Assembly: GCA_037479115.1 (NCBI GenBank)
Contig: JBBFLK010000006.1
Location: forward strand, 1 to 64,000
Direction: 5' to 3'
Source of the DNA: Anaerohalosphaeraceae bacterium
GTDB taxonomy: Bacteria > Planctomycetota > Phycisphaerae > Sedimentisphaerales > Anaerohalosphaeraceae
DNA length: 64,000 bases
A program made the translations under genes and the position numbers. This document shows, one piece after another, positions 1 through 64,000 of the stretch. A model generated the notes under the pieces. That model was not told where the DNA came from. It saw nothing but the letters and a program-made list of their open reading frames with translations, and did not search any database. Each line of letters starts with the position of its first letter. Within the stretch, counting starts at the first letter, position 1.

Positions 1-1568
<1,568 letters not shown>

Positions 1569-1735
1569 CTTCAGTCCTCCCGAAAAGTGTGCTTCTCTCT
1601 GTAAACCCTGCTGGGCGGTTCCGTCAATCTTTTTTTGCTGCAGCGGGTTCAACAGAGCCTGTTTTTAACGCCTTCTTTCTCGCGAACCCCCCGAAAACAG
1701 GCCTCTCGTTTTACGAACACCGCCCGGGGGATACC

Positions 1736-1996
1736 TTACCTACCCCCCTCCGTCGTTTTCTCTCTGAAGTACCCTCTAACAGCATTCTGGGCAGAATTTG
1801 CAGACGTTTTCCGGTAGGGATACAGCGGACAAGTACTCACTACGCACAAGGCGACTTCCTTACGCTGCCAGTTAACACAATCCAGGCATTTGGCATAAAT
1901 CGCCGCCTTTTTCGACTGCCCCTGCATCGCCTTTTGATAAATCCCCTGATACCGCTTGGGGATTCCCGCAAGATACTCATCAAGCGAAATCGTCAT
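1736..1996 (-). CDS. small four-cysteine phage-type protein
   Basis: An 86-aa protein behind a strong ribosome site (AAGGAG, 8 nt from ATG). The central motif C37-x2-C40-x10-C51-x4-C56, ending CPLYPYR, looks like a compact zinc-binding knuckle. From memory, similar KCLDC...CPLYPYR proteins are common unnamed ORFs in phages and prophages, so I read it as a phage-family component, not a host gene. It lies between the replication initiator and the integrase on the same strand. Its biochemical role is unknown; metal binding is inferred only from the cysteine spacing. Confidence 0.75.
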   Translation of the reverse strand: MTISLDEYLAGIPKRYQGIYQKAMQGQSKKAAIYAKCLDCVNWQRKEVALCVVSTCPLYPYRKTSANSAQNAVRGYFREKTTEGGR

Positions 1997-2029
1997 CTTA
2001 ACATCTCCTTAACATTTAATAAGTATCTC

Positions 2030-2815
2030 TTATAATCCGTGAGAATTTGCGTTTGACCCGGCCGCCGGTCTTTGGGCGTCAGGTTCCAGAGATTTCAGAC
2101 ACCCTCCCGTTTTCCGTTTCCAATCTCGCATTGGCTGGGTCAAAGAAACAACCGGTTTTCCGTTCTCGTCAGTCCAGTTCTTTTGCCTGTAGTAATCATA
2201 AAATTCTTTTGACTGCTGCTCGGATAAACCCAGAAGGTTTCCGTTCTGTATGCATTGATCCAATGAATACCTTTCGTCAGCAGCTTTTTGCTCTTTGGAC
2301 AGCTGGACTGGGTTATCCCGGCCGGGTCCTGTCTGTCCTGTGCAGATTTCCTCGGAAGAATGATTGTTTAAGAGAGGGGGAGAGGGTTGTTTGCGTTTCC
2401 CTTTCTTTTTTATTTCTTCTTTTAAATTCTCTTTTAAATTCTGTTTGACGCCAGACGCAAAGTAAACGGCCTCAGAACGCAAAGTAGAAGAAGATTTCGT
2501 CAAAGTAGACGCAGAATTTGTCAAAGTATCGGGGGAATTTACTTTGCGTCTGGGCGCAAAGTAGATTCTCCTATAGCGGTTCTTTCCGTTTTCGATTTGG
2601 ATAAAGTTTCTTTCCTGCAAGGCCGAAAGAATCCGAGAAACACTCTCCGGACGTTTGTTTATGATTTTTCCCAGAGCGGCATTGCTCATCCGGAGCCCCT
2701 TCTTTGGAAACGAAGCCGCCGCGCCCAAAATGACCTTTTCAGCCAGGGTCAATTCCTGAAGATAGAGAATCTCCGCCGGGATTCGGATGTATTTCAGGCC
2801 GTTTCTATCGCTCAT
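2030..2815 (-). CDS. replication initiator / DnaD-like primosome protein
   Basis: A 261-aa protein with an N-terminal winged-helix region (about 20-85: LTLAEKVILGAAASF then a recognition-helix stretch KRPESVSRILSALQE). A low-complexity linker with seven-residue repeats (xTLxxSx) and Lys-rich segments follows. The C-terminal part (about 205-245, FYDYYRQKNWTDENGKP and PMRDWKRK) resembles the tail of phage replisome-organiser and DnaD-type proteins. The linker DNA contains phased CAAAGTA repeats beside an AT-rich stretch, as in lambda O, whose gene contains its own origin. It overlaps the upstream HTH gene by 11 bp. Initiator function is inferred from domain layout and the embedded repeats. Confidence 0.7.
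   Translation of the reverse strand: MSDRNGLKYIRIPAEILYLQELTLAEKVILGAAASFPKKGLRMSNAALGKIINKRPESVSRILSALQERNFIQIENGKNRYRRIYFAPRRKVNSPDTLTNSASTLTKSSSTLRSEAVYFASGVKQNLKENLKEEIKKKGKRKQPSPPLLNNHSSEEICTGQTGPGRDNPVQLSKEQKAADERYSLDQCIQNGNLLGLSEQQSKEFYDYYRQKNWTDENGKPVVSLTQPMRDWKRKTGGCLKSLEPDAQRPAAGSNANSHGL
2402..2446. other. AT-rich candidate unwinding element with tandem 12-mer
   Basis: This T-rich, strongly A+T stretch directly abuts the iterons and contains a tandem 12-bp repeat CTTTTAAATTCT at 2419-2430 and 2431-2442. Iterons followed by an AT-rich unwinding element is the lambda-type origin layout. It also encodes the Lys/Glu-rich NLKENLKE part of the initiator, so the composition could be partly protein-driven. 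Confidence 0.5.
2458..2563. repeat. iteron-like CAAAGTA repeats (candidate origin)
   Basis: CAAAGTA occurs directly at 2458, 2480, 2501, 2522 and 2557, and inverted (TACTTTG) at 2540. The first four are 22, 21 and 21 bp apart, about two helical turns, so they face one side of the DNA. Flanks fall into two types, RCGCAAAGTA and GTCAAAGTA. They lie in the linker-coding part of the initiator gene, where 21-bp spacing also writes a seven-residue protein repeat. Origin function is inferred. Confidence 0.65.
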
Positions 2816-3050
2816 TTTTGCCCCCCTTGCCGGCCGCCAGCGTCTGGAACCGCTCCAGGGACGGCATGCCCCATTCGACCCAGAGCGTAATATCCTCCCG
2901 CCGCCAGACCCGTTTGCCGCCCAGACGATAGGACGGGGGCAGCTTGCCCGCGTGCAGCAGACTGTAGAGGGTCCGGCGCCCTACGCCCAGCATTCGGGCC
3001 ACCTGGGCAGGTGTCAGTAATAAAGGGGGTTCAAACGGCAGCGGCTCCAT
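2805..3050 (-). CDS. AlpA/excisionase-type HTH protein 1
   Basis: An 81-aa protein with a MerR-like helix-turn-helix (LTPAQVARMLGVGRRTLYSLL) and the following wing (GKLPPSYRLGGKRVWRREDI), typical of excisionase/AlpA DNA-binding domains. An AGGG ribosome site precedes the ATG by about 8 nt. It overlaps the next HTH gene by 20 bp at its start and the initiator gene by 11 bp at its end, so the three are probably translationally coupled. In satellites and ICEs such proteins act as excision factors or activators of integrase; which applies here cannot be told. Confidence 0.8.
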   Translation of the reverse strand: MEPLPFEPPLLLTPAQVARMLGVGRRTLYSLLHAGKLPPSYRLGGKRVWRREDITLWVEWGMPSLERFQTLAAGKGGKNER

Positions 3051-3222
3051 CTTGTCGCCCTTTTAGAGATTCCAAAACTCGTGAACGGTCAAAGCGGATA
3101 ACCTTTGGCGAAATGACAATCCGGGGGATTTTCCCTTCTTTGGCCCATCGCAGAATGGTTTGCGGCTGGACTCCGATAAGAGCGGCCAGCTCCTCTTTGG
3201 TAAGTAAATCTATTGGCTGCAT
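3031..3222 (-). CDS. AlpA/excisionase-type HTH protein 2
   Basis: A 63-aa protein consisting almost only of a MerR-type HTH (LTKEELAALIGVQPQTILRW) and its wing (GKIPRIVISPKVIRFDRSRV). This is the AlpA/Xis minimal fold. It is the first gene of the AlpA-AlpA-initiator run and follows an operator-like inverted repeat and a long hairpin. Its AAGG ribosome site, 9 nt from the ATG, is part of the hairpin stem. Two AlpA-like paralogues in tandem could divide excision and transcriptional roles; this is inference. Confidence 0.8.
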   Translation of the reverse strand: MQPIDLLTKEELAALIGVQPQTILRWAKEGKIPRIVISPKVIRFDRSRVLESLKGRQDGAAAV

Positions 3223-3224
3223 AA

Positions 3225-3269
3225 AAAAAGACCTTTCAAAAAAATGTCGTTTTTTTAAAAGGCCTTTTT
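3225..3269 (-). promoter_or_regulatory. long hairpin covering the ribosome site of the first AlpA gene
   Basis: The left arm AAAAAGACCTTT pairs with AAAGGCCTTTTT with one mismatch, and inside it seven A pair with seven T around TGTCG. On the minus strand the stem contains the AAAGG that serves the ATG at 3222. It could act as a terminator-like attenuator or hide the ribosome site. The structure is visible; the function is inferred. Confidence 0.5.
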
Positions 3270-3292
3270 ATGCAAATGCATAAATTGCATAA
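3268..3292. promoter_or_regulatory. operator-like inverted repeat TTATGCAA-N9-TTGCATAA
   Basis: Perfect 8-bp inverted arms at 3268-3275 and 3285-3292 with ATGCAT between them. It lies between a consensus -10 and the first AlpA gene, the expected site for a repressor or excisionase of the element. The partner protein is unknown. Confidence 0.55.
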
Positions 3293-3316
3293 TGCAGCCG
3301 TTAGGCCTATAACTCA

Positions 3317-3345
3317 ATTATACGTGAGAGATTGGCATGCATAAA
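3317..3345 (-). promoter_or_regulatory. candidate promoter for the AlpA-AlpA-initiator operon
   Basis: A perfect -10 TATAAT (plus-strand ATTATA at 3317-3322) reads toward the AlpA genes. The -35 region (around 3340-3345) is poor, with no TTGACA-like match at 16-18 bp, which fits a promoter needing an activator. Confidence 0.45.
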
Positions 3346-3349
3346 AATT

Positions 3350-4150
3350 TCATTTCGGCCTTGTTCGACCATCTGTCCGCTTCCCCAGATCTACAATCCG
3401 GCTGTTGTAAGCGACTTTGGGTTTGGCCCCCTTCTCTTCTGTGAGAAGGTTATGATACTTTGCCCAGCCTTTAAACTCTTTAATCAACCGGCTAACCGTG
3501 TATTGCTTAAGTGGCCTTTTATATTCTTTCGAAAGCATTTTGGCAATTTCAGATTGGTTATAACCAGATTGATACAACAAATAGGCCTCTCTGGCCTCCT
3601 TCCTCGGTTCCTTCGGCAGTCGCAACGGCTGCTGCTCCTGAGGGACAGTGTTAACGGAGCGGTGGTGCTGAACCGCTTCCTGCAAAACCCTGAGTTGTTC
3701 AATCTTGGGCAGGCGTTCAAAGTCTTTGTAGGACAACCCGATGATTTTCTGAACCGCCAAAGCCAGGACAAAAGGGGATGCAAACTCATTTCCGGTCAGT
3801 TCTTTTGCGGCTCTATGGACAACCAGTTTATCCAGAAACTGAACAACCCCAGCCGGCCCGCCAAAACACTTTTCCAGTTTCTCTAAAATGTGGCTTGGCA
3901 AAGTAATCGGCCCCGGCCATCGGTCTAAGTCGCTATCTGTCAGCGGATATTCGTCTTCGGTTTGCTTCGCAGGAGCAACCCAATACTGCAGGATACCCCC
4001 CTTGGATGGATTCTGCGGTTTGGTTTGTTTCTTTTTCACTTGTCGCAGCCCTCTCGACAAGCCCGGAAAAACTCGGCGCGGCCAGCCAGGCGGGCTTTTC
4101 CTGGTTTTCGGACGCGACCCTATGCCGCGCCGTTTGATTCTATCCGTCAA
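3350..4150 (-). CDS. unknown HTH protein of the integrated element
   Basis: A 266-aa protein I do not recognise. The N-terminus is basic and Pro-rich. Residues about 200-235 (YNQSEIAKMLSKEYK, then TVSRLIKEF) have the spacing of a resolvase/Fis-type helix-turn-helix, so DNA binding is likely. The first start is TTG at 4150, overlapping by 11 bp the end of the displaced integrase tail (stop at 4140). A GTG at codon 42 of this frame (VKKKQ) is an alternative. In the excised circle this gene would lie directly downstream of and overlapping the integrase gene, which supports the reconstructed integrase frame. It could regulate maintenance or packaging; nothing in the sequence decides. Confidence 0.6.
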   Translation of the reverse strand: MTDRIKRRGIGSRPKTRKSPPGWPRRVFPGLSRGLRQVKKKQTKPQNPSKGGILQYWVAPAKQTEDEYPLTDSDLDRWPGPITLPSHILEKLEKCFGGPAGVVQFLDKLVVHRAAKELTGNEFASPFVLALAVQKIIGLSYKDFERLPKIEQLRVLQEAVQHHRSVNTVPQEQQPLRLPKEPRKEAREAYLLYQSGYNQSEIAKMLSKEYKRPLKQYTVSRLIKEFKGWAKYHNLLTEEKGAKPKVAYNSRIVDLGKRTDGRTRPK

Positions 4151-4349
4151 CGCCGGCCAGCGTCAAGATGGCTTTCCGGATATAGTCCGGCAGGGCATCC
4201 CAGACCAAAACCAGCTGCTCCAAATCAGTGCTTTTTCGTGTGCCTTGCGGTTTTTGATTTTCACAAGTGCTTTTATTATCAAGGACTTGCGATTTTAGAG
4301 CATCGGTCTTCGGAACCGAGGGTTGGGGGTTCGAGTCCCTCCAGACGCA
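4140..4349 (-). pseudogene. displaced 3' end of the integrase gene (att core plus 51-codon tail)
   Basis: On the minus strand the attR core encodes the same 18 residues as at attL, in the integrase frame. It then continues with 51 codons ending LPDYIRKAILTLAGVDG and a TAG at 4140. In the integrated state it lacks a proper start; only a TTG right after the carA stop could open it. Joined to the integrase in the circle it restores a 569-aa protein. The tail overlaps the next gene by 11 bp, as expected of a real gene end. I read it as the severed C-terminus, not an independent gene. Confidence 0.7.
4296..4349 (+). repeat. attR, tRNA 3' remnant
   Basis: Right copy of the 54-bp repeat, without the 5' half of the tRNA, so it is not a functional tRNA gene. 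It sits 16 bp beyond the carA stop. On the minus strand the same 18 codons continue here into an open frame of 51 more codons (to 4140) instead of stopping. Confidence 0.93.
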
Positions 4350-4365
4350 GTCAAACCGAACCAAC

Positions 4366-5484
4366 TCAGCGTTTGCTCATCCAGTCTGTAAATTGCTCGA
4401 AAAGATACCGCGAATCGTGCGGGCCCGGGGAGGCCTCCGGGTGATACTGGACGGAGAAGGCCTTTTTCTTTTTGACGGATAGCCCTTCGCTGGTCATGTC
4501 GTTGAGATTCAGATGCGTCATTTTGGCGCCTGTGCCCTTCAGCGAATCCAAATCCACACAAAAACCGTGATTCTGGCTGGTAATCTCAATGCATCCGGTT
4601 TCAAGATTTTTCACAGGGTGATTGGCGCCGCGGTGACCAAACTTGAGTTTGTAAGTTTTGCCGCCGAGGGCCAGGGCCAGCAATTGATGCCCCAGACAAA
4701 TTCCGAAAATCGGCACTTTGCCCAGCAGAGCCCGAACCGTTTCGACCGCAAACGTCAAAGCCGCCGGGTCTCCGGGACCGTTGCTGAGGAAAACTCCATC
4801 GGGTTTTCGAGCCAGAACTTTTTCTGCAGGAGTATGAGCGGGAACGACCTCAACGGCACAGCCGTGCGAACGAAGCAGCCGCAGAATATTGTGTTTGATG
4901 CCGAAATCATACGCCACGACGGAATACCGTATCGAAGGGCGAATTTCCTCCCCTCGCAGAACATCCACAAATCCCTTATCCCAGCGGTAGGGACGTTCGG
5001 AGCTGACTTCACTGACAATATCGCGACCGACAAGCCCCGGATAGGCCTCCAGCCGATTCCGCAAAACCGAAATGCTGAATTCCTCTGAGGAAAGAATGCC
5101 GCGCATGGCTCCCTGCGTGCGGATATGGCGGACGAGCTTGCGGGTATCAATGCCCTCCAGGCCGACCACCCCGCTGTCTTTCAGATAGGCGGAAAGGGTC
5201 TTTCGGCTTCGCCAATTGCTCGGGTAGGGACAGGCCTCTTTGACAACCAGCCCGGCACAGAAAATTTTGCGGGATTCCCAATCGAGCTCGTTGGTGCCGG
5301 TATTTCCGATCATCGGATAGGTCATGGTCATAATCTGTTCATGATAGGACGGGTCGGTCAGGATTTCCTGGTAGCCGGTCATCGCCGTATTGAATACGAC
5401 CTCGCCGCAGACTGTTCCGACGGCACCGAAAGAAGTGCCTTCAAACACCGTTCCGTCTTCGAGCAGTAAAATTGCTTTGGACAT
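4366..5484 (-). CDS. carA: carbamoyl-phosphate synthase small subunit
   Basis: The 372-aa glutaminase subunit hydrolyses glutamine and passes ammonia to CarB for carbamoyl phosphate, used in pyrimidine and arginine synthesis. The N-terminal half is the CPSase_sm_chain domain (LEDGTVFEGTSFG). The class I amidotransferase domain has the nucleophile motif GICLGHQ and the His/Glu pair in YHPEASPGP. Length is normal. The AAAGGA ribosome site lies in the 9-bp gap after carB, so order and spacing indicate co-transcription with carB. Its 3' end faces the tRNA/element junction. Confidence 0.97.
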   Translation of the reverse strand: MSKAILLLEDGTVFEGTSFGAVGTVCGEVVFNTAMTGYQEILTDPSYHEQIMTMTYPMIGNTGTNELDWESRKIFCAGLVVKEACPYPSNWRSRKTLSAYLKDSGVVGLEGIDTRKLVRHIRTQGAMRGILSSEEFSISVLRNRLEAYPGLVGRDIVSEVSSERPYRWDKGFVDVLRGEEIRPSIRYSVVAYDFGIKHNILRLLRSHGCAVEVVPAHTPAEKVLARKPDGVFLSNGPGDPAALTFAVETVRALLGKVPIFGICLGHQLLALALGGKTYKLKFGHRGANHPVKNLETGCIEITSQNHGFCVDLDSLKGTGAKMTHLNLNDMTSEGLSVKKKKAFSVQYHPEASPGPHDSRYLFEQFTDWMSKR

Positions 5485-5493
5485 ATCGTTCCT

Positions 5494-8400
5494 TTATCGG
5501 TAATACAGCTGAATCGGTTTGACTGAAATTTTCTTTTTCCGCATTGCCTCAATCGCCTGAACAATGGCTGCCGCCGCCCGAATCGTGGTGGCATACGGCA
5601 CCTGATGGTCCACCGCGGCCCGGCGAATCGGGAAGGAATCCCGAATCGTCTGCTCGCCGATGGTGGTATTGATAATCAAATCCACCTGACCGTTGATAAT
5701 GCGGTCCACAATATTCGGTCGGCCCTCATTCATTTTGCGAATAAACTCCGAGGGAATGTTGTTTTCAATCAGCGTGATGCAGGTCCCCCGGGTGGCAATA
5801 ATCTTAAAGCCCATTTCATGGAATCGCCGTGCGATGGCCACAGCTTTGGGTTTGTCAGCATCTTTGACGCTGATAAAGACTGTTCCCCCGGTGGGCAGCG
5901 GATTGCCGGCGGCTATCTGGGATTTGGCATATGCGATTCCGATATCCTCGCTGATGCCCATCACCTCGCCGGTCGAGAGCATTTCAGGCCCCAAAATGAC
6001 ATCCGCACCCGGAAACTTCAGGAAGGGGAAGACCGCCTCTTTGACGGAATAATACGGACGAACCACCTCGCGGGTAAACCCGAGCTGTTTGAGGGTCATC
6101 CCGGCCATCACCTTGGCAGCCAGTTTGGCCAGCGGAACTCCAATGGCCTTGCTGACAAAAGGAATGGTTCGGGAGGCCCGCGGATTGACCTCAAGGATAT
6201 AAACCTGATTGTCCTTGACAGCGAACTGAATATTAATCAGGCCTTTGACGTTCAGGGCCAGGGCCAATTGTTTGGTCTGACGTTTGATGTCCGCAATCAC
6301 GGACTTGGGCAGAGAAAAGGTCGGCAGAATGCAGGCGCTGTCGCCGGAATGGATGCCGGCTTCTTCAATATGCTCCATAATGCCGCCGATCACGACGGTC
6401 TTGCCGTCACAAATCGCATCCACATCCAATTCCGTCGCATCATCGAGGAACTGGTCAATCAGGACCGGATGTCCTTCGGCGGCCTCAAAGGCCTCCAGCA
6501 CGGAAGTGCGGAAGTCCTCCTCGTTATAGACAATATCCATCGCCCGACCGCCGAGCACAAAGGACGGTCGAACCAGAAGCGGAAACCCGATTTTTTTGGC
6601 AATTTTCAGGGCTTCAGCATAGGTGGTAGCACTGCCTCCGGCGGGCTGCCGCAGCCGCAGCTTCCGTATCAGCCGATTAAACTTTTCCCGGTCTTCTGCA
6701 ATGTCGATGCTTTCCGGAGAGGTCCCAATAATCGGCACGCCGGCTTTGCGGAGCGGGGTAGCCAGTTTCAGGGGAGTCTGACCGCCCAGCTGGACAATCA
6801 CACCGTCCGGACGTTCCGTCTCCACAATATTCATCACATCCTCAAATGTCAGCGGCTCAAAATACAGCCGGTCGGAGGTGTCATAATCCGTGCTGACCGT
6901 CTCGGGGTTGCAGTTGACCATGATGGATTCGATGCCGATTTCCCGCAGGGCAAAGGCCGCATGACAGCAGCAGTAGTCAAACTCGATTCCCTGTCCGATT
7001 CGGTTGGGCCCGCCGCCTAGAATCATCACCTTCCGAAGCGACGTCGGAGCGGCCTCGCACTCCTCTTCATAGGTTGAATACAGATAAGGAGTCTGGGCTT
7101 CAAACTCCGCGCCGCAGGTATCGACCTTCTTGTAAACAGGGTGAATTCCTTTTTCTTTGCGATACGTGCGAAATTCGATTTCGGAGACTCCCAGCTGTTC
7201 CGCAATATATTTGTCGCTGAAGCCTGCTTTTTTGAGTTTTTCGACAAAGGAAGCTTTCAGAGGTTTGGATGCAGACTTGAGTTCCTTTTCAAGATGAACA
7301 ATCTCTCGAATGTGGTCCAGAAACCACCGGTCAACCTTTGTATATTCATAAATCTGCTCGGTGGAAAGCCCCCGCCGAAAGCCCTCAGCGATATACCACA
7401 TTTTGTCCCAGCGTGTCGAACGAAGCTTGGAAATGAGCTCCACTTTGGACAGGTTGTCCGGAAGATGTTTGGCGTCCAGCGAATACCGGCTGATTTCCAG
7501 CGAACGAATGGCTTTCTGAAGCGACTCCTTCATGGTGCGTCCGATGGCCATTGCCTCGCCGACGGATTTCATCTGGATGGTCAGCTCCGGAGCAGTTTGC
7601 GGAAACTTCTCAAAGGTAAACCGCGGCCATTTGGTCACCACATAATCAATTGTCGGCTCAAAACAGGCCGGCGTCTTTTTGGTAATGTCATTGGGAATCT
7701 CATCCAGGGTATATCCGACGGCCAGCAGTGAAGCAATTTTGGCGATGGGAAAACCCGTGGCCTTGGACGCAAGGGCCGAGCTGCGGGACACACGCGGATT
7801 CATCTCAATGACAACCATCTTGCCGTTTTCGGGGTTGACGGCAAACTGAATATTCGACCCGCCGGTTTCCACGCCGATGGCCCGGATGATTTTGAGGGCG
7901 GCATCCCGCATGAGCTGGTATTCCTTGTCCGTAAGGGTCTGAGCGGGCGCAACGGTGATGCTGTCACCGGTATGGATGCCCATCGGGTCCACATTTTCAA
8001 TTGAACAGACAATCACAACATTGTCTTTGCGGTCGCGCATCACCTCCAACTCATACTCTTTCCAGCCGATTACGGATTGTTCAATCAGGATTTGATGAGT
8101 CGGGCTTAAATCCAGTCCCCACTGAACGAACCGCTCGAATTCCTCTGCATTATAGGCAATGTTTCCGCCGGTTCCGCCCAGCGTATAGGAAGGACGGATA
8201 ATGGCCGGAAATCCGATATCTTTGACGATTTCCCGTGCCTCCTCGGCTGTATGAGCATAGCCGCTGGCCGGTACTTCCAGCCCGATGCTCTGGATAATTT
8301 TCTTAAAGCGGTCGCGTTCTTCGGCCCGCTTAATGGACTGAAGATTGGCGCCGAGAAGCTTGACCCCGTACTTTTTCAGAACGCCGCTTTCCGCAAGGGC

Positions 8401-8700
8401 CACGGCGGTATTTAAGCCGGTTTGGCCGCCGAGTGTCGGCAGCAGCGCATCCGGCCGTTCCCGCTGGATGATTTGCGCAACAATCTGCGGAGTAATCGGC
8501 TCAATATAGGTCCTGTCGGCCATCTGCGGGTCGGTCATAATCGTGGCCGGGTTGCTGTTGACCAAAACAACCTTAAATCCCTCTTTTCGAAGGACTTTGC
8601 AGGCCTGAGCACCGGAATAATCGAACTCGCAGGCCTGGCCGATGACGATAGGGCCTGAGCCGATAATCAAAATTTTGTGAATATCGCTGCGTTTGGGCAT
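5494..8700 (-). CDS. carB: carbamoyl-phosphate synthase large subunit
   Basis: The 1068-aa synthetase subunit makes carbamoyl phosphate from bicarbonate, ammonia and two ATP. The start [18 protein letters not shown] at 8700 matches the family; the frame is open to 8751 but that extension is not family-like. It has two homologous ATP-grasp halves ([17 protein letters not shown] near the N-terminus and [16 protein letters not shown] mid-protein) with an oligomerisation region between. The C-terminal MGS-like allosteric domain begins around 940 ([11 protein letters not shown]). carB precedes carA, and nadE ends 103 bp upstream. Confidence 0.97.
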
Positions 8701-8803
8701 AGGTCTTCTTTCTGTTCCGTCTTTACGTTTCGCCTGACGTCGTGTTTCCAAAAAAATCGCCGGATTATAGGGAAGCGGCGCGTCCGTTTCAAGACCTTTT
8801 CTT

Positions 8804-10465
8804 TTATCCTCTGTATCGGTTGGTAATCGGCATTCGCCGGTCCTTTCCGAATGCCCGGGGGGTAATCTTTATGCCGGGCGGAGACTGCCGGCGCTTGTAT
8901 TCGTTCCGATCCACCATCTGAAGCACCCGTTCAACCTCCGGACGGGGAAGGCCGCGGGCAATCAGCTCATCCCGGCTGAGTTTTTCCTCAATAAAGCCCT
9001 TCAAAATCTGATCGAGAACAGGATACTCCGGGAGGGAATCGCTGTCTTTCTGGTTGGGTCTGAGCTCTGCCGAAGGAATGCGGTCGATTACACTCTGCGG
9101 AATCACCTTTTTCCCTTTGATTCGGTTGTAATAATCACAGAGCTGATAGACCATGGTTTTGGGCACATCTTTAATCACGGCAAATCCTCCGGCGGTATCC
9201 CCGTAGAGGGTGGAGTATCCGACGGCTGTTTCACTCTTGTTGCCGGTGGTCAGCACCAGATAGCCGAACTGGTTGGACAGGGTCATCAGCAGGGTCCCGC
9301 GAATCCGGGCCTGGAGATTCTCATAAGCCAATCCGGCTTCATTCCATCCTTTTACGGCCGACAGCGTCCGGCTGAAAGCAGACAGGATGTCTTCAATCGG
9401 CAGGATTTGAAAGCCGATACCGAGATTTGCCGCAACCATCTGAGCATCGGAACGGGTTTCGGCGGCATTAAAGCGGGACGGCATAGTAATCCCAATGACG
9501 TTCTCCGGCCCCAGGGCCTCCGCCGCGATAGCTGCCGTCAAAGCGGAATCCACCCCCCCGCTCAGGCCGATGAGAACCTTGGAAAAGCCGTTTTTGAGGA
9601 CATAATCTTTTGTACCCAACACGAGGGCCTGCCAGACCTCTTCCATTGGGTCTGCAGGAATCGGTTCATAAGGTGCTGCCAACGGACTGGTTATCTCAAG
9701 TGTGCCGTCTTCGTTCCTGAAACAGTCAAAGACCAGCAGGTCCTCCTGAAAACCGGCGGCCTGAAAAAGGGTCTTTCCTTGTGCATCGACCACCATGCTG
9801 CGGCCGTCAAAAATCAGTTCATCCTGACCGCCAATCAGATTGCAGTAAAACAGCGGACATCCGAAATGGACGGCACAGCGGGAAATGACCTTCCTGCGCT
9901 CCTCAATCTTTCCCATATGAAACGGGGAGGCCGCCAGACAAAGAACCGCGTCGAATTCTCCCCGAATCTTTAGAAAGAAATCATCCAGCCAGGGCAGCTC
10001 CCAGATGTCTTCGCAGATGGTCAAGGCCAGCCGAAGAGGACCGGCATGGGCGACCACCGGCTCCCGACCGGGATGAAAATACCGTTTTTCGTCAAACACA
10101 CCGTAATTCGGCAGGCAGCCTTTTTGGTAGTTTTTGAGAATTTTGCCGTCTCGAATGACGGCTGCGGCATTGTAGAGTCGACTCTTTTCTGATTGGGGCC
10201 AGCCGACAATCAGCATAAGAGACTGAATCTGACCAGACAGATGCTCTATCGTTGAATGGCAATCCTGCAGAAAGCGGGGACGATGAAGCAAATCCTCCGG
10301 CGGGTACCCGGAAAGAAACAATTCCGGAAGAACGAGTAAATCGGCCTTTTTCTCCTGTGCTGTTTTAACAAAATCGAGGGCTTTTCGGCAATTGCCTTCC
10401 AAATCTCCGACTGTCGGATTGGCCTGTCCTAATGCGATTCGAATCGACTTAGGCTCCTGCGGCAT
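8804..10465 (-). CDS. nadE: glutamine-dependent NAD+ synthetase
   Basis: A 553-aa two-domain enzyme converting deamido-NAD+ to NAD+ with glutamine-derived ammonia. The N-terminal nitrilase-type glutaminase shows the Glu-Lys-Cys triad in [25 protein letters not shown] and [11 protein letters not shown]. The C-terminal ATP-pyrophosphatase domain begins near 275 with the P-loop SGGVDSAL. The length fits the long glutamine-dependent form. It lies 10 bp after gltD on the same strand, in a run of genes that all consume glutamine. A purine-rich ribosome site precedes the ATG. Confidence 0.97.
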
Positions 10466-10475
10466 TCCTTTTCCC

Positions 10476-11903
10476 TTATAATGACTTCAGCCAGCGGTCG
10501 ATGGCCGCTGCGGCTTTTCGTCCGGCATCAATTGCCCGGACCACCAGCGACGCCCCTGCCACGGCATCTCCTGCGGCGAAGACCATCGGATTGCTGGTCT
10601 GAAAATCCGACACCTTGATATTGCCGTTGTCATCCAATGTCAAGCCCAAATCCTGAATCAGCGGGCTGTGCTCAACATGGACAAATCCCATCGCCAACAG
10701 CACCAAATCCGCCGGCCGTTCAAATTCAGTTCCGGGGATTTCTCGAACCTCCCATCGCTGATTTTTCCGGATCCACTCTACCTGAATACAGTGAATGCGG
10801 TTTACATGCGTCTCGACACCGGAAAAACGAGTCGTCATCACGCTCCAGATGCGCTCACAGCCTTCTTCGTGGCTGGAGGAGGTCCGCATCTTCTTCGGCC
10901 AAAGAGGCCAGGGGGTTTCCGGCGCAGGCGTTTCAGGAGGTTTGGGAAGAATTTCAATCTGAAGGATTGATTTAGCCCCCTGCCGGCGCGCGGTTCCCAC
11001 ACAGTCGCTTCCGGTATCTCCGCCGCCGATAACCACTACATGTTTGCCCCTGGCGTCCAGACGTTCCTCTTCCGGAGTGAGCGGCTCGCCGGCCAGACGT
11101 TTGTTCTGCGCCCGCAGAAAGTCCATCGCAAAGACGATATTCTCATAGCCGCGGCCCGGAACAGGCAAATCCCGAGGCTGACCGGCCCCGAGGGCTAGAC
11201 AAACGGCATCAAATCGTTTGCACAAATAGCGGGCTGAAAGGTCAGCTCCAACCACAACGCCGGTCTGAAACTGCACCCCTTCTTCCGTCATTTGGCGAAT
11301 CCGCCGGTCCAAAACCCACTTTTCGAGTTTGAAATCGGGTATGCCGTATCGAAGGAGTCCGCCGGGCTGCGGGTCTTTTTCGAATACCACCACCTCATGC
11401 CCCGCCCGAGCCAGCTGCTGTGCGGCCGCCAGACCGGCCGGCCCGGAACCCACAACGGCGACCCGTTTGCCGGTTTTAACCAGGGCCGGCAGAGGGCGAA
11501 TCCATCCTTCGGCAAATCCCCGCTCCACAATCTGAAACTCAATGTGCCGAATCAGAACCGGTTGGTCATTGACAGAGAGGGTGCAGGCGGTTTCGCAGGG
11601 AGCCGGACAGACCCGCCCGGTGATTTCCGGAAAGTTATTCGTGGAATGCAGGTTATCGCAGGCCTCCTTCCAGCGGCCCAGATAAACCAGGTCATTGAAT
11701 TCCGGAATGCGGTTGGCAACGGGACAGCCGAATTCGCTGTGGCAAAACGGAATCCCGCAGTCCGCACATCGGGCCGCCTGCTGAACAATCGCATCCGGGC
11801 TGAGGGGGATTTCGATTTCCCGATAATCCCGAATCCGGTTTTCAACCGGCCGATAGGGAACCGGCTGGCGAGGATATTCAAGAAATCCTTTGATTTTAGC
11901 CAT
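10476..11903 (-). CDS. gltD: glutamate synthase (NADPH) small subunit
   Basis: A 475-aa FAD protein that feeds NAD(P)H electrons to GltB. The start MAKIKGFLEYPR at 11903 is family-typical and overlaps the gltB end by 8 bp, indicating translational coupling; the frame's earlier start lies inside gltB. The N-terminal cysteine-rich region (CADCGIPFCHSEFGCP and CPAPCETAC) binds two [4Fe-4S] clusters. The FAD-binding GSGPAGLAAAQ and a second dinucleotide motif VVIGGGDTGSDCVG follow. Length is normal. Confidence 0.97.
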   Translation of the reverse strand: MAKIKGFLEYPRQPVPYRPVENRIRDYREIEIPLSPDAIVQQAARCADCGIPFCHSEFGCPVANRIPEFNDLVYLGRWKEACDNLHSTNNFPEITGRVCPAPCETACTLSVNDQPVLIRHIEFQIVERGFAEGWIRPLPALVKTGKRVAVVGSGPAGLAAAQQLARAGHEVVVFEKDPQPGGLLRYGIPDFKLEKWVLDRRIRQMTEEGVQFQTGVVVGADLSARYLCKRFDAVCLALGAGQPRDLPVPGRGYENIVFAMDFLRAQNKRLAGEPLTPEEERLDARGKHVVVIGGGDTGSDCVGTARRQGAKSILQIEILPKPPETPAPETPWPLWPKKMRTSSSHEEGCERIWSVMTTRFSGVETHVNRIHCIQVEWIRKNQRWEVREIPGTEFERPADLVLLAMGFVHVEHSPLIQDLGLTLDDNGNIKVSDFQTSNPMVFAAGDAVAGASLVVRAIDAGRKAAAAIDRWLKSL

Positions 11904-14900
11904 GCTGGAATACCTCTTCCGTGGCCGGAGTGGATTCCGTGTGGCGACGTTCCTGCGCACGGATCCGCTCGAGGGCCTTGCGATAATCAATCGGAATCAC
12001 TTTGACGAATTTGCCGACCATGTCCGGCCAGGCATTCAGAATCCGCCGGGCATGGCTGCTGCGCGTAAGAGATTCATGTTTTTCAATCAGCTGACGTAAA
12101 AGTTCTTCATCTTCCGGTTTATAAACGCTTTCCAAATCAACCATATCCAGATTGCAGAGGGTGTCAAACATCTGCATCTCGTCAAGAACATAGGCAATTC
12201 CGCCGCTCATGCCGGCGGCAAAGTTGCGTCCGGTCTTTCCGAGGACCACCACGATTCCGCCGGTCATATATTCACAGGCGTGATCCCCTACTCCTTCTAC
12301 GACAGCCACCGCTCCGCTGTTTCGTACACAGAAACGCTCCCCAACCATTCCATTGATGAATACCTCTCCGGACGTGGCCCCGTAAAGCAGTGTATTGCCG
12401 GCAATAATATTCTCCTGCGGCAGGAAGGGAGACCCGGCGGGCGTTTCGACGATAATGCGGCCTCCGGACAGCCCCTTGCCGAGATAATCATTGCTGTCCC
12501 CGATGAGCCGCAGGGTGATTCCTTTGGCCAGAAAGGCGCCGAAGCTCTGTCCGGCTGACCCCTCAAAGGTCAGCTGGATGGTATCATCCGCAAGACCGTC
12601 CGGATTGTACTGCTTCACAATGAAATGACTCAGAATCGTCCCGACCGCCCGATGCACATTCTGTATCGGCATTCGCAAGTGAACGGTTTTTCCTTTGTCG
12701 AGAGCGGGCTTAACCTGCTCCAGAATCCGCCAGTCCAGATGGTCTTTGAGCCGATCGGGCTGGGAGCTGACCTGCCTTCGGGCGGCACCGGCCGGCCCTT
12801 CCGGAACCAGAAAGATGCTGGAAAAGTCCAGTCCCCGGGCCTTGTAATGCTCGACGGCTTTGCGTGTGCACAGGCAATCCACCCGTCCGATCATCTCGTC
12901 CATCGTTCGAAAGCCCAGTCGGCTCATCCATTGACGGACTTCTTCCGCCACGAAAAGCATGTATCGCTGAAGAAACTCCGGTTTGCCTTTAAAGCGTTTG
13001 CGCAGTTCCGGGTCCTGCGTGGCAATCCCGTAGGTGCAGGCGCCTTCATGGCATTTGCGAAGAAGTGTACAGCCGAGCGTCACCAGCGCCGCTGTGCCGA
13101 AGCCGAACTGTTCGGCGCCGAGCAGAGCGGCAATGACCACATCGCGCCCCGTCCGCATCTGGCCGTCGGTCTGCACACGGATTCGGTCGCGCAGCCCATT
13201 GCGAATCAGAACCTGCTGGGTTTCCGCCAGCCCGATTTCCCAGGGACATCCGGCATGCTTGATGGACGAAAGCGGGCTGGCGCCGGTGCCCCCATCGTGG
13301 CCGCTGATGAGCACTTCATCCGCTCCGCCCTTGGCAACCCCGGCGGCAATCGTTCCGACACCGACCTCAGAGACCAGTTTGACGGAGATTTTGGCCTGCG
13401 GGTTGCTGCATTTGAGGTCATAAATCAGCTGGGCCAGGTCTTCGATGGAATAGATATCGTGGTGCGGCGGCGGAGAAATCAGCGTTACGCCGGGCGTCGA
13501 GTGCCGCAGGCGGGCAATTTCTTCCGTAACCTTATGACCGGGCAGCTGTCCGCCTTCCCCGGGCTTGGCCCCCTGGGCCATTTTAATCTGAATCTCTCTG
13601 GCGTTGGCCAAATATTGAATTGTCACACCGAAGCGGGCGCTGGCTACCTGTTTGATGGCCGAATTGAGGGAAGTCCCATAGCGAGACGGGTCTTCGCCGC
13701 CTTCGCCGGTGTTGCTCATCGCCCCCAGGCCGTTCATGGCCGCCGCGATGCATTCGTGAGCTTCCTTGCTGATGGAGCCGTGGCTCATCGCCCCGGTGCA
13801 GAACCGCCGGACAATTGACTCGGCGGGTTCCACCTCCTCCAGCGGCACCGGCTGGGTCTCCCGAAATTCAAACAGCCCGCGCAGGGTCCCCAGCTTTCGG
13901 GACTGTTCATTAACCAGCTGCGCGAATTCTTCATAAGCCTTCCGGTCATTGAGCATCACAGCATGCTGAAGTTTGGCTACGGTCGCCGGATTCCAGAGGT
14001 GATATTCCCCATCACGGCGGTAATGGTATTGTCCGCCGTAATCCAGTTCGAGTGAACCGGCCGGACGGGGCCTGCAGGCCTCCTCCAGCCGCTGAAGCAC
14101 ATCCCGGGCGATTTCCTCCAAACCGATGCCGCCGATGCGGGAGCTGGTGCCGGTAAAATACCGGTCCACCACATCCCGATTGAGCCCCAGGCACTCAAAC
14201 AGCTGCGCGTTAAAATAGCTTCGCAGCGTGGAGATGCCCATCTTGCTCATGGTTTTGAGAATGCCTTTTTTGACAGCGGCGATGTAGTTGTCGGCAATCT
14301 GTTCGGGCTCCATGTCCGCCGGCAAATCCCCGTTCTGCTGCAGAAACGTGAGTGTCTCAAAAACCAGATAGGGATTGACAGCGTTGGCTCCGTAACCGCA
14401 CAGCAGGCAGAAGTGCATCACTTCGCGGGCCTCACCGGTTTCAACAATCAGTCCGGCTTCTCCCCGCAGTCCCCGTTCAATTAAGCCGTGGTGAACAGCG
14501 GACACAGCCAGCAGAGACGGAATCGGCGCCTTCTGTCCGGCAGGATTTCGGTCGCTGAGAATAATCAAAGACGCATCCTCGCGCAGAATCGCCTGGGCCG
14601 CCGATTCAATCAGGGCATCGAGGGCCTGCTTTAAGGAATCGCCGGGACGGCTGCGATCTATCTCAAAAAGGGTAGAGACAGTCACAACCTTGAAATCTTT
14701 CCGCTGGGCCGAACGAAGCCGAATCATATCCTCATTGGTCAGAATCGGATGAGGCAGCTTCAGCTGCCGGCAATGCTGCGGCGTTTCCTCCAGAAGATTG
14801 AGCCGGCGTCCGGTGTACGTCATCAGACTCATCACCAGCCCTTCCCGGAGCGGATCGATCGGCGGGTTGGTCACCTGAGCAAACAGCTGCTTGAAATAGT

Positions 14901-16443
14901 CAAACAGCAGACAGGGGCGGTCGCTGAGCACGGCCAGCGGGGTATCATTGCCCATCGAGCCGACCGGCTCCTGGGCATGCAGGGCCATCGGGGCCAGAAT
15001 CATCCGCAGCTCCTCGCGCGTATAGCCGAACAGCCGAAGCCGCCGGAAAAGCGTATCCAAGTCCGGTTTTTCGAGGTCCGGCGAAGAAAAGAGCCCCCTC
15101 AGTTCGATACGGTTTTCCTCCAGCCATCGGCGGTATGGCTTCTGACGGGCAATCCGCCCTTTGATTTCGTTATCGGTGATAATCCGTCCTTCTTCGGTAT
15201 CGATTAAAAACATCTTACCGGGCTGAAGACGGCCTTTCTGGCTGACTCGTTCCGGGGAAAACTGAACGACCCCGGTTTCGCTGGCTATTACCACCAGTCC
15301 GTCTGTTGTAATCGTGTATCGGCACGGTCTTAGGCCGTTGCGGTCGAGGGTGCCGCCCACCAGCCGCCCGTCTGTAAAGAGCATAGCCGCCGGCCCATCC
15401 CACGGCTCCAGAATCGCTGAATGATATTCGTAAAAGGCCCGTTTGTCCGTGCTGATATGGTATTTAACCCCAAAGGCCTCCGGAATCATCATCATCATCG
15501 CATGCGGCAGCGAACGTCCCGCACGCACAAGCAGTTCAACCATATTGTCAAAACAGGCCGAATCGCTTCCCTGCGGGTCGAGCACCGGAATCAAATCGCT
15601 CAAGTCCTCCCCAAGAACAGGGCTGCGCAGGCGTTTTTCCCGCATTCGCATGTAGTTGCGGTTTCCGCTGAGCGTGTTGATTTCGCCGTTATGAGCAATG
15701 CATCGGAAAGGCTGAGCCAGTCTCCAGTTCGGCAGAGTATTAGTGCTGTACCGCTGGTGGACTATCGCCAGGGCCGACGTCATCCGCTCATCGGACAAAT
15801 CCGGGTAATAGTCAAACAGCTGGCGGGCCATAAACATGCCTTTGTAGCAAATTGTCCTGCAGGAGAGTGTCGGAATATAAAAATCAACTCCGTCGTCCGC
15901 CAGCTTTTCGCGTACCAGCCGTTCCGCCCGCTTGCGAGCCTTGAAGAGGTCCCGTTCAAACGTTTCCGAATCCCGGCCGCCGCCGTCCACAAAAATCTGG
16001 CGAATAACCGGCTCCGCACTGAGCGCTATCGGCCCCAGACAATCCGGGCGAACCGGAACCTGCCGCCAGCCCAAAACCTCCAGTCCGTAAAAGGCAAGCG
16101 CCTTTTGGAGCAGGTCCTCGCAAACAGCCCGGACGGCCGGGTCTTTAGAGCCGAAAACCATCCCGACTGCGTATTGACCCGGATGAAAACCGCCGATTCC
16201 TATCTTTTTACATTCTGACCGGAAAAACTCATGGGGAATCTGAAGCAAAATGCCGGCGCCGTCTCCGGTCATGTCATCTGCACTGGCAGCACCGCGATGA
16301 TTCAAATTCAAAAGAATCTGCTTGCCCAACTCGATTATCGAATGGTCTTTTTTCCCCGATATATGAACAACCGCCCCAATGCCGCAGGCGTCGTGTTCAC
16401 GGCGTACTTCATATAACCCTTTGTCTTTCCAAAGATTGCGCAC
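11896..16443 (-). CDS. gltB: glutamate synthase large subunit
   Basis: A 1515-aa enzyme transferring the glutamine amide to 2-oxoglutarate (GOGAT). Cys20 in HDACGIG is the class II amidotransferase nucleophile, so a 19-residue propeptide is expected to be removed. Central and FMN-binding domains follow. The 3Fe-4S cysteines are in GCTLLRKCHEGACTYG, and the C-terminal GXGXG beta-helix (SGGIAYVL and similar repeats) is intact. With the GlnN synthetase upstream on the same strand this completes the GS-GOGAT cycle. A good sigma-70 type promoter lies about 140 bp upstream. Confidence 0.97.
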   Translation of the reverse strand: MRNLWKDKGLYEVRREHDACGIGAVVHISGKKDHSIIELGKQILLNLNHRGAASADDMTGDGAGILLQIPHEFFRSECKKIGIGGFHPGQYAVGMVFGSKDPAVRAVCEDLLQKALAFYGLEVLGWRQVPVRPDCLGPIALSAEPVIRQIFVDGGGRDSETFERDLFKARKRAERLVREKLADDGVDFYIPTLSCRTICYKGMFMARQLFDYYPDLSDERMTSALAIVHQRYSTNTLPNWRLAQPFRCIAHNGEINTLSGNRNYMRMREKRLRSPVLGEDLSDLIPVLDPQGSDSACFDNMVELLVRAGRSLPHAMMMMIPEAFGVKYHISTDKRAFYEYHSAILEPWDGPAAMLFTDGRLVGGTLDRNGLRPCRYTITTDGLVVIASETGVVQFSPERVSQKGRLQPGKMFLIDTEEGRIITDNEIKGRIARQKPYRRWLEENRIELRGLFSSPDLEKPDLDTLFRRLRLFGYTREELRMILAPMALHAQEPVGSMGNDTPLAVLSDRPCLLFDYFKQLFAQVTNPPIDPLREGLVMSLMTYTGRRLNLLEETPQHCRQLKLPHPILTNEDMIRLRSAQRKDFKVVTVSTLFEIDRSRPGDSLKQALDALIESAAQAILREDASLIILSDRNPAGQKAPIPSLLAVSAVHHGLIERGLRGEAGLIVETGEAREVMHFCLLCGYGANAVNPYLVFETLTFLQQNGDLPADMEPEQIADNYIAAVKKGILKTMSKMGISTLRSYFNAQLFECLGLNRDVVDRYFTGTSSRIGGIGLEEIARDVLQRLEEACRPRPAGSLELDYGGQYHYRRDGEYHLWNPATVAKLQHAVMLNDRKAYEEFAQLVNEQSRKLGTLRGLFEFRETQPVPLEEVEPAESIVRRFCTGAMSHGSISKEAHECIAAAMNGLGAMSNTGEGGEDPSRYGTSLNSAIKQVASARFGVTIQYLANAREIQIKMAQGAKPGEGGQLPGHKVTEEIARLRHSTPGVTLISPPPHHDIYSIEDLAQLIYDLKCSNPQAKISVKLVSEVGVGTIAAGVAKGGADEVLISGHDGGTGASPLSSIKHAGCPWEIGLAETQQVLIRNGLRDRIRVQTDGQMRTGRDVVIAALLGAEQFGFGTAALVTLGCTLLRKCHEGACTYGIATQDPELRKRFKGKPEFLQRYMLFVAEEVRQWMSRLGFRTMDEMIGRVDCLCTRKAVEHYKARGLDFSSIFLVPEGPAGAARRQVSSQPDRLKDHLDWRILEQVKPALDKGKTVHLRMPIQNVHRAVGTILSHFIVKQYNPDGLADDTIQLTFEGSAGQSFGAFLAKGITLRLIGDSNDYLGKGLSGGRIIVETPAGSPFLPQENIIAGNTLLYGATSGEVFINGMVGERFCVRNSGAVAVVEGVGDHACEYMTGGIVVVLGKTGRNFAAGMSGGIAYVLDEMQMFDTLCNLDMVDLESVYKPEDEELLRQLIEKHESLTRSSHARRILNAWPDMVGKFVKVIPIDYRKALERIRAQERRHTESTPATEEVFQHG

Positions 16444-16581
16444 GTTTTCGGTGTCCTTTATGCAAAAACTTCCATCTATCCAACAACATCTCGGGTATTC
16501 TTACGCAGGCAGAAAACCCGGACTTTCATCAAAGTCGCGACAAATGTTCTTAATAAAAATTACTTATGCAAATGTTAGAAT

Positions 16582-16610
16582 ATTTTATCTTTTATTCTAA
16601 GAATTGTCAA
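16582..16610 (-). promoter_or_regulatory. sigma-70 type promoter for gltB-gltD-nadE-carBA
   Basis: On the minus strand TTGACA (16605-16610) is followed after exactly 17 bp by TAAAAT (16582-16587). The predicted start near 16575 leaves a leader of about 130 nt before gltB, in which I see no recognised riboswitch. Confidence 0.75.
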
Positions 16611-16647
16611 CCGGCTTTTGTCCAGTCGGCCCTGTTTCTTTGCAGGT

Positions 16648-16684
16648 TGGGCCATGCCGCTGGAACCCGCAGCGACATGGCCCA
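16648..16684. terminator. strong hairpin between glnN and gltB
   Basis: Perfect 9-bp arms TGGGCCATG (16648-16656) and CATGGCCCA (16676-16684) with inner CGCTG/CAGCG pairing. It lies 25 bp after the glnN stop. Neither side has a T-run, so it is more likely an mRNA 3'-end or Rho-assisted structure than a classical intrinsic terminator. Confidence 0.45.
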
Positions 16685-16708
16685 CTGCTTGAACGGCTGA
16701 CAATTCGC

Positions 16709-18805
16709 TTATCTCAAGAAGAGCATTTCCGCATAGGTCGGCAAGGGCCACATTTGAGCATCCACAAGCACCTCCAGTGCATCCGCCGCCTTGCGAACCG
16801 CCCCCATAGCCGGCAGGATTTCTTCCCGAGTGCGTCGGGCCTTCTCGTGGCTCGGGGAAACTCCCGCAATCTCTTTAATCTTCTCTTCGAGTTTCCCTAT
16901 CGCCCCGGCCAGCTCATCAATCAGTCCGCAGACCTTTTCGAGCTGCTTGACAAGAGACGAGGACTTTACGCCGGCGGACTCTACAGAAGAAACCGAAGCC
17001 GCCAGTTTACCTGCATACATCTGACAAGCCGGCAGGATCTGACGTTTGGCTATATTCAGAGTTGTGCCGGCTTCGATATGAATCGTTCGGATGTAGTTTT
17101 CCAGGAGAATTTCCACCCGGGCTTCCAGTTCAACTCGGCTGAGAACATTGTTGCGTTCAAAAACCGCTATGTTTTCCGGCTCCAGAATGGTTTCAATAGA
17201 CTCGACTGTGGAAGCAATGTTCGGCAACCCGCGCCGAGCGGCTTCCTTGACCCATTCCGCGGAATAGTTATCCCCGTTAAACACAATCCGACGGTGCTCA
17301 GAAGCTATCTTCTGCAGCAGCTTCTGGGCTTCGGTCTTGACGTCCTTGCTTTTCTCGAGCACATCGGCGATTTCTCCGAGCACATCGGCCACAATGGTAT
17401 TCAGGACAAAAGCCGGGCCGGCACAGGACTGGCTGGAACCGACCATTCGAAACTCGAACTTATTGCCGGTAAAGGCAAACGGAGACGTGCGGTTTCGGTC
17501 GGTGCAGTCTTTCGGCAGAGGCGGCAGCAGCGAAGTCCCCAGCCGCAGTTCCCCGCCCTGCCTGGACGTCGGAGCTCCGCCGGCGGCCAGCTGTTCGAAA
17601 ATTTCGGTCAGCTGCTCACCCAGAAAGATCGAAACAATCGCAGGCGGAGCTTCGTTGGCGCCGAGACGATGCTCATTGCCGGGGTTGGCAACGCTGGCCC
17701 GCAGCAGTTTGGCATATTTATCAACCGCCCGGATGACCGCACACAAAAAGACTAAAAACACCATATTGTCATGGGGCGTCTGGCCGGGATCGAGCAGATT
17801 CACGCCGGTATCCGTCACCAGAGACCAGTTATTGTGTTTGCCGGACCCATTGACCCCGACAAAAGGTTTTTCGTGAAGCAGACAGACAAAACCGTGCCGC
17901 TGAGCCACCTTCTGCAGCGTTTCCATCGTGAGCTGATTGTGGTCGGTGGCGACATTCACTGTTGTAAAGATCGGAGCTAGTTCATACTGGGCCGGCGCGA
18001 CTTCATTATGCTGGGTTTTGGCCGAGACACCCAGTTTCCACAATTCCGTATTGACCTCATGCATAAAAGCAGCAATCCGGTCATGCAGCGTACCGAAATA
18101 ATGGTCTTCCATTTCCTGCCCGCGCGGTGACGGAGCCCCGAACAAAGTCCGTCCGGCCAAAACCAAATCCAGCCGTTTTTCAAAAAACCGGCGGTCAATG
18201 AGAAAATATTCCTGTTCCGGCCCCAGCGTAGCCGTCACACGGCTGACGGCAGTATTCCCCAAAGCCTTCAGAAGACGGACCGCCTGACGGTTCAGGGCCT
18301 CCATCGAGCGAAGCAGCGGGGTTTTCTTATCGAGGGCCTGACCATTGTAGGAACAGAAGGCACAGGGGATATACAGAGTCTTGTTTTTAATAAAGACTGA
18401 AGAAGAGCAGTCCCAGGCGGTATATCCCCTCGCTTCGAACGTAGCCCGCAGCCCGCCGGACGGAAAGGATGAGGCATCCGGCTCACCTTTAATGAGTTCC
18501 TTTCCGCTGAACTCCATAATGGTCCGCCCTTCCGGCGTCGGGGAGATAAAGGAGTCGTGTTTTTCCGCCGTCAAACCGGTCATCGGCTGGAACCAATGGC
18601 AGTAATGCGTAGCCCCCTTCTCCATTGCCCAGTCTTTCATCGCATTGGCGATGACATCGGCCACGGCAATGGTTAATTCAGAATTGCCCTTGCGGACCTC
18701 CTGAAATCGCTTATAGATATCTTTAGGAAGCCTCTCCCGCATGACCGCGTCATTAAAGACGTTGGTTCCGAAGATTTCCGGAAGCTGACAATTTGATGTT
18801 TCCAT
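16709..18805 (-). CDS. glnN: glutamine synthetase type III
   Basis: A 698-aa GSIII enzyme making glutamine from glutamate, ammonia and ATP. The start at 18805 is set by a perfect AGGAG 7 nt upstream; the frame open to 18871 has no such site. The N-terminal [10 protein letters not shown], central HWFQPMTG and the catalytic-core stretches [14 protein letters not shown] and [11 protein letters not shown] are typical of the long GSIII class found in Bacteroidetes, cyanobacteria and PVC bacteria. It lies downstream of amt1-glnB1, so it should be expressed under nitrogen limitation from the sigma-54 promoter at 20700. No adenylylation loop typical of GSI is expected. Confidence 0.95.
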
Positions 18806-18919
18806 GCATGCACTCCTGACTTTATTAAGGACCTTTTTCCTCTTTAACTCAGCAGGACCCATTCCTGCCAAGCATACTTTTTTTTGAATCGCAGGTCAAA
18901 AACCGTTTTTCCGAACCGC

Positions 18920-19261
18920 TCATCCGATCGCCTCTCGACCGCGCTGGCCTGTCCGAATCCGAATACACTCCGCCAGGTCCAGGATGAAGATTTTTCCATC
19001 CCCGATTTGGCCTGTGCGGGCGCCTTCAATGATTCCTTCCACCGTGGTATCGACAAAATTGTCATTGACGGCGATTTCGAGCCGGACTTTCTTGAGCAGA
19101 TTGACCTCGAACTTGATGCCGCGATAGCTTTCTTCGTAGCCCATCTGCTCGCCGCAGCCCAAGGAATTCGTCACACTCATTTTTCCAACCTGACGGCGTG
19201 TGAGAGCTTTTTTCACATCCTCGAGCTTATGCGGCTGAATATAGGCGATAATCAGTTTCAT
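18920..19261 (-). CDS. P-II nitrogen regulatory protein 1 (Tyr51 replaced by Phe)
   Basis: A 113-aa GlnB/GlnK-family signal protein that senses ATP/ADP and 2-oxoglutarate and docks on Amt through its T-loop. It aligns without gaps to E. coli GlnB over the first 58 residues. Gly37, Gln39 and Lys58 are kept, and the C-terminal signatures [11 protein letters not shown] and IRIRTG are intact. Residue 51, the uridylylated Tyr in proteobacteria, is Phe (YRGIKF). Regulation therefore probably rests on ligand binding and Amt sequestration alone. It is encoded between amt1 and glnN. Confidence 0.95.
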
Positions 19262-19290
19262 TCTTTGTTCTCCATGAAAGGACTTGCTGT

Positions 19291-20673
19291 TTACATTGTA
19301 CTGAACACCTGGAATCCGGCATAGGCTTCCATTCCGTGCTCTCCGATATCCAATCCGCGCAGTTCCTCTTCCTGACTGACCCGCAGGCCGATGGTCCAGT
19401 TGATGACCTTAAAAAGCAGCCCCATGGAGACAAACACAAAGAGGACGGTTACGGTGCTGCCGACAATCTGAATCCCCAGCTGAAGCGGATTGGCTCCATA
19501 GAAAAATCCGTTGTTGGCCAGTCCGAGCGAGGCCTTGCCGAAAAGCCCCACGCAAATCGTTCCCCAGATGCCGCACATTCCGTGTACCGGAACGGCACCG
19601 ACAGGGTCGTCAATCTGAAGTTTATCGAGCAGCTCCACGCCGAGCACGACCAGGATACCGGATGACAGTCCAATCAGACAGGCCGCCCAGGGTTCTACAA
19701 AGGCGCAGGGCGCGGTAATCCCGACCAGCCCTGCCAGGGCCCCGTTCATCGCCATGGACAAATCGGGCTTTCCGAAGCGAAGCCACACGGTGCTCATCGC
19801 TGCAATCCCGCCCAGTGCAGCCGCCAGATTGGTATTCAAGGCAATTCGGCTGATGTCTGTTCCGCCTCCGGAAACGCCGAGTGTGGAGCCTGCGTTAAAC
19901 CCGAACCAGCCGAACCAGAGAATAAAGACCCCCAGCGAAGCCAGCGGGATATTATGTCCGGCAATGGCTCGTGGCTTTCCGTCGATGCCGTATTTGCCGT
20001 ACCGAGGCCCGAGGACGAGGGTTCCGGCCAGCGCCGCTACACCTCCGACTGTATGAACAACGGTCGAACCGGCAAAATCCGCAAATCCCATTTTGCTCAG
20101 CCAGCCGCCGCCCCAAATCCAGTGACCGACAATTGGATACACCAGCGCGGAAATGATGAAGGAATACATCAGATACGCGATAAACTTCATACGTTCGGCC
20201 ATTCCGCCGGCGACAATCGTAGCCGCCGCCCCGCAAAAAGCGGCCTGAAAGAGCCAGAAGGCATACAAAGGCAGTGTCCCAACACGGTCCTCCAGACCCA
20301 TCAGAAGCCAGCCGCGGGTTCCGATAAACCCGTTGCCGTCACCGAACATCAGCGCATAGCCGATCAGAAAAAAACCGAGCGAGGCCATGCAGAAGTCCAG
20401 AAAATTCTTGGTCAGGATGTTGCACGTATTCTTGGCTCGAATAAAGCCGGCTTCGACCATGCCGAAGCCGGCCTGCATGAAGAACACCAAAAAGGCTGCA
20501 ATCAGCACCCAGACCGTATCGAGGGACTGCTGAAGGGGTAAGAAATCCGCTTCCTGAGCTGCCCAGGCCGGAACGGCGAGTGCCAATCCCAGGCTGAGAA
20601 TCCCGAGTTTCTTGCTGACGACTGACAACGTTTTTTCCCTGTACACGCGTTTTCCCTTTCGTTTCAAAACCAT
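19291..20673 (-). CDS. amt: ammonium transporter 1
   Basis: About 460 aa with an N-terminal signal sequence ([16 protein letters not shown]) and eleven predicted membrane segments, as in Amt proteins. The pore twin histidines are in [12 protein letters not shown] and [11 protein letters not shown], and the Phe gate region is FFMQAGFGM. The cytosolic tail [16 protein letters not shown] is the P-II docking region. The frame is open to 20823, but that start lies upstream of the sigma-54 promoter and cannot be used; ATG 20673 is chosen. GTG at 20646 or TTG at 20631, each with a purine-rich site, are alternatives. It heads the operon amt1-glnB1-glnN. Confidence 0.93.
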
Positions 20674-20699
20674 CTGAATCCGTTTCAGAATCGAGTATT

Positions 20700-20715
20700 T
20701 GCAAACATTGTGCCA
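20700..20715 (-). promoter_or_regulatory. sigma-54 promoter of amt1-glnB1-glnN
   Basis: On the minus strand TGGCAC-AATGT-TTGCA is a perfect match to the -24/-12 consensus TGGCAC-N5-TTGCW. The predicted start near 20689 is about 16 nt before the chosen amt1 ATG. Two ACA-N4-TGT sites lie 91 and 121 bp upstream. Confidence 0.9.
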
Positions 20716-20788
20716 GAAGAACCCGAATCGATGAAAAAACGTAAGTATCTGTAAAAAAACAGGATACAGATTTTTTCCCCAAGAAAAA

Positions 20789-20862
20789 GGAGTCGGAGAA
20801 AACCTACAAAAATGTAATCGCAAAACACTGATTAAACATTTTTGTATTTTTCTGCCGACTCC
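20789..20862 (-). terminator. terminator of porin-amt2-glnB2, overlapping the amt1 enhancers
   Basis: GGAGTCGG (20789-20796) and CCGACTCC (20855-20862) are perfect arms. Further pairing includes the ten-base arms formed by the two enhancer sites around a 20-nt loop. On the minus strand the stem is followed by TTTTTC. It lies 18 bp after the glnB2 stop. Confidence 0.7.
20806..20845. promoter_or_regulatory. paired enhancer sites for the amt1 promoter
   Basis: ACAAAAATGT at 20806-20815 and ACATTTTTGT at 20836-20845 start exactly 30 bp apart. The same arrangement and distance occur at the porin promoter, and the pair recurs before the activator gene. They are probably the upstream activating sites of the NifA-type regulator at 23653-25167. 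Confidence 0.75.
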
Positions 20863-20880
20863 AAACGTCCCCGGAGTCTT

Positions 20881-21222
20881 TCAGCCGATCGCCGCCGACC
20901 CTTTTTCACCGGTTCGGATGCGAATGCATTCGGCCAAATCGAGAATAAAGATTTTGCCGTCCCCGATTTCGCCGGTCCGTGCGGCGGAAATAATCGCATT
21001 CACCGTGCGGTCTACAAAATTGTCATTGACGGCAATCTCCAGACGAATCTTTTTGAGCAGATTGACCTCGAATTTGATGCCGCGATAACTTTCCTGATAG
21101 CCCATCTGGGCTCCGCAGCCGAGTGAATTGGTCACACTCATCTTGCCGACTTCGGCCTGAACGAGGGCTTTTTTGACCTCTTCCAGTTTATGAGGCTGGA
21201 TGTACGCAATAATCAGTTTCAT
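20881..21222 (-). CDS. P-II nitrogen regulatory protein 2 (Tyr51 replaced by Phe)
   Basis: A 113-aa P-II paralogue very similar to the copy at 18920. The start MKLII at 21222 is set by AAGGAG 7 nt upstream; the ATG two codons earlier is too close to that site. T-loop residues Gly37, Gln39, Tyr46 and Lys58 are present, but position 51 is again Phe (ESYRGIKF). It directly follows amt2, the usual amt-glnK pairing, so its first partner is probably Amt2. Two such paralogues allow mixed trimers; whether they form is unknown. Confidence 0.95.
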
Positions 21223-21254
21223 AGGCATACTCCTTAAGAAAAAGGAACTCCGAA

Positions 21255-22622
21255 TTACATGGTGCTGAAAATCTGGAATCCGCTGTAGGCCTCCATGCCG
21301 TGTTCGCCGATATCCAGGCCTTTCATTTCTTCTTCGGCACTGACCCGCAGCCCCACCGTTTTCCGAAGGATCCAGAACAGCAGCAGCCCCAGACCAAACG
21401 CCCAGACAAAAGCCGCACCGGCACCGAGCAGCTGAACCCCCAGCTGACGGAGCCCCCCTCCATAGAAGAGACCGCCGTCAATCGCAAACAATCCATAAGC
21501 CACAGTACCCCAAAGACCGTTGACCGCATGGACACTGACGGCGCCGACCGGGTCATCAATTTTCAAAACCGCATCAAAAAACAGAACACTGAAGACCACC
21601 AACACACCCGCCGCCAGGCCGATGACAATCGCTCCGACCGGCGTGACTCCGTCACACGGAGCCGTAATCGCAACCAGGCCGGCCAGGGTTCCGTTCAACG
21701 CCATCGAAAGATCCGGTTTCTTCAGAACTATCCAGGACGTCAGCAGTGAGGACACCGCTCCGGCGGCCGCCGCCAAATTGGTTGTCACGGCAATATACCC
21801 CACCATTCCTCCGGCAACCGTCGTGCTGCCCGGGTTAAACCCAAACCAGCCGAACCAGAGGATAAACACACCCAGAGCTGCCAACGGGATATTGTGTCCG
21901 AGCAGGGCTTTCGGTTTGCCGTCCCGCCCGTATTTGCCCAGTCGAGGACCCAGAACAACAGCGCCGGCTAGGGCCAGCCAGCCGCCGATGGAATGAACGA
22001 CGGTCGAGCCCGCAAAGTCATGAAATCCCAAATCCGCCAGCCAGCTCGTATTGTCCGTCAAAAGCAGATTGCCCCAGGCCCAGGAGCCGAAAACCGGATA
22101 AATCACCAGAGAAATCACGGCGCTGTAAATCAGATAGGAGATGAACTTGGTTCGTTCCGCCATGGCACCGGAAACAATCGTGGCGGCCGTCGCCGCAAAC
22201 ACCGTCTGGAAAATCAGGAATGTCCAGCTCCAGTCCTCTCCGGGCTCGATTCCGCTGAGGCCAAACATCGTCGTGCCGAACAGTCCGTTGGACCGTCCGA
22301 ACATCAGACCGAAGCCGATCAGAAAGAACACGAGCGAGCCGACGGAAAAGTCCATCAGATTTTTCATCAGAATATTGACGGCGTTTTTCGCACGCGTGAA
22401 GCCCGTTTCCACCATCGCAAAGCCGGCCTGCATAAAGAAGACCAGAAAAGCAGCGATACAGGTCCAAATCACGTTCATATTGGTTTGCAGAGACTCTTTG
22501 ACTTCCGCAATCCCGCTCGGCTCCTGCGCTGCGGCCTCTCCGGCAGATACAATCCCGCTCAACAGCAGCAGACAGACCGCCAATCCCCATCCTCTGCAAC
22601 GAATCTCTCGATGACTATACAT
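21255..22622 (-). CDS. amt: ammonium transporter 2
   Basis: A 455-aa Amt protein with a cleavable signal sequence ([18 protein letters not shown]) and eleven predicted membrane segments. Twin histidines are in [12 protein letters not shown] and [11 protein letters not shown], with the gate motif FFMQAGFAM. The tail [16 protein letters not shown] is nearly identical to that of Amt1, so both transporters can be blocked by the P-II proteins. It lies between the porin and glnB2 in the second sigma-54 operon, 32 bp from glnB2. The two Amts differ clearly through their loops, so the duplication is not recent. Confidence 0.95.
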
Positions 22623-22658
22623 GCTTGGTTCCTTTCTGAAGAAAAAGTCTTCTCGATG

Positions 22659-23420
22659 TTAAAACTCGGTTGCCAGACCGACTCCGGCCCAAAACAGGTC
22701 CCGGTCCCCGGAAGGAAGCCCCTTGCGGATGTCTGAATCCAGAATCGTCACATAATTCAGACTCGGTGTTACGGTCCATTTTCCGAGGGTGAAGGGAAAG
22801 GCGATTTTCAGACTCAGGTCATTGAGCGCACTTTTATCGAGCGGGTCTCCGACGGCATCCGCCCAATAGCCCTCATTGTAGTTGGAATCCCCCCACCCGA
22901 CCGCACAGGACAGGGCCAGACCGACCGGCACGGATTCACTGAGCTCCGCAATTTTTTCAATGGTATGGCCGATGCCGGCGGATACGTAGGTCCCGTTGAT
23001 GTCGTCAAAATCGTAATAAACGGTCACTGAAGGGCTCAGAAACGTATCCAGCGACAACCCCGAATACACCTCCTGCGTGCTGCCGGCACCGGGAAACCGG
23101 TAATAAATATACCCCAGCGACAGCGACAGATTGTCCGCAAGAGAAAGGGAATAACTGCCGTAAAAATCATACTCCGTGAATTCTCCGGCCTGGCCGTTCT
23201 CATTGGTCATATCCAGATTGCCCCAGATTCCGGCCGACCAAGGGCCCTTGCTGATTCCGATCGAGGGCTGCCAGACCCAGTCATCCACGAGGTTGTGCCC
23301 CCGCCAGACATACTTGCTGTAGAAATCACTGGTCAGCGAGAACGAAACCTTCTCTTCCGCAGCCGCCGCTGCAGACACTGCCAAAACCACTCCTGCGCAA
23401 ATCCATTGTCTCATACACAT
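22659..23420 (-). CDS. outer-membrane beta-barrel protein of the nitrogen operon
   Basis: A 253-aa protein with a signal peptide (VVLAVSAAAAAEE) followed by alternating amphipathic strands and a terminal Phe (ATEF), hallmarks of an outer-membrane barrel. The opening SLTSDFYSKYVWRGHNL recalls the TIGR02001/TorF-type putative porins. The start at 23420 has GGGAG 7 nt upstream; the ATG at 23444 has none. It is the first gene after a sigma-54 promoter and is co-directional with amt2-glnB2. It may admit ammonium or small nitrogen compounds; the substrate is not visible. Confidence 0.8.
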   Translation of the reverse strand: MCMRQWICAGVVLAVSAAAAAEEKVSFSLTSDFYSKYVWRGHNLVDDWVWQPSIGISKGPWSAGIWGNLDMTNENGQAGEFTEYDFYGSYSLSLADNLSLSLGYIYYRFPGAGSTQEVYSGLSLDTFLSPSVTVYYDFDDINGTYVSAGIGHTIEKIAELSESVPVGLALSCAVGWGDSNYNEGYWADAVGDPLDKSALNDLSLKIAFPFTLGKWTVTPSLNYVTILDSDIRKGLPSGDRDLFWAGVGLATEF

Positions 23421-23494
23421 TTTTCTTCTCCCAAAAAATGACATTATTTTTCAGCCGGCGCACACCCGCCGACTTTTTACGAAATGAGAGAAGA

Positions 23495-23510
23495 AGCAAC
23501 AGATATGCCA
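23495..23510 (-). promoter_or_regulatory. sigma-54 promoter of porin-amt2-glnB2
   Basis: On the minus strand TGGCAT-ATCTG-TTGCT has the correct -24/-12 spacing and one mismatch to the consensus. The predicted start near 23483 gives a 63-nt leader. Two ACA-N4-TGT sites lie 90 and 120 bp upstream. Confidence 0.85.
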
Positions 23511-23599
23511 GATCAAAATGCAGGATGGAAATGCCGTATCATTTTGTACTACAAAGAGATACGAAAACTTTACACTTCAGGAATATTGTGCGGCAAACA

Positions 23600-23639
23600 A
23601 CAATATTGTATATCTAAAAGAAGGAATCTACATTTTTGT
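23600..23639. promoter_or_regulatory. paired enhancer sites for the porin promoter
   Basis: ACAATATTGT (23600-23609, a perfect palindrome) and ACATTTTTGT (23630-23639) start 30 bp apart. Their distance to the -24 element matches the amt1 promoter within 1 bp, which argues against chance. Confidence 0.75.
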
Positions 23640-23652
23640 ATATCCGCCGAAC

Positions 23653-25167
23653 TTATTTTCCGAGCAGATGGTATTTGCGCATCTTGTAGCCGAGCATTCG
23701 TTCGGTAATGCCCAGCTCTTTGGCCGCCTGCCTCTGCTTGCCGCCGGTTTTCTTGAGGGCATCTACAATCATTTCTTTTTCGAGATTGGCCACACGCTCC
23801 GGCAAAGTCAGCCCGTCGCGGCTCGGAGTTTTCTGAACCATCTGAAGGGAAGGCGGCAGATGGTCGGAGCGGATGACATCTTCATTGCAGACCAGCACCG
23901 CCCGCTCGATGCAGTTTTCCAGTTCGCGGACATTGCCGGGCCAGTGATAACTGGTGAGCATTTCAATCGCCGGTGTGGAGATGCGGTTGATCTTTTTGCC
24001 GTTTTCACGGGCATATTTCTCGAGAAAATAATCTGCCAGCAGCATAATATCGTCCTTGCGGTCCCGCAGCGGCGGCATGAAAATCGGAAAGACATTGATG
24101 CGGTAATACAAATCCTCCCGGAACAGGCCGTTCTTGATGCCCTCTTCCAGATTCTTATGCGTAGCCACCACAATCCGGACGTTGGTTCGAATAGTTTCGG
24201 TGCCGCCGACACGTTCAAATTCACGGAATTGAATCACCCGCAGCAGCTTGACCTGAAGATTCAGAGAAAAATCGCCGATCTCATCCAAAAAGATAGTCCC
24301 GCCGGAGGCCAGCTCAAATCGGCCGAGTTTCCGCTGGGTTGCCCCGGTGAACGCGCCTTTTTCATGGCCGAACAGCTCGCTTTCCAGAAGCAGTTCCGGC
24401 AGCGCCGTACAGTTGACCTTGATGAAGGGTTTGTCCGCCCGCATGCTGTTGTAATGAATGGCATGGGCGACCAGGTCCTTGCCGGTGCCGCTTTCGCCGC
24501 GAATCAGCACCGTTGCATTGCTGTTGGCCACCTGCTCAATGAGCCGATACACCTCCTGCATCGCATTGCTGGTGCCGATCATATTGTGAATGCTGAATTT
24601 TTTCTTCAGCTCGCTGCGCAGACGGGCGTTTTCATCCTCCAGTTTCAGCCGGTCGGAAACAACCAGTCGGTTCAGCTTGACCGCCTGAGCCACCATCGTT
24701 GAAAGAACTTCCAGCAAATTGACATAGAATTCCAGATTCTCCCCCGGCAGAACTTTCCTGTCGGCGCTGATGGCGCCGATGGTCTTGCCCTCCAGCTTAA
24801 TCGGCACACAAAAGAAGGCAATTCGTCCCCGTTTGGGTTTGGGACGCCGTCCGGTCTTGGCCAAAAAACGGGGGTCTTTGCTGATGTCCGGGACAATCTC
24901 CCGGATGCCCCGCTGGACGACCAGGCCCGTGATTCCCTCTCCGACTTTGTAAGTAACCTGTTTGGACTCATCCGGAATGCCGTGGGCTACTTTTATGGCA
25001 ATCGTCTCGGTATCCGGGTCCAGAAGCATAATCTGTCCGCGTTCCAGCTTCAGATGGCTTTCGAGAGTGGACAAAATGGAACCGAGCGTTTCTTCCAGAT
25101 TCAAGGAATCCGCAATGGCCCGCGACACCTCCGCGAGCAGCTGAACTTCTTTTCCGAGTTTTTCCAT
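23653..25167 (-). CDS. NifA-type sigma-54 transcriptional activator
   Basis: A 504-aa enhancer-binding protein. The N-terminal GAF domain (about 15-175) is a small-molecule or protein sensor as in NifA. The central AAA+ domain has the Walker A GESGTGKD, the sigma-54 contact loop GAFTGA and the Walker B-type FLDEIG. The C-terminal Fis-type HTH is [20 protein letters not shown]. No receiver domain is present, so a partner histidine kinase is not expected; P-II binding to the GAF domain, as known for NifA, is possible. It is encoded just upstream of two sigma-54 operons and has its own pair of candidate binding sites before the start codon. Confidence 0.93.
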
Positions 25168-25184
25168 CGATTACATCCCGATAG

Positions 25185-25224
25185 ACAAGATTGTTGATTT
25201 ATCTGATATATCTAACAAAAATGT
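25185..25224. promoter_or_regulatory. paired activator sites in front of the activator gene
   Basis: ACAAGATTGT (25185-25194) and ACAAAAATGT (25215-25224) again start exactly 30 bp apart, the nearer one 17 bp from the start codon. No -24/-12 element is seen here, so binding probably overlaps the promoter and represses (autoregulation). Confidence 0.6.
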
Positions 25225-25240
25225 AGTCTCAATTTCAAAC

Positions 25241-25273
25241 AAAAAAACGGGCACCCATTAGGGTGGCCCGTTT
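25241..25273 (-). terminator. intrinsic terminator after the galactokinase-family gene
   Basis: On the minus strand a GC-rich stem (ACGGGC/GCCCGT plus CCC/GGG around a short loop) is followed by seven T. It lies 26 bp after the kinase stop and separates it from the activator gene. Confidence 0.85.
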
Positions 25274-25298
25274 CATTCCCTTTCTTCTCCGTTCGCCG

Positions 25299-26543
25299 TC
25301 AGAGCGTTTCTTTGAGCACCGCAATTCCCTCCACCACTTTGCAGGTATGAACGGCAAAACGGTCGGCGTAATCCGGCCGAGAACGGGGGTACGCCGTTTC
25401 GACGGCTTGTTTGAGCTTGTCAGCATCTTCCGCCAAAACCAATGCCCCGGCGGCTCCTTTGTCCCCGCCGCCCAGCATCCGTTCGCCGAGCACACCGGGC
25501 ACGGTTCGGGCAATATCGCACATCGTCTCCAGTTCCGGACCGGAGATGACATATTCATCCCGCAGACCAATCCCGTCTTCGCGGAAAATCCGCCCGACGG
25601 TTCGAATATCGCCCTTCTTCCATGCCTCGAGCATCTCATAAAAACGTTTTTGGGCCTTGTAGATATAGGTCATCCGGCTGACCAGATGAGGCACTTCCTT
25701 TTCGAAGCGGCTTCGGATTTTTTGATAAAGGGCTTCGTCCCGAATATCCGCCAGACAGCTGATAGAAAAGCCGGCCGTTTTTGCCTTCTGGACCATTTCC
25801 TCGCACTCCGCCCGGCGGACTTTGTAGGTGGACTTTTCCAGCCCCGGCCGGACTGTCCCGGTATCCATCACCACAATCCGGAATTCCGGGGCTCCCTTGC
25901 CCAGCGGCACATAGGCAATCGAACGGTCAGACGGCCGATAATGCGTGCCCATCCCTTCCTTGGCAAACAGAATCATAATCTGGTCCAGCTTGCCGCAGGG
26001 AGAGCCGATGTAGTCATTTTCCACTGCCTGAGCCAAATCCACAATCTTCATCGAATCCGATTCCTGAATGCCGTTGACATCCAGAATCGACAGAATCAGA
26101 TTGAGCGTCAGAGAAGCCGAACGGCTCATCCCACCGCCGGGGATATTGCCGTACAGGACCGCATCCATTCCCTGCGTAAGTTTGTATCCTTCCCGCCGCA
26201 AAATATACTCCACACCGTACGGAAACCGAGCCCATGTATCGGCAATTTGGGGAGATTTGGGCGGCGGCACGGAACCCAGTTCAAACTCAACAAGACCGTC
26301 ATTCGGGAAATTCCCGCTGTACAGCCGCATCTTCCTGGTGCCATTGGGCTTATAGGCCATCCAGATAAACCGGTCGGTGCCGACGCCGAATAATTCGGTC
26401 CCGTTGTAGTCCCCGTGTTCGACTCCCAGACAAAACCGGGAGGAGCTGCGTCGGATTTTCGCCCCTTTCAGGGACAGATTGTGTTCCGAAGCCAGTGTTC
26501 GCAGAACATCGATAGCTTGCTGATCATTCGTTACAGATTTCAC
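25299..26543 (-). CDS. galactokinase-family GHMP kinase
   Basis: A 414-aa sugar kinase. The N-terminal GVEHGDYNGTELFGVGTDR corresponds to the galactokinase signature (usually GEHTDYNGG), and the ATP-binding GHMP motif is GNIPGGGMSRSASL in place of the common GAGLSSSA. The C-terminal GERMLGGGDKGAAGAL matches the third GHMP motif. It starts at GTG 26543 with AAAGGAG 8 nt before, 13 bp after the symporter. Uptake and phosphorylation of one sugar is the likely joint role. Departures from the galactokinase motifs mean the substrate could be another hexose. Confidence 0.8.
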   Translation of the reverse strand: MKSVTNDQQAIDVLRTLASEHNLSLKGAKIRRSSSRFCLGVEHGDYNGTELFGVGTDRFIWMAYKPNGTRKMRLYSGNFPNDGLVEFELGSVPPPKSPQIADTWARFPYGVEYILRREGYKLTQGMDAVLYGNIPGGGMSRSASLTLNLILSILDVNGIQESDSMKIVDLAQAVENDYIGSPCGKLDQIMILFAKEGMGTHYRPSDRSIAYVPLGKGAPEFRIVVMDTGTVRPGLEKSTYKVRRAECEEMVQKAKTAGFSISCLADIRDEALYQKIRSRFEKEVPHLVSRMTYIYKAQKRFYEMLEAWKKGDIRTVGRIFREDGIGLRDEYVISGPELETMCDIARTVPGVLGERMLGGGDKGAAGALVLAEDADKLKQAVETAYPRSRPDYADRFAVHTCKVVEGIAVLKETL

Positions 26544-26556
26544 GGTGCAATCTCCT

Positions 26557-28626
26557 TTATCTGGCTAATCCGAGCGGGCTGAAAATCACATACAAAAGCA
26601 GCGTCAGCACCACAACCACAACCCCGGCGACCGCCGCGCCTCGGGAGGAATGCAGCTGAATTGTCGTGTTCTGTCGAAACTCGATGGGCTGTGTCAGCGG
26701 TTTGGCCGCTGTAATCAGGGCCATCACCAAAAGACAAACAAGAAAACTAATGGCCATTCGGTTCAGGAAGTTGCCGATTAAAAAGGCCATGACCTGGTTC
26801 TCCATCAGTTTGCCGAAAGTCGAAACATATTTGAGCCCGCCGTACACAAAGAAGTTGGTCACAAGCCCCGCCACACCGCAGACAGCCGGAGCGCGGCGTA
26901 CTACCAGGCCGAATACAAAAACGGCCAGCACGCCCGGTGACAGAAAGCCCTGGCTTTCCTGAATAATCGTAAAGATGCTGTTGCTGATTTTGGGATTGCC
27001 CAGCTGCGGGGCCAAAAAGATCGCTACGGCCGTAAACACAACGACACAGATACGCCCAAGCGTCACAACGGCCTGTTGGGAAGCATTCGGGACCAGATAT
27101 TTCTTGTAGATGTCCATCGTAAAAATGGTGGAAGCGGCATTGAGCATGGCGGCCAGGGAGCTGACAATCGCTCCTAACAGAGCCGCCAGCACAAACCCGA
27201 CCAGTCCGCTCTTTTTCGGAAGCACCTTGCTGAGCAGCTGGCCGAGAGCGGAGTCATACTTATACCCAAGAAACTTCTCCGTCGTAATCTTGGCATTCGA
27301 AGCACGGGCCGACTCACGAACCGCCGCATTGTACTGGTCCAGTTCCGCCGCCAGGGCCGGAAAAACGGTCCGCCAGGATTTGTCATCCGATTCGAACACG
27401 GTAAAGGACTGGACCTGGAGCTTGTCATAGTTCTCTTTCAAAATCGGCAGGACAAACGGATTTTTGATTCGGCTGGCCTTCAGAGCTCTCTGATTGGGGA
27501 AAACTGCCACCAGAAAAGTCCCCTGTGTCGGGGCGGCCAGCGCTTCCGGTGAAGGCTCTGAAACAACCTGAACCAGCTGCGTATTCGGATTAGCCATCTT
27601 GTATTTGGCCAGAACCGGGGCATTGTCCGCCGCCGCCTTGGACTTCATATCCGGGGCAAACAGGTTGAAGGCGATAATGCCGGGAATCACAATGACAAAC
27701 GGGATGAGCAGTTTCATAAAGGCCGAAAAAACAATGCCCTTCTGCCCTTCCGCCAGCGAAGCCGAACCGAGCGTCCGCTGGGTAATGTACTGATTCAGCC
27801 CCCAGTAATAAAAGTTCGGAATCCACAGCCCCAGCAGCAGCGCCGTCCAGGGCAGGGTCGCATCGCTCATCGGCAGAAACATATTCAGCCGGACCTTATT
27901 GAGCGAGACAAACCGCTCCAGTGCCCCTTCACTGCCCGTAAAGGTTTTCAGGCCGACAGCCCCCGTGCTGACATCCTCAATATAGGAGGCCTCCTGGACA
28001 CTGCCGAGCATCTTAAAGGCAAAAATCATAATGACCGCCCCGCCGACAATCAGAGCGCTTCCCTGAATCAGGTCGGCCCAGGCGCAGGCCTTCAGCCCGC
28101 CCGCCGCCACATACAGCATCGCAATAATTCCAATCACCAGCGAGGCCTGCGCCACGGTCGGCACGATTTTCATTTCCATTTCTTCGGCCATGGTATTAAT
28201 GGTCAGGGCCCCGGAATAGGTCACCGCCCCCAGCAGAAGCATGTAAATGAAAATGGTCGTTACCGCCATGATGGTGCGGGCGGCCGTGTTGTAGCGGTAT
28301 TCGAGAAACTCCGGCATTGTATAAATGCCCGCCCGCAGGAAATAAGGCAGGAAACCAAAAGCCACCACAACCAGCGTAATGGCCGCCATCCATTCATAAC
28401 TGGCAATGGCCATTCCGATATGGCTGGCGGCGTTTCCGCTCATTCCGACAAACTGCTCGGAGGAAATATTGGCGGCAATCAGAGAAAATCCAATCAGCCA
28501 CCAAACCAGACCCCGACCAGCCAGAAAATAATCCTCTCCGGACTTTTCATGGCGGCTTTTATAGAGCCCCAGCCCCACGACACAGACGACAAAAACAACA
28601 AAAACAATTACATCCAGAATCCCCAT
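26557..28626 (-). CDS. SSS-family sodium/solute symporter with extra hydrophilic insert
   Basis: A 689-aa membrane protein of the SGLT/SSS family. The start MGILDVIVFVVF at 28626 has GGAG 8 nt upstream. The hallmark SGEDYFLAGRGLVWWLIGFSL and ANISSEQFVGMSG stretches are at the N-terminus. About 14 membrane helices are expected. Roughly residues 340-470 form a long hydrophilic insertion (around PNTQLVQVVSEPSPEALA) that standard SSS members lack; it probably faces the periplasm, a topology inferred from hydropathy only. It is probably a sugar transporter, because a galactokinase-family gene follows. Confidence 0.85.
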   Translation of the reverse strand: MGILDVIVFVVFVVCVVGLGLYKSRHEKSGEDYFLAGRGLVWWLIGFSLIAANISSEQFVGMSGNAASHIGMAIASYEWMAAITLVVVAFGFLPYFLRAGIYTMPEFLEYRYNTAARTIMAVTTIFIYMLLLGAVTYSGALTINTMAEEMEMKIVPTVAQASLVIGIIAMLYVAAGGLKACAWADLIQGSALIVGGAVIMIFAFKMLGSVQEASYIEDVSTGAVGLKTFTGSEGALERFVSLNKVRLNMFLPMSDATLPWTALLLGLWIPNFYYWGLNQYITQRTLGSASLAEGQKGIVFSAFMKLLIPFVIVIPGIIAFNLFAPDMKSKAAADNAPVLAKYKMANPNTQLVQVVSEPSPEALAAPTQGTFLVAVFPNQRALKASRIKNPFVLPILKENYDKLQVQSFTVFESDDKSWRTVFPALAAELDQYNAAVRESARASNAKITTEKFLGYKYDSALGQLLSKVLPKKSGLVGFVLAALLGAIVSSLAAMLNAASTIFTMDIYKKYLVPNASQQAVVTLGRICVVVFTAVAIFLAPQLGNPKISNSIFTIIQESQGFLSPGVLAVFVFGLVVRRAPAVCGVAGLVTNFFVYGGLKYVSTFGKLMENQVMAFLIGNFLNRMAISFLVCLLVMALITAAKPLTQPIEFRQNTTIQLHSSRGAAVAGVVVVVLTLLLYVIFSPLGLAR

Positions 28627-28874
28627 TGTCCAGACTCCTAAAAAAACGTTCTCTTCGTCTCTTTCTGTGTCTAACAAAGCTCCCGTCATTCCCAAAACCT
28701 GTCTTCCGCAACTTTAGCGAAGGCAAAAGGCGGGAATCCGGACTTTTTGTGAGACGCCTTAAATTATTTCCGAATTATCCACATTTTGGAGGCCGTATCA
28801 ACAAAGATTTCTGAAAGTATTGGCGAACCTGCCTATCCAATTCCTTGCAGAACTTGCAGAAAAATGACACCTTC
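28627..28874. other. intergenic region between apbE and symporter
   Basis: The 248 bp upstream of the symporter start and after apbE hold no open frame I trust. No clear terminator with a T-run or strong promoter was found. The symporter promoter should lie here. Confidence 0.4.
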
Positions 28875-29753
28875 CTACCAGGGACCGAATTGAAGGGGGT
28901 TTTCGGTCGGCTTTTCTTTCAGAAGAATCAGGATCCCCAGCGAAGGGTTTTCACGACTGAACCGCTCTATTTCCTCCCAGGTCATCACCATAAGAGCCGT
29001 CGAAATCCCATCACAGACAGCCGAGTCTTCCCCTTTTACCCAAACTGCCGATTTGTCTTGAATTGCCTGACCGGTAACCGGACGAATCATGTCGGTTCCC
29101 CGCCGAAGACCGGAGCAGCTTAGCGCTTCGTTTCGCATCTGGAGAGTCCGAATCTCTTTTTGCGTAAACGGATTGGTCAGACGGACGGGCCAGCCCGCCT
29201 GTCCTGACGGCGCATCCATCGCCAGGATGGTACTGGTTCCGCCGTGAATCAGGACTTTTTGAATCTGCCATTCACCAAGCACATCGGCCATTTTTCGGAC
29301 GGCAAATCCTTTTCCAAGTCCCCCCAAATCCAGCCGAATTCCATCCGAAAGCACTCGGACGGACATCTCCTCCGGACGGATTTCCAGCCGATGCATCCCA
29401 ATCGAAGACAGTCGGTTCCGAATCTCAGTTTCCGAAGGCGTCGTTGCTTTCCATAAATCGACCAATCCTCCCACCGTACAATCAAAGAGTCCTCCGGTCA
29501 GATGGTGAATCTGTACGGCAGACTGAAGACATTCTATGGTTTCCGGAGAAACAATCACCGATTGTCCTTTTTGTGCGGAATTAATCCGGGAGATGTCGCT
29601 GTTAGGCAGAAACCGGCTTAAAAGCGATTCCAGTCGGTCCAGTTCATCAAAGGCTGCACGAGCGGCGTTTGCAGCATAGGCAGAGCCCGGATGCTCGATA
29701 AACAGTTCAAATTCCGTCGCCATCGCACGATGACAGAAATGAAACGGTTTCAT
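28875..29753 (-). CDS. apbE: FAD:protein FMN transferase
   Basis: A 292-aa ApbE-family enzyme that covalently attaches FMN to Thr/Ser of target proteins. The fold starts MATEFELFIEHPGS, with the FAD-binding and catalytic-region motif LDLGGLGKGFAVRKM. The metal-site region is AVCDGISTALMVM; the usual form has DAxSTA. No signal peptide is apparent. Its ATG overlaps the TGA of the glycosyltransferase gene, so it is the last gene of the 15-gene run. I found no obvious flavinylation motif of the (S/T)GA(S/T) type in the neighbouring proteins, so the target is unknown and may be elsewhere in the genome. Confidence 0.9.
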   Translation of the reverse strand: MKPFHFCHRAMATEFELFIEHPGSAYAANAARAAFDELDRLESLLSRFLPNSDISRINSAQKGQSVIVSPETIECLQSAVQIHHLTGGLFDCTVGGLVDLWKATTPSETEIRNRLSSIGMHRLEIRPEEMSVRVLSDGIRLDLGGLGKGFAVRKMADVLGEWQIQKVLIHGGTSTILAMDAPSGQAGWPVRLTNPFTQKEIRTLQMRNEALSCSGLRRGTDMIRPVTGQAIQDKSAVWVKGEDSAVCDGISTALMVMTWEEIERFSRENPSLGILILLKEKPTENPLQFGPW

Positions 29754-31321
29754 CGGGCCCTCTTTGTTTCAGAGACGGATTTGCCCGCCTGCACCAAATC
29801 CAGCAAATCTTTTCGTATGTATCCTCTCCATTCGAGAGAAGGCCGCAAATAGACCGGTGCATCAAAAAGCGGAAGGTACATATGCCGCTGTCCGGGCGGA
29901 GGGGTTTCATACAAATATTTCAAAATCTCCGGTTCCATCCGTGCATCGGCCAAAATCAAAGCAGCGGCCGGCATCGACGGTTCGACCTCGCTGAAATAAC
30001 CAACGAAAGGAAACGAGCGAAGATACCACGGCCACGGCCAGTAATCATTGTTTTCTGCAAAAATTTGGATATAAAGCCGCTGCCCTTCCCCGGAATATTC
30101 CGCAACCTGCTGCACCTTTTGAAACATCGAAAAAATGTCAGGGCTTGTGTGGCCGTAAACATATGGATTTGAAGGACTTGTCGCATATTTTGTCATCAGA
30201 CACACACTCTGAACCACCGGACTGATGAGGCCGAAAATCAGCAGAACAGCCGCCGCAAAACGCCGCGGACCGGGACCGGAGGCCCATTGCAGAAACCGGT
30301 CAGCCGCTAATCCGGCCGGCAGCGTCATTCCATACAGAAAAGACAACGCATTCCACGGCGTCTTATAAGGAATGGCAGAGTAAAAAAGCGTTAATATCAC
30401 CGAAAAAAGCACCAAAAAGGAAACAAAAGGGTTTCCTGCCCCTTTTCGCCGGTCTGCCCAAACAATACCAGCCCCCAGCAGAGCCAAAGCCACAATCCCA
30501 TCCTCATTCCAGACAGGCGGCTCAAAAAACTCTACCCAAGTTAACAAGTCCAGATAGTACCACCAGGGGTGAAAATGCGCCGTTTTGGAAGCCGCATGAG
30601 CCGGATACAGCCAGAAACTTTGAAGAGAATCCGCCAACCCCCGTCCATGCGTTCCGAAGCTGGAAAAGAACAGAATCCAGACAAACAGAAACGCAGCCAA
30701 AGCCGCCGCCGCATGAGAAAACACCCTTTTTCCGGCAGGACGTCCCCATATAAGGAGAAAGGCCAAGGCCGCCGCAGCAAAGGACAGGACGGCCGTTTCT
30801 TTCGTCGCCAACATCAACCCCGCCGAAAGCCCCGTCCAAACCGCCCAGCCGAGACAGGGTTTATCCCAATAACGGCAAAGTCCCCCTAAAAAACACCCCA
30901 GAAACAGAACCAGCCATATCTCATGAATGAAATAGCCGCTGTAATAGACAAATGCGGGCGAAAATGCCAGCAGAACGGAAGCAAACAAAGCGGCCCTCCT
31001 GCCGATGCACGGAGCCATCAGCCAGACAGTCAGGATTACTCCCAAACCAGCCAGAGCGGTGGTACCCCGCAGAAGACCTTCCGTCAGTCCGTTTAGCGTA
31101 TGAACGCCTGCCAGCCGGGCACCCAGCCACGTGAAATAATACAGGGTCGGCCCGTGATACTCGAGCGGCTCATACTCATACAGGCCGGTCTCCAGAAGAT
31201 GCCCGAGTTTGACCGCTTGAACCGCTTCGTCTGTGTGCATCGGGCGGACAGATAAAAACGGGAAACGAACCGCTGCTGCCGCGGCCAGCACTGCACAGCC
31301 GAGATAAAAAGAACGCCTCAT
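29750..31321 (-). CDS. Agl23-like GT-C membrane glycosyltransferase
   Basis: A 523-aa polytopic protein (about 12 helices) of the TIGR03663 / Agl23-like type. A first-loop acidic motif RPMHTDEAVQAVKLG and YEYEPLEYHGPTLYYF are characteristic of this GT-C group, related to PMT/ArnT, which uses lipid-linked sugars. A soluble C-terminal part of about 120 residues probably faces the periplasm. It overlaps both neighbours by ATGA, indicating tight coupling with the lipoprotein and apbE. Sugar and acceptor are unknown. Confidence 0.85.
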   Translation of the reverse strand: MRRSFYLGCAVLAAAAAVRFPFLSVRPMHTDEAVQAVKLGHLLETGLYEYEPLEYHGPTLYYFTWLGARLAGVHTLNGLTEGLLRGTTALAGLGVILTVWLMAPCIGRRAALFASVLLAFSPAFVYYSGYFIHEIWLVLFLGCFLGGLCRYWDKPCLGWAVWTGLSAGLMLATKETAVLSFAAAALAFLLIWGRPAGKRVFSHAAAALAAFLFVWILFFSSFGTHGRGLADSLQSFWLYPAHAASKTAHFHPWWYYLDLLTWVEFFEPPVWNEDGIVALALLGAGIVWADRRKGAGNPFVSFLVLFSVILTLFYSAIPYKTPWNALSFLYGMTLPAGLAADRFLQWASGPGPRRFAAAVLLIFGLISPVVQSVCLMTKYATSPSNPYVYGHTSPDIFSMFQKVQQVAEYSGEGQRLYIQIFAENNDYWPWPWYLRSFPFVGYFSEVEPSMPAAALILADARMEPEILKYLYETPPPGQRHMYLPLFDAPVYLRPSLEWRGYIRKDLLDLVQAGKSVSETKRAR

Positions 31322-32103
31322 CGCGGGCTTCTGCCGAAGACCTCTATTTCGATGAAATGATTCATATCATTCTGGTTGTTGCCGCTGCTGTAAATCCGAA
31401 CATAACGGGCCCGGGTCCCTTTGGCATCAATCAGTTTTCCTTCCGATGTCCCGACAAAGTTCTTGTCTTTCCCGACGCCCAGACCGCTCGAATTGTCATC
31501 GTCATTGTTAAACAGGGTTACCACGCCCGTGATGAAATCCGGGTCGCTGCTGACCTGAACAATCACATCATAATAAACCCGTTCGGTCTTATGATACTGC
31601 CAGAAAACAATGGCATAAATTTCGTATTCCTTCTCCAGATCCACCTGAACCCACTGGGTAAACGGGCCCAGCTCAACCAGACTGCCGTCGTGGGCTTCCT
31701 TGTCGCCGTCCGTAATCATCGCATAGGACCCGAGGATGGGTTCCGGGTCGGACCCGGTGACGGGCTTGCCTCGGGAAATCAAAGCTGTCCCTTCCGGTGC
31801 CAAAAACGGCGGACGCGGTGCCCCCAGCGGTTTTTCCAGATTTCGGACGCCGGCGATGTTTTCCGGCGTACCCACAAACTGCGGTTTAGGCAGCGTTAAA
31901 GGAATCGGGACCAGTTTTTCCGCTTCCTTTGCGGCCGGAACTGCCGCCGGCACAGACGGTATCGGTTCCGCAGTCTGTTGCGCGGGAGCTGCTGCGGCAG
32001 ACGGCTCCGACGGAGCCGATGGAGCAGGCGGTTCTTTTTTCTGGCAACCGGCAAACGACAATGTCAACAAGATGCATCCGCCGAAAACGAAAAGATTCTT
32101 CAT
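31318..32103 (-). CDS. lipoprotein with discoidin-like (F5/8C) domain
   Basis: 261 aa. The start at 32103 has AGGAG 8 nt upstream. A lipobox ends LSFAGC, so it is a lipid-anchored envelope protein. A Pro/Ala-rich linker (about 25-75) leads to a C-terminal domain (about 125-258) with WVQVDLEKEYEIYAIVFW and ARYVRIYSSGNNQNDMNHFIEIEVFG, the signature of F5/8 type C carbohydrate-binding folds. It probably holds glycan at the cell surface for the oxidoreductases of the same operon. Confidence 0.8.
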   Translation of the reverse strand: MKNLFVFGGCILLTLSFAGCQKKEPPAPSAPSEPSAAAAPAQQTAEPIPSVPAAVPAAKEAEKLVPIPLTLPKPQFVGTPENIAGVRNLEKPLGAPRPPFLAPEGTALISRGKPVTGSDPEPILGSYAMITDGDKEAHDGSLVELGPFTQWVQVDLEKEYEIYAIVFWQYHKTERVYYDVIVQVSSDPDFITGVVTLFNNDDDNSSGLGVGKDKNFVGTSEGKLIDAKGTRARYVRIYSSGNNQNDMNHFIEIEVFGRSPR

Positions 32104-32123
32104 TATTTTTTCTCCTATCAATC

Positions 32124-33410
32124 TTATATCTGATTCCAGGGTGAACGCATGGGTCGAAACCGCAGTCGGTTGGCCTGTTCATCTCCGACAAACTCTTCTT
32201 TCACCGGGTCCCATTGAAGAGGCCGGCCTAAGGAAGCAGCAATATTTCCCAGATGGCATATGGAAGCCGTTCGGTGGCCGATTTCCGCCGGCGCCGCCGT
32301 TTGTTTCCGGGTTCGAACGCACTCCAGAAAATTGCGGCGGTGATCGCGGCTATAATACAGCTGAATCGGCTCTTTGCCAACCGTGTATTTGACAAGATGT
32401 TCCGGCTCTGAATACAGCCGTTCGCGGCTGACAAAAATCTTCCCTCGGGTTCCTTCGAACAGGACACTTCCGGTTCCGCCGCCTGTTCGGCAGAACAGCC
32501 GAACGCCGTCCGCATAGGTAAACACCAAATCATACGACAGAGCCGTGTCAAACAGTCCCTCTTTGGGGAACTCTCCCGTCCCCTCCACCCAAACCGGACC
32601 GGTATAGTCCGTCCCGTGTCCCCACTGGGCGATGTCAATCTGGTGAGACCCCCAGTTGGTCAGCTGCCCGCCGGAATAATCAGAAATAAAACGAAAGGTG
32701 TAATGACACCGCTGGGAAGTGTACGGTGCCCACGGGGCCGGCCCCAGCCAGAACTCATAATCCAGCTCCGGTGGAACGGGCTCCGGCGACCACTGCGGCG
32801 GGCAGGTACGGTTATTCGGAGGAATCTCGACATAGATGTTTTTCAGGTCTCCAATCCGGCCGTTGCGTACGAGCTGACAGGCCCGATGAAAATAGGCATC
32901 CGAACGCTGATGGGAGCCGGTTTGGAAAACCCGACCGTACCGCTGAACGGCATCGCAGAGAATCCGCCCTTCGGCAATCGTCAGGGTCAGCGGTTTTTCA
33001 CAATAGACATCTTTGCCTGCTCGGACGGCCGCCAGCGCCATCGGCACATGCCAGTGGTCGGGGGTGGAAATAACGACGGCATCGATATCCTCCCGAGCCA
33101 GCAGTTCGCGGAAATCCGTTGTGCCGCAGGAAGCACCAAGCCCGGCTTCCGCAAGGCCCTGCTGAAGATGACGGCGGTCTGCATCACAAACAGCAGCAAC
33201 CTGCGTACCCGGCTGGTTCAGAAATCCCCGCAGATTGCCCATCCCCATCCCGCCGACTCCGATAAAGCCCAGCGTAATGCGGTTGGACGGCGCTGTCCTG
33301 CCGAAAAGAGACGCCGTTGCAATCCAGGGAAACCCCAGCGCAGAGGCCCCTGCGCCCTTCAGAAAGGAACGCCGGCTGAACGAATTCGACTGGTTTAGTA
33401 CATTCAGCAT
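32124..33410 (-). CDS. Tat-exported Gfo/Idh/MocA oxidoreductase 1
   Basis: 428 aa. The start is ATG 33410, 8 bp after the MFS stop; the frame runs open upstream only as an out-of-frame shadow inside the MFS gene. The Tat signal is SRRSFLKGAGASALG. A Rossmann NAD(P) motif (GFIGVGGMGMGN), the catalytic-Lys motif YCEKPLTLT and WGSHQIDIAQWGHG give a complete Gfo/Idh/MocA active site. The C-terminus RPMRSPWNQI shares the RSPW tail with the oxidoreductases at 43379 and 44714, marking one subfamily. It presumably oxidises a glycoside hydroxyl in the periplasm with a tightly held cofactor, as Zymomonas glucose-fructose oxidoreductase does. Confidence 0.9.
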   Translation of the reverse strand: MLNVLNQSNSFSRRSFLKGAGASALGFPWIATASLFGRTAPSNRITLGFIGVGGMGMGNLRGFLNQPGTQVAAVCDADRRHLQQGLAEAGLGASCGTTDFRELLAREDIDAVVISTPDHWHVPMALAAVRAGKDVYCEKPLTLTIAEGRILCDAVQRYGRVFQTGSHQRSDAYFHRACQLVRNGRIGDLKNIYVEIPPNNRTCPPQWSPEPVPPELDYEFWLGPAPWAPYTSQRCHYTFRFISDYSGGQLTNWGSHQIDIAQWGHGTDYTGPVWVEGTGEFPKEGLFDTALSYDLVFTYADGVRLFCRTGGGTGSVLFEGTRGKIFVSRERLYSEPEHLVKYTVGKEPIQLYYSRDHRRNFLECVRTRKQTAAPAEIGHRTASICHLGNIAASLGRPLQWDPVKEEFVGDEQANRLRFRPMRSPWNQI

Positions 33411-33418
33411 CGAAATGC

Positions 33419-34606
33419 TTACAGACTGCCTTTCACTTTGGAAAGAACCAGCGCCAGAATCATTAAGACAATGCAGACAGGCAGCAGCAGTTTCAGACTT
33501 TTCTGAATGGAGGCACCTTTGGCCACATTGCCCATCGCTTTGGGAACGATAACGGCACCGGCCAGCCCCACCGCAAAGATAATGCCGAACAGACTGCCGT
33601 GAATGTCCGGCGAAAACTTCGAAAAACTCACACCAACGGTCGTCGGAAAACACGGAGCAAACGCCAAGCCGGCCAGAGCCGCCAGAAGCCGCGCATGGAG
33701 CGATTGAGTACACTGCATCATCAGAAAGATGGCGATTGCGGCAACAAGAGCGGCGGCGGCAATAACCCATCCGCCGTTGGCCGTCAAATCAAACCCGATT
33801 CGAGCGGGCAGAAGCCCCGTTGCCAAACGGCCGGCCATCATCGCAATCGCAAAAATGGATAAGAGCTGCTGGCCGAACGCATCGGCAGCCGCGGCTTCGA
33901 TCGAGGCGTTTTCCTTCTGGATGACTTCTTTGCCGAAGGTGGGAAGCCAGTTGCAGAAAGAGGCCTCCAGAGCAATATAGCAAAACAGAACAAAAGCGGC
34001 CGTCAAAACCGCCGGCTGGCCGAGCAGTTTTACCGCCGCCGCTATATCCAGTTTGGCACTGCTGGCCGGATATCCCTTGGCCGCCAGAGCTATCAGCACC
34101 GGAAGCAGAACAATCACACCAAGGACAGACACGGCCTTTTCATATCCGGCGGTTCGAAACAGGAAACTGACAATCAGCGGCGTCAGGAAAAGCCCCAGAC
34201 CGAAAAAGACATTCGCCAGATTGCTGGCCGCGGCAGGGTCCTTGCCGTCAAAAAGCACCTGCGGCGCCATCACATTGCCGGCTGTATTCAGGGCCATCGC
34301 CCCAAATCCCAGCAGCAGACACGGCCAGAGAACGGCGGTATAGGTTTTCCCAAAGGCCAGGATAAAAATGCAGACCGCCGTCAGAACAAACCCGAGCACT
34401 GCAATCCACTGATAGCCGATGGCATCCGTTACCACCCCAACCACCAGCGAAGCCACCAGACAGGCAAACATGAATCCGGAAATCAGCGTGCCGAATTTGC
34501 CCGCATCCATCTGGACCCGCGGCATCAGCTTGACGCTGATTGACCCCAGCAGAGAAAAGCACATTCCTAATCCGAATACACAGCATAATGCAACCGCCTG
34601 GACCAT
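33419..34606 (-). CDS. MFS transporter, FucP-like
   Basis: A 395-aa, 12-helix major facilitator protein; the N-terminal half has FGTLISGFMFACLVASLVVGVVTD, resembling the FucP-type sugar:proton symporters (shown here in part: GTLISGFMFACL). It is compact and has no signal peptide. In this operon it would carry the sugar released in the periplasm across the inner membrane. Substrate is inferred only from the neighbours. It lies 11 bp after the b-type membrane protein gene and 8 bp before oxidoreductase 1. Confidence 0.8.
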   Translation of the reverse strand: MVQAVALCCVFGLGMCFSLLGSISVKLMPRVQMDAGKFGTLISGFMFACLVASLVVGVVTDAIGYQWIAVLGFVLTAVCIFILAFGKTYTAVLWPCLLLGFGAMALNTAGNVMAPQVLFDGKDPAAASNLANVFFGLGLFLTPLIVSFLFRTAGYEKAVSVLGVIVLLPVLIALAAKGYPASSAKLDIAAAVKLLGQPAVLTAAFVLFCYIALEASFCNWLPTFGKEVIQKENASIEAAAADAFGQQLLSIFAIAMMAGRLATGLLPARIGFDLTANGGWVIAAAALVAAIAIFLMMQCTQSLHARLLAALAGLAFAPCFPTTVGVSFSKFSPDIHGSLFGIIFAVGLAGAVIVPKAMGNVAKGASIQKSLKLLLPVCIVLMILALVLSKVKGSL

Positions 34607-34617
34607 AACGAACCTCC

Positions 34618-35223
34618 TTATTCCACAGGATTAGTTTGATTTTCCATGCCGATTTGACGGCGGATAAGCAGGTAAAGGAAAAGAAAGGCCAAAGAACCGA
34701 ACGCCAACGCACACCAGCGATGGACGTCCAGAAGCAGCTTTTGACCATCGGTGCCGAACCAGGGGAACATGCTGAAGACCATACTCAGTGCCAGCGGCAG
34801 CGAGAAAACCAGCAGACCCCAAAAACAGCCTTTGAGAACGGCATCCGACCTGCCTTCGAAAACCATGGCACCCGCCCAGCCGAACGTCAGAATTGCCAGA
34901 CAGACCGCCAAAATCGGGGCGAAGGTTGCGTGAATCATCAGCAGCCAGCCGGCCAGACGGCAGCCGAAAAACAGCGGACCGAACCCCGTCAAAAACAAGA
35001 CGGAAAAAGACAGCAGGGCCAGCAGCAGAACCAGCTTTCGAAAACGTCCCCACGGAGAAAGCTTCTGCTCCAGCAAAAGCAGCGTGCAGACGTGAACTTT
35101 CGTACGAATAAGGTCTCGAAACGTCCAGCGCCCGCTGCGGCGGAAGAAACACAGCAGGATATGAAGCCCGATGCCTCCGAGAAGACCAGCAAAGACCAGC
35201 AGTGAAATCCAGCGGAATATCAT
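34618..35223 (-). CDS. five-helix b-type cytochrome-like membrane protein
   Basis: 201 aa with about five membrane helices. The start at 35223 overlaps the cytochrome c stop by ATGA. Histidines inside or next to helices (GLHILL, KVHVC, MIHATFAP, DVHRWCALAF) could ligate two b haems, as in formate dehydrogenase gamma and other quinone-reactive subunits. I do not recognise a named family. Coupling to the seven-haem cytochrome c gene implies a quinone-to-cytochrome c membrane module. Confidence 0.6.
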   Translation of the reverse strand: MIFRWISLLVFAGLLGGIGLHILLCFFRRSGRWTFRDLIRTKVHVCTLLLLEQKLSPWGRFRKLVLLLALLSFSVLFLTGFGPLFFGCRLAGWLLMIHATFAPILAVCLAILTFGWAGAMVFEGRSDAVLKGCFWGLLVFSLPLALSMVFSMFPWFGTDGQKLLLDVHRWCALAFGSLAFLFLYLLIRRQIGMENQTNPVE

Positions 35224-37055
35224 TTTGGTTCCTCCACGGCCTTTTCCGACAAGACGGCCGCCGCCTTCACGGCATAGGCCAGAAGCACCAGAGCGACCAA
35301 TCCGCAGGCACACAGACAAATCGCTTTCATCCAGGGACGAAAGACAAAGGAGAAATTAAACGCCCAGACATACAGGCGGCTCAATCCCTGCAGTTGGACC
35401 ATTGGAACAAACCGCTCCATGCCGGCTATAGGGGAATCCGCCGGCACAGGAGCAAAAAAGAACGGCGAATTCGTCGTGTGGCAGTCTGCACAGCCCAGTG
35501 TTCCGAGGGCCTGCTTGGCGGGCCGGACATCGTGAGCAATCGGCCAGGCATAGGGCTCTGCGGCCGGATGGTCGGTACTGACCAGTGCATCGGCCTGGAG
35601 GCGATAAAGTCGTCCGCCGCAGATATAGACCGGCTGTTTGGCCGAATCGGACGGCGCCAGCCGACGAAGCACCTCGGCAATTTGTTCCTCTGTAAGGACT
35701 CGCCAGTCCTTGACTCGTTCGGCATCGGCGGCAAGAACCGAACCGGCCGCCTTGAGCACCTCAGCCGGCGGCAGGGGCAGGACTCTTTCTTCCTCGAGCA
35801 ATCCCCAATAGGCAGGCCAAAACAGCCGATGCGGACCGATTTTGCCGTCGTGCCCTTTCAGAAAGACGGGGCCGTACACCTTGGGCAGCCGCAGGTCCAT
35901 CGAATGCTTGCCGTGCAGCCCGATTTTGTGCATACGGGCCGTACGCCACTGAGCAATCTCCTGCTGAGGCCAAAGGCTTGTATGGCAGGCTGTACAGGTG
36001 AGTTTTTCAAAATGGATGGGGGGAATCCCGCGGTGGAGCGGCTTGGGAGCCCCCAGCCGACCTGCATCCGGCTCGACAGCTGCTGTGCCCAGATGACAGC
36101 CCTCGCAGGTGAGCGAGGCCAAACGGGGGTCGCTCATTTCATACCCGCGGTTGATTTTGTGATCCCGTCCGTGCCGGTGACAATCCGTGCAGCTCAGCCC
36201 GGATTTGAGATGGACATCCTCATCTTCCGTCCAGATATCCGATTCTCCGAGTTTGAGATTCTGATTGGAATGACAGAAATAACACCGTTCAGGCGGACAA
36301 GTTCGGCTGATGTCAAAAAAGACCTGGCCTTCCTTGTTAAAGATTCCTTCCCGATAATGGGTCGTAATTCCCTCGTCAAATTCCGGGTCAAAGAAATCAG
36401 ACAGAGCGGAGGCGGTTCCGTTAACGACAGCCAGTCCGCTGGAGGCGGCGGCAATCCAGCGGTAATTCTGACGAGCCGCCTGCAGGGCCGCCGTATTCAA
36501 ATCCTGCCGATTGTCCCGATTGTGACAGGCCAGACAGTTGATTTCATATTTGCCGCTGATTTCCTGACGGGTCACCAAACGAGGATTTTTGGGGTCCGCC
36601 GGGACCTCGCCATAGCCGCCGCCGGGCAGATGAGTGCCGAACTCATTCAGATAATCCCACCCGCTCAATCCAACCTGCTCCGGCGTAAAGGTCCCCTTCC
36701 AGCCGCGTGGGGAGATGGGAATCTGGGTGCGGGTGCGGACATCCCGCAGCACCCAGGGCTGACCAGGCCGTCCCGGCGCGTCTTTGGGCTGCGGACCGGG
36801 AAAATGCCAGCCGGAGGCAATGGTTTCATAGTCATGGCACTGGCCGCAGGTCATCCGCGTTGAAAAGGGACGGGCGGGATTGTCCTGAGGACGAATCTTG
36901 ACCCCCTTTTCATCCAGCAGGTCAATCCAGTGGACATAAGGGCTTCGGTTGGCGTCATTGCCGTCCCCGAGCCGTCCGCCCGGTTCTGCGGCGAATGCTG
37001 TTCCGACAGCCGCTGCGGCCAACACTCTAAGAATGAGCTGCTTGTTGCTGTTCAT
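35220..37055 (-). CDS. exported seven-haem cytochrome c with C-terminal membrane anchor
   Basis: 611 aa. The start at 37055 (MNSNKQLILRVLAAAAVG) gives a signal peptide cut near residue 23. Seven CxxCH haem sites: CGQCH (Cys70), CLACH, CYFCH, CTDCH, CEGCH, CTACH and CADCH. A single helix near the C-terminus (AICLCACGLVALVLLAYA) anchors it. It probably carries electrons between periplasmic donors and the quinone pool through the b-type partner. I cannot assign it to a named multihaem family such as NrfA or Hao. It is embedded among sugar oxidoreductases rather than nitrogen or sulfur genes. Confidence 0.88.
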   Translation of the reverse strand: MNSNKQLILRVLAAAAVGTAFAAEPGGRLGDGNDANRSPYVHWIDLLDEKGVKIRPQDNPARPFSTRMTCGQCHDYETIASGWHFPGPQPKDAPGRPGQPWVLRDVRTRTQIPISPRGWKGTFTPEQVGLSGWDYLNEFGTHLPGGGYGEVPADPKNPRLVTRQEISGKYEINCLACHNRDNRQDLNTAALQAARQNYRWIAAASSGLAVVNGTASALSDFFDPEFDEGITTHYREGIFNKEGQVFFDISRTCPPERCYFCHSNQNLKLGESDIWTEDEDVHLKSGLSCTDCHRHGRDHKINRGYEMSDPRLASLTCEGCHLGTAAVEPDAGRLGAPKPLHRGIPPIHFEKLTCTACHTSLWPQQEIAQWRTARMHKIGLHGKHSMDLRLPKVYGPVFLKGHDGKIGPHRLFWPAYWGLLEEERVLPLPPAEVLKAAGSVLAADAERVKDWRVLTEEQIAEVLRRLAPSDSAKQPVYICGGRLYRLQADALVSTDHPAAEPYAWPIAHDVRPAKQALGTLGCADCHTTNSPFFFAPVPADSPIAGMERFVPMVQLQGLSRLYVWAFNFSFVFRPWMKAICLCACGLVALVLLAYAVKAAAVLSEKAVEEPK

Positions 37056-37074
37056 AGACACGTTCGGCGGCTGA

Positions 37075-38439
37075 TTATACAGAAAACTCCTCAGGTTTAA
37101 ATTCCAAACGGCACGCTTTTTCAACAGCCTCATTGACCTTCAGCACCGTTACGGCCGTCTCGTAGCCGACCTCCGCCGGACAGGTCAGCTTTTCGTTGCC
37201 GCGAATGGCCTCCAGGAAATTGCGGATGTGCGGCTGATGATACGGAACATTCATCGAGACCGGGATGCGATATTCCGCCATCGCCAACGTCCCTTCCCGA
37301 ACATCCAGAACCGCTTCTTCTTTTTGGGTATTATCCACAACGGGTCTGCCCTCGGCCTTTTTCAGATAGCCCTTGGCAACCCAGGGGTCCCATTCTTCCT
37401 CGGGCACCCAGCTTTCCCGATAGAGACTGCCGCGGTTGGCTGATTCGGAAATAACGAGCGTTCCTTTAAGCCCCATAAACGATTCAAAATAGCCGTTGGC
37501 GCTGTTTGTCGTCAGCGTCTGGTAGAAAGCCCGCACCGGTCCTTCCGGTGTCTGATATTCATAGACGGCCATTACATTGTCGTACCACTCATGGTTTTTC
37601 CAGTAATCTATGCCGCCGCTGGCCATCACACTGCGGGGAGCCGTTCCCAAAAACCAGTTGTAAATATCAATCTGATGAGAGCCGAGGTCCACAATCGGCC
37701 CGCCGCCGAGCCCTTTGAACCACCGCCAGTTGCGGAACTGGTGCATATTCTTAAACCCATACTGATTCAGCACCGACTCCGGGATTTCCGAGCCGGCCGG
37801 CCAGTCCAGGTCCTCGCAGGAGGCCTTGCTTCGATTCCACTGACCATTGATGGTGGTAATTCGGCCGAGCAGTTTGGCTTCCTGGATGTATTTCTCGTAG
37901 CAGTACCGATAGCGCGGGTTGCTTCGGCGCTGATGCCCGATTTGCAGGAGTTTGCCGGTTCGGCGGGCGGCCTCGAGCATCCGTCGGGCTCCCTCGAGCG
38001 TATTGCTCATCTCTTTTTCACAATAAACATGAAGTCCCTTTTCCAGGCAGGCCACCGTCTGTTCGGCATGCCAGAAATCGGGTGTGGCGATAAAAACGGC
38101 ATCCAAATCCGTTTCTTTGTCGAGCATTTCCTTATAATCCACATACGGTCTGCCTTCGTGACCGTAGGCGGCCTTGTAGGCCTGCACGCGCCGCGAGACC
38201 CGCCGGAGATTGACCTGCTCCCAGATGTCGCAAATCGCCAGAATACGGATATTCGCCTCCGGTCCCAGTTTAATCGCCGCATCCAGAAGGGCCTGCCCCT
38301 GAGCACCCGCTCCGATAAAGGCGACATTGAGAACATCTTTTTTCCCGTCCGCTCCGAGCGCCTTGCCGGAAACAAACAGCCCCGCACCAATGGCGGCGGT
38401 CGCTTTCACAAATTCTCGTCGATTGATGGAATGACTCAT
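37075..38439 (-). CDS. Tat-exported Gfo/Idh/MocA oxidoreductase 2 (EKE variant)
   Basis: 454 aa with the Tat motif INRREFVKATAAIGAGLF and a Rossmann site VAFIGAGAQGQ. The usual EKP catalytic-Lys motif reads YCEKEMSN, so Lys is kept but the Pro is Glu. LGSHQIDIYNWFLG supplies the second half of the site. It is from a different subfamily than oxidoreductases 1, 4 and 5; no RSPW tail. The cytochrome c gene lies 19 bp downstream. It probably acts on a glycoside or sugar acid in the periplasm; substrate unknown. Confidence 0.9.
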   Translation of the reverse strand: MSHSINRREFVKATAAIGAGLFVSGKALGADGKKDVLNVAFIGAGAQGQALLDAAIKLGPEANIRILAICDIWEQVNLRRVSRRVQAYKAAYGHEGRPYVDYKEMLDKETDLDAVFIATPDFWHAEQTVACLEKGLHVYCEKEMSNTLEGARRMLEAARRTGKLLQIGHQRRSNPRYRYCYEKYIQEAKLLGRITTINGQWNRSKASCEDLDWPAGSEIPESVLNQYGFKNMHQFRNWRWFKGLGGGPIVDLGSHQIDIYNWFLGTAPRSVMASGGIDYWKNHEWYDNVMAVYEYQTPEGPVRAFYQTLTTNSANGYFESFMGLKGTLVISESANRGSLYRESWVPEEEWDPWVAKGYLKKAEGRPVVDNTQKEEAVLDVREGTLAMAEYRIPVSMNVPYHQPHIRNFLEAIRGNEKLTCPAEVGYETAVTVLKVNEAVEKACRLEFKPEEFSV

Positions 38440-38465
38440 CTGAATCAGCTACCTCCCTTTTTGGT

Positions 38466-39872
38466 TCAGTTCAGCTCACGAATCTTAATATTTCGATATT
38501 CAACCGGAAAATCATGATCCTGAAAACCGATGTATCCTTCCGGCGGCAGGTCTTTATAGGCAATATCAAACTTGTTGGACGAACCGTCCGGATTCTGGCG
38601 GGCCGTTGTCCACTGCCGCAGGTCCATATCAATCATCGGCTGATGATTCAGAAATACGCGAATAATGGGACCGGAAGCAATGATGGTCATACGATTCCAC
38701 TGGCCGGCCGGATTTACGGGATTGTTCTGCGGAGCCAGGATGTCATAAATCGCCCCGCAGGTATCACGCCGGTTGATCGGTTTGCCGTGGGAGTCCATAA
38801 TCTGCACCTCAACCCACGGCAGCCACGTTCGTTCGGCCGCACGCAGAAAGACGCCGCTGTTCGTATCTTTCTCGACCTTGAAATCAAAATCGAGAATAAA
38901 ATCCCTGTACTTGGCCTGCGTCCAGATGTCTCCTTTCCCCCTGCGGCTGAGGACGCCGTTCCGGTAAGTCCAGCTGCCGGGATTGAAAACCGCATTGCTC
39001 AAATCATCCTGAAAGAGGTTCGCCCACCGTTCAGAAGCCAGACGGGCGGCTTCCTGCGTATAGAACGCGATGCACTGACGAAGCTGGGGAATGTAATCCT
39101 CGTTCCAGTGATTTTCATATTCCAGAATAAGCGGCCCCTGATACCCTTGTCTGTGCAGCTGAGCCAGAGCGGCACCGATGCGGTTTTTGCCCTGCCCCCA
39201 AATCAAATCTTTGCCCTCATCGATTTCCTTCAGATGAACATTATAAATTCGTCCGCTCAGCTTCTGAAGCCATTCAACCGGGTCGATTCCGCTTCGCACC
39301 CAATGGCCGATGTCGGGGGCCGCACCAATCCAGGGGCTTCGGTCCTGACAAATCGCATAAACAATTTCCGGATTCCAATAGCGGGTCGGCTGAGGGTGAT
39401 TGTGAATCGCCACGCGAATCTGATATTCCTGAGCAAGCCGGTCCAGCACTTCGAATTGGTCCAGAGAGGGCTCAGAAAGAATCACTTCAATCCCCATCGC
39501 CTTGGCAAATTCGAAGGTTTTCCGCATTTGAGGCTCTTCACTCGGAAAGCCGTACACACCGAAAGTCTTGACCTGGATTCCGGTCTGACGGAGTTTCTCG
39601 AGAACCTTTTCTCGCAGTTCCGCTGAAATCCCGGGGCCGAATCCCTCGGAAATCTCCGGGCTGATTCGCTGTCCGGGAAAGGCCTCCAGCCATCGCAGTC
39701 CCAATGCAGCCGTCTGGTCAATGGTTTCAAAAAGGGTCTTATCCTTCATCGTCCAGGCCTGCATCCCGAACCGCCAGCCCTCATAGACATCCGCCGGAAT
39801 CACCATGGAATGCGACTGGGCTGTCAAATGGAGCATAAATACGACCGCCGACAAGAGAATGGTTCGCTTCAT
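38466..39872 (-). CDS. exported sugar-isomerase-like TIM barrel fused to DUF1080
   Basis: 468 aa. The start at 39872 has GGAGG 7 nt upstream; a signal peptide follows (TILLSAVVFMLHLTAQSHS). Residues about 25-290 are an AP-endonuclease-2-like sugar isomerase/epimerase barrel with metal-site motifs AIHNHPQPTRYW, AAPDIGHW, NVHLKEIDEG and LEYENHWNED. Residues about 295-465 form a DUF1080 jelly roll (WTQAKYRDFILDFDFKV, NSGVFLRA, YIGFQDHDFPVEYRNIKIR). DUF1080 is the 3-keto-disaccharide hydrolase family. The fusion puts two steps of 3-keto-glycoside processing in one polypeptide; that pathway role is inferred. It overlaps nothing but lies 2 bp after oxidoreductase 3. Confidence 0.88.
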   Translation of the reverse strand: MKRTILLSAVVFMLHLTAQSHSMVIPADVYEGWRFGMQAWTMKDKTLFETIDQTAALGLRWLEAFPGQRISPEISEGFGPGISAELREKVLEKLRQTGIQVKTFGVYGFPSEEPQMRKTFEFAKAMGIEVILSEPSLDQFEVLDRLAQEYQIRVAIHNHPQPTRYWNPEIVYAICQDRSPWIGAAPDIGHWVRSGIDPVEWLQKLSGRIYNVHLKEIDEGKDLIWGQGKNRIGAALAQLHRQGYQGPLILEYENHWNEDYIPQLRQCIAFYTQEAARLASERWANLFQDDLSNAVFNPGSWTYRNGVLSRRGKGDIWTQAKYRDFILDFDFKVEKDTNSGVFLRAAERTWLPWVEVQIMDSHGKPINRRDTCGAIYDILAPQNNPVNPAGQWNRMTIIASGPIIRVFLNHQPMIDMDLRQWTTARQNPDGSSNKFDIAYKDLPPEGYIGFQDHDFPVEYRNIKIRELN

Positions 39873-39874
39873 TT

Positions 39875-41272
39875 CTACACCTCCAGCTTCCATCCGTCCC
39901 GATAGGGCTGACGGACATATTGATTGGCTTCTTCCACATTCGTCACCCGCATGGCTTCGCCGTCCCACAGCAGTTTCTGCCCGGGATAGAACAGGGCCAG
40001 ATTGCCCATCAGAACCATTTCCGTAAACGGTCCGGAATAATCAAAACTGGCGCTGGGCTGCCGGCCTTCTTTGCAGGCCTGAACCCAGTCCAGCTCATGG
40101 CTTGTCGTCACGCGAGGCAGCGTGCGTTCCGGCCGTTTGTAATCTCTCATTTTTGAATAGGGAATCAGCTGCGGCCCTTTGGCATAACAGCCGCACATCA
40201 GTTTGCCCTTGTCCCCGACAAAAATCACGCCCCCGCTGCTGTCGCCCATCCGCCGCTGCGGCTCCAGTTCATCCGGACGAGGCGGCAAAAGTCCGCCGTC
40301 GTACCAGTGCACCTGAACCGGCGGCATATCTTCGCGGGCCGGAAACTCAAAATGAATAATCGAGGCCGTCGGATAGGTTTCCGGATGCTCCAGATGCTTC
40401 CATTTTTCGACGCAGATTTTGGCAAAACTGCCCTGAACACTGGTTGCGTATTTCAGCTTCAGGGCCCAGAACACCGGGTCCATCACATGACAGGCCATAT
40501 CCCCGAGGGCCCCCGTGCCGAAATCCACCCAGGACCGCCAGTCCCAGGGATGATAAACCGGATGATACGGCCGCATCGGCGACGGTCCGATCCACAAATC
40601 CCAGTCGAGTGTGGACGGCACCGGCGGCGTATCCGACGGACGAACCTGGGCCTGCGGCCAGACCGGCCGATTGGTCCAGGCATGCACCTCCCGCACCGGA
40701 CCGATAGCTCCGTCCCAAATCCATTCACAAATCAGCCGGATTTCTTCTCCGCTGTGTCCCTGATTGCCCATCTGGGTCACTACGCCGTATTTGCGGGCGG
40801 CTTCGGTGAGGATGCGTGCCTCATAGACCGTGCGCGTCAGGGGCTTCTGCACATACACGTGTTTGCCGCGTTTCATCGCCTCCAGCGCCACGACCGCATG
40901 CGTATGGTCCGGTGTCGCCACAATCACCGCATCGATTTGGTCGCCCATTTCGTCGAGCATCACGCGGAAATCTTTATAGCGTTTGGCCTTCGGATAAAGG
41001 GAAAACGTCTCCGCGGCATAGGCCTCATCGACATCACACAAAGCCACGATATTTTCCGCGCGGGAGGGGTCTTCGCCTTTGGGGTCGCAGACGGCCATCA
41101 GGTTGGCTTTTCCCATTCCGCCGACCCCGACACCGGCAATGTTCAGCCGCTCACTGGGAGGTTTGCGGGTTCCTCCCCCCAGAACAGAGGACGGCACAAT
41201 TGTAAAGGCGGCGGTTCCGGCAACTCCGCGAAGGAAATCCCGCCGGCTGAGCGACCCTGCTGGTTTTTTCAT
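39875..41272 (-). CDS. Tat-exported Gfo/Idh/MocA oxidoreductase 3 (QKP variant)
   Basis: 465 aa, Tat motif LSRRDFLRGVAGTAAF, Rossmann motif AGVGVGGMGKAN. The catalytic-Lys motif is YVQKPLTRT, with Gln for Glu before Lys. ALGDMACHVMDPVFW replaces the usual GSHxxD stretch, typical of a separate planctomycete-type subfamily. Pro- and Trp-rich loops (WDLWIGPSPMRPYHP) probably shape a glycan site. It is immediately followed by the isomerase-DUF1080 fusion, suggesting that its product (a 3-keto-glycoside) is that enzyme's substrate. Confidence 0.9.
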   Translation of the reverse strand: MKKPAGSLSRRDFLRGVAGTAAFTIVPSSVLGGGTRKPPSERLNIAGVGVGGMGKANLMAVCDPKGEDPSRAENIVALCDVDEAYAAETFSLYPKAKRYKDFRVMLDEMGDQIDAVIVATPDHTHAVVALEAMKRGKHVYVQKPLTRTVYEARILTEAARKYGVVTQMGNQGHSGEEIRLICEWIWDGAIGPVREVHAWTNRPVWPQAQVRPSDTPPVPSTLDWDLWIGPSPMRPYHPVYHPWDWRSWVDFGTGALGDMACHVMDPVFWALKLKYATSVQGSFAKICVEKWKHLEHPETYPTASIIHFEFPAREDMPPVQVHWYDGGLLPPRPDELEPQRRMGDSSGGVIFVGDKGKLMCGCYAKGPQLIPYSKMRDYKRPERTLPRVTTSHELDWVQACKEGRQPSASFDYSGPFTEMVLMGNLALFYPGQKLLWDGEAMRVTNVEEANQYVRQPYRDGWKLEV

Positions 41273-41293
41273 ATTGATGTCTCCGTTAAAGGA

Positions 41294-43363
41294 TTATCGA
41301 GATTTTTGCATCGCATTGAGCATTTCCTGAGCGGATTTGGCGATTTCTTCCGGAGGAGAAGATTCAAGCAGCTTTGTCAAAGCATCCCGGCACAGCTCCG
41401 GACGTCGGGATGACATCCTTTGACAAATCGCCAAAACAGCAGCCTGGGCCTCCGGACGAATCGACTCCTGCGTTAAGCACCCGACGGCGGCCTTGAGGGT
41501 CTGTTCTGACGGCACGTCCGCCAAAGACGCCAGCACAATTTTCTTTTCCTCTTCCCGAGGCGCCAGTCCCATCGCTTCCGCCAGCGTCGATGCCTTTTGC
41601 GGCATCGGCAGATTCGACTGTCGAACCATCCTCACATACGCCCGGAAGGCCAGAACGCGGCGCGACTCGGTCTTGCCTTCCGCAGACCATCGCTTCATTT
41701 CCTCTGTCACTTCCGGCCCGGGCCATTCAGTCAAGGCACGAAAAGCCGCCTCCTGAAGGTCCGTATTCTCCGACTGAAGCCCTTTCCGCAAAATCTCCAG
41801 AGAATCCGGATCGCCCAGACGTCCGAGGATTTGGTAAACAGCGGCGGTCTTCTGAGGACCAGCTCCGGCAAGCAGCGGCAAAAACGGCTTGGCGCGGCCT
41901 GTTCGTTCGGTCTGTTTGGAAGCCGCTGCGGCCAGCAGCCGGATAACCTCTGCATCCGCATTGTCAAGCAGATGAGTCATCTGCGGAATATCCTCCGGCC
42001 CTGCCAGAGCGGAAAGAGACTCCATCGCCACCCGACGGACGGGACGGCTGCCGACCGAGGCGGCTTTCAAAATCAGAGGAAAGGCTTCCCGTGTCCCCCG
42101 GCGTCCGGCGGCAAGAATCAGTTCATAGCTTTGAGCGGATTGAGTTTCCGCCGTAAAATCCATCTTTTCAAGCAATTGGGCAATAGCCGCATCCGTTTGG
42201 GGGTCCGGCAGACGTTCCAGAGCCGTCTGAGCCGCCTGACGAATCCGCCGTTCCGACGATTGAGCGGCTGTTTGTGCCAGGGGCTGAATACAGGAGGCAT
42301 CCCCGACAACCGACAAGGCTTCCAGGGCCGCCAAAACCACCTCCGGTGACGAAGCGGAAAGAGCAGACAGGGCCGTTTCTTTGGCGGCAGAAGACTTTGT
42401 TTCACCCAAAGCCGTCAAAAATTGGATTTGCTGCCATTCCGGCAAAGAAGACATCATTTGTCGGGCTTTCTGAATGACAGCCGGACGATTCAGCCGACAG
42501 GCCCACAGCAGACAGACTGTCCGAATCTGTGCATCTGCATCCTCAAGGCCCTCCAGCATTAGACGGTCCGCCTGCTCCGGCGGAACAGACTGCAGAAGCC
42601 CCTGCAGGGCCGCTGAACGAAGCAGTCCGGACAAATCCTTTTTGGCATAAATCTTCTGAAAGAGCAGCGATGATTCCGCTGTTTTACCCGATTTGAGCAG
42701 ATTTTCTCCGCAGGCTAACAAGGCATCATATGCTCTGGGCTTTAAATCCGGGAGAATCTTGTCCATCTGTTTTTCTATGGCAGCGGCAGCCTCAGGGGTT
42801 GCAATTTGTCCCAAAGCCGACAGGGCCGCCTCCGCTACTACCCGATTTTCATCCGCCGCAAAAGGAGCAATCGCTTCCACGGCTGTGCCGGTCCTGCGAA
42901 GTCCCAGCGACGTCAGCAGGCCAATCCGGACAGAAGCCTCCGAAGACGCCAGATGCTCCATCAGCACCTTATCGGCCTGCGCATCAGGAATCCGAACCAG
43001 GGCATACTGAGCCAGCGCTGCGGTCTTTGGGTCTTTCAAAAGTCCCGCCAGCACCGGAACAGACCGGGCCGAGCCGATAACACTCAGCTGCCGGCAGATA
43101 AAATCTTTCAGAGCAAACGAACAATCCGACTGGAGCATCTCCAGCAAAACCGATTCAGCCTTTTCCAGCTCCTCCGGCGAATCATAAACCGCTTGAATCT
43201 GATTCTCGATATCCGTCAGAACACGCCGGCTTTGACCGAAGTCATACTGCCGAGACTGCTCCAGAAGAGTCCGAAGCCCCGCTGCGTCCAGTGAGGCACT
43301 CATGCACACATTCGACAGAACAGCCAGAATTCCGAAATTCAGCATCCAGAAATTTTTTCTCAT
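41294..43363 (-). CDS. secreted HEAT-repeat protein
   Basis: 689 aa. The second ATG (43363) is preferred because AGGA lies 9 nt upstream. A signal sequence (MLNFGILAVLSNVCMSAS) is followed by HEAT/Armadillo-like helical repeats through the whole chain (for example AVEAIAPFAADENRVVAEAALSA and repeats ending LGxxxxPEA...). No catalytic motif is visible. Such alpha-solenoids are scaffolds; sitting between oxidoreductases 3 and 4 it may organise the periplasmic enzymes. That role is inference from position. Confidence 0.8.
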   Translation of the reverse strand: MRKNFWMLNFGILAVLSNVCMSASLDAAGLRTLLEQSRQYDFGQSRRVLTDIENQIQAVYDSPEELEKAESVLLEMLQSDCSFALKDFICRQLSVIGSARSVPVLAGLLKDPKTAALAQYALVRIPDAQADKVLMEHLASSEASVRIGLLTSLGLRRTGTAVEAIAPFAADENRVVAEAALSALGQIATPEAAAAIEKQMDKILPDLKPRAYDALLACGENLLKSGKTAESSLLFQKIYAKKDLSGLLRSAALQGLLQSVPPEQADRLMLEGLEDADAQIRTVCLLWACRLNRPAVIQKARQMMSSLPEWQQIQFLTALGETKSSAAKETALSALSASSPEVVLAALEALSVVGDASCIQPLAQTAAQSSERRIRQAAQTALERLPDPQTDAAIAQLLEKMDFTAETQSAQSYELILAAGRRGTREAFPLILKAASVGSRPVRRVAMESLSALAGPEDIPQMTHLLDNADAEVIRLLAAAASKQTERTGRAKPFLPLLAGAGPQKTAAVYQILGRLGDPDSLEILRKGLQSENTDLQEAAFRALTEWPGPEVTEEMKRWSAEGKTESRRVLAFRAYVRMVRQSNLPMPQKASTLAEAMGLAPREEEKKIVLASLADVPSEQTLKAAVGCLTQESIRPEAQAAVLAICQRMSSRRPELCRDALTKLLESSPPEEIAKSAQEMLNAMQKSR

Positions 43364-43378
43364 AGGATTCATTCCTTT

Positions 43379-44701
43379 CTACAGATGCCAGGGGCTTCGC
43401 ATCGAACGGCCGAGCAGACGGGAGGCCTGCGGGTCATTCAAAATCGTTTCCGTTTTGGGGTCCCACTTGATTTTGCGGCCCAGAAGCATCGCAATCTCCC
43501 CCAACAAACCAACGGTAATCGAGCGGTGCGCGATTTCCGCCGGTGCCGCCGTCCTGCCCCGGCTTTTGATGCAGTCAATAAAATTGCCGTGATGACCGGA
43601 GGGGCTGAAAAACAGACGTGTTTCGTTCGGTCCGATTTTTTCCCGAAGAATTTTTGGGTCAGATGCCCTCAGAACATCGCCGCGGTCCACGTGTATCCAG
43701 CCGTGCTCACCGTACCAGACCGTCCCCATCCCTTTCGGCAGACGGGAGGCGTTGGCCACCTTCATCTGCAGTCCGTTCTCGTATCGGCACACGAACTCAT
43801 ATTCGTAGGGGGTATCATAAATGCCGTCCTGATAGTATTTGCCCTGCCCTTCGACCTCACAGGGACCTGTCAGGTCCAATCCAAGTCCCCAATGGGCAAT
43901 ATCAATGTGATGTCCCGCCCAGTCGGTCAACTGCCCGCCGGAATAGTCCATAATCCAGCGCCAATCCCAATGGACACTGCCGTGTCCGAAATCCTGATAG
44001 GGCCGCCAGGGAGCCGGTCCCAGCCACATCTCATAATCAAACCCGTTCGGCACGGGCAGAGGCCGAAAGGAAGGGCTGTTGGGGTTTCCATCCGGCAGCC
44101 CCACCTCCACATACGAGACCTTGCCGATGCGTCCGTTCCGGACCAGCTCGCAGGCCCGATGGAAATTGGCCAGCGAGCGCTGCCAGCTGCCCGTCTGCCA
44201 GATGATTTCGTATCGCCGGACCGCCTCACAAATCGCGCGTCCTTCCTGAATCGTTCGAGCCAGCGGCTTTTCGCCGTACATATCCAAACCGGCCTGCGCA
44301 CAGGCAATGGAAATCGGCGCATGCCAATGGTCAGGCACGGCATGGCAGACAGCATCCAAATCTCCGCGGGCAATCAGTTGTCGAAAATCGCCGTACACCG
44401 CGCAGTCTTCATTTCCGTACTTGCGGTCGATTTCCTCCTTGAGGGTTCGGGCCCGCCGCAAATCCACGTCACAAACCGCGACAAACTGTACCTGGGGAAA
44501 ATTGTAGAGAAACGTTTGGGCGTTCCCGGTTCCCATCGCCCCGCATCCGATAACCCCCATCGCAATTCGATTGCTCGGGGCCACGGTGCCGAACTTGCCG
44601 AGGGCGGAAGGACGAATCACATAGGGAAAAGCAATCATTCCCGCTGCAGCTCCGCAGGTCTTCAGAAACGCTCTTCGGCTGAACGGTTTTGACTCTTTCA
44701 T
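43379..44701 (-). CDS. Tat-exported Gfo/Idh/MocA oxidoreductase 4
   Basis: 440 aa. Tat motif FSRRAFLKTCGAAAG, Rossmann motif GVIGCGAMGTGN, catalytic motif YGEKPLART, and WAGHHIDIAHWGLG. The C-terminus SMRSPWHL carries the RSPW tail. It is closely similar to the next gene (44714), so the two arose by tandem duplication, but they differ enough in the substrate-side loops (GLPDGNPNSPSFRPL against GLPSGHRDFAGTQG) for different glycosides. The genes are 12 bp apart. Confidence 0.9.
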   Translation of the reverse strand: MKESKPFSRRAFLKTCGAAAGMIAFPYVIRPSALGKFGTVAPSNRIAMGVIGCGAMGTGNAQTFLYNFPQVQFVAVCDVDLRRARTLKEEIDRKYGNEDCAVYGDFRQLIARGDLDAVCHAVPDHWHAPISIACAQAGLDMYGEKPLARTIQEGRAICEAVRRYEIIWQTGSWQRSLANFHRACELVRNGRIGKVSYVEVGLPDGNPNSPSFRPLPVPNGFDYEMWLGPAPWRPYQDFGHGSVHWDWRWIMDYSGGQLTDWAGHHIDIAHWGLGLDLTGPCEVEGQGKYYQDGIYDTPYEYEFVCRYENGLQMKVANASRLPKGMGTVWYGEHGWIHVDRGDVLRASDPKILREKIGPNETRLFFSPSGHHGNFIDCIKSRGRTAAPAEIAHRSITVGLLGEIAMLLGRKIKWDPKTETILNDPQASRLLGRSMRSPWHL

Positions 44702-44713
44702 CTTCGATTTTCC

Positions 44714-46027
44714 TTAAAGCGACCATGGACTCCGATACGAATGGCTGAGCATACGGTCGGCGGTTTCATCATTCAATATCTTTTCCGTCTTAGGGTCAAA
44801 TCGAATTTTTCTTCCCAAAAGCATGGCAACCTGCCCCAAATGGCCGGGGGTGGCGGAACGGTGCGCCGTTTCACAGGGGGCCAGCGTTTGTCGCCGGCTT
44901 TTCACACAGTCCAGAAAATTGCGAACATGATTGGCCGCTCGAGGCAGATGCACTTCCGAAGGGCCGAATTGCTCCTGCAGCAGACGTTTCGGATGAGCAT
45001 CCAGCTGTCCCCGAGTCACCCAGACCCAGCCGTCCGTTCCAATCCACCGAGTCCCCATGCGGATGTCATCATGCCCGCCGGCGATAATCATCTCAAATCC
45101 TTCGGCATATTTGGCGGTGAGCCGATAGCGGGTCGCCGTATTCCACAACCCATCTTTGGGAAACTCGCCGCTGCCTTCGATTTCAATCGGGGATGCATGG
45201 TCCAGATTCAGCCCCCAATGTGCAATGTCCACGTGATGACCGACCCAGTCCATCAATTGTCCGCCGCCGTAATCATAAATCCATCGCCAGTTTTTATGAA
45301 CCCGGGCCGGACAATACGGAGCCCACGGAGCGGGCCCCAGCCAGGTTTCATAATCCAGCTGGGGCGGGGGCGGCCCCATCGTTTCCTGACCCTGGGTGCC
45401 GGCGAAATCCCGATGGCCGGAGGGCAGCCCCACTTCGACCATATGGATTTTGCCGATGCGGCCGTTTCGTATCAGTTCACAGGCAAAACGGAAATTGGAT
45501 TCCGCCCGCTGCCAGCTGCCCGTCTGCCAGATGACGCCGTACCGCTGCACCGTATCGCAGAGAATCCGCCCTTCCCGGAGGGTGTGCGTAAGGGGTTTCT
45601 CGCCGTAAATATCCTTGCCGGCACGGGCGGCTGCCACGGCAGCCAGCGCATGCCAATGGTCCGGCAGGGCCAGCATCACGGCATCTATAGTTGGATCGGC
45701 CATCATTTCGCGATAATCGGTATAGGTCTTGCAGTCCTCATTGCTGTAGTACCGATTTACCTGTCTTCGGGCTTGTTCAAGATGGTTTCGGTCAATATCG
45801 CAGACCGCAACAACCCGGCAGTCGGATTCGGCCAGAAACGCCCGCAGGTTGGCCTCGCCCTGCCAGCCCATTCCGACACAGCCGACGGTAATGCGATTGC
45901 CGGGTGAAACAGCCCCCTGACGTCCCAGTGCAGACGGACGTATCCAATAAGGAAAACCAATCACCCCCGCCGCCGCTATCCCCGCATTCCGGAGAAAATC
46001 CCGGCGGTTTATGGCAGAACCGCTCAT
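44714..46027 (-). CDS. Tat-exported Gfo/Idh/MocA oxidoreductase 5
   Basis: 437 aa. Tat motif INRRDFLRNAGIAAAG, Rossmann motif GCVGMGWQGEAN, catalytic motif YGEKPLTHT, WVGHHVDIAHWGLN, and the tail SYRSPWSL. Tandem paralogue of oxidoreductase 4. The residues PFPYWIRPSALGRQG after the Tat region recur almost identically in number 4 (PYVIRPSALGKFG), placing the signal cleavage zone there. It is transcribed between the cytosolic isomerase and oxidoreductase 4. Confidence 0.9.
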   Translation of the reverse strand: MSGSAINRRDFLRNAGIAAAGVIGFPYWIRPSALGRQGAVSPGNRITVGCVGMGWQGEANLRAFLAESDCRVVAVCDIDRNHLEQARRQVNRYYSNEDCKTYTDYREMMADPTIDAVMLALPDHWHALAAVAAARAGKDIYGEKPLTHTLREGRILCDTVQRYGVIWQTGSWQRAESNFRFACELIRNGRIGKIHMVEVGLPSGHRDFAGTQGQETMGPPPPQLDYETWLGPAPWAPYCPARVHKNWRWIYDYGGGQLMDWVGHHVDIAHWGLNLDHASPIEIEGSGEFPKDGLWNTATRYRLTAKYAEGFEMIIAGGHDDIRMGTRWIGTDGWVWVTRGQLDAHPKRLLQEQFGPSEVHLPRAANHVRNFLDCVKSRRQTLAPCETAHRSATPGHLGQVAMLLGRKIRFDPKTEKILNDETADRMLSHSYRSPWSL

Positions 46028-46051
46028 AAAATCCTTTCTGCTTGAACCCAG

Positions 46052-47047
46052 TCAGGTCCGGTCGAAGGCCGCATCGAAGGCCACCTTCGAAGGAGCAAAA
46101 TCAATCTTTTTCACAAATGCACACGCTTCTTTTGCCCCGTGCATTCGATCCATCCCGCTGTCTTCCCATTCGACGGACAGCGGCCCCTGGTAGCCGATTT
46201 GGTTGAGCGTTCGAATAATTTCCTCAAAATTAATGCCCCCATGTCCCAGGGAACGGAAATCCCAACCCCGCCGCGGGTCTCCGAAATTCAGATGCGAGCT
46301 GAGAATGCCGCTCCGGCCGTCCAGCTGCAGAGCGGCATCCTTCATATGCACATGATAAATCCGGTCGCCGAACTCCTTCAGAAAACAAACCGGATTGACC
46401 ATCTGCCAGTGGAGATGACTGGGGTCAAAGTTAAACCCGAATGTCTCCCGATGGCCGATTGCCTCCAGGGCCCGCCTGGCCGTGTAAATGTCAAAGGCGA
46501 TTTCCGTCGGATGCACTTCGAGGGCAAACTTCACCCCGCATTTGTCGAACTCATCCAGAATCGGATTCCACATCTTGGCAAAATATTTGAAGCCGTCCTC
46601 AATCATTTGTTCCGTAACGGGCGGGAAGCTGTACAGCAGATGCCAAATTGACGAGCCGGTAAAGCCGTTGACCACTTTTACCCCCATATTTTGAGCGGCT
46701 TTGGCGGTTTTCTTCATCGTTTCAACCGCCCAGGCCCGTTTCTTTTCCGGATTGCCCGCACAGTCCGCCGGAGCAAAAGCATCGGAACGGCTGTCATTGT
46801 TCAGGTCGCAAACCAGCTGGCCCGCCAAATGGTTGCTGATGGCAAACAGCTGCAGTTTGTGCTTTTCAAGGATGGCCCTCTGTTTTTTGCAGTAGGAGCT
46901 ATCTTCCGCCGCCTTCCAGACGTCCAGATGGTCGCCCCAGCAGGCCAGTTCCAGTCCGTCATATCCAAACCCGGCCATAATTTCAGCCAGTTTTTCCAGC
47001 GGCAAATCCGCCCACTGCCCTGTGAAAATCGTTACAGCTCGTGCCAT
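46052..47047 (-). CDS. cytosolic sugar isomerase/epimerase-like TIM barrel
   Basis: 331 aa of the AP2Ec/xylose-isomerase-like family without a signal peptide. Candidate metal ligands are Glu in FALEVHPTE, Asp in [10 protein letters not shown], His in YHVHMKDA and Glu in LSVEWEDSG. With the cytosolic oxidoreductase upstream it matches the pairing seen in 3-keto-glycoside and keto-sugar clusters, where it isomerises or rehydrates the keto-sugar. It is the second gene of the long run, 17 bp after its partner. Confidence 0.88.
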
Positions 47048-47064
47048 AGGTCCGCTCTCCTGTC

Positions 47065-48237
47065 CTATTTCTTAAACGGGGTCCATTTTTGTTTGCTTTT
47101 CGCACTGGCCAGAAGCGTATCCAAAAACAGCATTCCGCGAAGTCCGTCATGGACATCCGGGAAATCGAGGGCCAGCGGGTCCGGTTTGCGTCCTTCCATT
47201 CTGGCCCGGACCGCATCCGCAAAGTTGCAGTAAATATTGGCAAAGGCCTCGATAAAGGCCTCCGGATGCCCAAACGGAAGGCGTGTCGCCCGGGCGGCGG
47301 CGGGACTGTAGGCGGCCACATAGTCATTGCCCCGCTTCCAGACCTGCATCGGCTTGCCCATCGGTTTAACATACAGATAGTTGGGATGCTCCTGATGCCA
47401 TTCCAGACCGCCCTTCTCGCCATAAATCCAGATGGCCAGGTTATTTTCCTCGCCGACGGAAATCTGGCTGGCATGGAGAACCCCTTTGGCCCCGTTGTTA
47501 AATTTCACCAGACAGTTGACGTCATCATCCAGTTTCCGCCCCTTAACAAAGGTCGTCAGTTCCGCACACAAATGGGTCATTTTCAGACCCGTAATGTATT
47601 CCGAAAGATTTTCGGCATGGGTTCCGATGTCGCCGCCGCAGCCGCTTCCGCCGCTCTGCTTGGGATCGGTTCGCCAGGAGGCCTGCTGCTGTCCTGTGCG
47701 CTCCAGCGCCGTGGCCAGCCAGCCCTGCGGATACTGCACAATAATCTTGCGTATTTTGCCCAGTTCGCCGTTTTTAACCATATCCCGAGCTAATTTGACC
47801 ATCGGATAGCCGGTATAGTTGTGCATCAGACCAAAAACCCGCTTGGTCTTTTGAACAATCTGCACCAGACTGCGGGCCTCCTGAACCGAAATTGTCATCG
47901 GCTTTTCACACATCACATGAAATCCGGCCTCCAGCAAATCGCGAGCGATAGGATAATGCCAGTTGTTGGGTGTGGTAATCGCGACAAAATCCATCCGCTC
48001 CCCCTCCGGCAGCTTCAGCTCCTGCTCGATCATTTCCTGATAGCAGCTGTAGCAGCGTTTCGGGTCTAAATAGAGCACTTTGCTCATCTGCTTGGATTTT
48101 TCAGGATTGATATCAAAAGCACCTCCCACCAATTCGATTTGACCATCCATTCTGGCCGCCTTGCGATGAACCTCCCCAATAAATGCTCCCGGTCCCCCGC
48201 CGACCATTCCCATCCTGAGTTTTCTGCCGAGCACCAT
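47065..48237 (-). CDS. cytosolic Gfo/Idh/MocA oxidoreductase 6
   Basis: 390 aa, no Tat signal ([19 protein letters not shown] starts directly with the Rossmann fold). Catalytic motif MCEKPMTIS; second-site stretch [18 protein letters not shown] at 48237 with AAAGGAG 5 nt upstream. It heads the 15-gene run and is the only oxidoreductase of the six that stays in the cytosol, so it presumably reduces or oxidises the imported (keto-)sugar with free NAD(H), together with the isomerase that follows. Confidence 0.9.
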
Positions 48238-48304
48238 AATGTCTCCTTTCTATTGCCGTTTCTGTATAGTAAACGACTTTTCATCAGGAGTTTTCTAACA
48301 TATT

Positions 48305-48333
48305 TGTATAATTTTTTAAACAATCAATTTCAA
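48305..48333 (-). promoter_or_regulatory. candidate sigma-70 promoter of the 15-gene run
   Basis: On the minus strand TTGAAA (48328-48333), 17 bp, then TATACA (48305-48310), about 65 bp before the first ATG. The region is AT-rich. No sigma-54 element was seen here. Confidence 0.5.
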
Positions 48334-48460
48334 ATTGTCTGCAAAATCCCTCATTTTGCCGTGCTCTAATTCTTGAAATCGTAAGAAATTAGGGTTGATA
48401 AACATCGCGGCCCGCAAAAAAAATTGCAAAAAGAAATGGTTCTGTTATATCTTTTCTGCT

Positions 48461-49417
48461 GTGAAAGCCGTTCGAATTCACCAATTTGGACCTCCGGAAG
48501 TAATGCAGACGGAAGAGGTGAGCCCTCTAAAGCCTGCCTCCGGACAGATTCTGATTGAGGTTAAAGCCGTCGGCGTCAATCCAGTCGATACCTATATCCG
48601 CTCCGGAAATTACCCCGTAAAGAAAGAACTCCCCTTTACTCCGGGCTTTGATGCGGCGGGGGTCGTGCTGGAGGTCGGCTCAGAGGCCGGTCCCTTGCAA
48701 CCCGGCCGGCGGGTTTATACGTCGGGCTCCCTGAGCGGCACCTATGCCCAGCAGGCCCTCTGTCTGCCCAAACACCTTCATCCCCTTCCGGACACCGTCT
48801 CCTTCGAAGAGGGGGCCGCCCTCGGCATTCCATACGGGACGGCCTGGCGGGCCCTGTTTCAGCGAGCCCGGGCAGTCAGCGGCCAATGGGTTCTGATTCA
48901 CGGAGCCAGCGGCGGAGTGGGCATTGCGGCGGTTCAGTTAGCCGTTTCGGCCGGCCTGCAGGTGATTGGAACAGCCGGTACGGAAGAGGGCCGGCAGCTG
49001 GTTCTCCAACAGGGGGCTCAATACGTTTTTGACCACAATGACCCCGGCCATTTTGAGAAAATTCTCGACCTGACCGGCGGGGTGGACATTGTGCTGGAAA
49101 TGCTGGCCAACGTCAATCTGGACCGGGATATGGAAATCATGGCCAAAGGCGGCCGGCTGGTGATTATCGGTTCCCGCGGACGCATCGAAATCGACCCCCG
49201 AAAGGCCATGTCCAAAGAACTCAATCTTCACGGTCTGATGCTGATGAATGCCTCCGCCGAAGAATCACACGAGATTTATGCGGGCATTGAAAAGGCGCTA
49301 ATTCAGGGCAAAATCAAACCGGTCATTGCCTCGCGGCTGCCTCTGGAAGAAGCGCCGAAGGCCCATCGGCAAATTCTCGAATCCGCCCATCTTGGGAAAA
49401 TCATCCTGCTGCCCTGA
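48461..49417 (+). CDS. NADPH:quinone reductase-like zinc-free MDR protein
   Basis: 318 aa of the medium-chain dehydrogenase family (zeta-crystallin/QOR type). The start is taken as GTG 48461 (VKAVRIHQFGPPEVM), the family-typical N-terminus; the frame also opens at 48395 but the extra residues are not family-like. Motifs: GVNPVDTYIRSGNYP, GFDAAGVV, and the nucleotide site HGASGGVGIAAVQ. Zinc-ligand cysteines are absent. It is divergent from the oxidoreductase run and stands alone. It reduces quinones or similar carbonyls; exact substrate unknown. No clear ribosome site precedes the GTG. Confidence 0.88.
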   Translation: MKAVRIHQFGPPEVMQTEEVSPLKPASGQILIEVKAVGVNPVDTYIRSGNYPVKKELPFTPGFDAAGVVLEVGSEAGPLQPGRRVYTSGSLSGTYAQQALCLPKHLHPLPDTVSFEEGAALGIPYGTAWRALFQRARAVSGQWVLIHGASGGVGIAAVQLAVSAGLQVIGTAGTEEGRQLVLQQGAQYVFDHNDPGHFEKILDLTGGVDIVLEMLANVNLDRDMEIMAKGGRLVIIGSRGRIEIDPRKAMSKELNLHGLMLMNASAEESHEIYAGIEKALIQGKIKPVIASRLPLEEAPKAHRQILESAHLGKIILLP

Positions 49418-49421
49418 CCGG

Positions 49422-52016
49422 CTACGCCGCCGCGGCGATTTTCTCAAACCGGAAATGACGGCCGTCAGCGTCGATGCGGATTTTGTCTCCTTCATTAAAT
49501 TTGCCCGCAATCAACTCCGCCGCCAGCGGGTTTTCCAGACGTTGCTGAATCACCCGTTTGAGCGGGCGAGCCCCGAAAGACGGCTCGTAGCCCTCATCCA
49601 TCAGCAGCTGCTTGGCGGCCTCCGTAAATTCCACCTCCAGATTCCGGCCTTTGAGCCGTTCGGCCAGATACCGCAGCTGAATATCCACAATCTGCTTCAG
49701 ATGCTCCCGACGGAGCATATGGAAGATGATAATCTCATCAATCCGGTTCAGAAACTCCGGCTTAAAGTGCTTCTTGAGGGCTTCTTTGACATGGGCCTCA
49801 ATCTCCCAATCCGCCCCCTGCTCTTCCGTCAGCTGCAGAATCTGCTGGCTGGCAAAATTGCTGGTCATAATTATCACGGTATTCTTGAAATCGACCGTTC
49901 GGCCTTTTCCATCCGTCAGACGCCCGTCATCAAAGACCTGCAGCAGCACATTAAAGACATCCGGATGAGCCTTTTCGATTTCATCCAGCAGCACAACCGA
50001 ATAGGGTTTTCGCCGCACGGCCTCTGTCAGCCGTCCGCCCTCTTCATACCCGACATACCCGGGCGGAGCCCCAATCAGGCGGGCCACCGAATGCGGCTCC
50101 ATAAACTCGCTCATGTCAATCCGAATCATGCTGTTGGGGTCATTGAACAGAAACTCCGCCAGCGCTTTGGCCAGCTCGGTTTTTCCGACCCCCGTGGGCC
50201 CCAGGAACAGGAAAACCCCGATCGGCCGGTTCGGGTCTCCCAGTCCGGCACGGTTGCGCCGGACGGCATTGCAGATGGCCGAAACCGCCTCTTCCTGTCC
50301 GACGACGCGCTGCCGGATTTCCTCCTCCATTTTCATCAGACGCTGACGCTGTCCGGCCATCAGACGGGAAACCGGAATGCCTGTCCATTTGCTGACCACC
50401 TGAGCGATATGTTCTTCCGTTACTTCGTTGCGAATCATTGAAGAGCCGTTCGCCTTGGCCAGTTTCTCTTCCGCCTCTGAAAGCTGTTTGCGCAGGCCGA
50501 GAATGGTCTCGTATTTCAGGCGTGCCGCTTTTTCCAGGTCCCCGCGCCGCTGGGCCTCTTCAAATTCCGCCTGCGCAGCGGCAATCTGCTCCTTGAGTTT
50601 TTTCACTCGCTCGATGACGCCTTTTTCGGACTCCCAGCGGGCCGTCAGTTCCGCATCCTGGGCCTTCAGCTCCGCCAGCTGCTTTTCGGTTTTATCCAGC
50701 TGCCGCCGGCTGGTTTCATCTGTTTCCTTCTTCAGGGCCTGACGCTCAATCTCCAGCTGCATAATTTTCCGCCGGAGGGAATCCAGTTCAGAAGGCAGGG
50801 AGTCATTTTCAATCCGCAGACGGGAAGCGGCCTCATCAACCAAATCGATGGCTTTATCCGGCAAAAACCGGTCGGAAATATACCGATTCGACAGTGTCGC
50901 CGCCGCCACAAGGGCCGCATCCGTAATCCGAACACCGTGGTGGGCATCATAGCGGTCCTTGAGCCCCCGCAGAATGGCAATCGTTTCTTCAACCGTCGGC
51001 GGGTCCACCATTACCGGCTGAAAACGCCGTTCCAGGGCAGCGTCTTTTTCAATGTATTTGCGGTATTCGTCCAGCGTCGTAGCGCCGATGCAGCGCAGCT
51101 CTCCCCGGGCCAAAGAAGGCTTCAGCAGATTGCCGGCATCAACAGACCCTTCGGCCCTGCCCGCCCCGACAATCGTATGCAGTTCGTCAATAAACAGAAT
51201 AATGCGGCCCTGTGAATCGATAACTTCTTTGAGCACCGCTTTGAACCGCTCTTCAAACTCTCCGCGGAACTTGGTTCCGGCAACCAAAGCCCCCATATCC
51301 AGGGCAATAATGCGTTTGTCTTTCAGTCCGGCGGGTACATCGCCGGCCACAATCCGCTGGGCCAGTCCCTCTACAATCGCCGTTTTTCCAACCCCCGGCT
51401 CCCCAATCAGGACCGGGTTGTTCTTGGTTCGCCGATTCAGCACCTGCATGCAGCGGCGAATCTCCTCATCCCGGCCGATGACCGGGTCCAGCCTGCCCTT
51501 ACGGGCCAGCTCAACCAAATCGATGCCGAACCGCTCCAGGGCCTGATATTTGCTTTCGGGATTGTCGTCTGTTACCTTCCGGTCCCCTCGAATCTCTTTC
51601 AATGCCTTTTCAATGGCTTGAGGGGTAATTGAATTCACGGACAAAATCTCTTTGGCATCACTCTGAATATCCGCCAATGAGAGCAGAAGATGTTCCGTGC
51701 TCAGATATTCATCCCCCATCCGGTCGGCTCGGTTTTGCGCATCGAGGATAATCTGCTGATAGGCCGAATCCGGCAGAATCTGTCCGGAGACCTTGCCTTT
51801 CGGCAGACGATTCATTTCACTTTCCGTCATTTGCCGGATTCGTTCAGTCCGGCTGCCGATTTTCTTCAAAATCAAAGGCACCATCCCCTCTTCATCCGAA
51901 AGCAGCGCAAAAAGAAGATGCAGCGGCGAAAGAACCGTATGCGAACGGGCCATCGCCACCTGCTGGGATGTCGCCAATGCTTCCTGTGCCTTGAGTGTAA
52001 ACTTATCGAATTTCAT
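49422..52016 (-). CDS. clpB: ATP-dependent disaggregase ClpB
   Basis: An 864-aa Hsp100 chaperone that resolves aggregates with DnaK. The N-domain (1-145) is followed by the first AAA+ domain with GEPGVGKT. A long coiled-coil M-domain (about 410-525, Glu/Lys/Gln rich) precedes the second AAA+ domain with [12 protein letters not shown]. The M-domain identifies ClpB rather than ClpA or ClpC. Length is typical. The ribosome site GGAAGG is 6 nt from ATG. Its 3' end converges on the quinone reductase gene only 4 bp away. A sigma-54-like sequence lies 39-54 bp upstream of the ATG. Confidence 0.96.
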
Positions 52017-52054
52017 AAACTCCCTTCCTTTCCTTACGGTTGCAGAAAGGAAAG

Positions 52055-52070
52055 AGCAAACGCTGTGCCC
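52055..52070 (-). promoter_or_regulatory. sigma-54-like sequence before clpB
   Basis: On the minus strand GGGCAC-AGCGT-TTGCT differs from TGGCAC-N5-TTGCW only at the first base and is correctly spaced. The nearest upstream 150 bp contains no ACA-N4-TGT pair, so it is not part of the nitrogen regulon and could be chance. Confidence 0.4.
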
Positions 52071-52168
52071 AAATCAAAACAACACATAAGATTTTATAAA
52101 TAAAAAGCTTACAAACAGAAGGGGGCTGCAAACCGGTCTGCCATTTTGGCAGGAGAGGAATGAAGCGC

Positions 52169-52198
52169 ACAAAAAAGGGACTTTTCACAAGTCCCTTT
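52169..52198 (-). terminator. intrinsic terminator after the phosphorelay gene
   Basis: Perfect 10-bp stem AAAGGGACTT/AAGTCCCTTT with a 5-nt loop, followed on the minus strand by a T-run. It lies 29 bp after the stop at 52227. Confidence 0.85.
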
Positions 52199-52226
52199 CG
52201 TTCAGAAAAAGAAAAAGAGAAAGGTT

Positions 52227-53477
52227 TTATTTGTTCTGCAAACGGGTCCGCAGGCAAAGCTGGACCATTTCATCCAGCTGCTGGGCAATTCGCTGAACAT
52301 CTTCGGCTTTTACCGTCTCCTCCAGGTCTTTGGCCTTTTCCGTGAAAACAGGAAACCCTGCAAAACCGCCCAAACCCTTTAAGGCATGGGCCTTAAAGGC
52401 CAGCTCTTTCCAGTCCCTCTTTTCAAAGGCCTTACGCATTTCTTCAATCTTGGCCGGCAGATTTTCTACAAACGTTTCTACGGCCTTTTGATAGTCCGGG
52501 TCCCCCTCGAGAAAAGAGAGGATTTCTCCGCCCGTTTCCGCCGCTTTCAGCTGCTTTTGCTGAGCCAGCAGCCGCCAGACTTTCCGCTGGAGCCGTTCCC
52601 GGCTGATAGGTTTCCCCAAACAGTCATTGCACCCGGCATCCAGGGCCTTTAAATCATCGCCTTTTTGTCCGGACGCCGTCATCGCCAGAATGGGGGTTTT
52701 CTGATTGAACGAATCGGCACGAATCTGACGAATCGCCTCAAAACCGTCCAGAATCGGCATCTGAAGGTCCATCAGGATCAAATCAAATTTTTCCTTCCGG
52801 CACAGCTCCACCGCTTCCTGACCGTTGGTGCATTGCATGCACACGCACCCCATTTTTTTCAGCAACACCTCCAGCAGGGCTCGGTTTTCCTGAACATCGT
52901 CCACCAGAAGAACACGGGCGGTGTCGGAAACGAGGTTGCCTTTTTTCGGCTCTTTTTCGGAAGTCTGGCTCTGAACTTCCGAAGATGAAGAAGGGGATTG
53001 TGAACCTGATTCTGAAAACACAAAGGAAAAACAGGTATGCCCTTCCTGAGAAGCCGTCATCTCCAACCGGCCGCCCAGTAAAGCAATCAGTTTGGCGCTT
53101 AGACGCAGGGGCATTGCGATTTGCGACAGCTGCTCATCCCGCCCCCAGATGCTGGCGGAGGTTTTCGGGTCCAGAACGGACTGAATACGCTCCGGAGCAG
53201 GCCGCCATCCGGTATCGATTACAGAAATCATCACCTGCCCATTCTCTTTTTGCACCCGGACCCTGACAGTCCCCTGCCGGGTTCGAATCAGAGCCTGCTG
53301 AAGCAGGGCATTCAGGGCCTGTCCCAGTCTGGCCTCATCGGTTGAAAAACTGCTCGGGACATTCTCCTCCATCTCCAGGGACAACACGACTCCCTGCTCC
53401 TGAGCACAAGGGCGATGCGTGTCCAGAATCTTTTGAAGAAATGCTCGTATCTCTACCGGAGTTTTCACAAGACTCAT
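52227..53477 (-). CDS. hybrid ATPase-receiver-Hpt phosphorelay protein lacking a DHp domain
   Basis: 416 aa. The N-terminus (1-155) is a histidine-kinase-type ATPase fold with a weak N-box (ALNALLQQALI) and a G1-like DTG. It begins just after where a DHp phosphoacceptor helix would end. Residues about 190-310 are a receiver domain (phospho-Asp in DLILMDLQMP, Lys in LGKPISRE). Residues about 330-410 are an Hpt domain (KAHALKGLGGFAG). Start: GGAG 6 nt before ATG, with a TAG in frame four codons upstream, so it is not a truncated reading frame. It probably relays phosphate between partners encoded elsewhere. Confidence 0.85.
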   Translation of the reverse strand: MSLVKTPVEIRAFLQKILDTHRPCAQEQGVVLSLEMEENVPSSFSTDEARLGQALNALLQQALIRTRQGTVRVRVQKENGQVMISVIDTGWRPAPERIQSVLDPKTSASIWGRDEQLSQIAMPLRLSAKLIALLGGRLEMTASQEGHTCFSFVFSESGSQSPSSSSEVQSQTSEKEPKKGNLVSDTARVLLVDDVQENRALLEVLLKKMGCVCMQCTNGQEAVELCRKEKFDLILMDLQMPILDGFEAIRQIRADSFNQKTPILAMTASGQKGDDLKALDAGCNDCLGKPISRERLQRKVWRLLAQQKQLKAAETGGEILSFLEGDPDYQKAVETFVENLPAKIEEMRKAFEKRDWKELAFKAHALKGLGGFAGFPVFTEKAKDLEETVKAEDVQRIAQQLDEMVQLCLRTRLQNK

Positions 53478-53651
53478 TTTGAACTCCTAAGCCGTTTGCT
53501 GTTTGCCCGCTCAATATCCAACAGAAAAATCGACTGTTTCGGCTGCCCGCTTAATCAGTTTTTCGGCCGGATTTGGACCTGTTCCGGAGCTGAACTGTCG
53601 CCTTCATGGTCCTATAAATTAGGTCGATACGAAGAATGAAAAACCTGCCTT

Positions 53652-53680
53652 GTTGTTTTTGAAAAGTCCTTTGGCTATAC
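53652..53680 (+). promoter_or_regulatory. candidate sigma-70 promoter of the PIN-TRAM gene
   Basis: TTGTTT, 17 bp, TATACT. The -10 matches in five of six positions, the -35 only partly. It lies 72 bp before the ATG at 53752. The rest of the 270-bp gap holds no gene I can support. Confidence 0.45.
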
Positions 53681-53751
53681 TGCCGATAGCTCTTTAATAA
53701 TTCCGGATATTTTCATCAAACTTTCTTCTGATTATGGAAAGGGGTTATTGT

Positions 53752-54789
53752 ATGCTTTTATTATTATTTATCCGAGTTCTGTTTCTGATTACCGCCACCG
53801 CTTTTCTGCTGATCGGACTGAACAACAGGGCCAGAAGCCCGCAGGATATCCAGATTTTTGTCATCGGCCTTGTGGTTATGATTCTGGCAATTCTGGTCGA
53901 ATGGCTGACCCCCAAAAAAACGCTCTCAGCCCTGGCGGGGATTTTCTTCGGACTGCTGGTCGGTATGCTGATCAGCTGGGCTATGTCGCGGGTTCTGGAG
54001 ATGCTTAACCTGCTCTTTTTCAAATTAGAGGCCGATACGCTCCAGATTGCCACCTGGCTGATGGGGGTGTGTATCTGTTATCTGACCATCAGTCTGGTGA
54101 TACGCACCAAAGATGATGTTCGCTTTGTGATTCCCTATATTGAGTTTTCTCGTCAGACCAAGGGTTTGCGGCCTTTGGTTCTGGATACCTCCGTCATCAT
54201 CGACGGACGGATAGCCGACATTGCGGAAACCAAGCTGTTTGACGCCCCGCTGATTGTGCCGCGGTTTGTTCTGAATGAGCTTCAGCTGATTGCGGACTCT
54301 CCGGAAAAAATCAAGCGCAATCGCGGCCGGCGCGGTCTGGATATGCTTAACAAACTCCAGAACAGCACCATTGTCGAAGTGAAAATTGATGATACACCCC
54401 CGCCGGGAATTGAAGACAACGCCGGCGTGGACCAAAAACTGATTGCCTTTACAAAAAACTGCGACGGCCGGCTGGTTACAAACGATTTCAATCTGAACAA
54501 GGTGGCAACCCTGCGGGGCGTGGACGTCATCAACATCAACGACCTGGCCAACGCTTTGAAAACCGTCACCCTGCCCGGCGAAACGATGCGGGTCAAAATC
54601 ATCCGGCTTGGGGAAGAACCCACGCAGGGCGTCGGATATCTGGATGACGGCACGATGGTTGTGGTCGAAGGAGCCAACAGCAAAATCGGCCAAACCATTT
54701 CCTTTACCGTTACCAGTTCACTCCAAACCTCGGCCGGGCGGATGATTTTCGGCAAGTTCGAAAACGGACCAGTCTCCGCCAATACCTGA
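53752..54789 (+). CDS. membrane-bound PIN-TRAM domain protein
   Basis: 345 aa, YacL-like. The start at 53752 (MLLLLFIRVLF) has AAGGGG 7 nt upstream; the ATG 18 bp earlier does not. Four membrane helices (1-115) are followed by a PIN nuclease-fold domain (about 145-270) with acidic residues in LDTSVIIDGRIAD and RLVTNDFNLNKVA. A TRAM domain follows (about 280-345, LGEEPTQGVGYLDDGTMVVV). PIN domains are metal-dependent RNases and TRAM binds RNA, so a membrane-tethered RNase is likely. It precedes the C-S lyase gene by 16 bp. Confidence 0.9.
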   Translation: MLLLLFIRVLFLITATAFLLIGLNNRARSPQDIQIFVIGLVVMILAILVEWLTPKKTLSALAGIFFGLLVGMLISWAMSRVLEMLNLLFFKLEADTLQIATWLMGVCICYLTISLVIRTKDDVRFVIPYIEFSRQTKGLRPLVLDTSVIIDGRIADIAETKLFDAPLIVPRFVLNELQLIADSPEKIKRNRGRRGLDMLNKLQNSTIVEVKIDDTPPPGIEDNAGVDQKLIAFTKNCDGRLVTNDFNLNKVATLRGVDVININDLANALKTVTLPGETMRVKIIRLGEEPTQGVGYLDDGTMVVVEGANSKIGQTISFTVTSSLQTSAGRMIFGKFENGPVSANT

Positions 54790-54805
54790 CCAGTCAGCCG
54801 GTGGG

Positions 54806-55975
54806 ATGACCTTGACTTCGCAGAAACAGCATTTCCGGTTCGACGATACACCCGAACGGGCAGGAACGGATTCTCTCAAATGGGCCCGGTATGCCGGACA
54901 CGATGTGATTCCGATGTGGGTGGCGGATATGGATTTTCCCTCGCCGCCGGCTGTTTTGGAGGCCCTCCGGAAACGAGTTGAACACGGGATATTCGGCTAT
55001 GCTGCCGCACCGCCGCAGGCCGCAGAGGCCGTCTGCCGATGGGTCCAAACCCGATACGGATGGGACATTCAGAAGGAATGGATTGTCTGGCTGCCGGGGC
55101 TGGTGTGCGGACTGAATGTCGTCTGCCGGGCTTTCGCAGAACCCGACAAAGAAGTCGCTGTTTTGACACCCGTCTATCCGCCTTTTTTGACGGCTCCCGT
55201 CTATTCCGGCAGAAAACTTCTCCGATGTCCGCTTCGAAAAACGCCCGACAGATATGAAATCGATTTCGAGCAGCTGGAACAAACCATCAGTCCGGCAACA
55301 CGGGTCCTTCTTTTCTGCCATCCGCATAATCCGGTCGGACGCGTTTGGGAGCGGGCGGAATTGGAAAAACTGGCCGAGCTGTGCCTGCGCAAAAACCTGG
55401 TGCTTTGTTCCGATGAGATACACGCGGATTTGATTCTGGATGAAACCAGCCGGCATATCCCAACCGCCTTCCTATCGGCAGAAATCGCCCGGCAGACCAT
55501 TACGCTGGCATCCCCAAGCAAAACCTTTAATCTGCCCGGACTGGGCTGTGCTTATGCCGTCATTCCCAATATTGAACTTCGGCACCGTTTCCTGCGTACG
55601 ATGCGGGGAATTGTCCCGCATGTCGGTCCATTCGGATATACGGCCTGCATCGCCGCCTATCAGGAAGGGGCTGAATGGCTCGACAGTCTGCTCAAGTACC
55701 TCCGAAGCAATCGTGACTTGCTGTGCCAAACCATCAACTCTCTGCCCGGCTTGTCCGTAATCCCCCCGCAGGCAACCTATCTGGCTTGGATAGACTGCCG
55801 AGGATTAGGACTATCGAATCCTGCAGAGTTTTTTGAAGAGGCCGGGGTCGGGCTTTCAGATGGGGCGGAATTCGACGGTCCGGGATACGTTCGGCTGAAT
55901 TTTGCCTGCCCGAAAAGCCGGCTTCAGGAAGCCCTGCACCGAATCCGAAAAGCCGTCTCCAACCATACGATATAA
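54806..55975 (+). CDS. PatB/MalY-type cystathionine beta-lyase (C-S lyase)
   Basis: A 389-aa fold-type I PLP enzyme of the PatB group. The N-terminal HFRFDDTPERAGTDSLKW and MWVADMDFPSPPAV are characteristic, as is GIFGYAAAPPQAAEAVCRW. PLP-binding Lys is in SPSKTFNLPGLG, with YPPF and SDEIHADLIL also typical. It cleaves cystathionine or related C-S bonds, giving homocysteine, pyruvate and ammonia, in methionine synthesis or sulfur recycling. ATG 54806 may be replaced by the following TTG; the ribosome site (GGTGGG) is imperfect. Confidence 0.92.
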   Translation: MTLTSQKQHFRFDDTPERAGTDSLKWARYAGHDVIPMWVADMDFPSPPAVLEALRKRVEHGIFGYAAAPPQAAEAVCRWVQTRYGWDIQKEWIVWLPGLVCGLNVVCRAFAEPDKEVAVLTPVYPPFLTAPVYSGRKLLRCPLRKTPDRYEIDFEQLEQTISPATRVLLFCHPHNPVGRVWERAELEKLAELCLRKNLVLCSDEIHADLILDETSRHIPTAFLSAEIARQTITLASPSKTFNLPGLGCAYAVIPNIELRHRFLRTMRGIVPHVGPFGYTACIAAYQEGAEWLDSLLKYLRSNRDLLCQTINSLPGLSVIPPQATYLAWIDCRGLGLSNPAEFFEEAGVGLSDGAEFDGPGYVRLNFACPKSRLQEALHRIRKAVSNHTI

Positions 55976-55983
55976 AGACCGGT

Positions 55984-57003
55984 TCAGGATTCTTTGCAGC
56001 GGCAGACGACCTTCTGACAAAGCACGATATTCTGACATTCGCCCCGCTCAAAGGCCGATACATTCTCCAGGGTCGTTTCCGCAATCGCTGTCAGGGCGTT
56101 TTGGGTAAAAAAGGCCTGGTGTCCGGTTACAACCACATTCGGAAACATCAGCAGCCGGGCAAAGACATCGTCCTGAATAATCTGATTGGACAGGTCTTCA
56201 AAAAACAGGTCTGCTTCTTCCTCATAGACATCCAGCCCCAGATAGCCGATTTTGCCGCTTTTAAGGCCTTCGATGGCCGCTCGCGTATCGACCAGTGCCC
56301 CGCGGCTGGTATTAATCAGCATGACCCCATCCTGCATTTTGGCGATGGACTCCGCATTAATTAAATGATACGTCTGCGGAGTCAGGGGGCAATGCAGCGT
56401 GATAATCCGGCACAGTCGATAAATATCATCCATGGAAACATATCGGACCCCCAGTTCGAGGCACTCCGGATTGGGCTGAAGGTCATACGCATACAGAATG
56501 CACCCGAACCCATTCAGAATACGGGCCACGACAGAGCCGATTTTGCCGGTGCCGACAATTCCGGCCGTTGTCCCGTGCAAATCAAAGCCCAGCAGCCCTT
56601 CCAGCGAAAAATTGCCCTCCCGGACGCGCATATGCGCCCGATAAATCTGACGATTCAGAGCCAGCATCAGCCCGACGGTATGCTCCGCCACTGCATAAGG
56701 CGAGTAGGCAGGCACCCGAACAACAGAAAGTCCCCACTTTTCCGCCGCCGCCAGGTCCACATTATTGAAACCGGCGCAGCGCAGGGCAATCAGCCGCACT
56801 CCCAGCTCAGAAAGGGCCCTGATGACTTCCGCATTGAGCTCATCATTGACAAATACACAAACCGCTCCGCTGCCGGCCGCCAGGGAAACCGTTTCGGCAT
56901 TGAGACGCTCTTCAAAAAAGACCAGCTCATGGCCGAAGGCTTGATTGGCCTGCCGGAAGGAACGTTCTGTATACGGTTTGTTGCTGAAAACTGCTATTTT
57001 CAT
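55984..57003 (-). CDS. D-2-hydroxyacid dehydrogenase (D-lactate dehydrogenase-like)
   Basis: 339 aa. The start at 57003 ([16 protein letters not shown]) has GGAG 8 nt upstream. It is an NAD-dependent 2-hydroxyacid dehydrogenase of the LdhA type: the Rossmann motif GIVGTGKIG, catalytic Arg in [10 protein letters not shown], Glu in [13 protein letters not shown] and His in GHQAFFT. It reduces pyruvate to D-lactate in fermentation, or a related 2-oxoacid. It converges with the C-S lyase gene. The cysteine-rich end ([11 protein letters not shown]) is an unusual extension. Confidence 0.9.
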
Positions 57004-57052
57004 CGGGGTTTCTCCGATTAACACGCCAAACTTTGTCCTAAATATATTCTAC

Positions 57053-57081
57053 ATAAAAAATGGAAGCGGGTTCGCTTCCAT
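57053..57081 (-). terminator. intrinsic terminator after korB
   Basis: Perfect 9-bp stem ATGGAAGCG/CGCTTCCAT around a GGTT loop, followed on the minus strand by six T. It lies about 30 bp after the korB stop and separates it from the dehydrogenase gene. Confidence 0.88.
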
Positions 57082-57110
57082 TGACAAAACAGCCAATCAA
57101 CGTCTTAAAG

Positions 57111-57983
57111 CTACTCCTTGTAACTTTGGAGAAGCCCCCTCAATTTCTCCAGGTCCACAGAACGCTGGAAAAGCGGCCGGGTGTCTGTTTCATAAATCCC
57201 GGCGGCCTGGTTATAGGGGACCTTGTTGGGATTGATATAGAAAATCCCCAGCGGAAGTTTCCCTCCCTCACTTTCTTCAATCGCCCGGGAAAAAGCCGCC
57301 CGCCGATCCAGCGGATTGTGGTCTTCCAGCCAATACGTACTCTCCTTAAACCACTGATAGGTATTGACCTTGTTGAAGGTCACACAGGGCTGAAGGATAT
57401 CGACAAGAGCATATCCCGGATGCCGGATGGCTTGTTTGAGGATTTCTTTGGTGCGTTCGGCCTCGCCGATAAAGGTTCGGGCAACAAATGAGGCATCCAG
57501 CGCAATGGCTACAGCCAGCGGATTAAAAGGCTCATTGATAACGCCGGCCGGCTGAACCGGAGTCTTAAACCCGCGCCGACTGGTCGGGGAGGCCTGCCCT
57601 TTCGTCAGCCCATAAACCATATTGTTATGAACAATGTTCGTGATATTGGGATTGCGGCGGATGGTGTGCATAAAGTGGTTTCCACCTTCGCCGTACATAT
57701 CGCCGTCGCCGCTTTCGGCGATCACCGTCAGATTTGGATTGACGGCAGAAATCGCAAACGCCGCCGGCAGCGCCCGCCCGTGCAGACCGTTGAAGTAATG
57801 GCAGTTGAAATAATGCGGCAGTTTGGCGGCCTGCCCAATCCCTGAAACCATAACCAGATTGTGCGGGTCTATATCCAGTTCCGCCAGGGCCTTCTGCAGC
57901 ACGCGCAGAATCCCGTAGTTGCCGCAGCCGGGACACCAGGCAATATCCAGCTTGCCAGGATAAAATACTTTTTCATCCAGCAT
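57111..57983 (-). CDS. 2-oxoacid:ferredoxin oxidoreductase beta subunit
   Basis: 290 aa TPP-binding subunit. [11 protein letters not shown] near the N-terminus and the TPP/Mg site [13 protein letters not shown] are typical of 2-oxoglutarate-type (KorB) subunits. With the alpha-gamma subunit it oxidises a 2-oxoacid to an acyl-CoA and reduces ferredoxin. The start overlaps the stop of the larger subunit by one base (TAATG). No separate delta ferredoxin subunit follows, consistent with the two-subunit form. Confidence 0.93.
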
Positions 57984-59695
57984 TATTTCAAAATCTCCTT
58001 GAGCCGTCGGACAACCTCTTCAACCGTAAAGGCCGCTCCGTTGTATTTGAGAATTCTGTGGGTGATTTCGACATCCGCATACGCTTTCAGAAGCCGGGCA
58101 AACTGCCCGCCGGCATTGCCTTCTAAGCAGATTCTTGTTCGGGCCGGAGCCAGAATCGCAGCTGTGGAAGGGTGCAGCGGAAATACCTGCGGAAAATGCA
58201 CCAGCCCTACGTCCTCGCGTCCGAGGACCTCAAGGGCTTCCTGAACAATCGGCAGCGTGGAGCCCCAGCAGATAACCAGGTGTTCTTTCTTCGGAGCCGG
58301 CCGCACCATCGGAGCGATTGCCTGCTCAATCAGGAATTTCTCTTTGCTCCGGCGTTTTTCAACCATTTTGGTTCGAAGATTCAGGTCTTCCGTAATCCGG
58401 CCGAACTCATCGTGTTCATCGCTGTCCACCGCGACCAATCCCCGGCCCAATCCCGGAATGCCGCGCGGCGAGAGTCCCGATTCCGTCAGAGCAAATCGGA
58501 GATACCCTTCCTGCGTTTCAACAAAATGATGATTTACCCGGACATCGGAAAGGTCAAAGGGCTCCGTATTGTAGTAGGTATCGGCCAGATACTGGTCTGT
58601 CAGAACGAATACGGGCACCTGGAATTGGTCGGCCAGGTCAAAGGCGTGTCTGGTCAGCTCAAAGGCCTGCTGCAGATTGCCCGGCGCCAGAATGGCCCGC
58701 GGGAACTCTCCGTGTCCGGCATACAAGGCCAAATCAAGGTCGGCCTGCTCCGTTCGGGTCGGCAGGCCGGTCGCCGGTCCGGGCCGCTGGGCCAAGTGAA
58801 TCACCAGCGGGCTTTCGAGCATGCCCGCCAGACTGAACCCTTCCGTCATTAAAGCAAAACCGCCGCCGGAGGTGCTGGCAATGCCTCTGGCTCCGGCATA
58901 CCAGGCCCCCAGAGCCATATTAATCGCCGCTATTTCATCCTCGGCCTGCTCGACGACAACCCCGAATCGTTTCCCATGTTTGGCCAGAAACGTCAGGAGC
59001 CCCGTCGAAGGCGACATCGGATAGGCCCCGATGAAATTGCATCCCCCTGCCAACGCCCCGAAACCAACGGCCTCTATACCTTCCATGACGATTTGGTTTT
59101 TGACACGCGAGTCGGGTTGGAGACGAATATCCAATAGACCGGACTGGACCAGACGAAGCCCCTGCTCAAAACCGGCCCGGATGGCTTTTTTGTTTTCCTC
59201 TACGATTTTTTGTTCCTTGCCGGCGAAACGCTTCTGAACAAAATCCTCCAGTGTCGCTCCTTCAACATGAAAAACAGCCCCCAGCAGCCCTACGGCCACC
59301 GTATTCGAATAAAGTTTATTGCCGATAGCCGAAGCAATCTGCTCAAAAGAGATATCTATGGTCCGGATTCCAGCCGGTATTTCCTGTTCAAACTGTTCCT
59401 TTTCTCCGAGGATGATGGTGGTAGGACTGATTCGTTCGGAAACATGGCTGACTCCGCCGGGGGCTAAAGCCAAAAGCAAATCAATCCGCTCTACCGGTGC
59501 CGAAACCGGAACGGACCCGACACGCAGACTGGTGGAATTCATCCCCCCGCGGACACGGGACATATATTCTTTGGTGGCAAAGATATGGTATCCTGCGGAT
59601 TTGAGAATTTTCACAAGGGCCTGCTCAACCGTCTGGATGCCCATGCCTGCAGGCCCAACCAAGACAACAGAATAATCTTTATGCTCCGTATTCAC
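57983..59695 (-). CDS. 2-oxoacid:ferredoxin oxidoreductase fused gamma-alpha subunit
   Basis: 570 aa from GTG 59695 ([19 protein letters not shown]), which has GAGG 5 nt before; an ATG at 59755 in the same frame lacks a good site. The N-terminal gamma domain (about 1-190: [14 protein letters not shown]) is fused to the alpha domain (from about 200: [24 protein letters not shown]). This order and length are those of the 2-oxoglutarate:ferredoxin oxidoreductase KorA type. Intracellular; likely the reductive-glutarate or TCA step linking to ferredoxin, with oxoglutarate also the partner of the GOGAT system in this window. Confidence 0.92.
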
Positions 59696-60046
59696 TGAGC
59701 CCTCACTGCTGAATTCAGACAAAAGTTTACTTCTTCTTTTTGTACAGACAAACAAAAAAACTGTTCAGATTTTATGAATCCAAAATGCACACAGAAACAA
59801 CGGAAAACAAAAAACGCCCTATCTCATTTATTTATAAATAGATACGAAACTTCGAAACGAACTTTCAGTTCCGATTTTCTTTGAACCGCAACGCCTTTCC
59901 CGCAGGAAATGGACATGGATTTCCTAAAAAAGACTTGAATGACAGTCAACCCTGCCGCTATATCCGAAACACCCGTGGAGAAACTGAAAAAGCATTCGGA
60001 AGCGATTTTTAACCGGAAAGACGGCTTGATGTCGAAAAGATAAGAA
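59696..60046. other. 351-bp intergenic region between korA and ftsW
   Basis: No gene I can support. The stretch 59740-59850 is AT-rich and may hold the kor promoter. TTGAAT (59936-59941), 18 bp, TATATC (59960-59965) is a weak candidate promoter for ftsW. No terminator hairpin was recognised. Confidence 0.4.
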
Positions 60047-61261
60047 ATGAGCATGATGCTTTCAAAAACAGTCAAAAAAAATCCGCCGAAGAAAATATAC
60101 GGGTGGCGGGAAAAACCGACCTCCCCTATCGGGGATATCGGCATTGAAATCGTCGTTCTGCTTTTGATGGCCACCGGAACGGTCTTTGTTTACTCTGCCG
60201 GAGCCACGCTGAATCCTATTTTGGAAAGGGCTCATTTCTATGAGACCCCTATGTTCAAACAAATTGTTTTTTTCCCGCTGGCCGTCGGCGTTCTGCTGCT
60301 GATGAGACAGGTCAATTATCAGTGGTTTCATCTGCGGCGTCCTCTCTGGAAATCCCTGACATTTTATCTGGTCATTGTGAGTTTTCTCCTTCTGGTTGCT
60401 GTGCTTTTATTTGGACAGGAACGAAACCAATCCAAACGCTGGCTGGACCTGATGCCCGGACCGGGGTATCTGAGCTTTCAGCCGTCCGAGCTGGCCAAAT
60501 GGGTGATGATATTGTTTACGGCCGCCTATCTGGACAAAGTCGGCGATGAAATTCGGTTTTTCACAAAACGGTTTCTTCCGCTTTGCAGTATTGTCGGCCT
60601 GGCCGTCTTTCTGATTGTTATTGAAGACTTTGGAACCGCCGCCTTTATCGCCCTGATTGTTTTCCTGCTGCTGTGGCTGGGCGGAGCCGCCTGGTGGCAT
60701 CTGATATCCCCCTTGGTTCTGGCCTTGCCGGGTTTCTTTGCCGCCGTGATGATTTCGCCGACCCGAATCAACCGCATTAAAAGTTTTTTCTCGTATCTGT
60801 TTGATGAACAGGGACTTCCTTACCAGGCCCAGCAGTCGCTGAAAGCCATCAGTACAGGGGGATTGTGGGGTGCCGGCTTAGGCCGCGGAGTCTTCAAATA
60901 CGGCCACTTGCCCGAAGACACCACCGACTTTATTTTTGCCGTGATTTCGGAGGAACTGGGCTTTATCGGAGCGATGTGGGTTCTGCTCTTGTTTATCCTT
61001 TTCGTTCTTTTCGGTCTTCGAATCATCCTGCGATGTGAGGACCGATTCGGAAAGCTGCTTTCCGCGGGCATTGTTTTTGCAATCAGTATTCAGGCGGCTG
61101 TGAACATCGGTGTCGTCACTGTGGTGCTGCCGACCAAAGGCATTCCTCTGCCGTTTGTCAGCGCAGGCGGAACGAGTCTGCTGCTGACGGCGGCCGCCAC
61201 CGGACTTTTGCTGAATATCGCCCGACAATCTTCCGAATCCGAGGAGCTTCCAAACCCGTGA
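60047..61261 (+). CDS. ftsW: SEDS-family peptidoglycan polymerase FtsW
   Basis: 404 aa with ten predicted helices. GQERNQSKRWLDL, PSELAKWVMI, ALPGFFAAVM and the C-terminal KGIPLPFVSAGGTSLL are the SEDS signatures (FtsW/RodA/SpoVE). The immediate overlap with murG (TGA/GTG) and the dcw-like order point to FtsW rather than RodA. It polymerises lipid II at the division or growth site. Start ATG 60047 has only a weak site (GATAAGAA); downstream Mets are alternatives. Confidence 0.92.
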   Translation: MSMMLSKTVKKNPPKKIYGWREKPTSPIGDIGIEIVVLLLMATGTVFVYSAGATLNPILERAHFYETPMFKQIVFFPLAVGVLLLMRQVNYQWFHLRRPLWKSLTFYLVIVSFLLLVAVLLFGQERNQSKRWLDLMPGPGYLSFQPSELAKWVMILFTAAYLDKVGDEIRFFTKRFLPLCSIVGLAVFLIVIEDFGTAAFIALIVFLLLWLGGAAWWHLISPLVLALPGFFAAVMISPTRINRIKSFFSYLFDEQGLPYQAQQSLKAISTGGLWGAGLGRGVFKYGHLPEDTTDFIFAVISEELGFIGAMWVLLLFILFVLFGLRIILRCEDRFGKLLSAGIVFAISIQAAVNIGVVTVVLPTKGIPLPFVSAGGTSLLLTAAATGLLLNIARQSSESEELPNP

Positions 61262-62373
61262 ATTCCGGCCAGATTCAGCATATTTTTTTTGCCGGCGGCG
61301 GAACAGGCGGCCATTTGTATCCGGCCCTGGCCGTCGCAGAAAGAATCCAGGAACAATATCCCAACACGGAAATTACTTTTTTCTGCAGCCCTCGCGAAGT
61401 GGACGCCAAAATTTTAAGCCCGAGCAGATTTAATTTCCTGCCCCTGCCTGCTGTGGGACTGTCGAAATCTCCGTTACAGGCCATCCGCTTTTTTGGGCAG
61501 TTTTTGAAAAGTTATTATTTTACAAAGGAAATCCTTCGTCCGGTGCGGTCTGAAGCCGCCGTTGTCGGAACGGGCGGTTTTGTCTGCGCACCGGCCGCGG
61601 CGGCGGCTCGCTCTCTGCACATCCCCATCTTTTTAATCAATGTGGACAGTGTACCCGGCAAAAGCAACCGACTGACGGCTCGCTTTGCCCGGCGGATTTT
61701 CGTCCAATTCGAGCAAACTCGGAACTGTTTCGGCCGCTTCAGCGAACGGGTCGATGTGGTCGGCTGTCCGCTTCGGAAAGACTTTTTTGCCCCGCCGGAA
61801 AATATTCACAAAGCATACGATTTAGACCCGAACAAAAAGATTCTGCTGATTACGGGGGCCTCCAGCGGCTCGATGAGCATCAATCAGGCCGTCCTGGAGA
61901 TTCTTCCCTCCCTGGAGCGGTTCGCTGCAGATTGGCAGGTCGTTCATCTGACGGGCATGGCTCATTATCAGTGGGTGCGTACGCAGGCCGGCAATCCGGC
62001 TGTTCTCTATCGGGCGATTGATTACTGTCATCAGATGCCCGCCCTGCTGAAGGCCTCTTCGCTGGTTGTAGGGCGTGCCGGAGCCGTCAGCATAGCGGAA
62101 TATGCCACGGCGGGTGTGCCGGCCGTCTGCCTGCCCTATCCGTATCACAAAGACCGGCACCAGTTTCTGAATGCCAAACCGCTGGCCGACGCAGGCGGTG
62201 CCATCATTATCGAGGACGACATTCGGCAGCCCTCCAGGACCCGACAGGCCCTTTCCCAGACCCTCACGGACCTGATGAGCAGCCCGCAGAAACTGGCTCG
62301 AATGGCGGCTGCCGCCAAAACACTCGGACGGACAGACGCCGCCGAACGGATTGTCCGCTGTCTGTTCGAATAA
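61258..62373 (+). CDS. murG: UDP-GlcNAc:undecaprenyl-PP-MurNAc-pentapeptide transferase MurG
   Basis: A 371-aa GT28 glycosyltransferase making lipid II from lipid I. The N-terminal GGGTGGHLYPALAVAE and the UDP-GlcNAc-binding GRAGAVSIAEYATAG and PYPYHKDRHQ are diagnostic. The start is GTG 61258, overlapping the ftsW stop by 3 bp. Peripheral inner-membrane location is expected. With ftsW it shows that this planctomycete-like host keeps the lipid II pathway. Confidence 0.95.
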   Translation: MNSGQIQHIFFAGGGTGGHLYPALAVAERIQEQYPNTEITFFCSPREVDAKILSPSRFNFLPLPAVGLSKSPLQAIRFFGQFLKSYYFTKEILRPVRSEAAVVGTGGFVCAPAAAAARSLHIPIFLINVDSVPGKSNRLTARFARRIFVQFEQTRNCFGRFSERVDVVGCPLRKDFFAPPENIHKAYDLDPNKKILLITGASSGSMSINQAVLEILPSLERFAADWQVVHLTGMAHYQWVRTQAGNPAVLYRAIDYCHQMPALLKASSLVVGRAGAVSIAEYATAGVPAVCLPYPYHKDRHQFLNAKPLADAGGAIIIEDDIRQPSRTRQALSQTLTDLMSSPQKLARMAAAAKTLGRTDAAERIVRCLFE

Positions 62374-62386
62374 CGGCTGTGGGAAA

Positions 62387-63790
62387 TCAGGAAACTCCGG
62401 CCATCGCCTTTCGGGTATCCATCATCCATTTGTACCGCCCGAAAATCTGGAAAATCGGCGCTGTGCACAAAAACAGATTCGGGAAAACGGGCGGAAGAGG
62501 AATCTGCCACGGATACCGGGAAGACACATACACCAGATAGCCCAGCGGGCTGAAAACGGACAGGTATTCCGAGTCAAAAAGCCCCGAAAGGATAAACGGC
62601 AGAAACAGATACAAAACTATTACAAACCCTGTCAAAAAAATGATTTTGGAATGGCTCTTATAAAACACAACCGTCAGCTCCAACAGCCCCAGCCACACCA
62701 GATAAAACGTAAATACAACCCCGGCAAAAAGCAAGAACGGCGCTGCTGACAGCGCAAACAAACGGCACACCGCCAGACAAAATCCCAGCCAAATCAGATA
62801 AATCAGGACCGACAGCAACGGATTGGAACGGCGAAGCAGTTCGAAAACCGACAGTTTCTCGGTCGGAAATCCTCGCGATAATTCAAGATATTTTTCGTAG
62901 GTTCGGCAGGCCCCTGTCGGCAGCAGAACCACCGGAACCAATCCGGCTATGCAGAACCCGATAAAAATCTTTTCATGCTGCCAGGCCTGTCGATACGGAT
63001 AAAAGAACCCGAACAGCAGGATAAGAAAAAGCAGCTGAAACAGCAGCGCACCCTTCCAGGAAAACAGGGACTCATATTCATAGGTAAGCCATCGCCGGTT
63101 TCCGAGAAAAGCCCACACCGAAAAGTACAGCAACACCCCGCTGACGGCCATCAGCAGGGGCATCCGCCAAAAATAAAACGAAACGTCCATCGCCTTGTTG
63201 GTATTGTAAATCAAAGCCGGGAAAAACGGCAGGCCGAAGATAAAAAACAACACCAAAAACAGAAGGAACGGATTGCCCCGTTTGGGAGAGGAACGCAGCG
63301 AAAGCAGCAGCGACAGCAAACACAGAAAAAGTCCAACGGAAAGCAAAAGAAGTGTTATCTGCAGCAGCAGACTCCAGGAAACCCGGCCCAGAAGGCCGAA
63401 CATCGCAAAAAAGAGAAAATTGGCGGCCGCCGCCGACAAAACAATCAGATTGCGTCCGAGAACAATCCCAACAATCTTCTGAACCGCCGACAGCGGCAGA
63501 AGACGCAGAAAATCATAGGCCTTCTGAAGCATCAGGTTCGGAATCACACCCCCTGTGTTGGAGGGGGCCAGGACCCAAAGAAGAATGCCCTGAAACACCG
63601 TAAACTGGAAAAACAGACTCCGAAACGGCTGCCAGGGCTCCTGCTGAATCAAAACAGACTGACGGGCATAAAACATAAGATTGACAATCAGAATCAATCC
63701 CACCAGGGATACATAAACAACTCCGTAAATCCAGCCCTGTTCAGGACGCAGCAGCGAATACTGATACCGTCGAATCAGCGGATTGGCCAT
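62387..63790 (-). CDS. ABC exporter membrane subunit
   Basis: A 467-aa polytopic protein (about 11 helices) with long aliphatic segments (LLLQITLLLLSVGLFLCLLS) and no enzymatic motif. Next to an ATPase gene on the same strand, with 15 bp between, it is the permease of an ABC-2-type transporter. An AAGGAGGAGG ribosome site directly precedes ATG 63790. Substrate is unknown. It converges with murG 13 bp away. Confidence 0.75.
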   Translation of the reverse strand: MANPLIRRYQYSLLRPEQGWIYGVVYVSLVGLILIVNLMFYARQSVLIQQEPWQPFRSLFFQFTVFQGILLWVLAPSNTGGVIPNLMLQKAYDFLRLLPLSAVQKIVGIVLGRNLIVLSAAAANFLFFAMFGLLGRVSWSLLLQITLLLLSVGLFLCLLSLLLSLRSSPKRGNPFLLFLVLFFIFGLPFFPALIYNTNKAMDVSFYFWRMPLLMAVSGVLLYFSVWAFLGNRRWLTYEYESLFSWKGALLFQLLFLILLFGFFYPYRQAWQHEKIFIGFCIAGLVPVVLLPTGACRTYEKYLELSRGFPTEKLSVFELLRRSNPLLSVLIYLIWLGFCLAVCRLFALSAAPFLLFAGVVFTFYLVWLGLLELTVVFYKSHSKIIFLTGFVIVLYLFLPFILSGLFDSEYLSVFSPLGYLVYVSSRYPWQIPLPPVFPNLFLCTAPIFQIFGRYKWMMDTRKAMAGVS

Positions 63791-63805
63791 ATCCTCCTCC
63801 TTTTA

Positions 63806-64000
63806 TCAGGAAAAAACATTTCCTTTTTCCGATATCGCCAGGAACAAGTCTTCCAGGTCTTTTTTTTCTTCGGTAAGCTCCGCAACCAATACACCGCGTC
63901 CGACCAGAAACGCATTCAGCTGCGCCGCCGTCTCCAGACCGCCTCGGACAGACAGACGAATGACCGTATCGCAGCTGTCCTTTACCGCCGCATCCGGAAA
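63806..64000 (-). CDS. ABC transporter ATP-binding protein, C-terminal fragment (window edge)
   Basis: The last 64 codons of a gene that continues beyond the window. The reading frame ends ELTEEKKDLEDLFLAIS...VFS-stop at 63806. The DLEDLFLAIS ending is the usual C-terminus of ABC-2 exporter ATPases. No Walker motif is visible in this piece. It forms an operon with the permease gene. Confidence 0.75.
   Translation of the reverse strand, partial: FPDAAVKDSCDTVIRLSVRGGLETAAQLNAFLVGRGVLVAELTEEKKDLEDLFLAISEKGNVFS

Follow-up and report, generated by a model that had tools for sequence, protein, structure and literature searches.

Why should the coding sequence of a replication initiator carry one seven-base word six times over? 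The question is raised by a 4.3-kb integrative element at the start of contig JBBFLK010000006.1 (GCA_037479115.1), whose positions 1–64,000, a stretch of 64,000 nt referred to here as the window, were analysed. The initial annotation had proposed that these repeats, together with an adjoining T-rich stretch, form a candidate origin of the lambda type. Very probably, positions 2402–2563 are indeed the replication origin of the element and lie where its own initiator gene encodes the linker. In the best reading the initiator would bind an intragenic origin of the lambda type within the very gene that encodes it, and the element would be a stripped-down relative of phage-satellite-like islands that carry a terminase small subunit gene (terS) and a primase-helicase.

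The element and its initiator

The element occupies positions 15–4349 and is inserted in a tRNA-Arg(TCG) gene, where it is delimited by 54-bp direct repeats on the plus strand. The repeat at the integrase end (15–68) lies in the tRNA gene, whose 5' end is found on contig C35 of the same genome, and the second (4296–4349) is the duplicated tRNA 3' end that adjoins carA. Position 1 of the window falls within the tRNA gene; as the final 55 bases of C35 are identical to window 1–55, the two contigs are most likely neighbours. The break inside the att tRNA with its 55-bp overlap could stem from a sample in which molecules with the element integrated were mixed with empty or excised ones, or simply from repeated tRNA sequence. 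In two sisters of the same genus, G209 and G392, carA stands directly beside an intact tRNA without the element, and these empty sites, with the direct repeats, uphold the annotated size of 4.3 kb. A Planctomycetota metagenome-assembled genome (locus L002, apparently the same contig as G394:C58) carries the same element at the same place with the tRNA intact. A comparison at the DNA level detected the element, or a divergent relative, in three of six genomes of the genus, its own genome counted; no free circular form was seen.

All genes of the element lie on the minus strand. A tyrosine integrase (6–1652; PF00589, 2.5e-23; dN/dS 0.14 against L002) probably starts at the ATG at 1568, as read from the sequence. 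Its frame crosses the att site and stops within the tRNA gene, so that integration alters the final residues of the integrase. It is followed by a small cysteine-containing protein of 86 aa (1736–1996; dN/dS 0.27) with no Pfam family at E≤1 and weak PHROG matches only, and by the initiator of 261 aa (2030–2815). Next come an AlpA/excisionase-like helix-turn-helix protein of 81 aa (2805–3050; PF12728 1.4e-14, PF05930 5e-5; PHROG 66, excisionase), a second excisionase-like helix-turn-helix protein of 63 aa (3031–3222; PF12728 5.5e-9; PHROG 66) and a 266-aa protein (3350–4150) with a weak C-terminal helix-turn-helix match (best Pfam E 0.02, below cut-off) and a low-confidence, all-helical predicted structure. 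Because all six genes are open in both species, with dN/dS of 0.06–0.36 and dS of 0.22–0.47 against L002, near the 0.27 of neighbouring carA, they have been maintained under purifying selection since the two lineages split. Pfam and PHROG gave no match above cut-off to terS or to another packaging or interference gene in the element, Pfam gave none to a DUF3987/DUF5906 primase among its proteins, and no primase-helicase is recognisable in it.

The AlphaFold2 model of the initiator has an N-terminal winged helix (residues about 4–88), a linker predicted to be disordered (91–183, pLDDT below 50) and a small helical domain at the C-terminus (174–235). The protein matches the O-like PHROG families 270 (3e-9), 678 (5e-8) and 345 (3e-4), of which 678 and 345 are common to it and to lambda O; PF04492 (Phage_rep_O), which lambda O matches at 5.7e-36, is not listed for it at E≤1. 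Sharing two families with lambda O and having no PF04492 match, the initiator appears to be O-like in its working while standing outside the Pfam family as tested. A search of solved structures with the model returned only general winged helices of the MarR/Crp type and named no initiator. The viral structure library returned initiator and replisome-organiser names, including an N-terminal entry of lambda GpO, with TM-scores kept low by the large disordered share of the model. The C-terminal helical domain contains a YY...GKP...DWK stretch, which by eye resembles the corresponding part of two initiators in genome G384.

The repeated word and its conservation

The word CAAAGTA, which is TACTTTG on the coding strand, starts at 2458, 2480, 2501 and 2522 (steps of 22, 21 and 21) and at 2557, with an inverted copy at 2540, exactly as first annotated: four copies in phase at 21–22 bp, one farther off and one inverted. 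The six copies fall within 106 bp, and the rest of the 64 kb holds only two others. Shuffles give an expectation of 3.55 per window and about 3e-14 per window for a cluster of six in 106 bp, by which a chance cluster is rejected.

In the coding direction, copy A (2557–2563, CAAAGTA on the plus strand as in all direct copies) is read in frame 0 as Y-F and the inverted copy (2540–2546, minus strand) as K-V, the two forming a dyad, TACTTTGCG-N6-CGCAAAGTA. Copies B (2522–2528), C (2501–2507) and D (2480–2486) are read in frame 2 as T-L, and copy E (2458–2464), again Y-F in frame 0, adjoins an A/T-rich tract. The word is thus encountered as Y-F twice, T-L three times and K-V once; being in two forward frames and inverted, it is the DNA word that repeats and not the peptide. 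The claim that the DNA repeat is also a seven-residue protein repeat applies to three of the six copies, the others lying in other codon contexts. Its placement in the linker-coding part is right for most of the array, which lies largely within the disordered residues 91–183, although the words span codons 85–120 and so begin at the edge of the winged helix.

Past the array, as read along the gene, lies the A/T-rich tract (2402–2446), a candidate DNA unwinding element whose 45 bp are less stable than any other stretch of that length in the 4.3 kb. It contains two copies of a tandem 12-mer (2424–2447), which had been noted at the outset as part of a T-rich stretch.

How many such repeats does the protein itself demand? 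Identical 7-mers (k=7, either strand) lying 12–120 bp apart within a gene were counted and compared with shuffles of synonymous codons that left protein and codon usage unchanged. The window initiator contains 84, against a shuffle mean of 18.9 and a maximum of 45, and none of 1000 shuffles reached the observed count. Counted in this way, lambda O has 42 such repeats where its shuffles average 15.2 (reached by 0/500), and lambda P has 9 where the average is 10.8 (353/500). Among the first 11 genes of the family, nine lay beyond all 1000 shuffles, L006 was reached by 1/1000 and L011 by 114/1000. Follow-up homologues, most of them with different words, passed in 17 of 22 cases (≤5/500), against three of 39 control ORFs (Fisher p=4e-8). 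This follow-up set comprises all loci given by the search of the order beyond the first 11 genes, leaving aside matches without a locus, and includes an 80-aa fragment at a contig edge (L057) as well as genes that were found via the C-terminal part and have a different N-terminal domain (e.g. L060, L062 and L067). The controls are non-overlapping window ORFs of at least 150 aa, represented by the first 900 bases of each, and not curated genes. The failures were L051 (110/500), L052 (10), L053 (16), L057 (84) and L066 (90); three homologues for which the order search gave no locus were tested later and were reached by 0, 0 and 1 of 500 shuffles. Since the statistic takes repeats anywhere in a gene, passing is not in itself proof that the linker holds an iteron array. 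The word differs from gene to gene, and steps of 21–23 bp recur in many homologues, with steps of 11–12 bp in some that have a different N-terminal domain (again L060, L062 and L067, for example). The order of an iteron array followed by an A-rich tract likewise recurs in many.

Comparison with L002, whose initiator is 80% identical in protein over the alignment, shows where the gene has been free to change. Two of 42 iteron bases differ, against 11 of 72 in the spacers between iterons. At third codon positions, none of the 32 in the iterons and A/T tract has changed, against 43 of 201 elsewhere (p=0.001); the tract by itself (codons 123–138) accounts for 0 of 16. Synonymous-position conservation in homologues was the check that the initial annotation had asked for, and the outcome speaks for it. 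Each of the two iteron changes is non-synonymous and disrupts one word (TACATTG at copy A, TACTATG at copy B), so that two of the six are broken, a point against any strict requirement for the full set.

Two more distant relatives, L003 in genome G142 (46% identity over the matched part) and the initiator of G393 (40%), keep the word spacings of 17, 18, 21 and 22 bp; at copy D, the window has one 21-bp unit more than either. The pattern over all four genes is one of spacings 17, 18, 21, (21), 22 and frames 0, inverted, 2, 2, (2), 0: the second copy is inverted in each, and every forward copy keeps its frame (Y-F in frame 0, T-L in frame 2, Y-F in frame 0, or Y-S in L003). L003 retains TACTTTGAC, with one copy as TACTCTG. 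In G393 all four direct copies read TACTTTAGCG instead of TACTTTG (TACTTTG to TACTTTA), and the inverted copy is TACTTTCGCG. As this change spans copies in different reading frames, selection on the protein cannot easily account for it. The arms of the dyad covary, with GCG/CGC in the window and GAC/GTC in L003. Loss of the DNA phase with retention of the protein repeat would have spoken against an origin; the homologues present the reverse, keeping the phase while most linker residues differ. All this shows that the words are preserved as DNA signals and not as a by-product of the protein, and together with the concerted word change across frames it strengthens the case for a lambda-type origin candidate.

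Natural swaps between paralogues point the same way. The two initiators of G384 have nearly identical C-terminal halves and different winged helices, and the repeated word TACGAACAATTGTGCGCA in one is TACGAAGAAATCTGCGCA in the other at aligned codons. In G303, loci L005 and L009 are nearly identical from the A/T-rich tract (CATAATTTAAAA) onward; their winged helices differ, as do their words, of the GTGTCAG type in one and the CATAGACA type in the other. The natural reading is that the DNA-binding domain and the array form one specificity module, and the joint change of winged helix and word suggests that each initiator binds the words in its own gene. Synonymous conservation, frame-independent spacing and concerted word change offer DNA-level evidence of a coding linker that appears to be under selection as an origin.

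The candidate origin and its alternatives

The following course of events would fit these features. The integrase and the AlpA-like excisionase would free the element from the tRNA-Arg gene, and the winged helix of the initiator would bind the TACTTTG sites, that is, the dyad of facing copies and the direct copies every 21–22 bp. The bound initiator may then assemble a nucleoprotein complex at which the adjacent 45-bp A/T-rich tract (2402–2446) melts. Its C-terminal domain would recruit the replicative helicase of the host, since the element encodes no recognisable primase-helicase, which sets it apart from its relatives, and the excised circle would be replicated by the theta mode. Use of the host helicase is also suggested by the likeness of the C-terminal domain to the G384 initiators, one of which adjoins a DnaC-like gene; the initiators of G393 and G142, which adjoin a primase-helicase, have short C-termini. 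Several observations go against this explanation: the two broken copies in L002, the failure of five of the 22 follow-up genes and one of the first 11, the passing of three of 39 controls, the missing match to Phage_rep_O, and the fact that no excised circle was detected.

The array might be bound by the initiator and yet serve chiefly as an operator, or as a handcuffing or incompatibility site that controls the gene or the copy number, with the true origin elsewhere in the element. Other parts of the element are A/T-rich as well, among them the stretch at 1993, just past the initiator gene, which ranks second in instability, and known PICI origins lie 3' of rep in the account of PMC6092414. 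We consider this unlikely, as it would be unusual for an operator to sit in a linker some 250 bp into a gene, next to the least stable 45 bp, and the order of array and then A-rich tract recurs in many homologues, as it does in lambda. A search of 1–4500 for repeats of at least 18 bp found no other repeat family of comparable number. It is also quite unlikely that the element is dead and the array the decaying remains of an earlier origin, an idea to which the two broken words of L002 and the absence of terS and primase-helicase lend something, and against which stands the selection seen in the six genes, open in both species and with dS near that of carA. Could the sites instead serve another DNA-binding protein, either one of the two AlpA-like proteins of the element or one of a helper phage, in excision or packaging for instance? 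Excisionase-like proteins are encoded next door and relatives carry terS, but the sites are 2.4 and 1.7 kb away from the att sites, and the paralogues of G303 and of G384 differ in the word and in the winged helix encoded by the gene that carries it, with the C-terminus unchanged, making this improbable. Hardly credible, finally, is the idea that a linker of low complexity is repetitive as protein and that the DNA repeat simply follows from this: although three copies lie within the seven-residue repeat and the linker residues retained among homologues are those encoded by the words, the linker is predicted to be disordered, words change in concert across frames, and a reading by protein repeat alone is rejected by the synonymous shuffles (0/1000) and by the three codon contexts of one identical word.

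The reading as an intragenic origin has well-studied parallels. In lambda the origin lies between the DNA-binding and the helicase-loading parts of O, and the helicase loader P is encoded next door; no helicase loader is recognisable in the window element. Both genes have iterons and then an A/T-rich tract on the coding strand, and in lambda the copies are 20–24 bp apart in several reading frames (0, 2, 2, 1), the window array being multi-frame as well. The likeness falls short of the "exact layout" first claimed: lambda O gives the same outcome in the shuffle test, but it has four direct 18-bp iterons, which are imperfect palindromes in one orientation (J02459), where the present array has six shorter words, one of them inverted, in a gene without the Phage_rep_O match of lambda O. 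Two features nevertheless place the locus in the lambda type, namely more copies of the putative binding word within the initiator gene than its protein calls for, and an A/T-rich candidate unwinding element next to the array. Published experiments described in PMC7466680 place the origin of lambda and Stx phages in the middle of O, with four iterons in lambda and six in Stx phages (PMC7466680; J02459 annotation). The oriL of phage SPP1 lies within gene 38 and likewise combines direct repeats, to which the gene 38 product binds, with an A/T-rich unwinding element; SPP1 is lytic and, on the same account, possesses a further origin, oriR, as well as a helicase and a helicase loader of its own (PMC6316719). 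From these sources, an origin inside the initiator gene is an established kind, to which the window locus would belong. What is new here is the planctomycete lineage and the concerted word changes; the arrangement of lambda O would thereby extend to integrative elements of that lineage. In a literature search with poor coverage of subscription journals, no planctomycete satellite with this arrangement was among the papers listed.

Related islands

The initiator family was matched in 29 of 161 genomes of the order and in seven of 392 genomes sampled from the phylum, where the sole match outside the order is a weak one (G374). No relatives were found in the phage, plasmid and viral-contig collections. 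The relative in G393 is larger, and its 52-bp att repeat (tRNA-Asp) is split over two contigs, which we infer to be parts of one island because the repeat is common to both. The parts seen between the att repeats encode an integrase, a terminase small subunit (PF05119, 1.8e-8), helix-turn-helix proteins, the initiator and a primase-helicase. In G142 the start of a primase like that of G393 is visible by eye past the initiator, and a G384 locus holds an AlpA-like helix-turn-helix gene, the initiator, a DnaC-like loader and terS. The terS genes of related islands lie at 9523–9831 of L033 and at 261–569 of L016, and these islands suggest a possible group of phage satellites in this planctomycete order.

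In general make-up, these related islands are similar to PICI-type phage satellites. The window element shares with PICIs a small integrated island with an integrase, an AlpA-like regulator and a replication gene, as described in PMC6092414. According to the same account, PICI origins are 3' of rep with two iteron sets flanking an A/T-rich region, and terS occurs in some PICIs only; the candidate origin of the window is intragenic, with its array on one side of the A/T tract. Unlike some PICIs in that description, the window element has no terS match, and its relatives in G393 and G384 have the gene. The PICMI of Vibrionaceae are likewise very small, with an integrase, AlpA and one replication gene. 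That gene, in the account of PMC10803314, is a DUF3987/DUF5906 primase, and integration is beside fis; the window element has an O-like initiator and a tRNA-Arg site in a planctomycete.

A wider picture may be drawn tentatively, and we would lean slightly against it. Across the lineage, winged helix and iterons might be one cassette that is swapped or re-tuned as a whole, so that islands sharing a genome diverge in their word and avoid incompatibility; the window element might be a phage satellite reduced to a minimum, having given up both terS and primase-helicase and depending on the C-terminal domain of its initiator and the helicase of the host. If this were true, every such gene would encode a DNA-binding domain together with its target, a natural set of matched protein–DNA pairs. 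Because each gene appears to hold both a DNA-binding domain and its sites, those that pass the shuffle test already offer candidate pairs from which to approach the recognition code of winged helices and the divergence of co-resident replicons.

Some details of the related loci deserve mention. In the single-contig genome G303, L014, L018 and L020 are initiator genes with intragenic iterons, and no integrase was recognised among the neighbouring ORFs listed. L018 and L020 have 1,085 bp in common at 92% identity and hence resemble scattered copies or remnants. A search with exact 14-mers of the tRNA found no att repeats for the three elements of G278; a related island of that genome encodes a Fic-domain protein (L019 4670–5785; PF13784, PF02661) between integrase and initiator. 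The G384 locus L016 (G384:C131) contains, at 3465–5882, a gene for a single-subunit phage-type RNA polymerase (805 aa; PF00940, 4.6e-49), which adjoins the AlpA-like, initiator, DnaC-like and terS genes and is an unusual cargo for a satellite-like locus.
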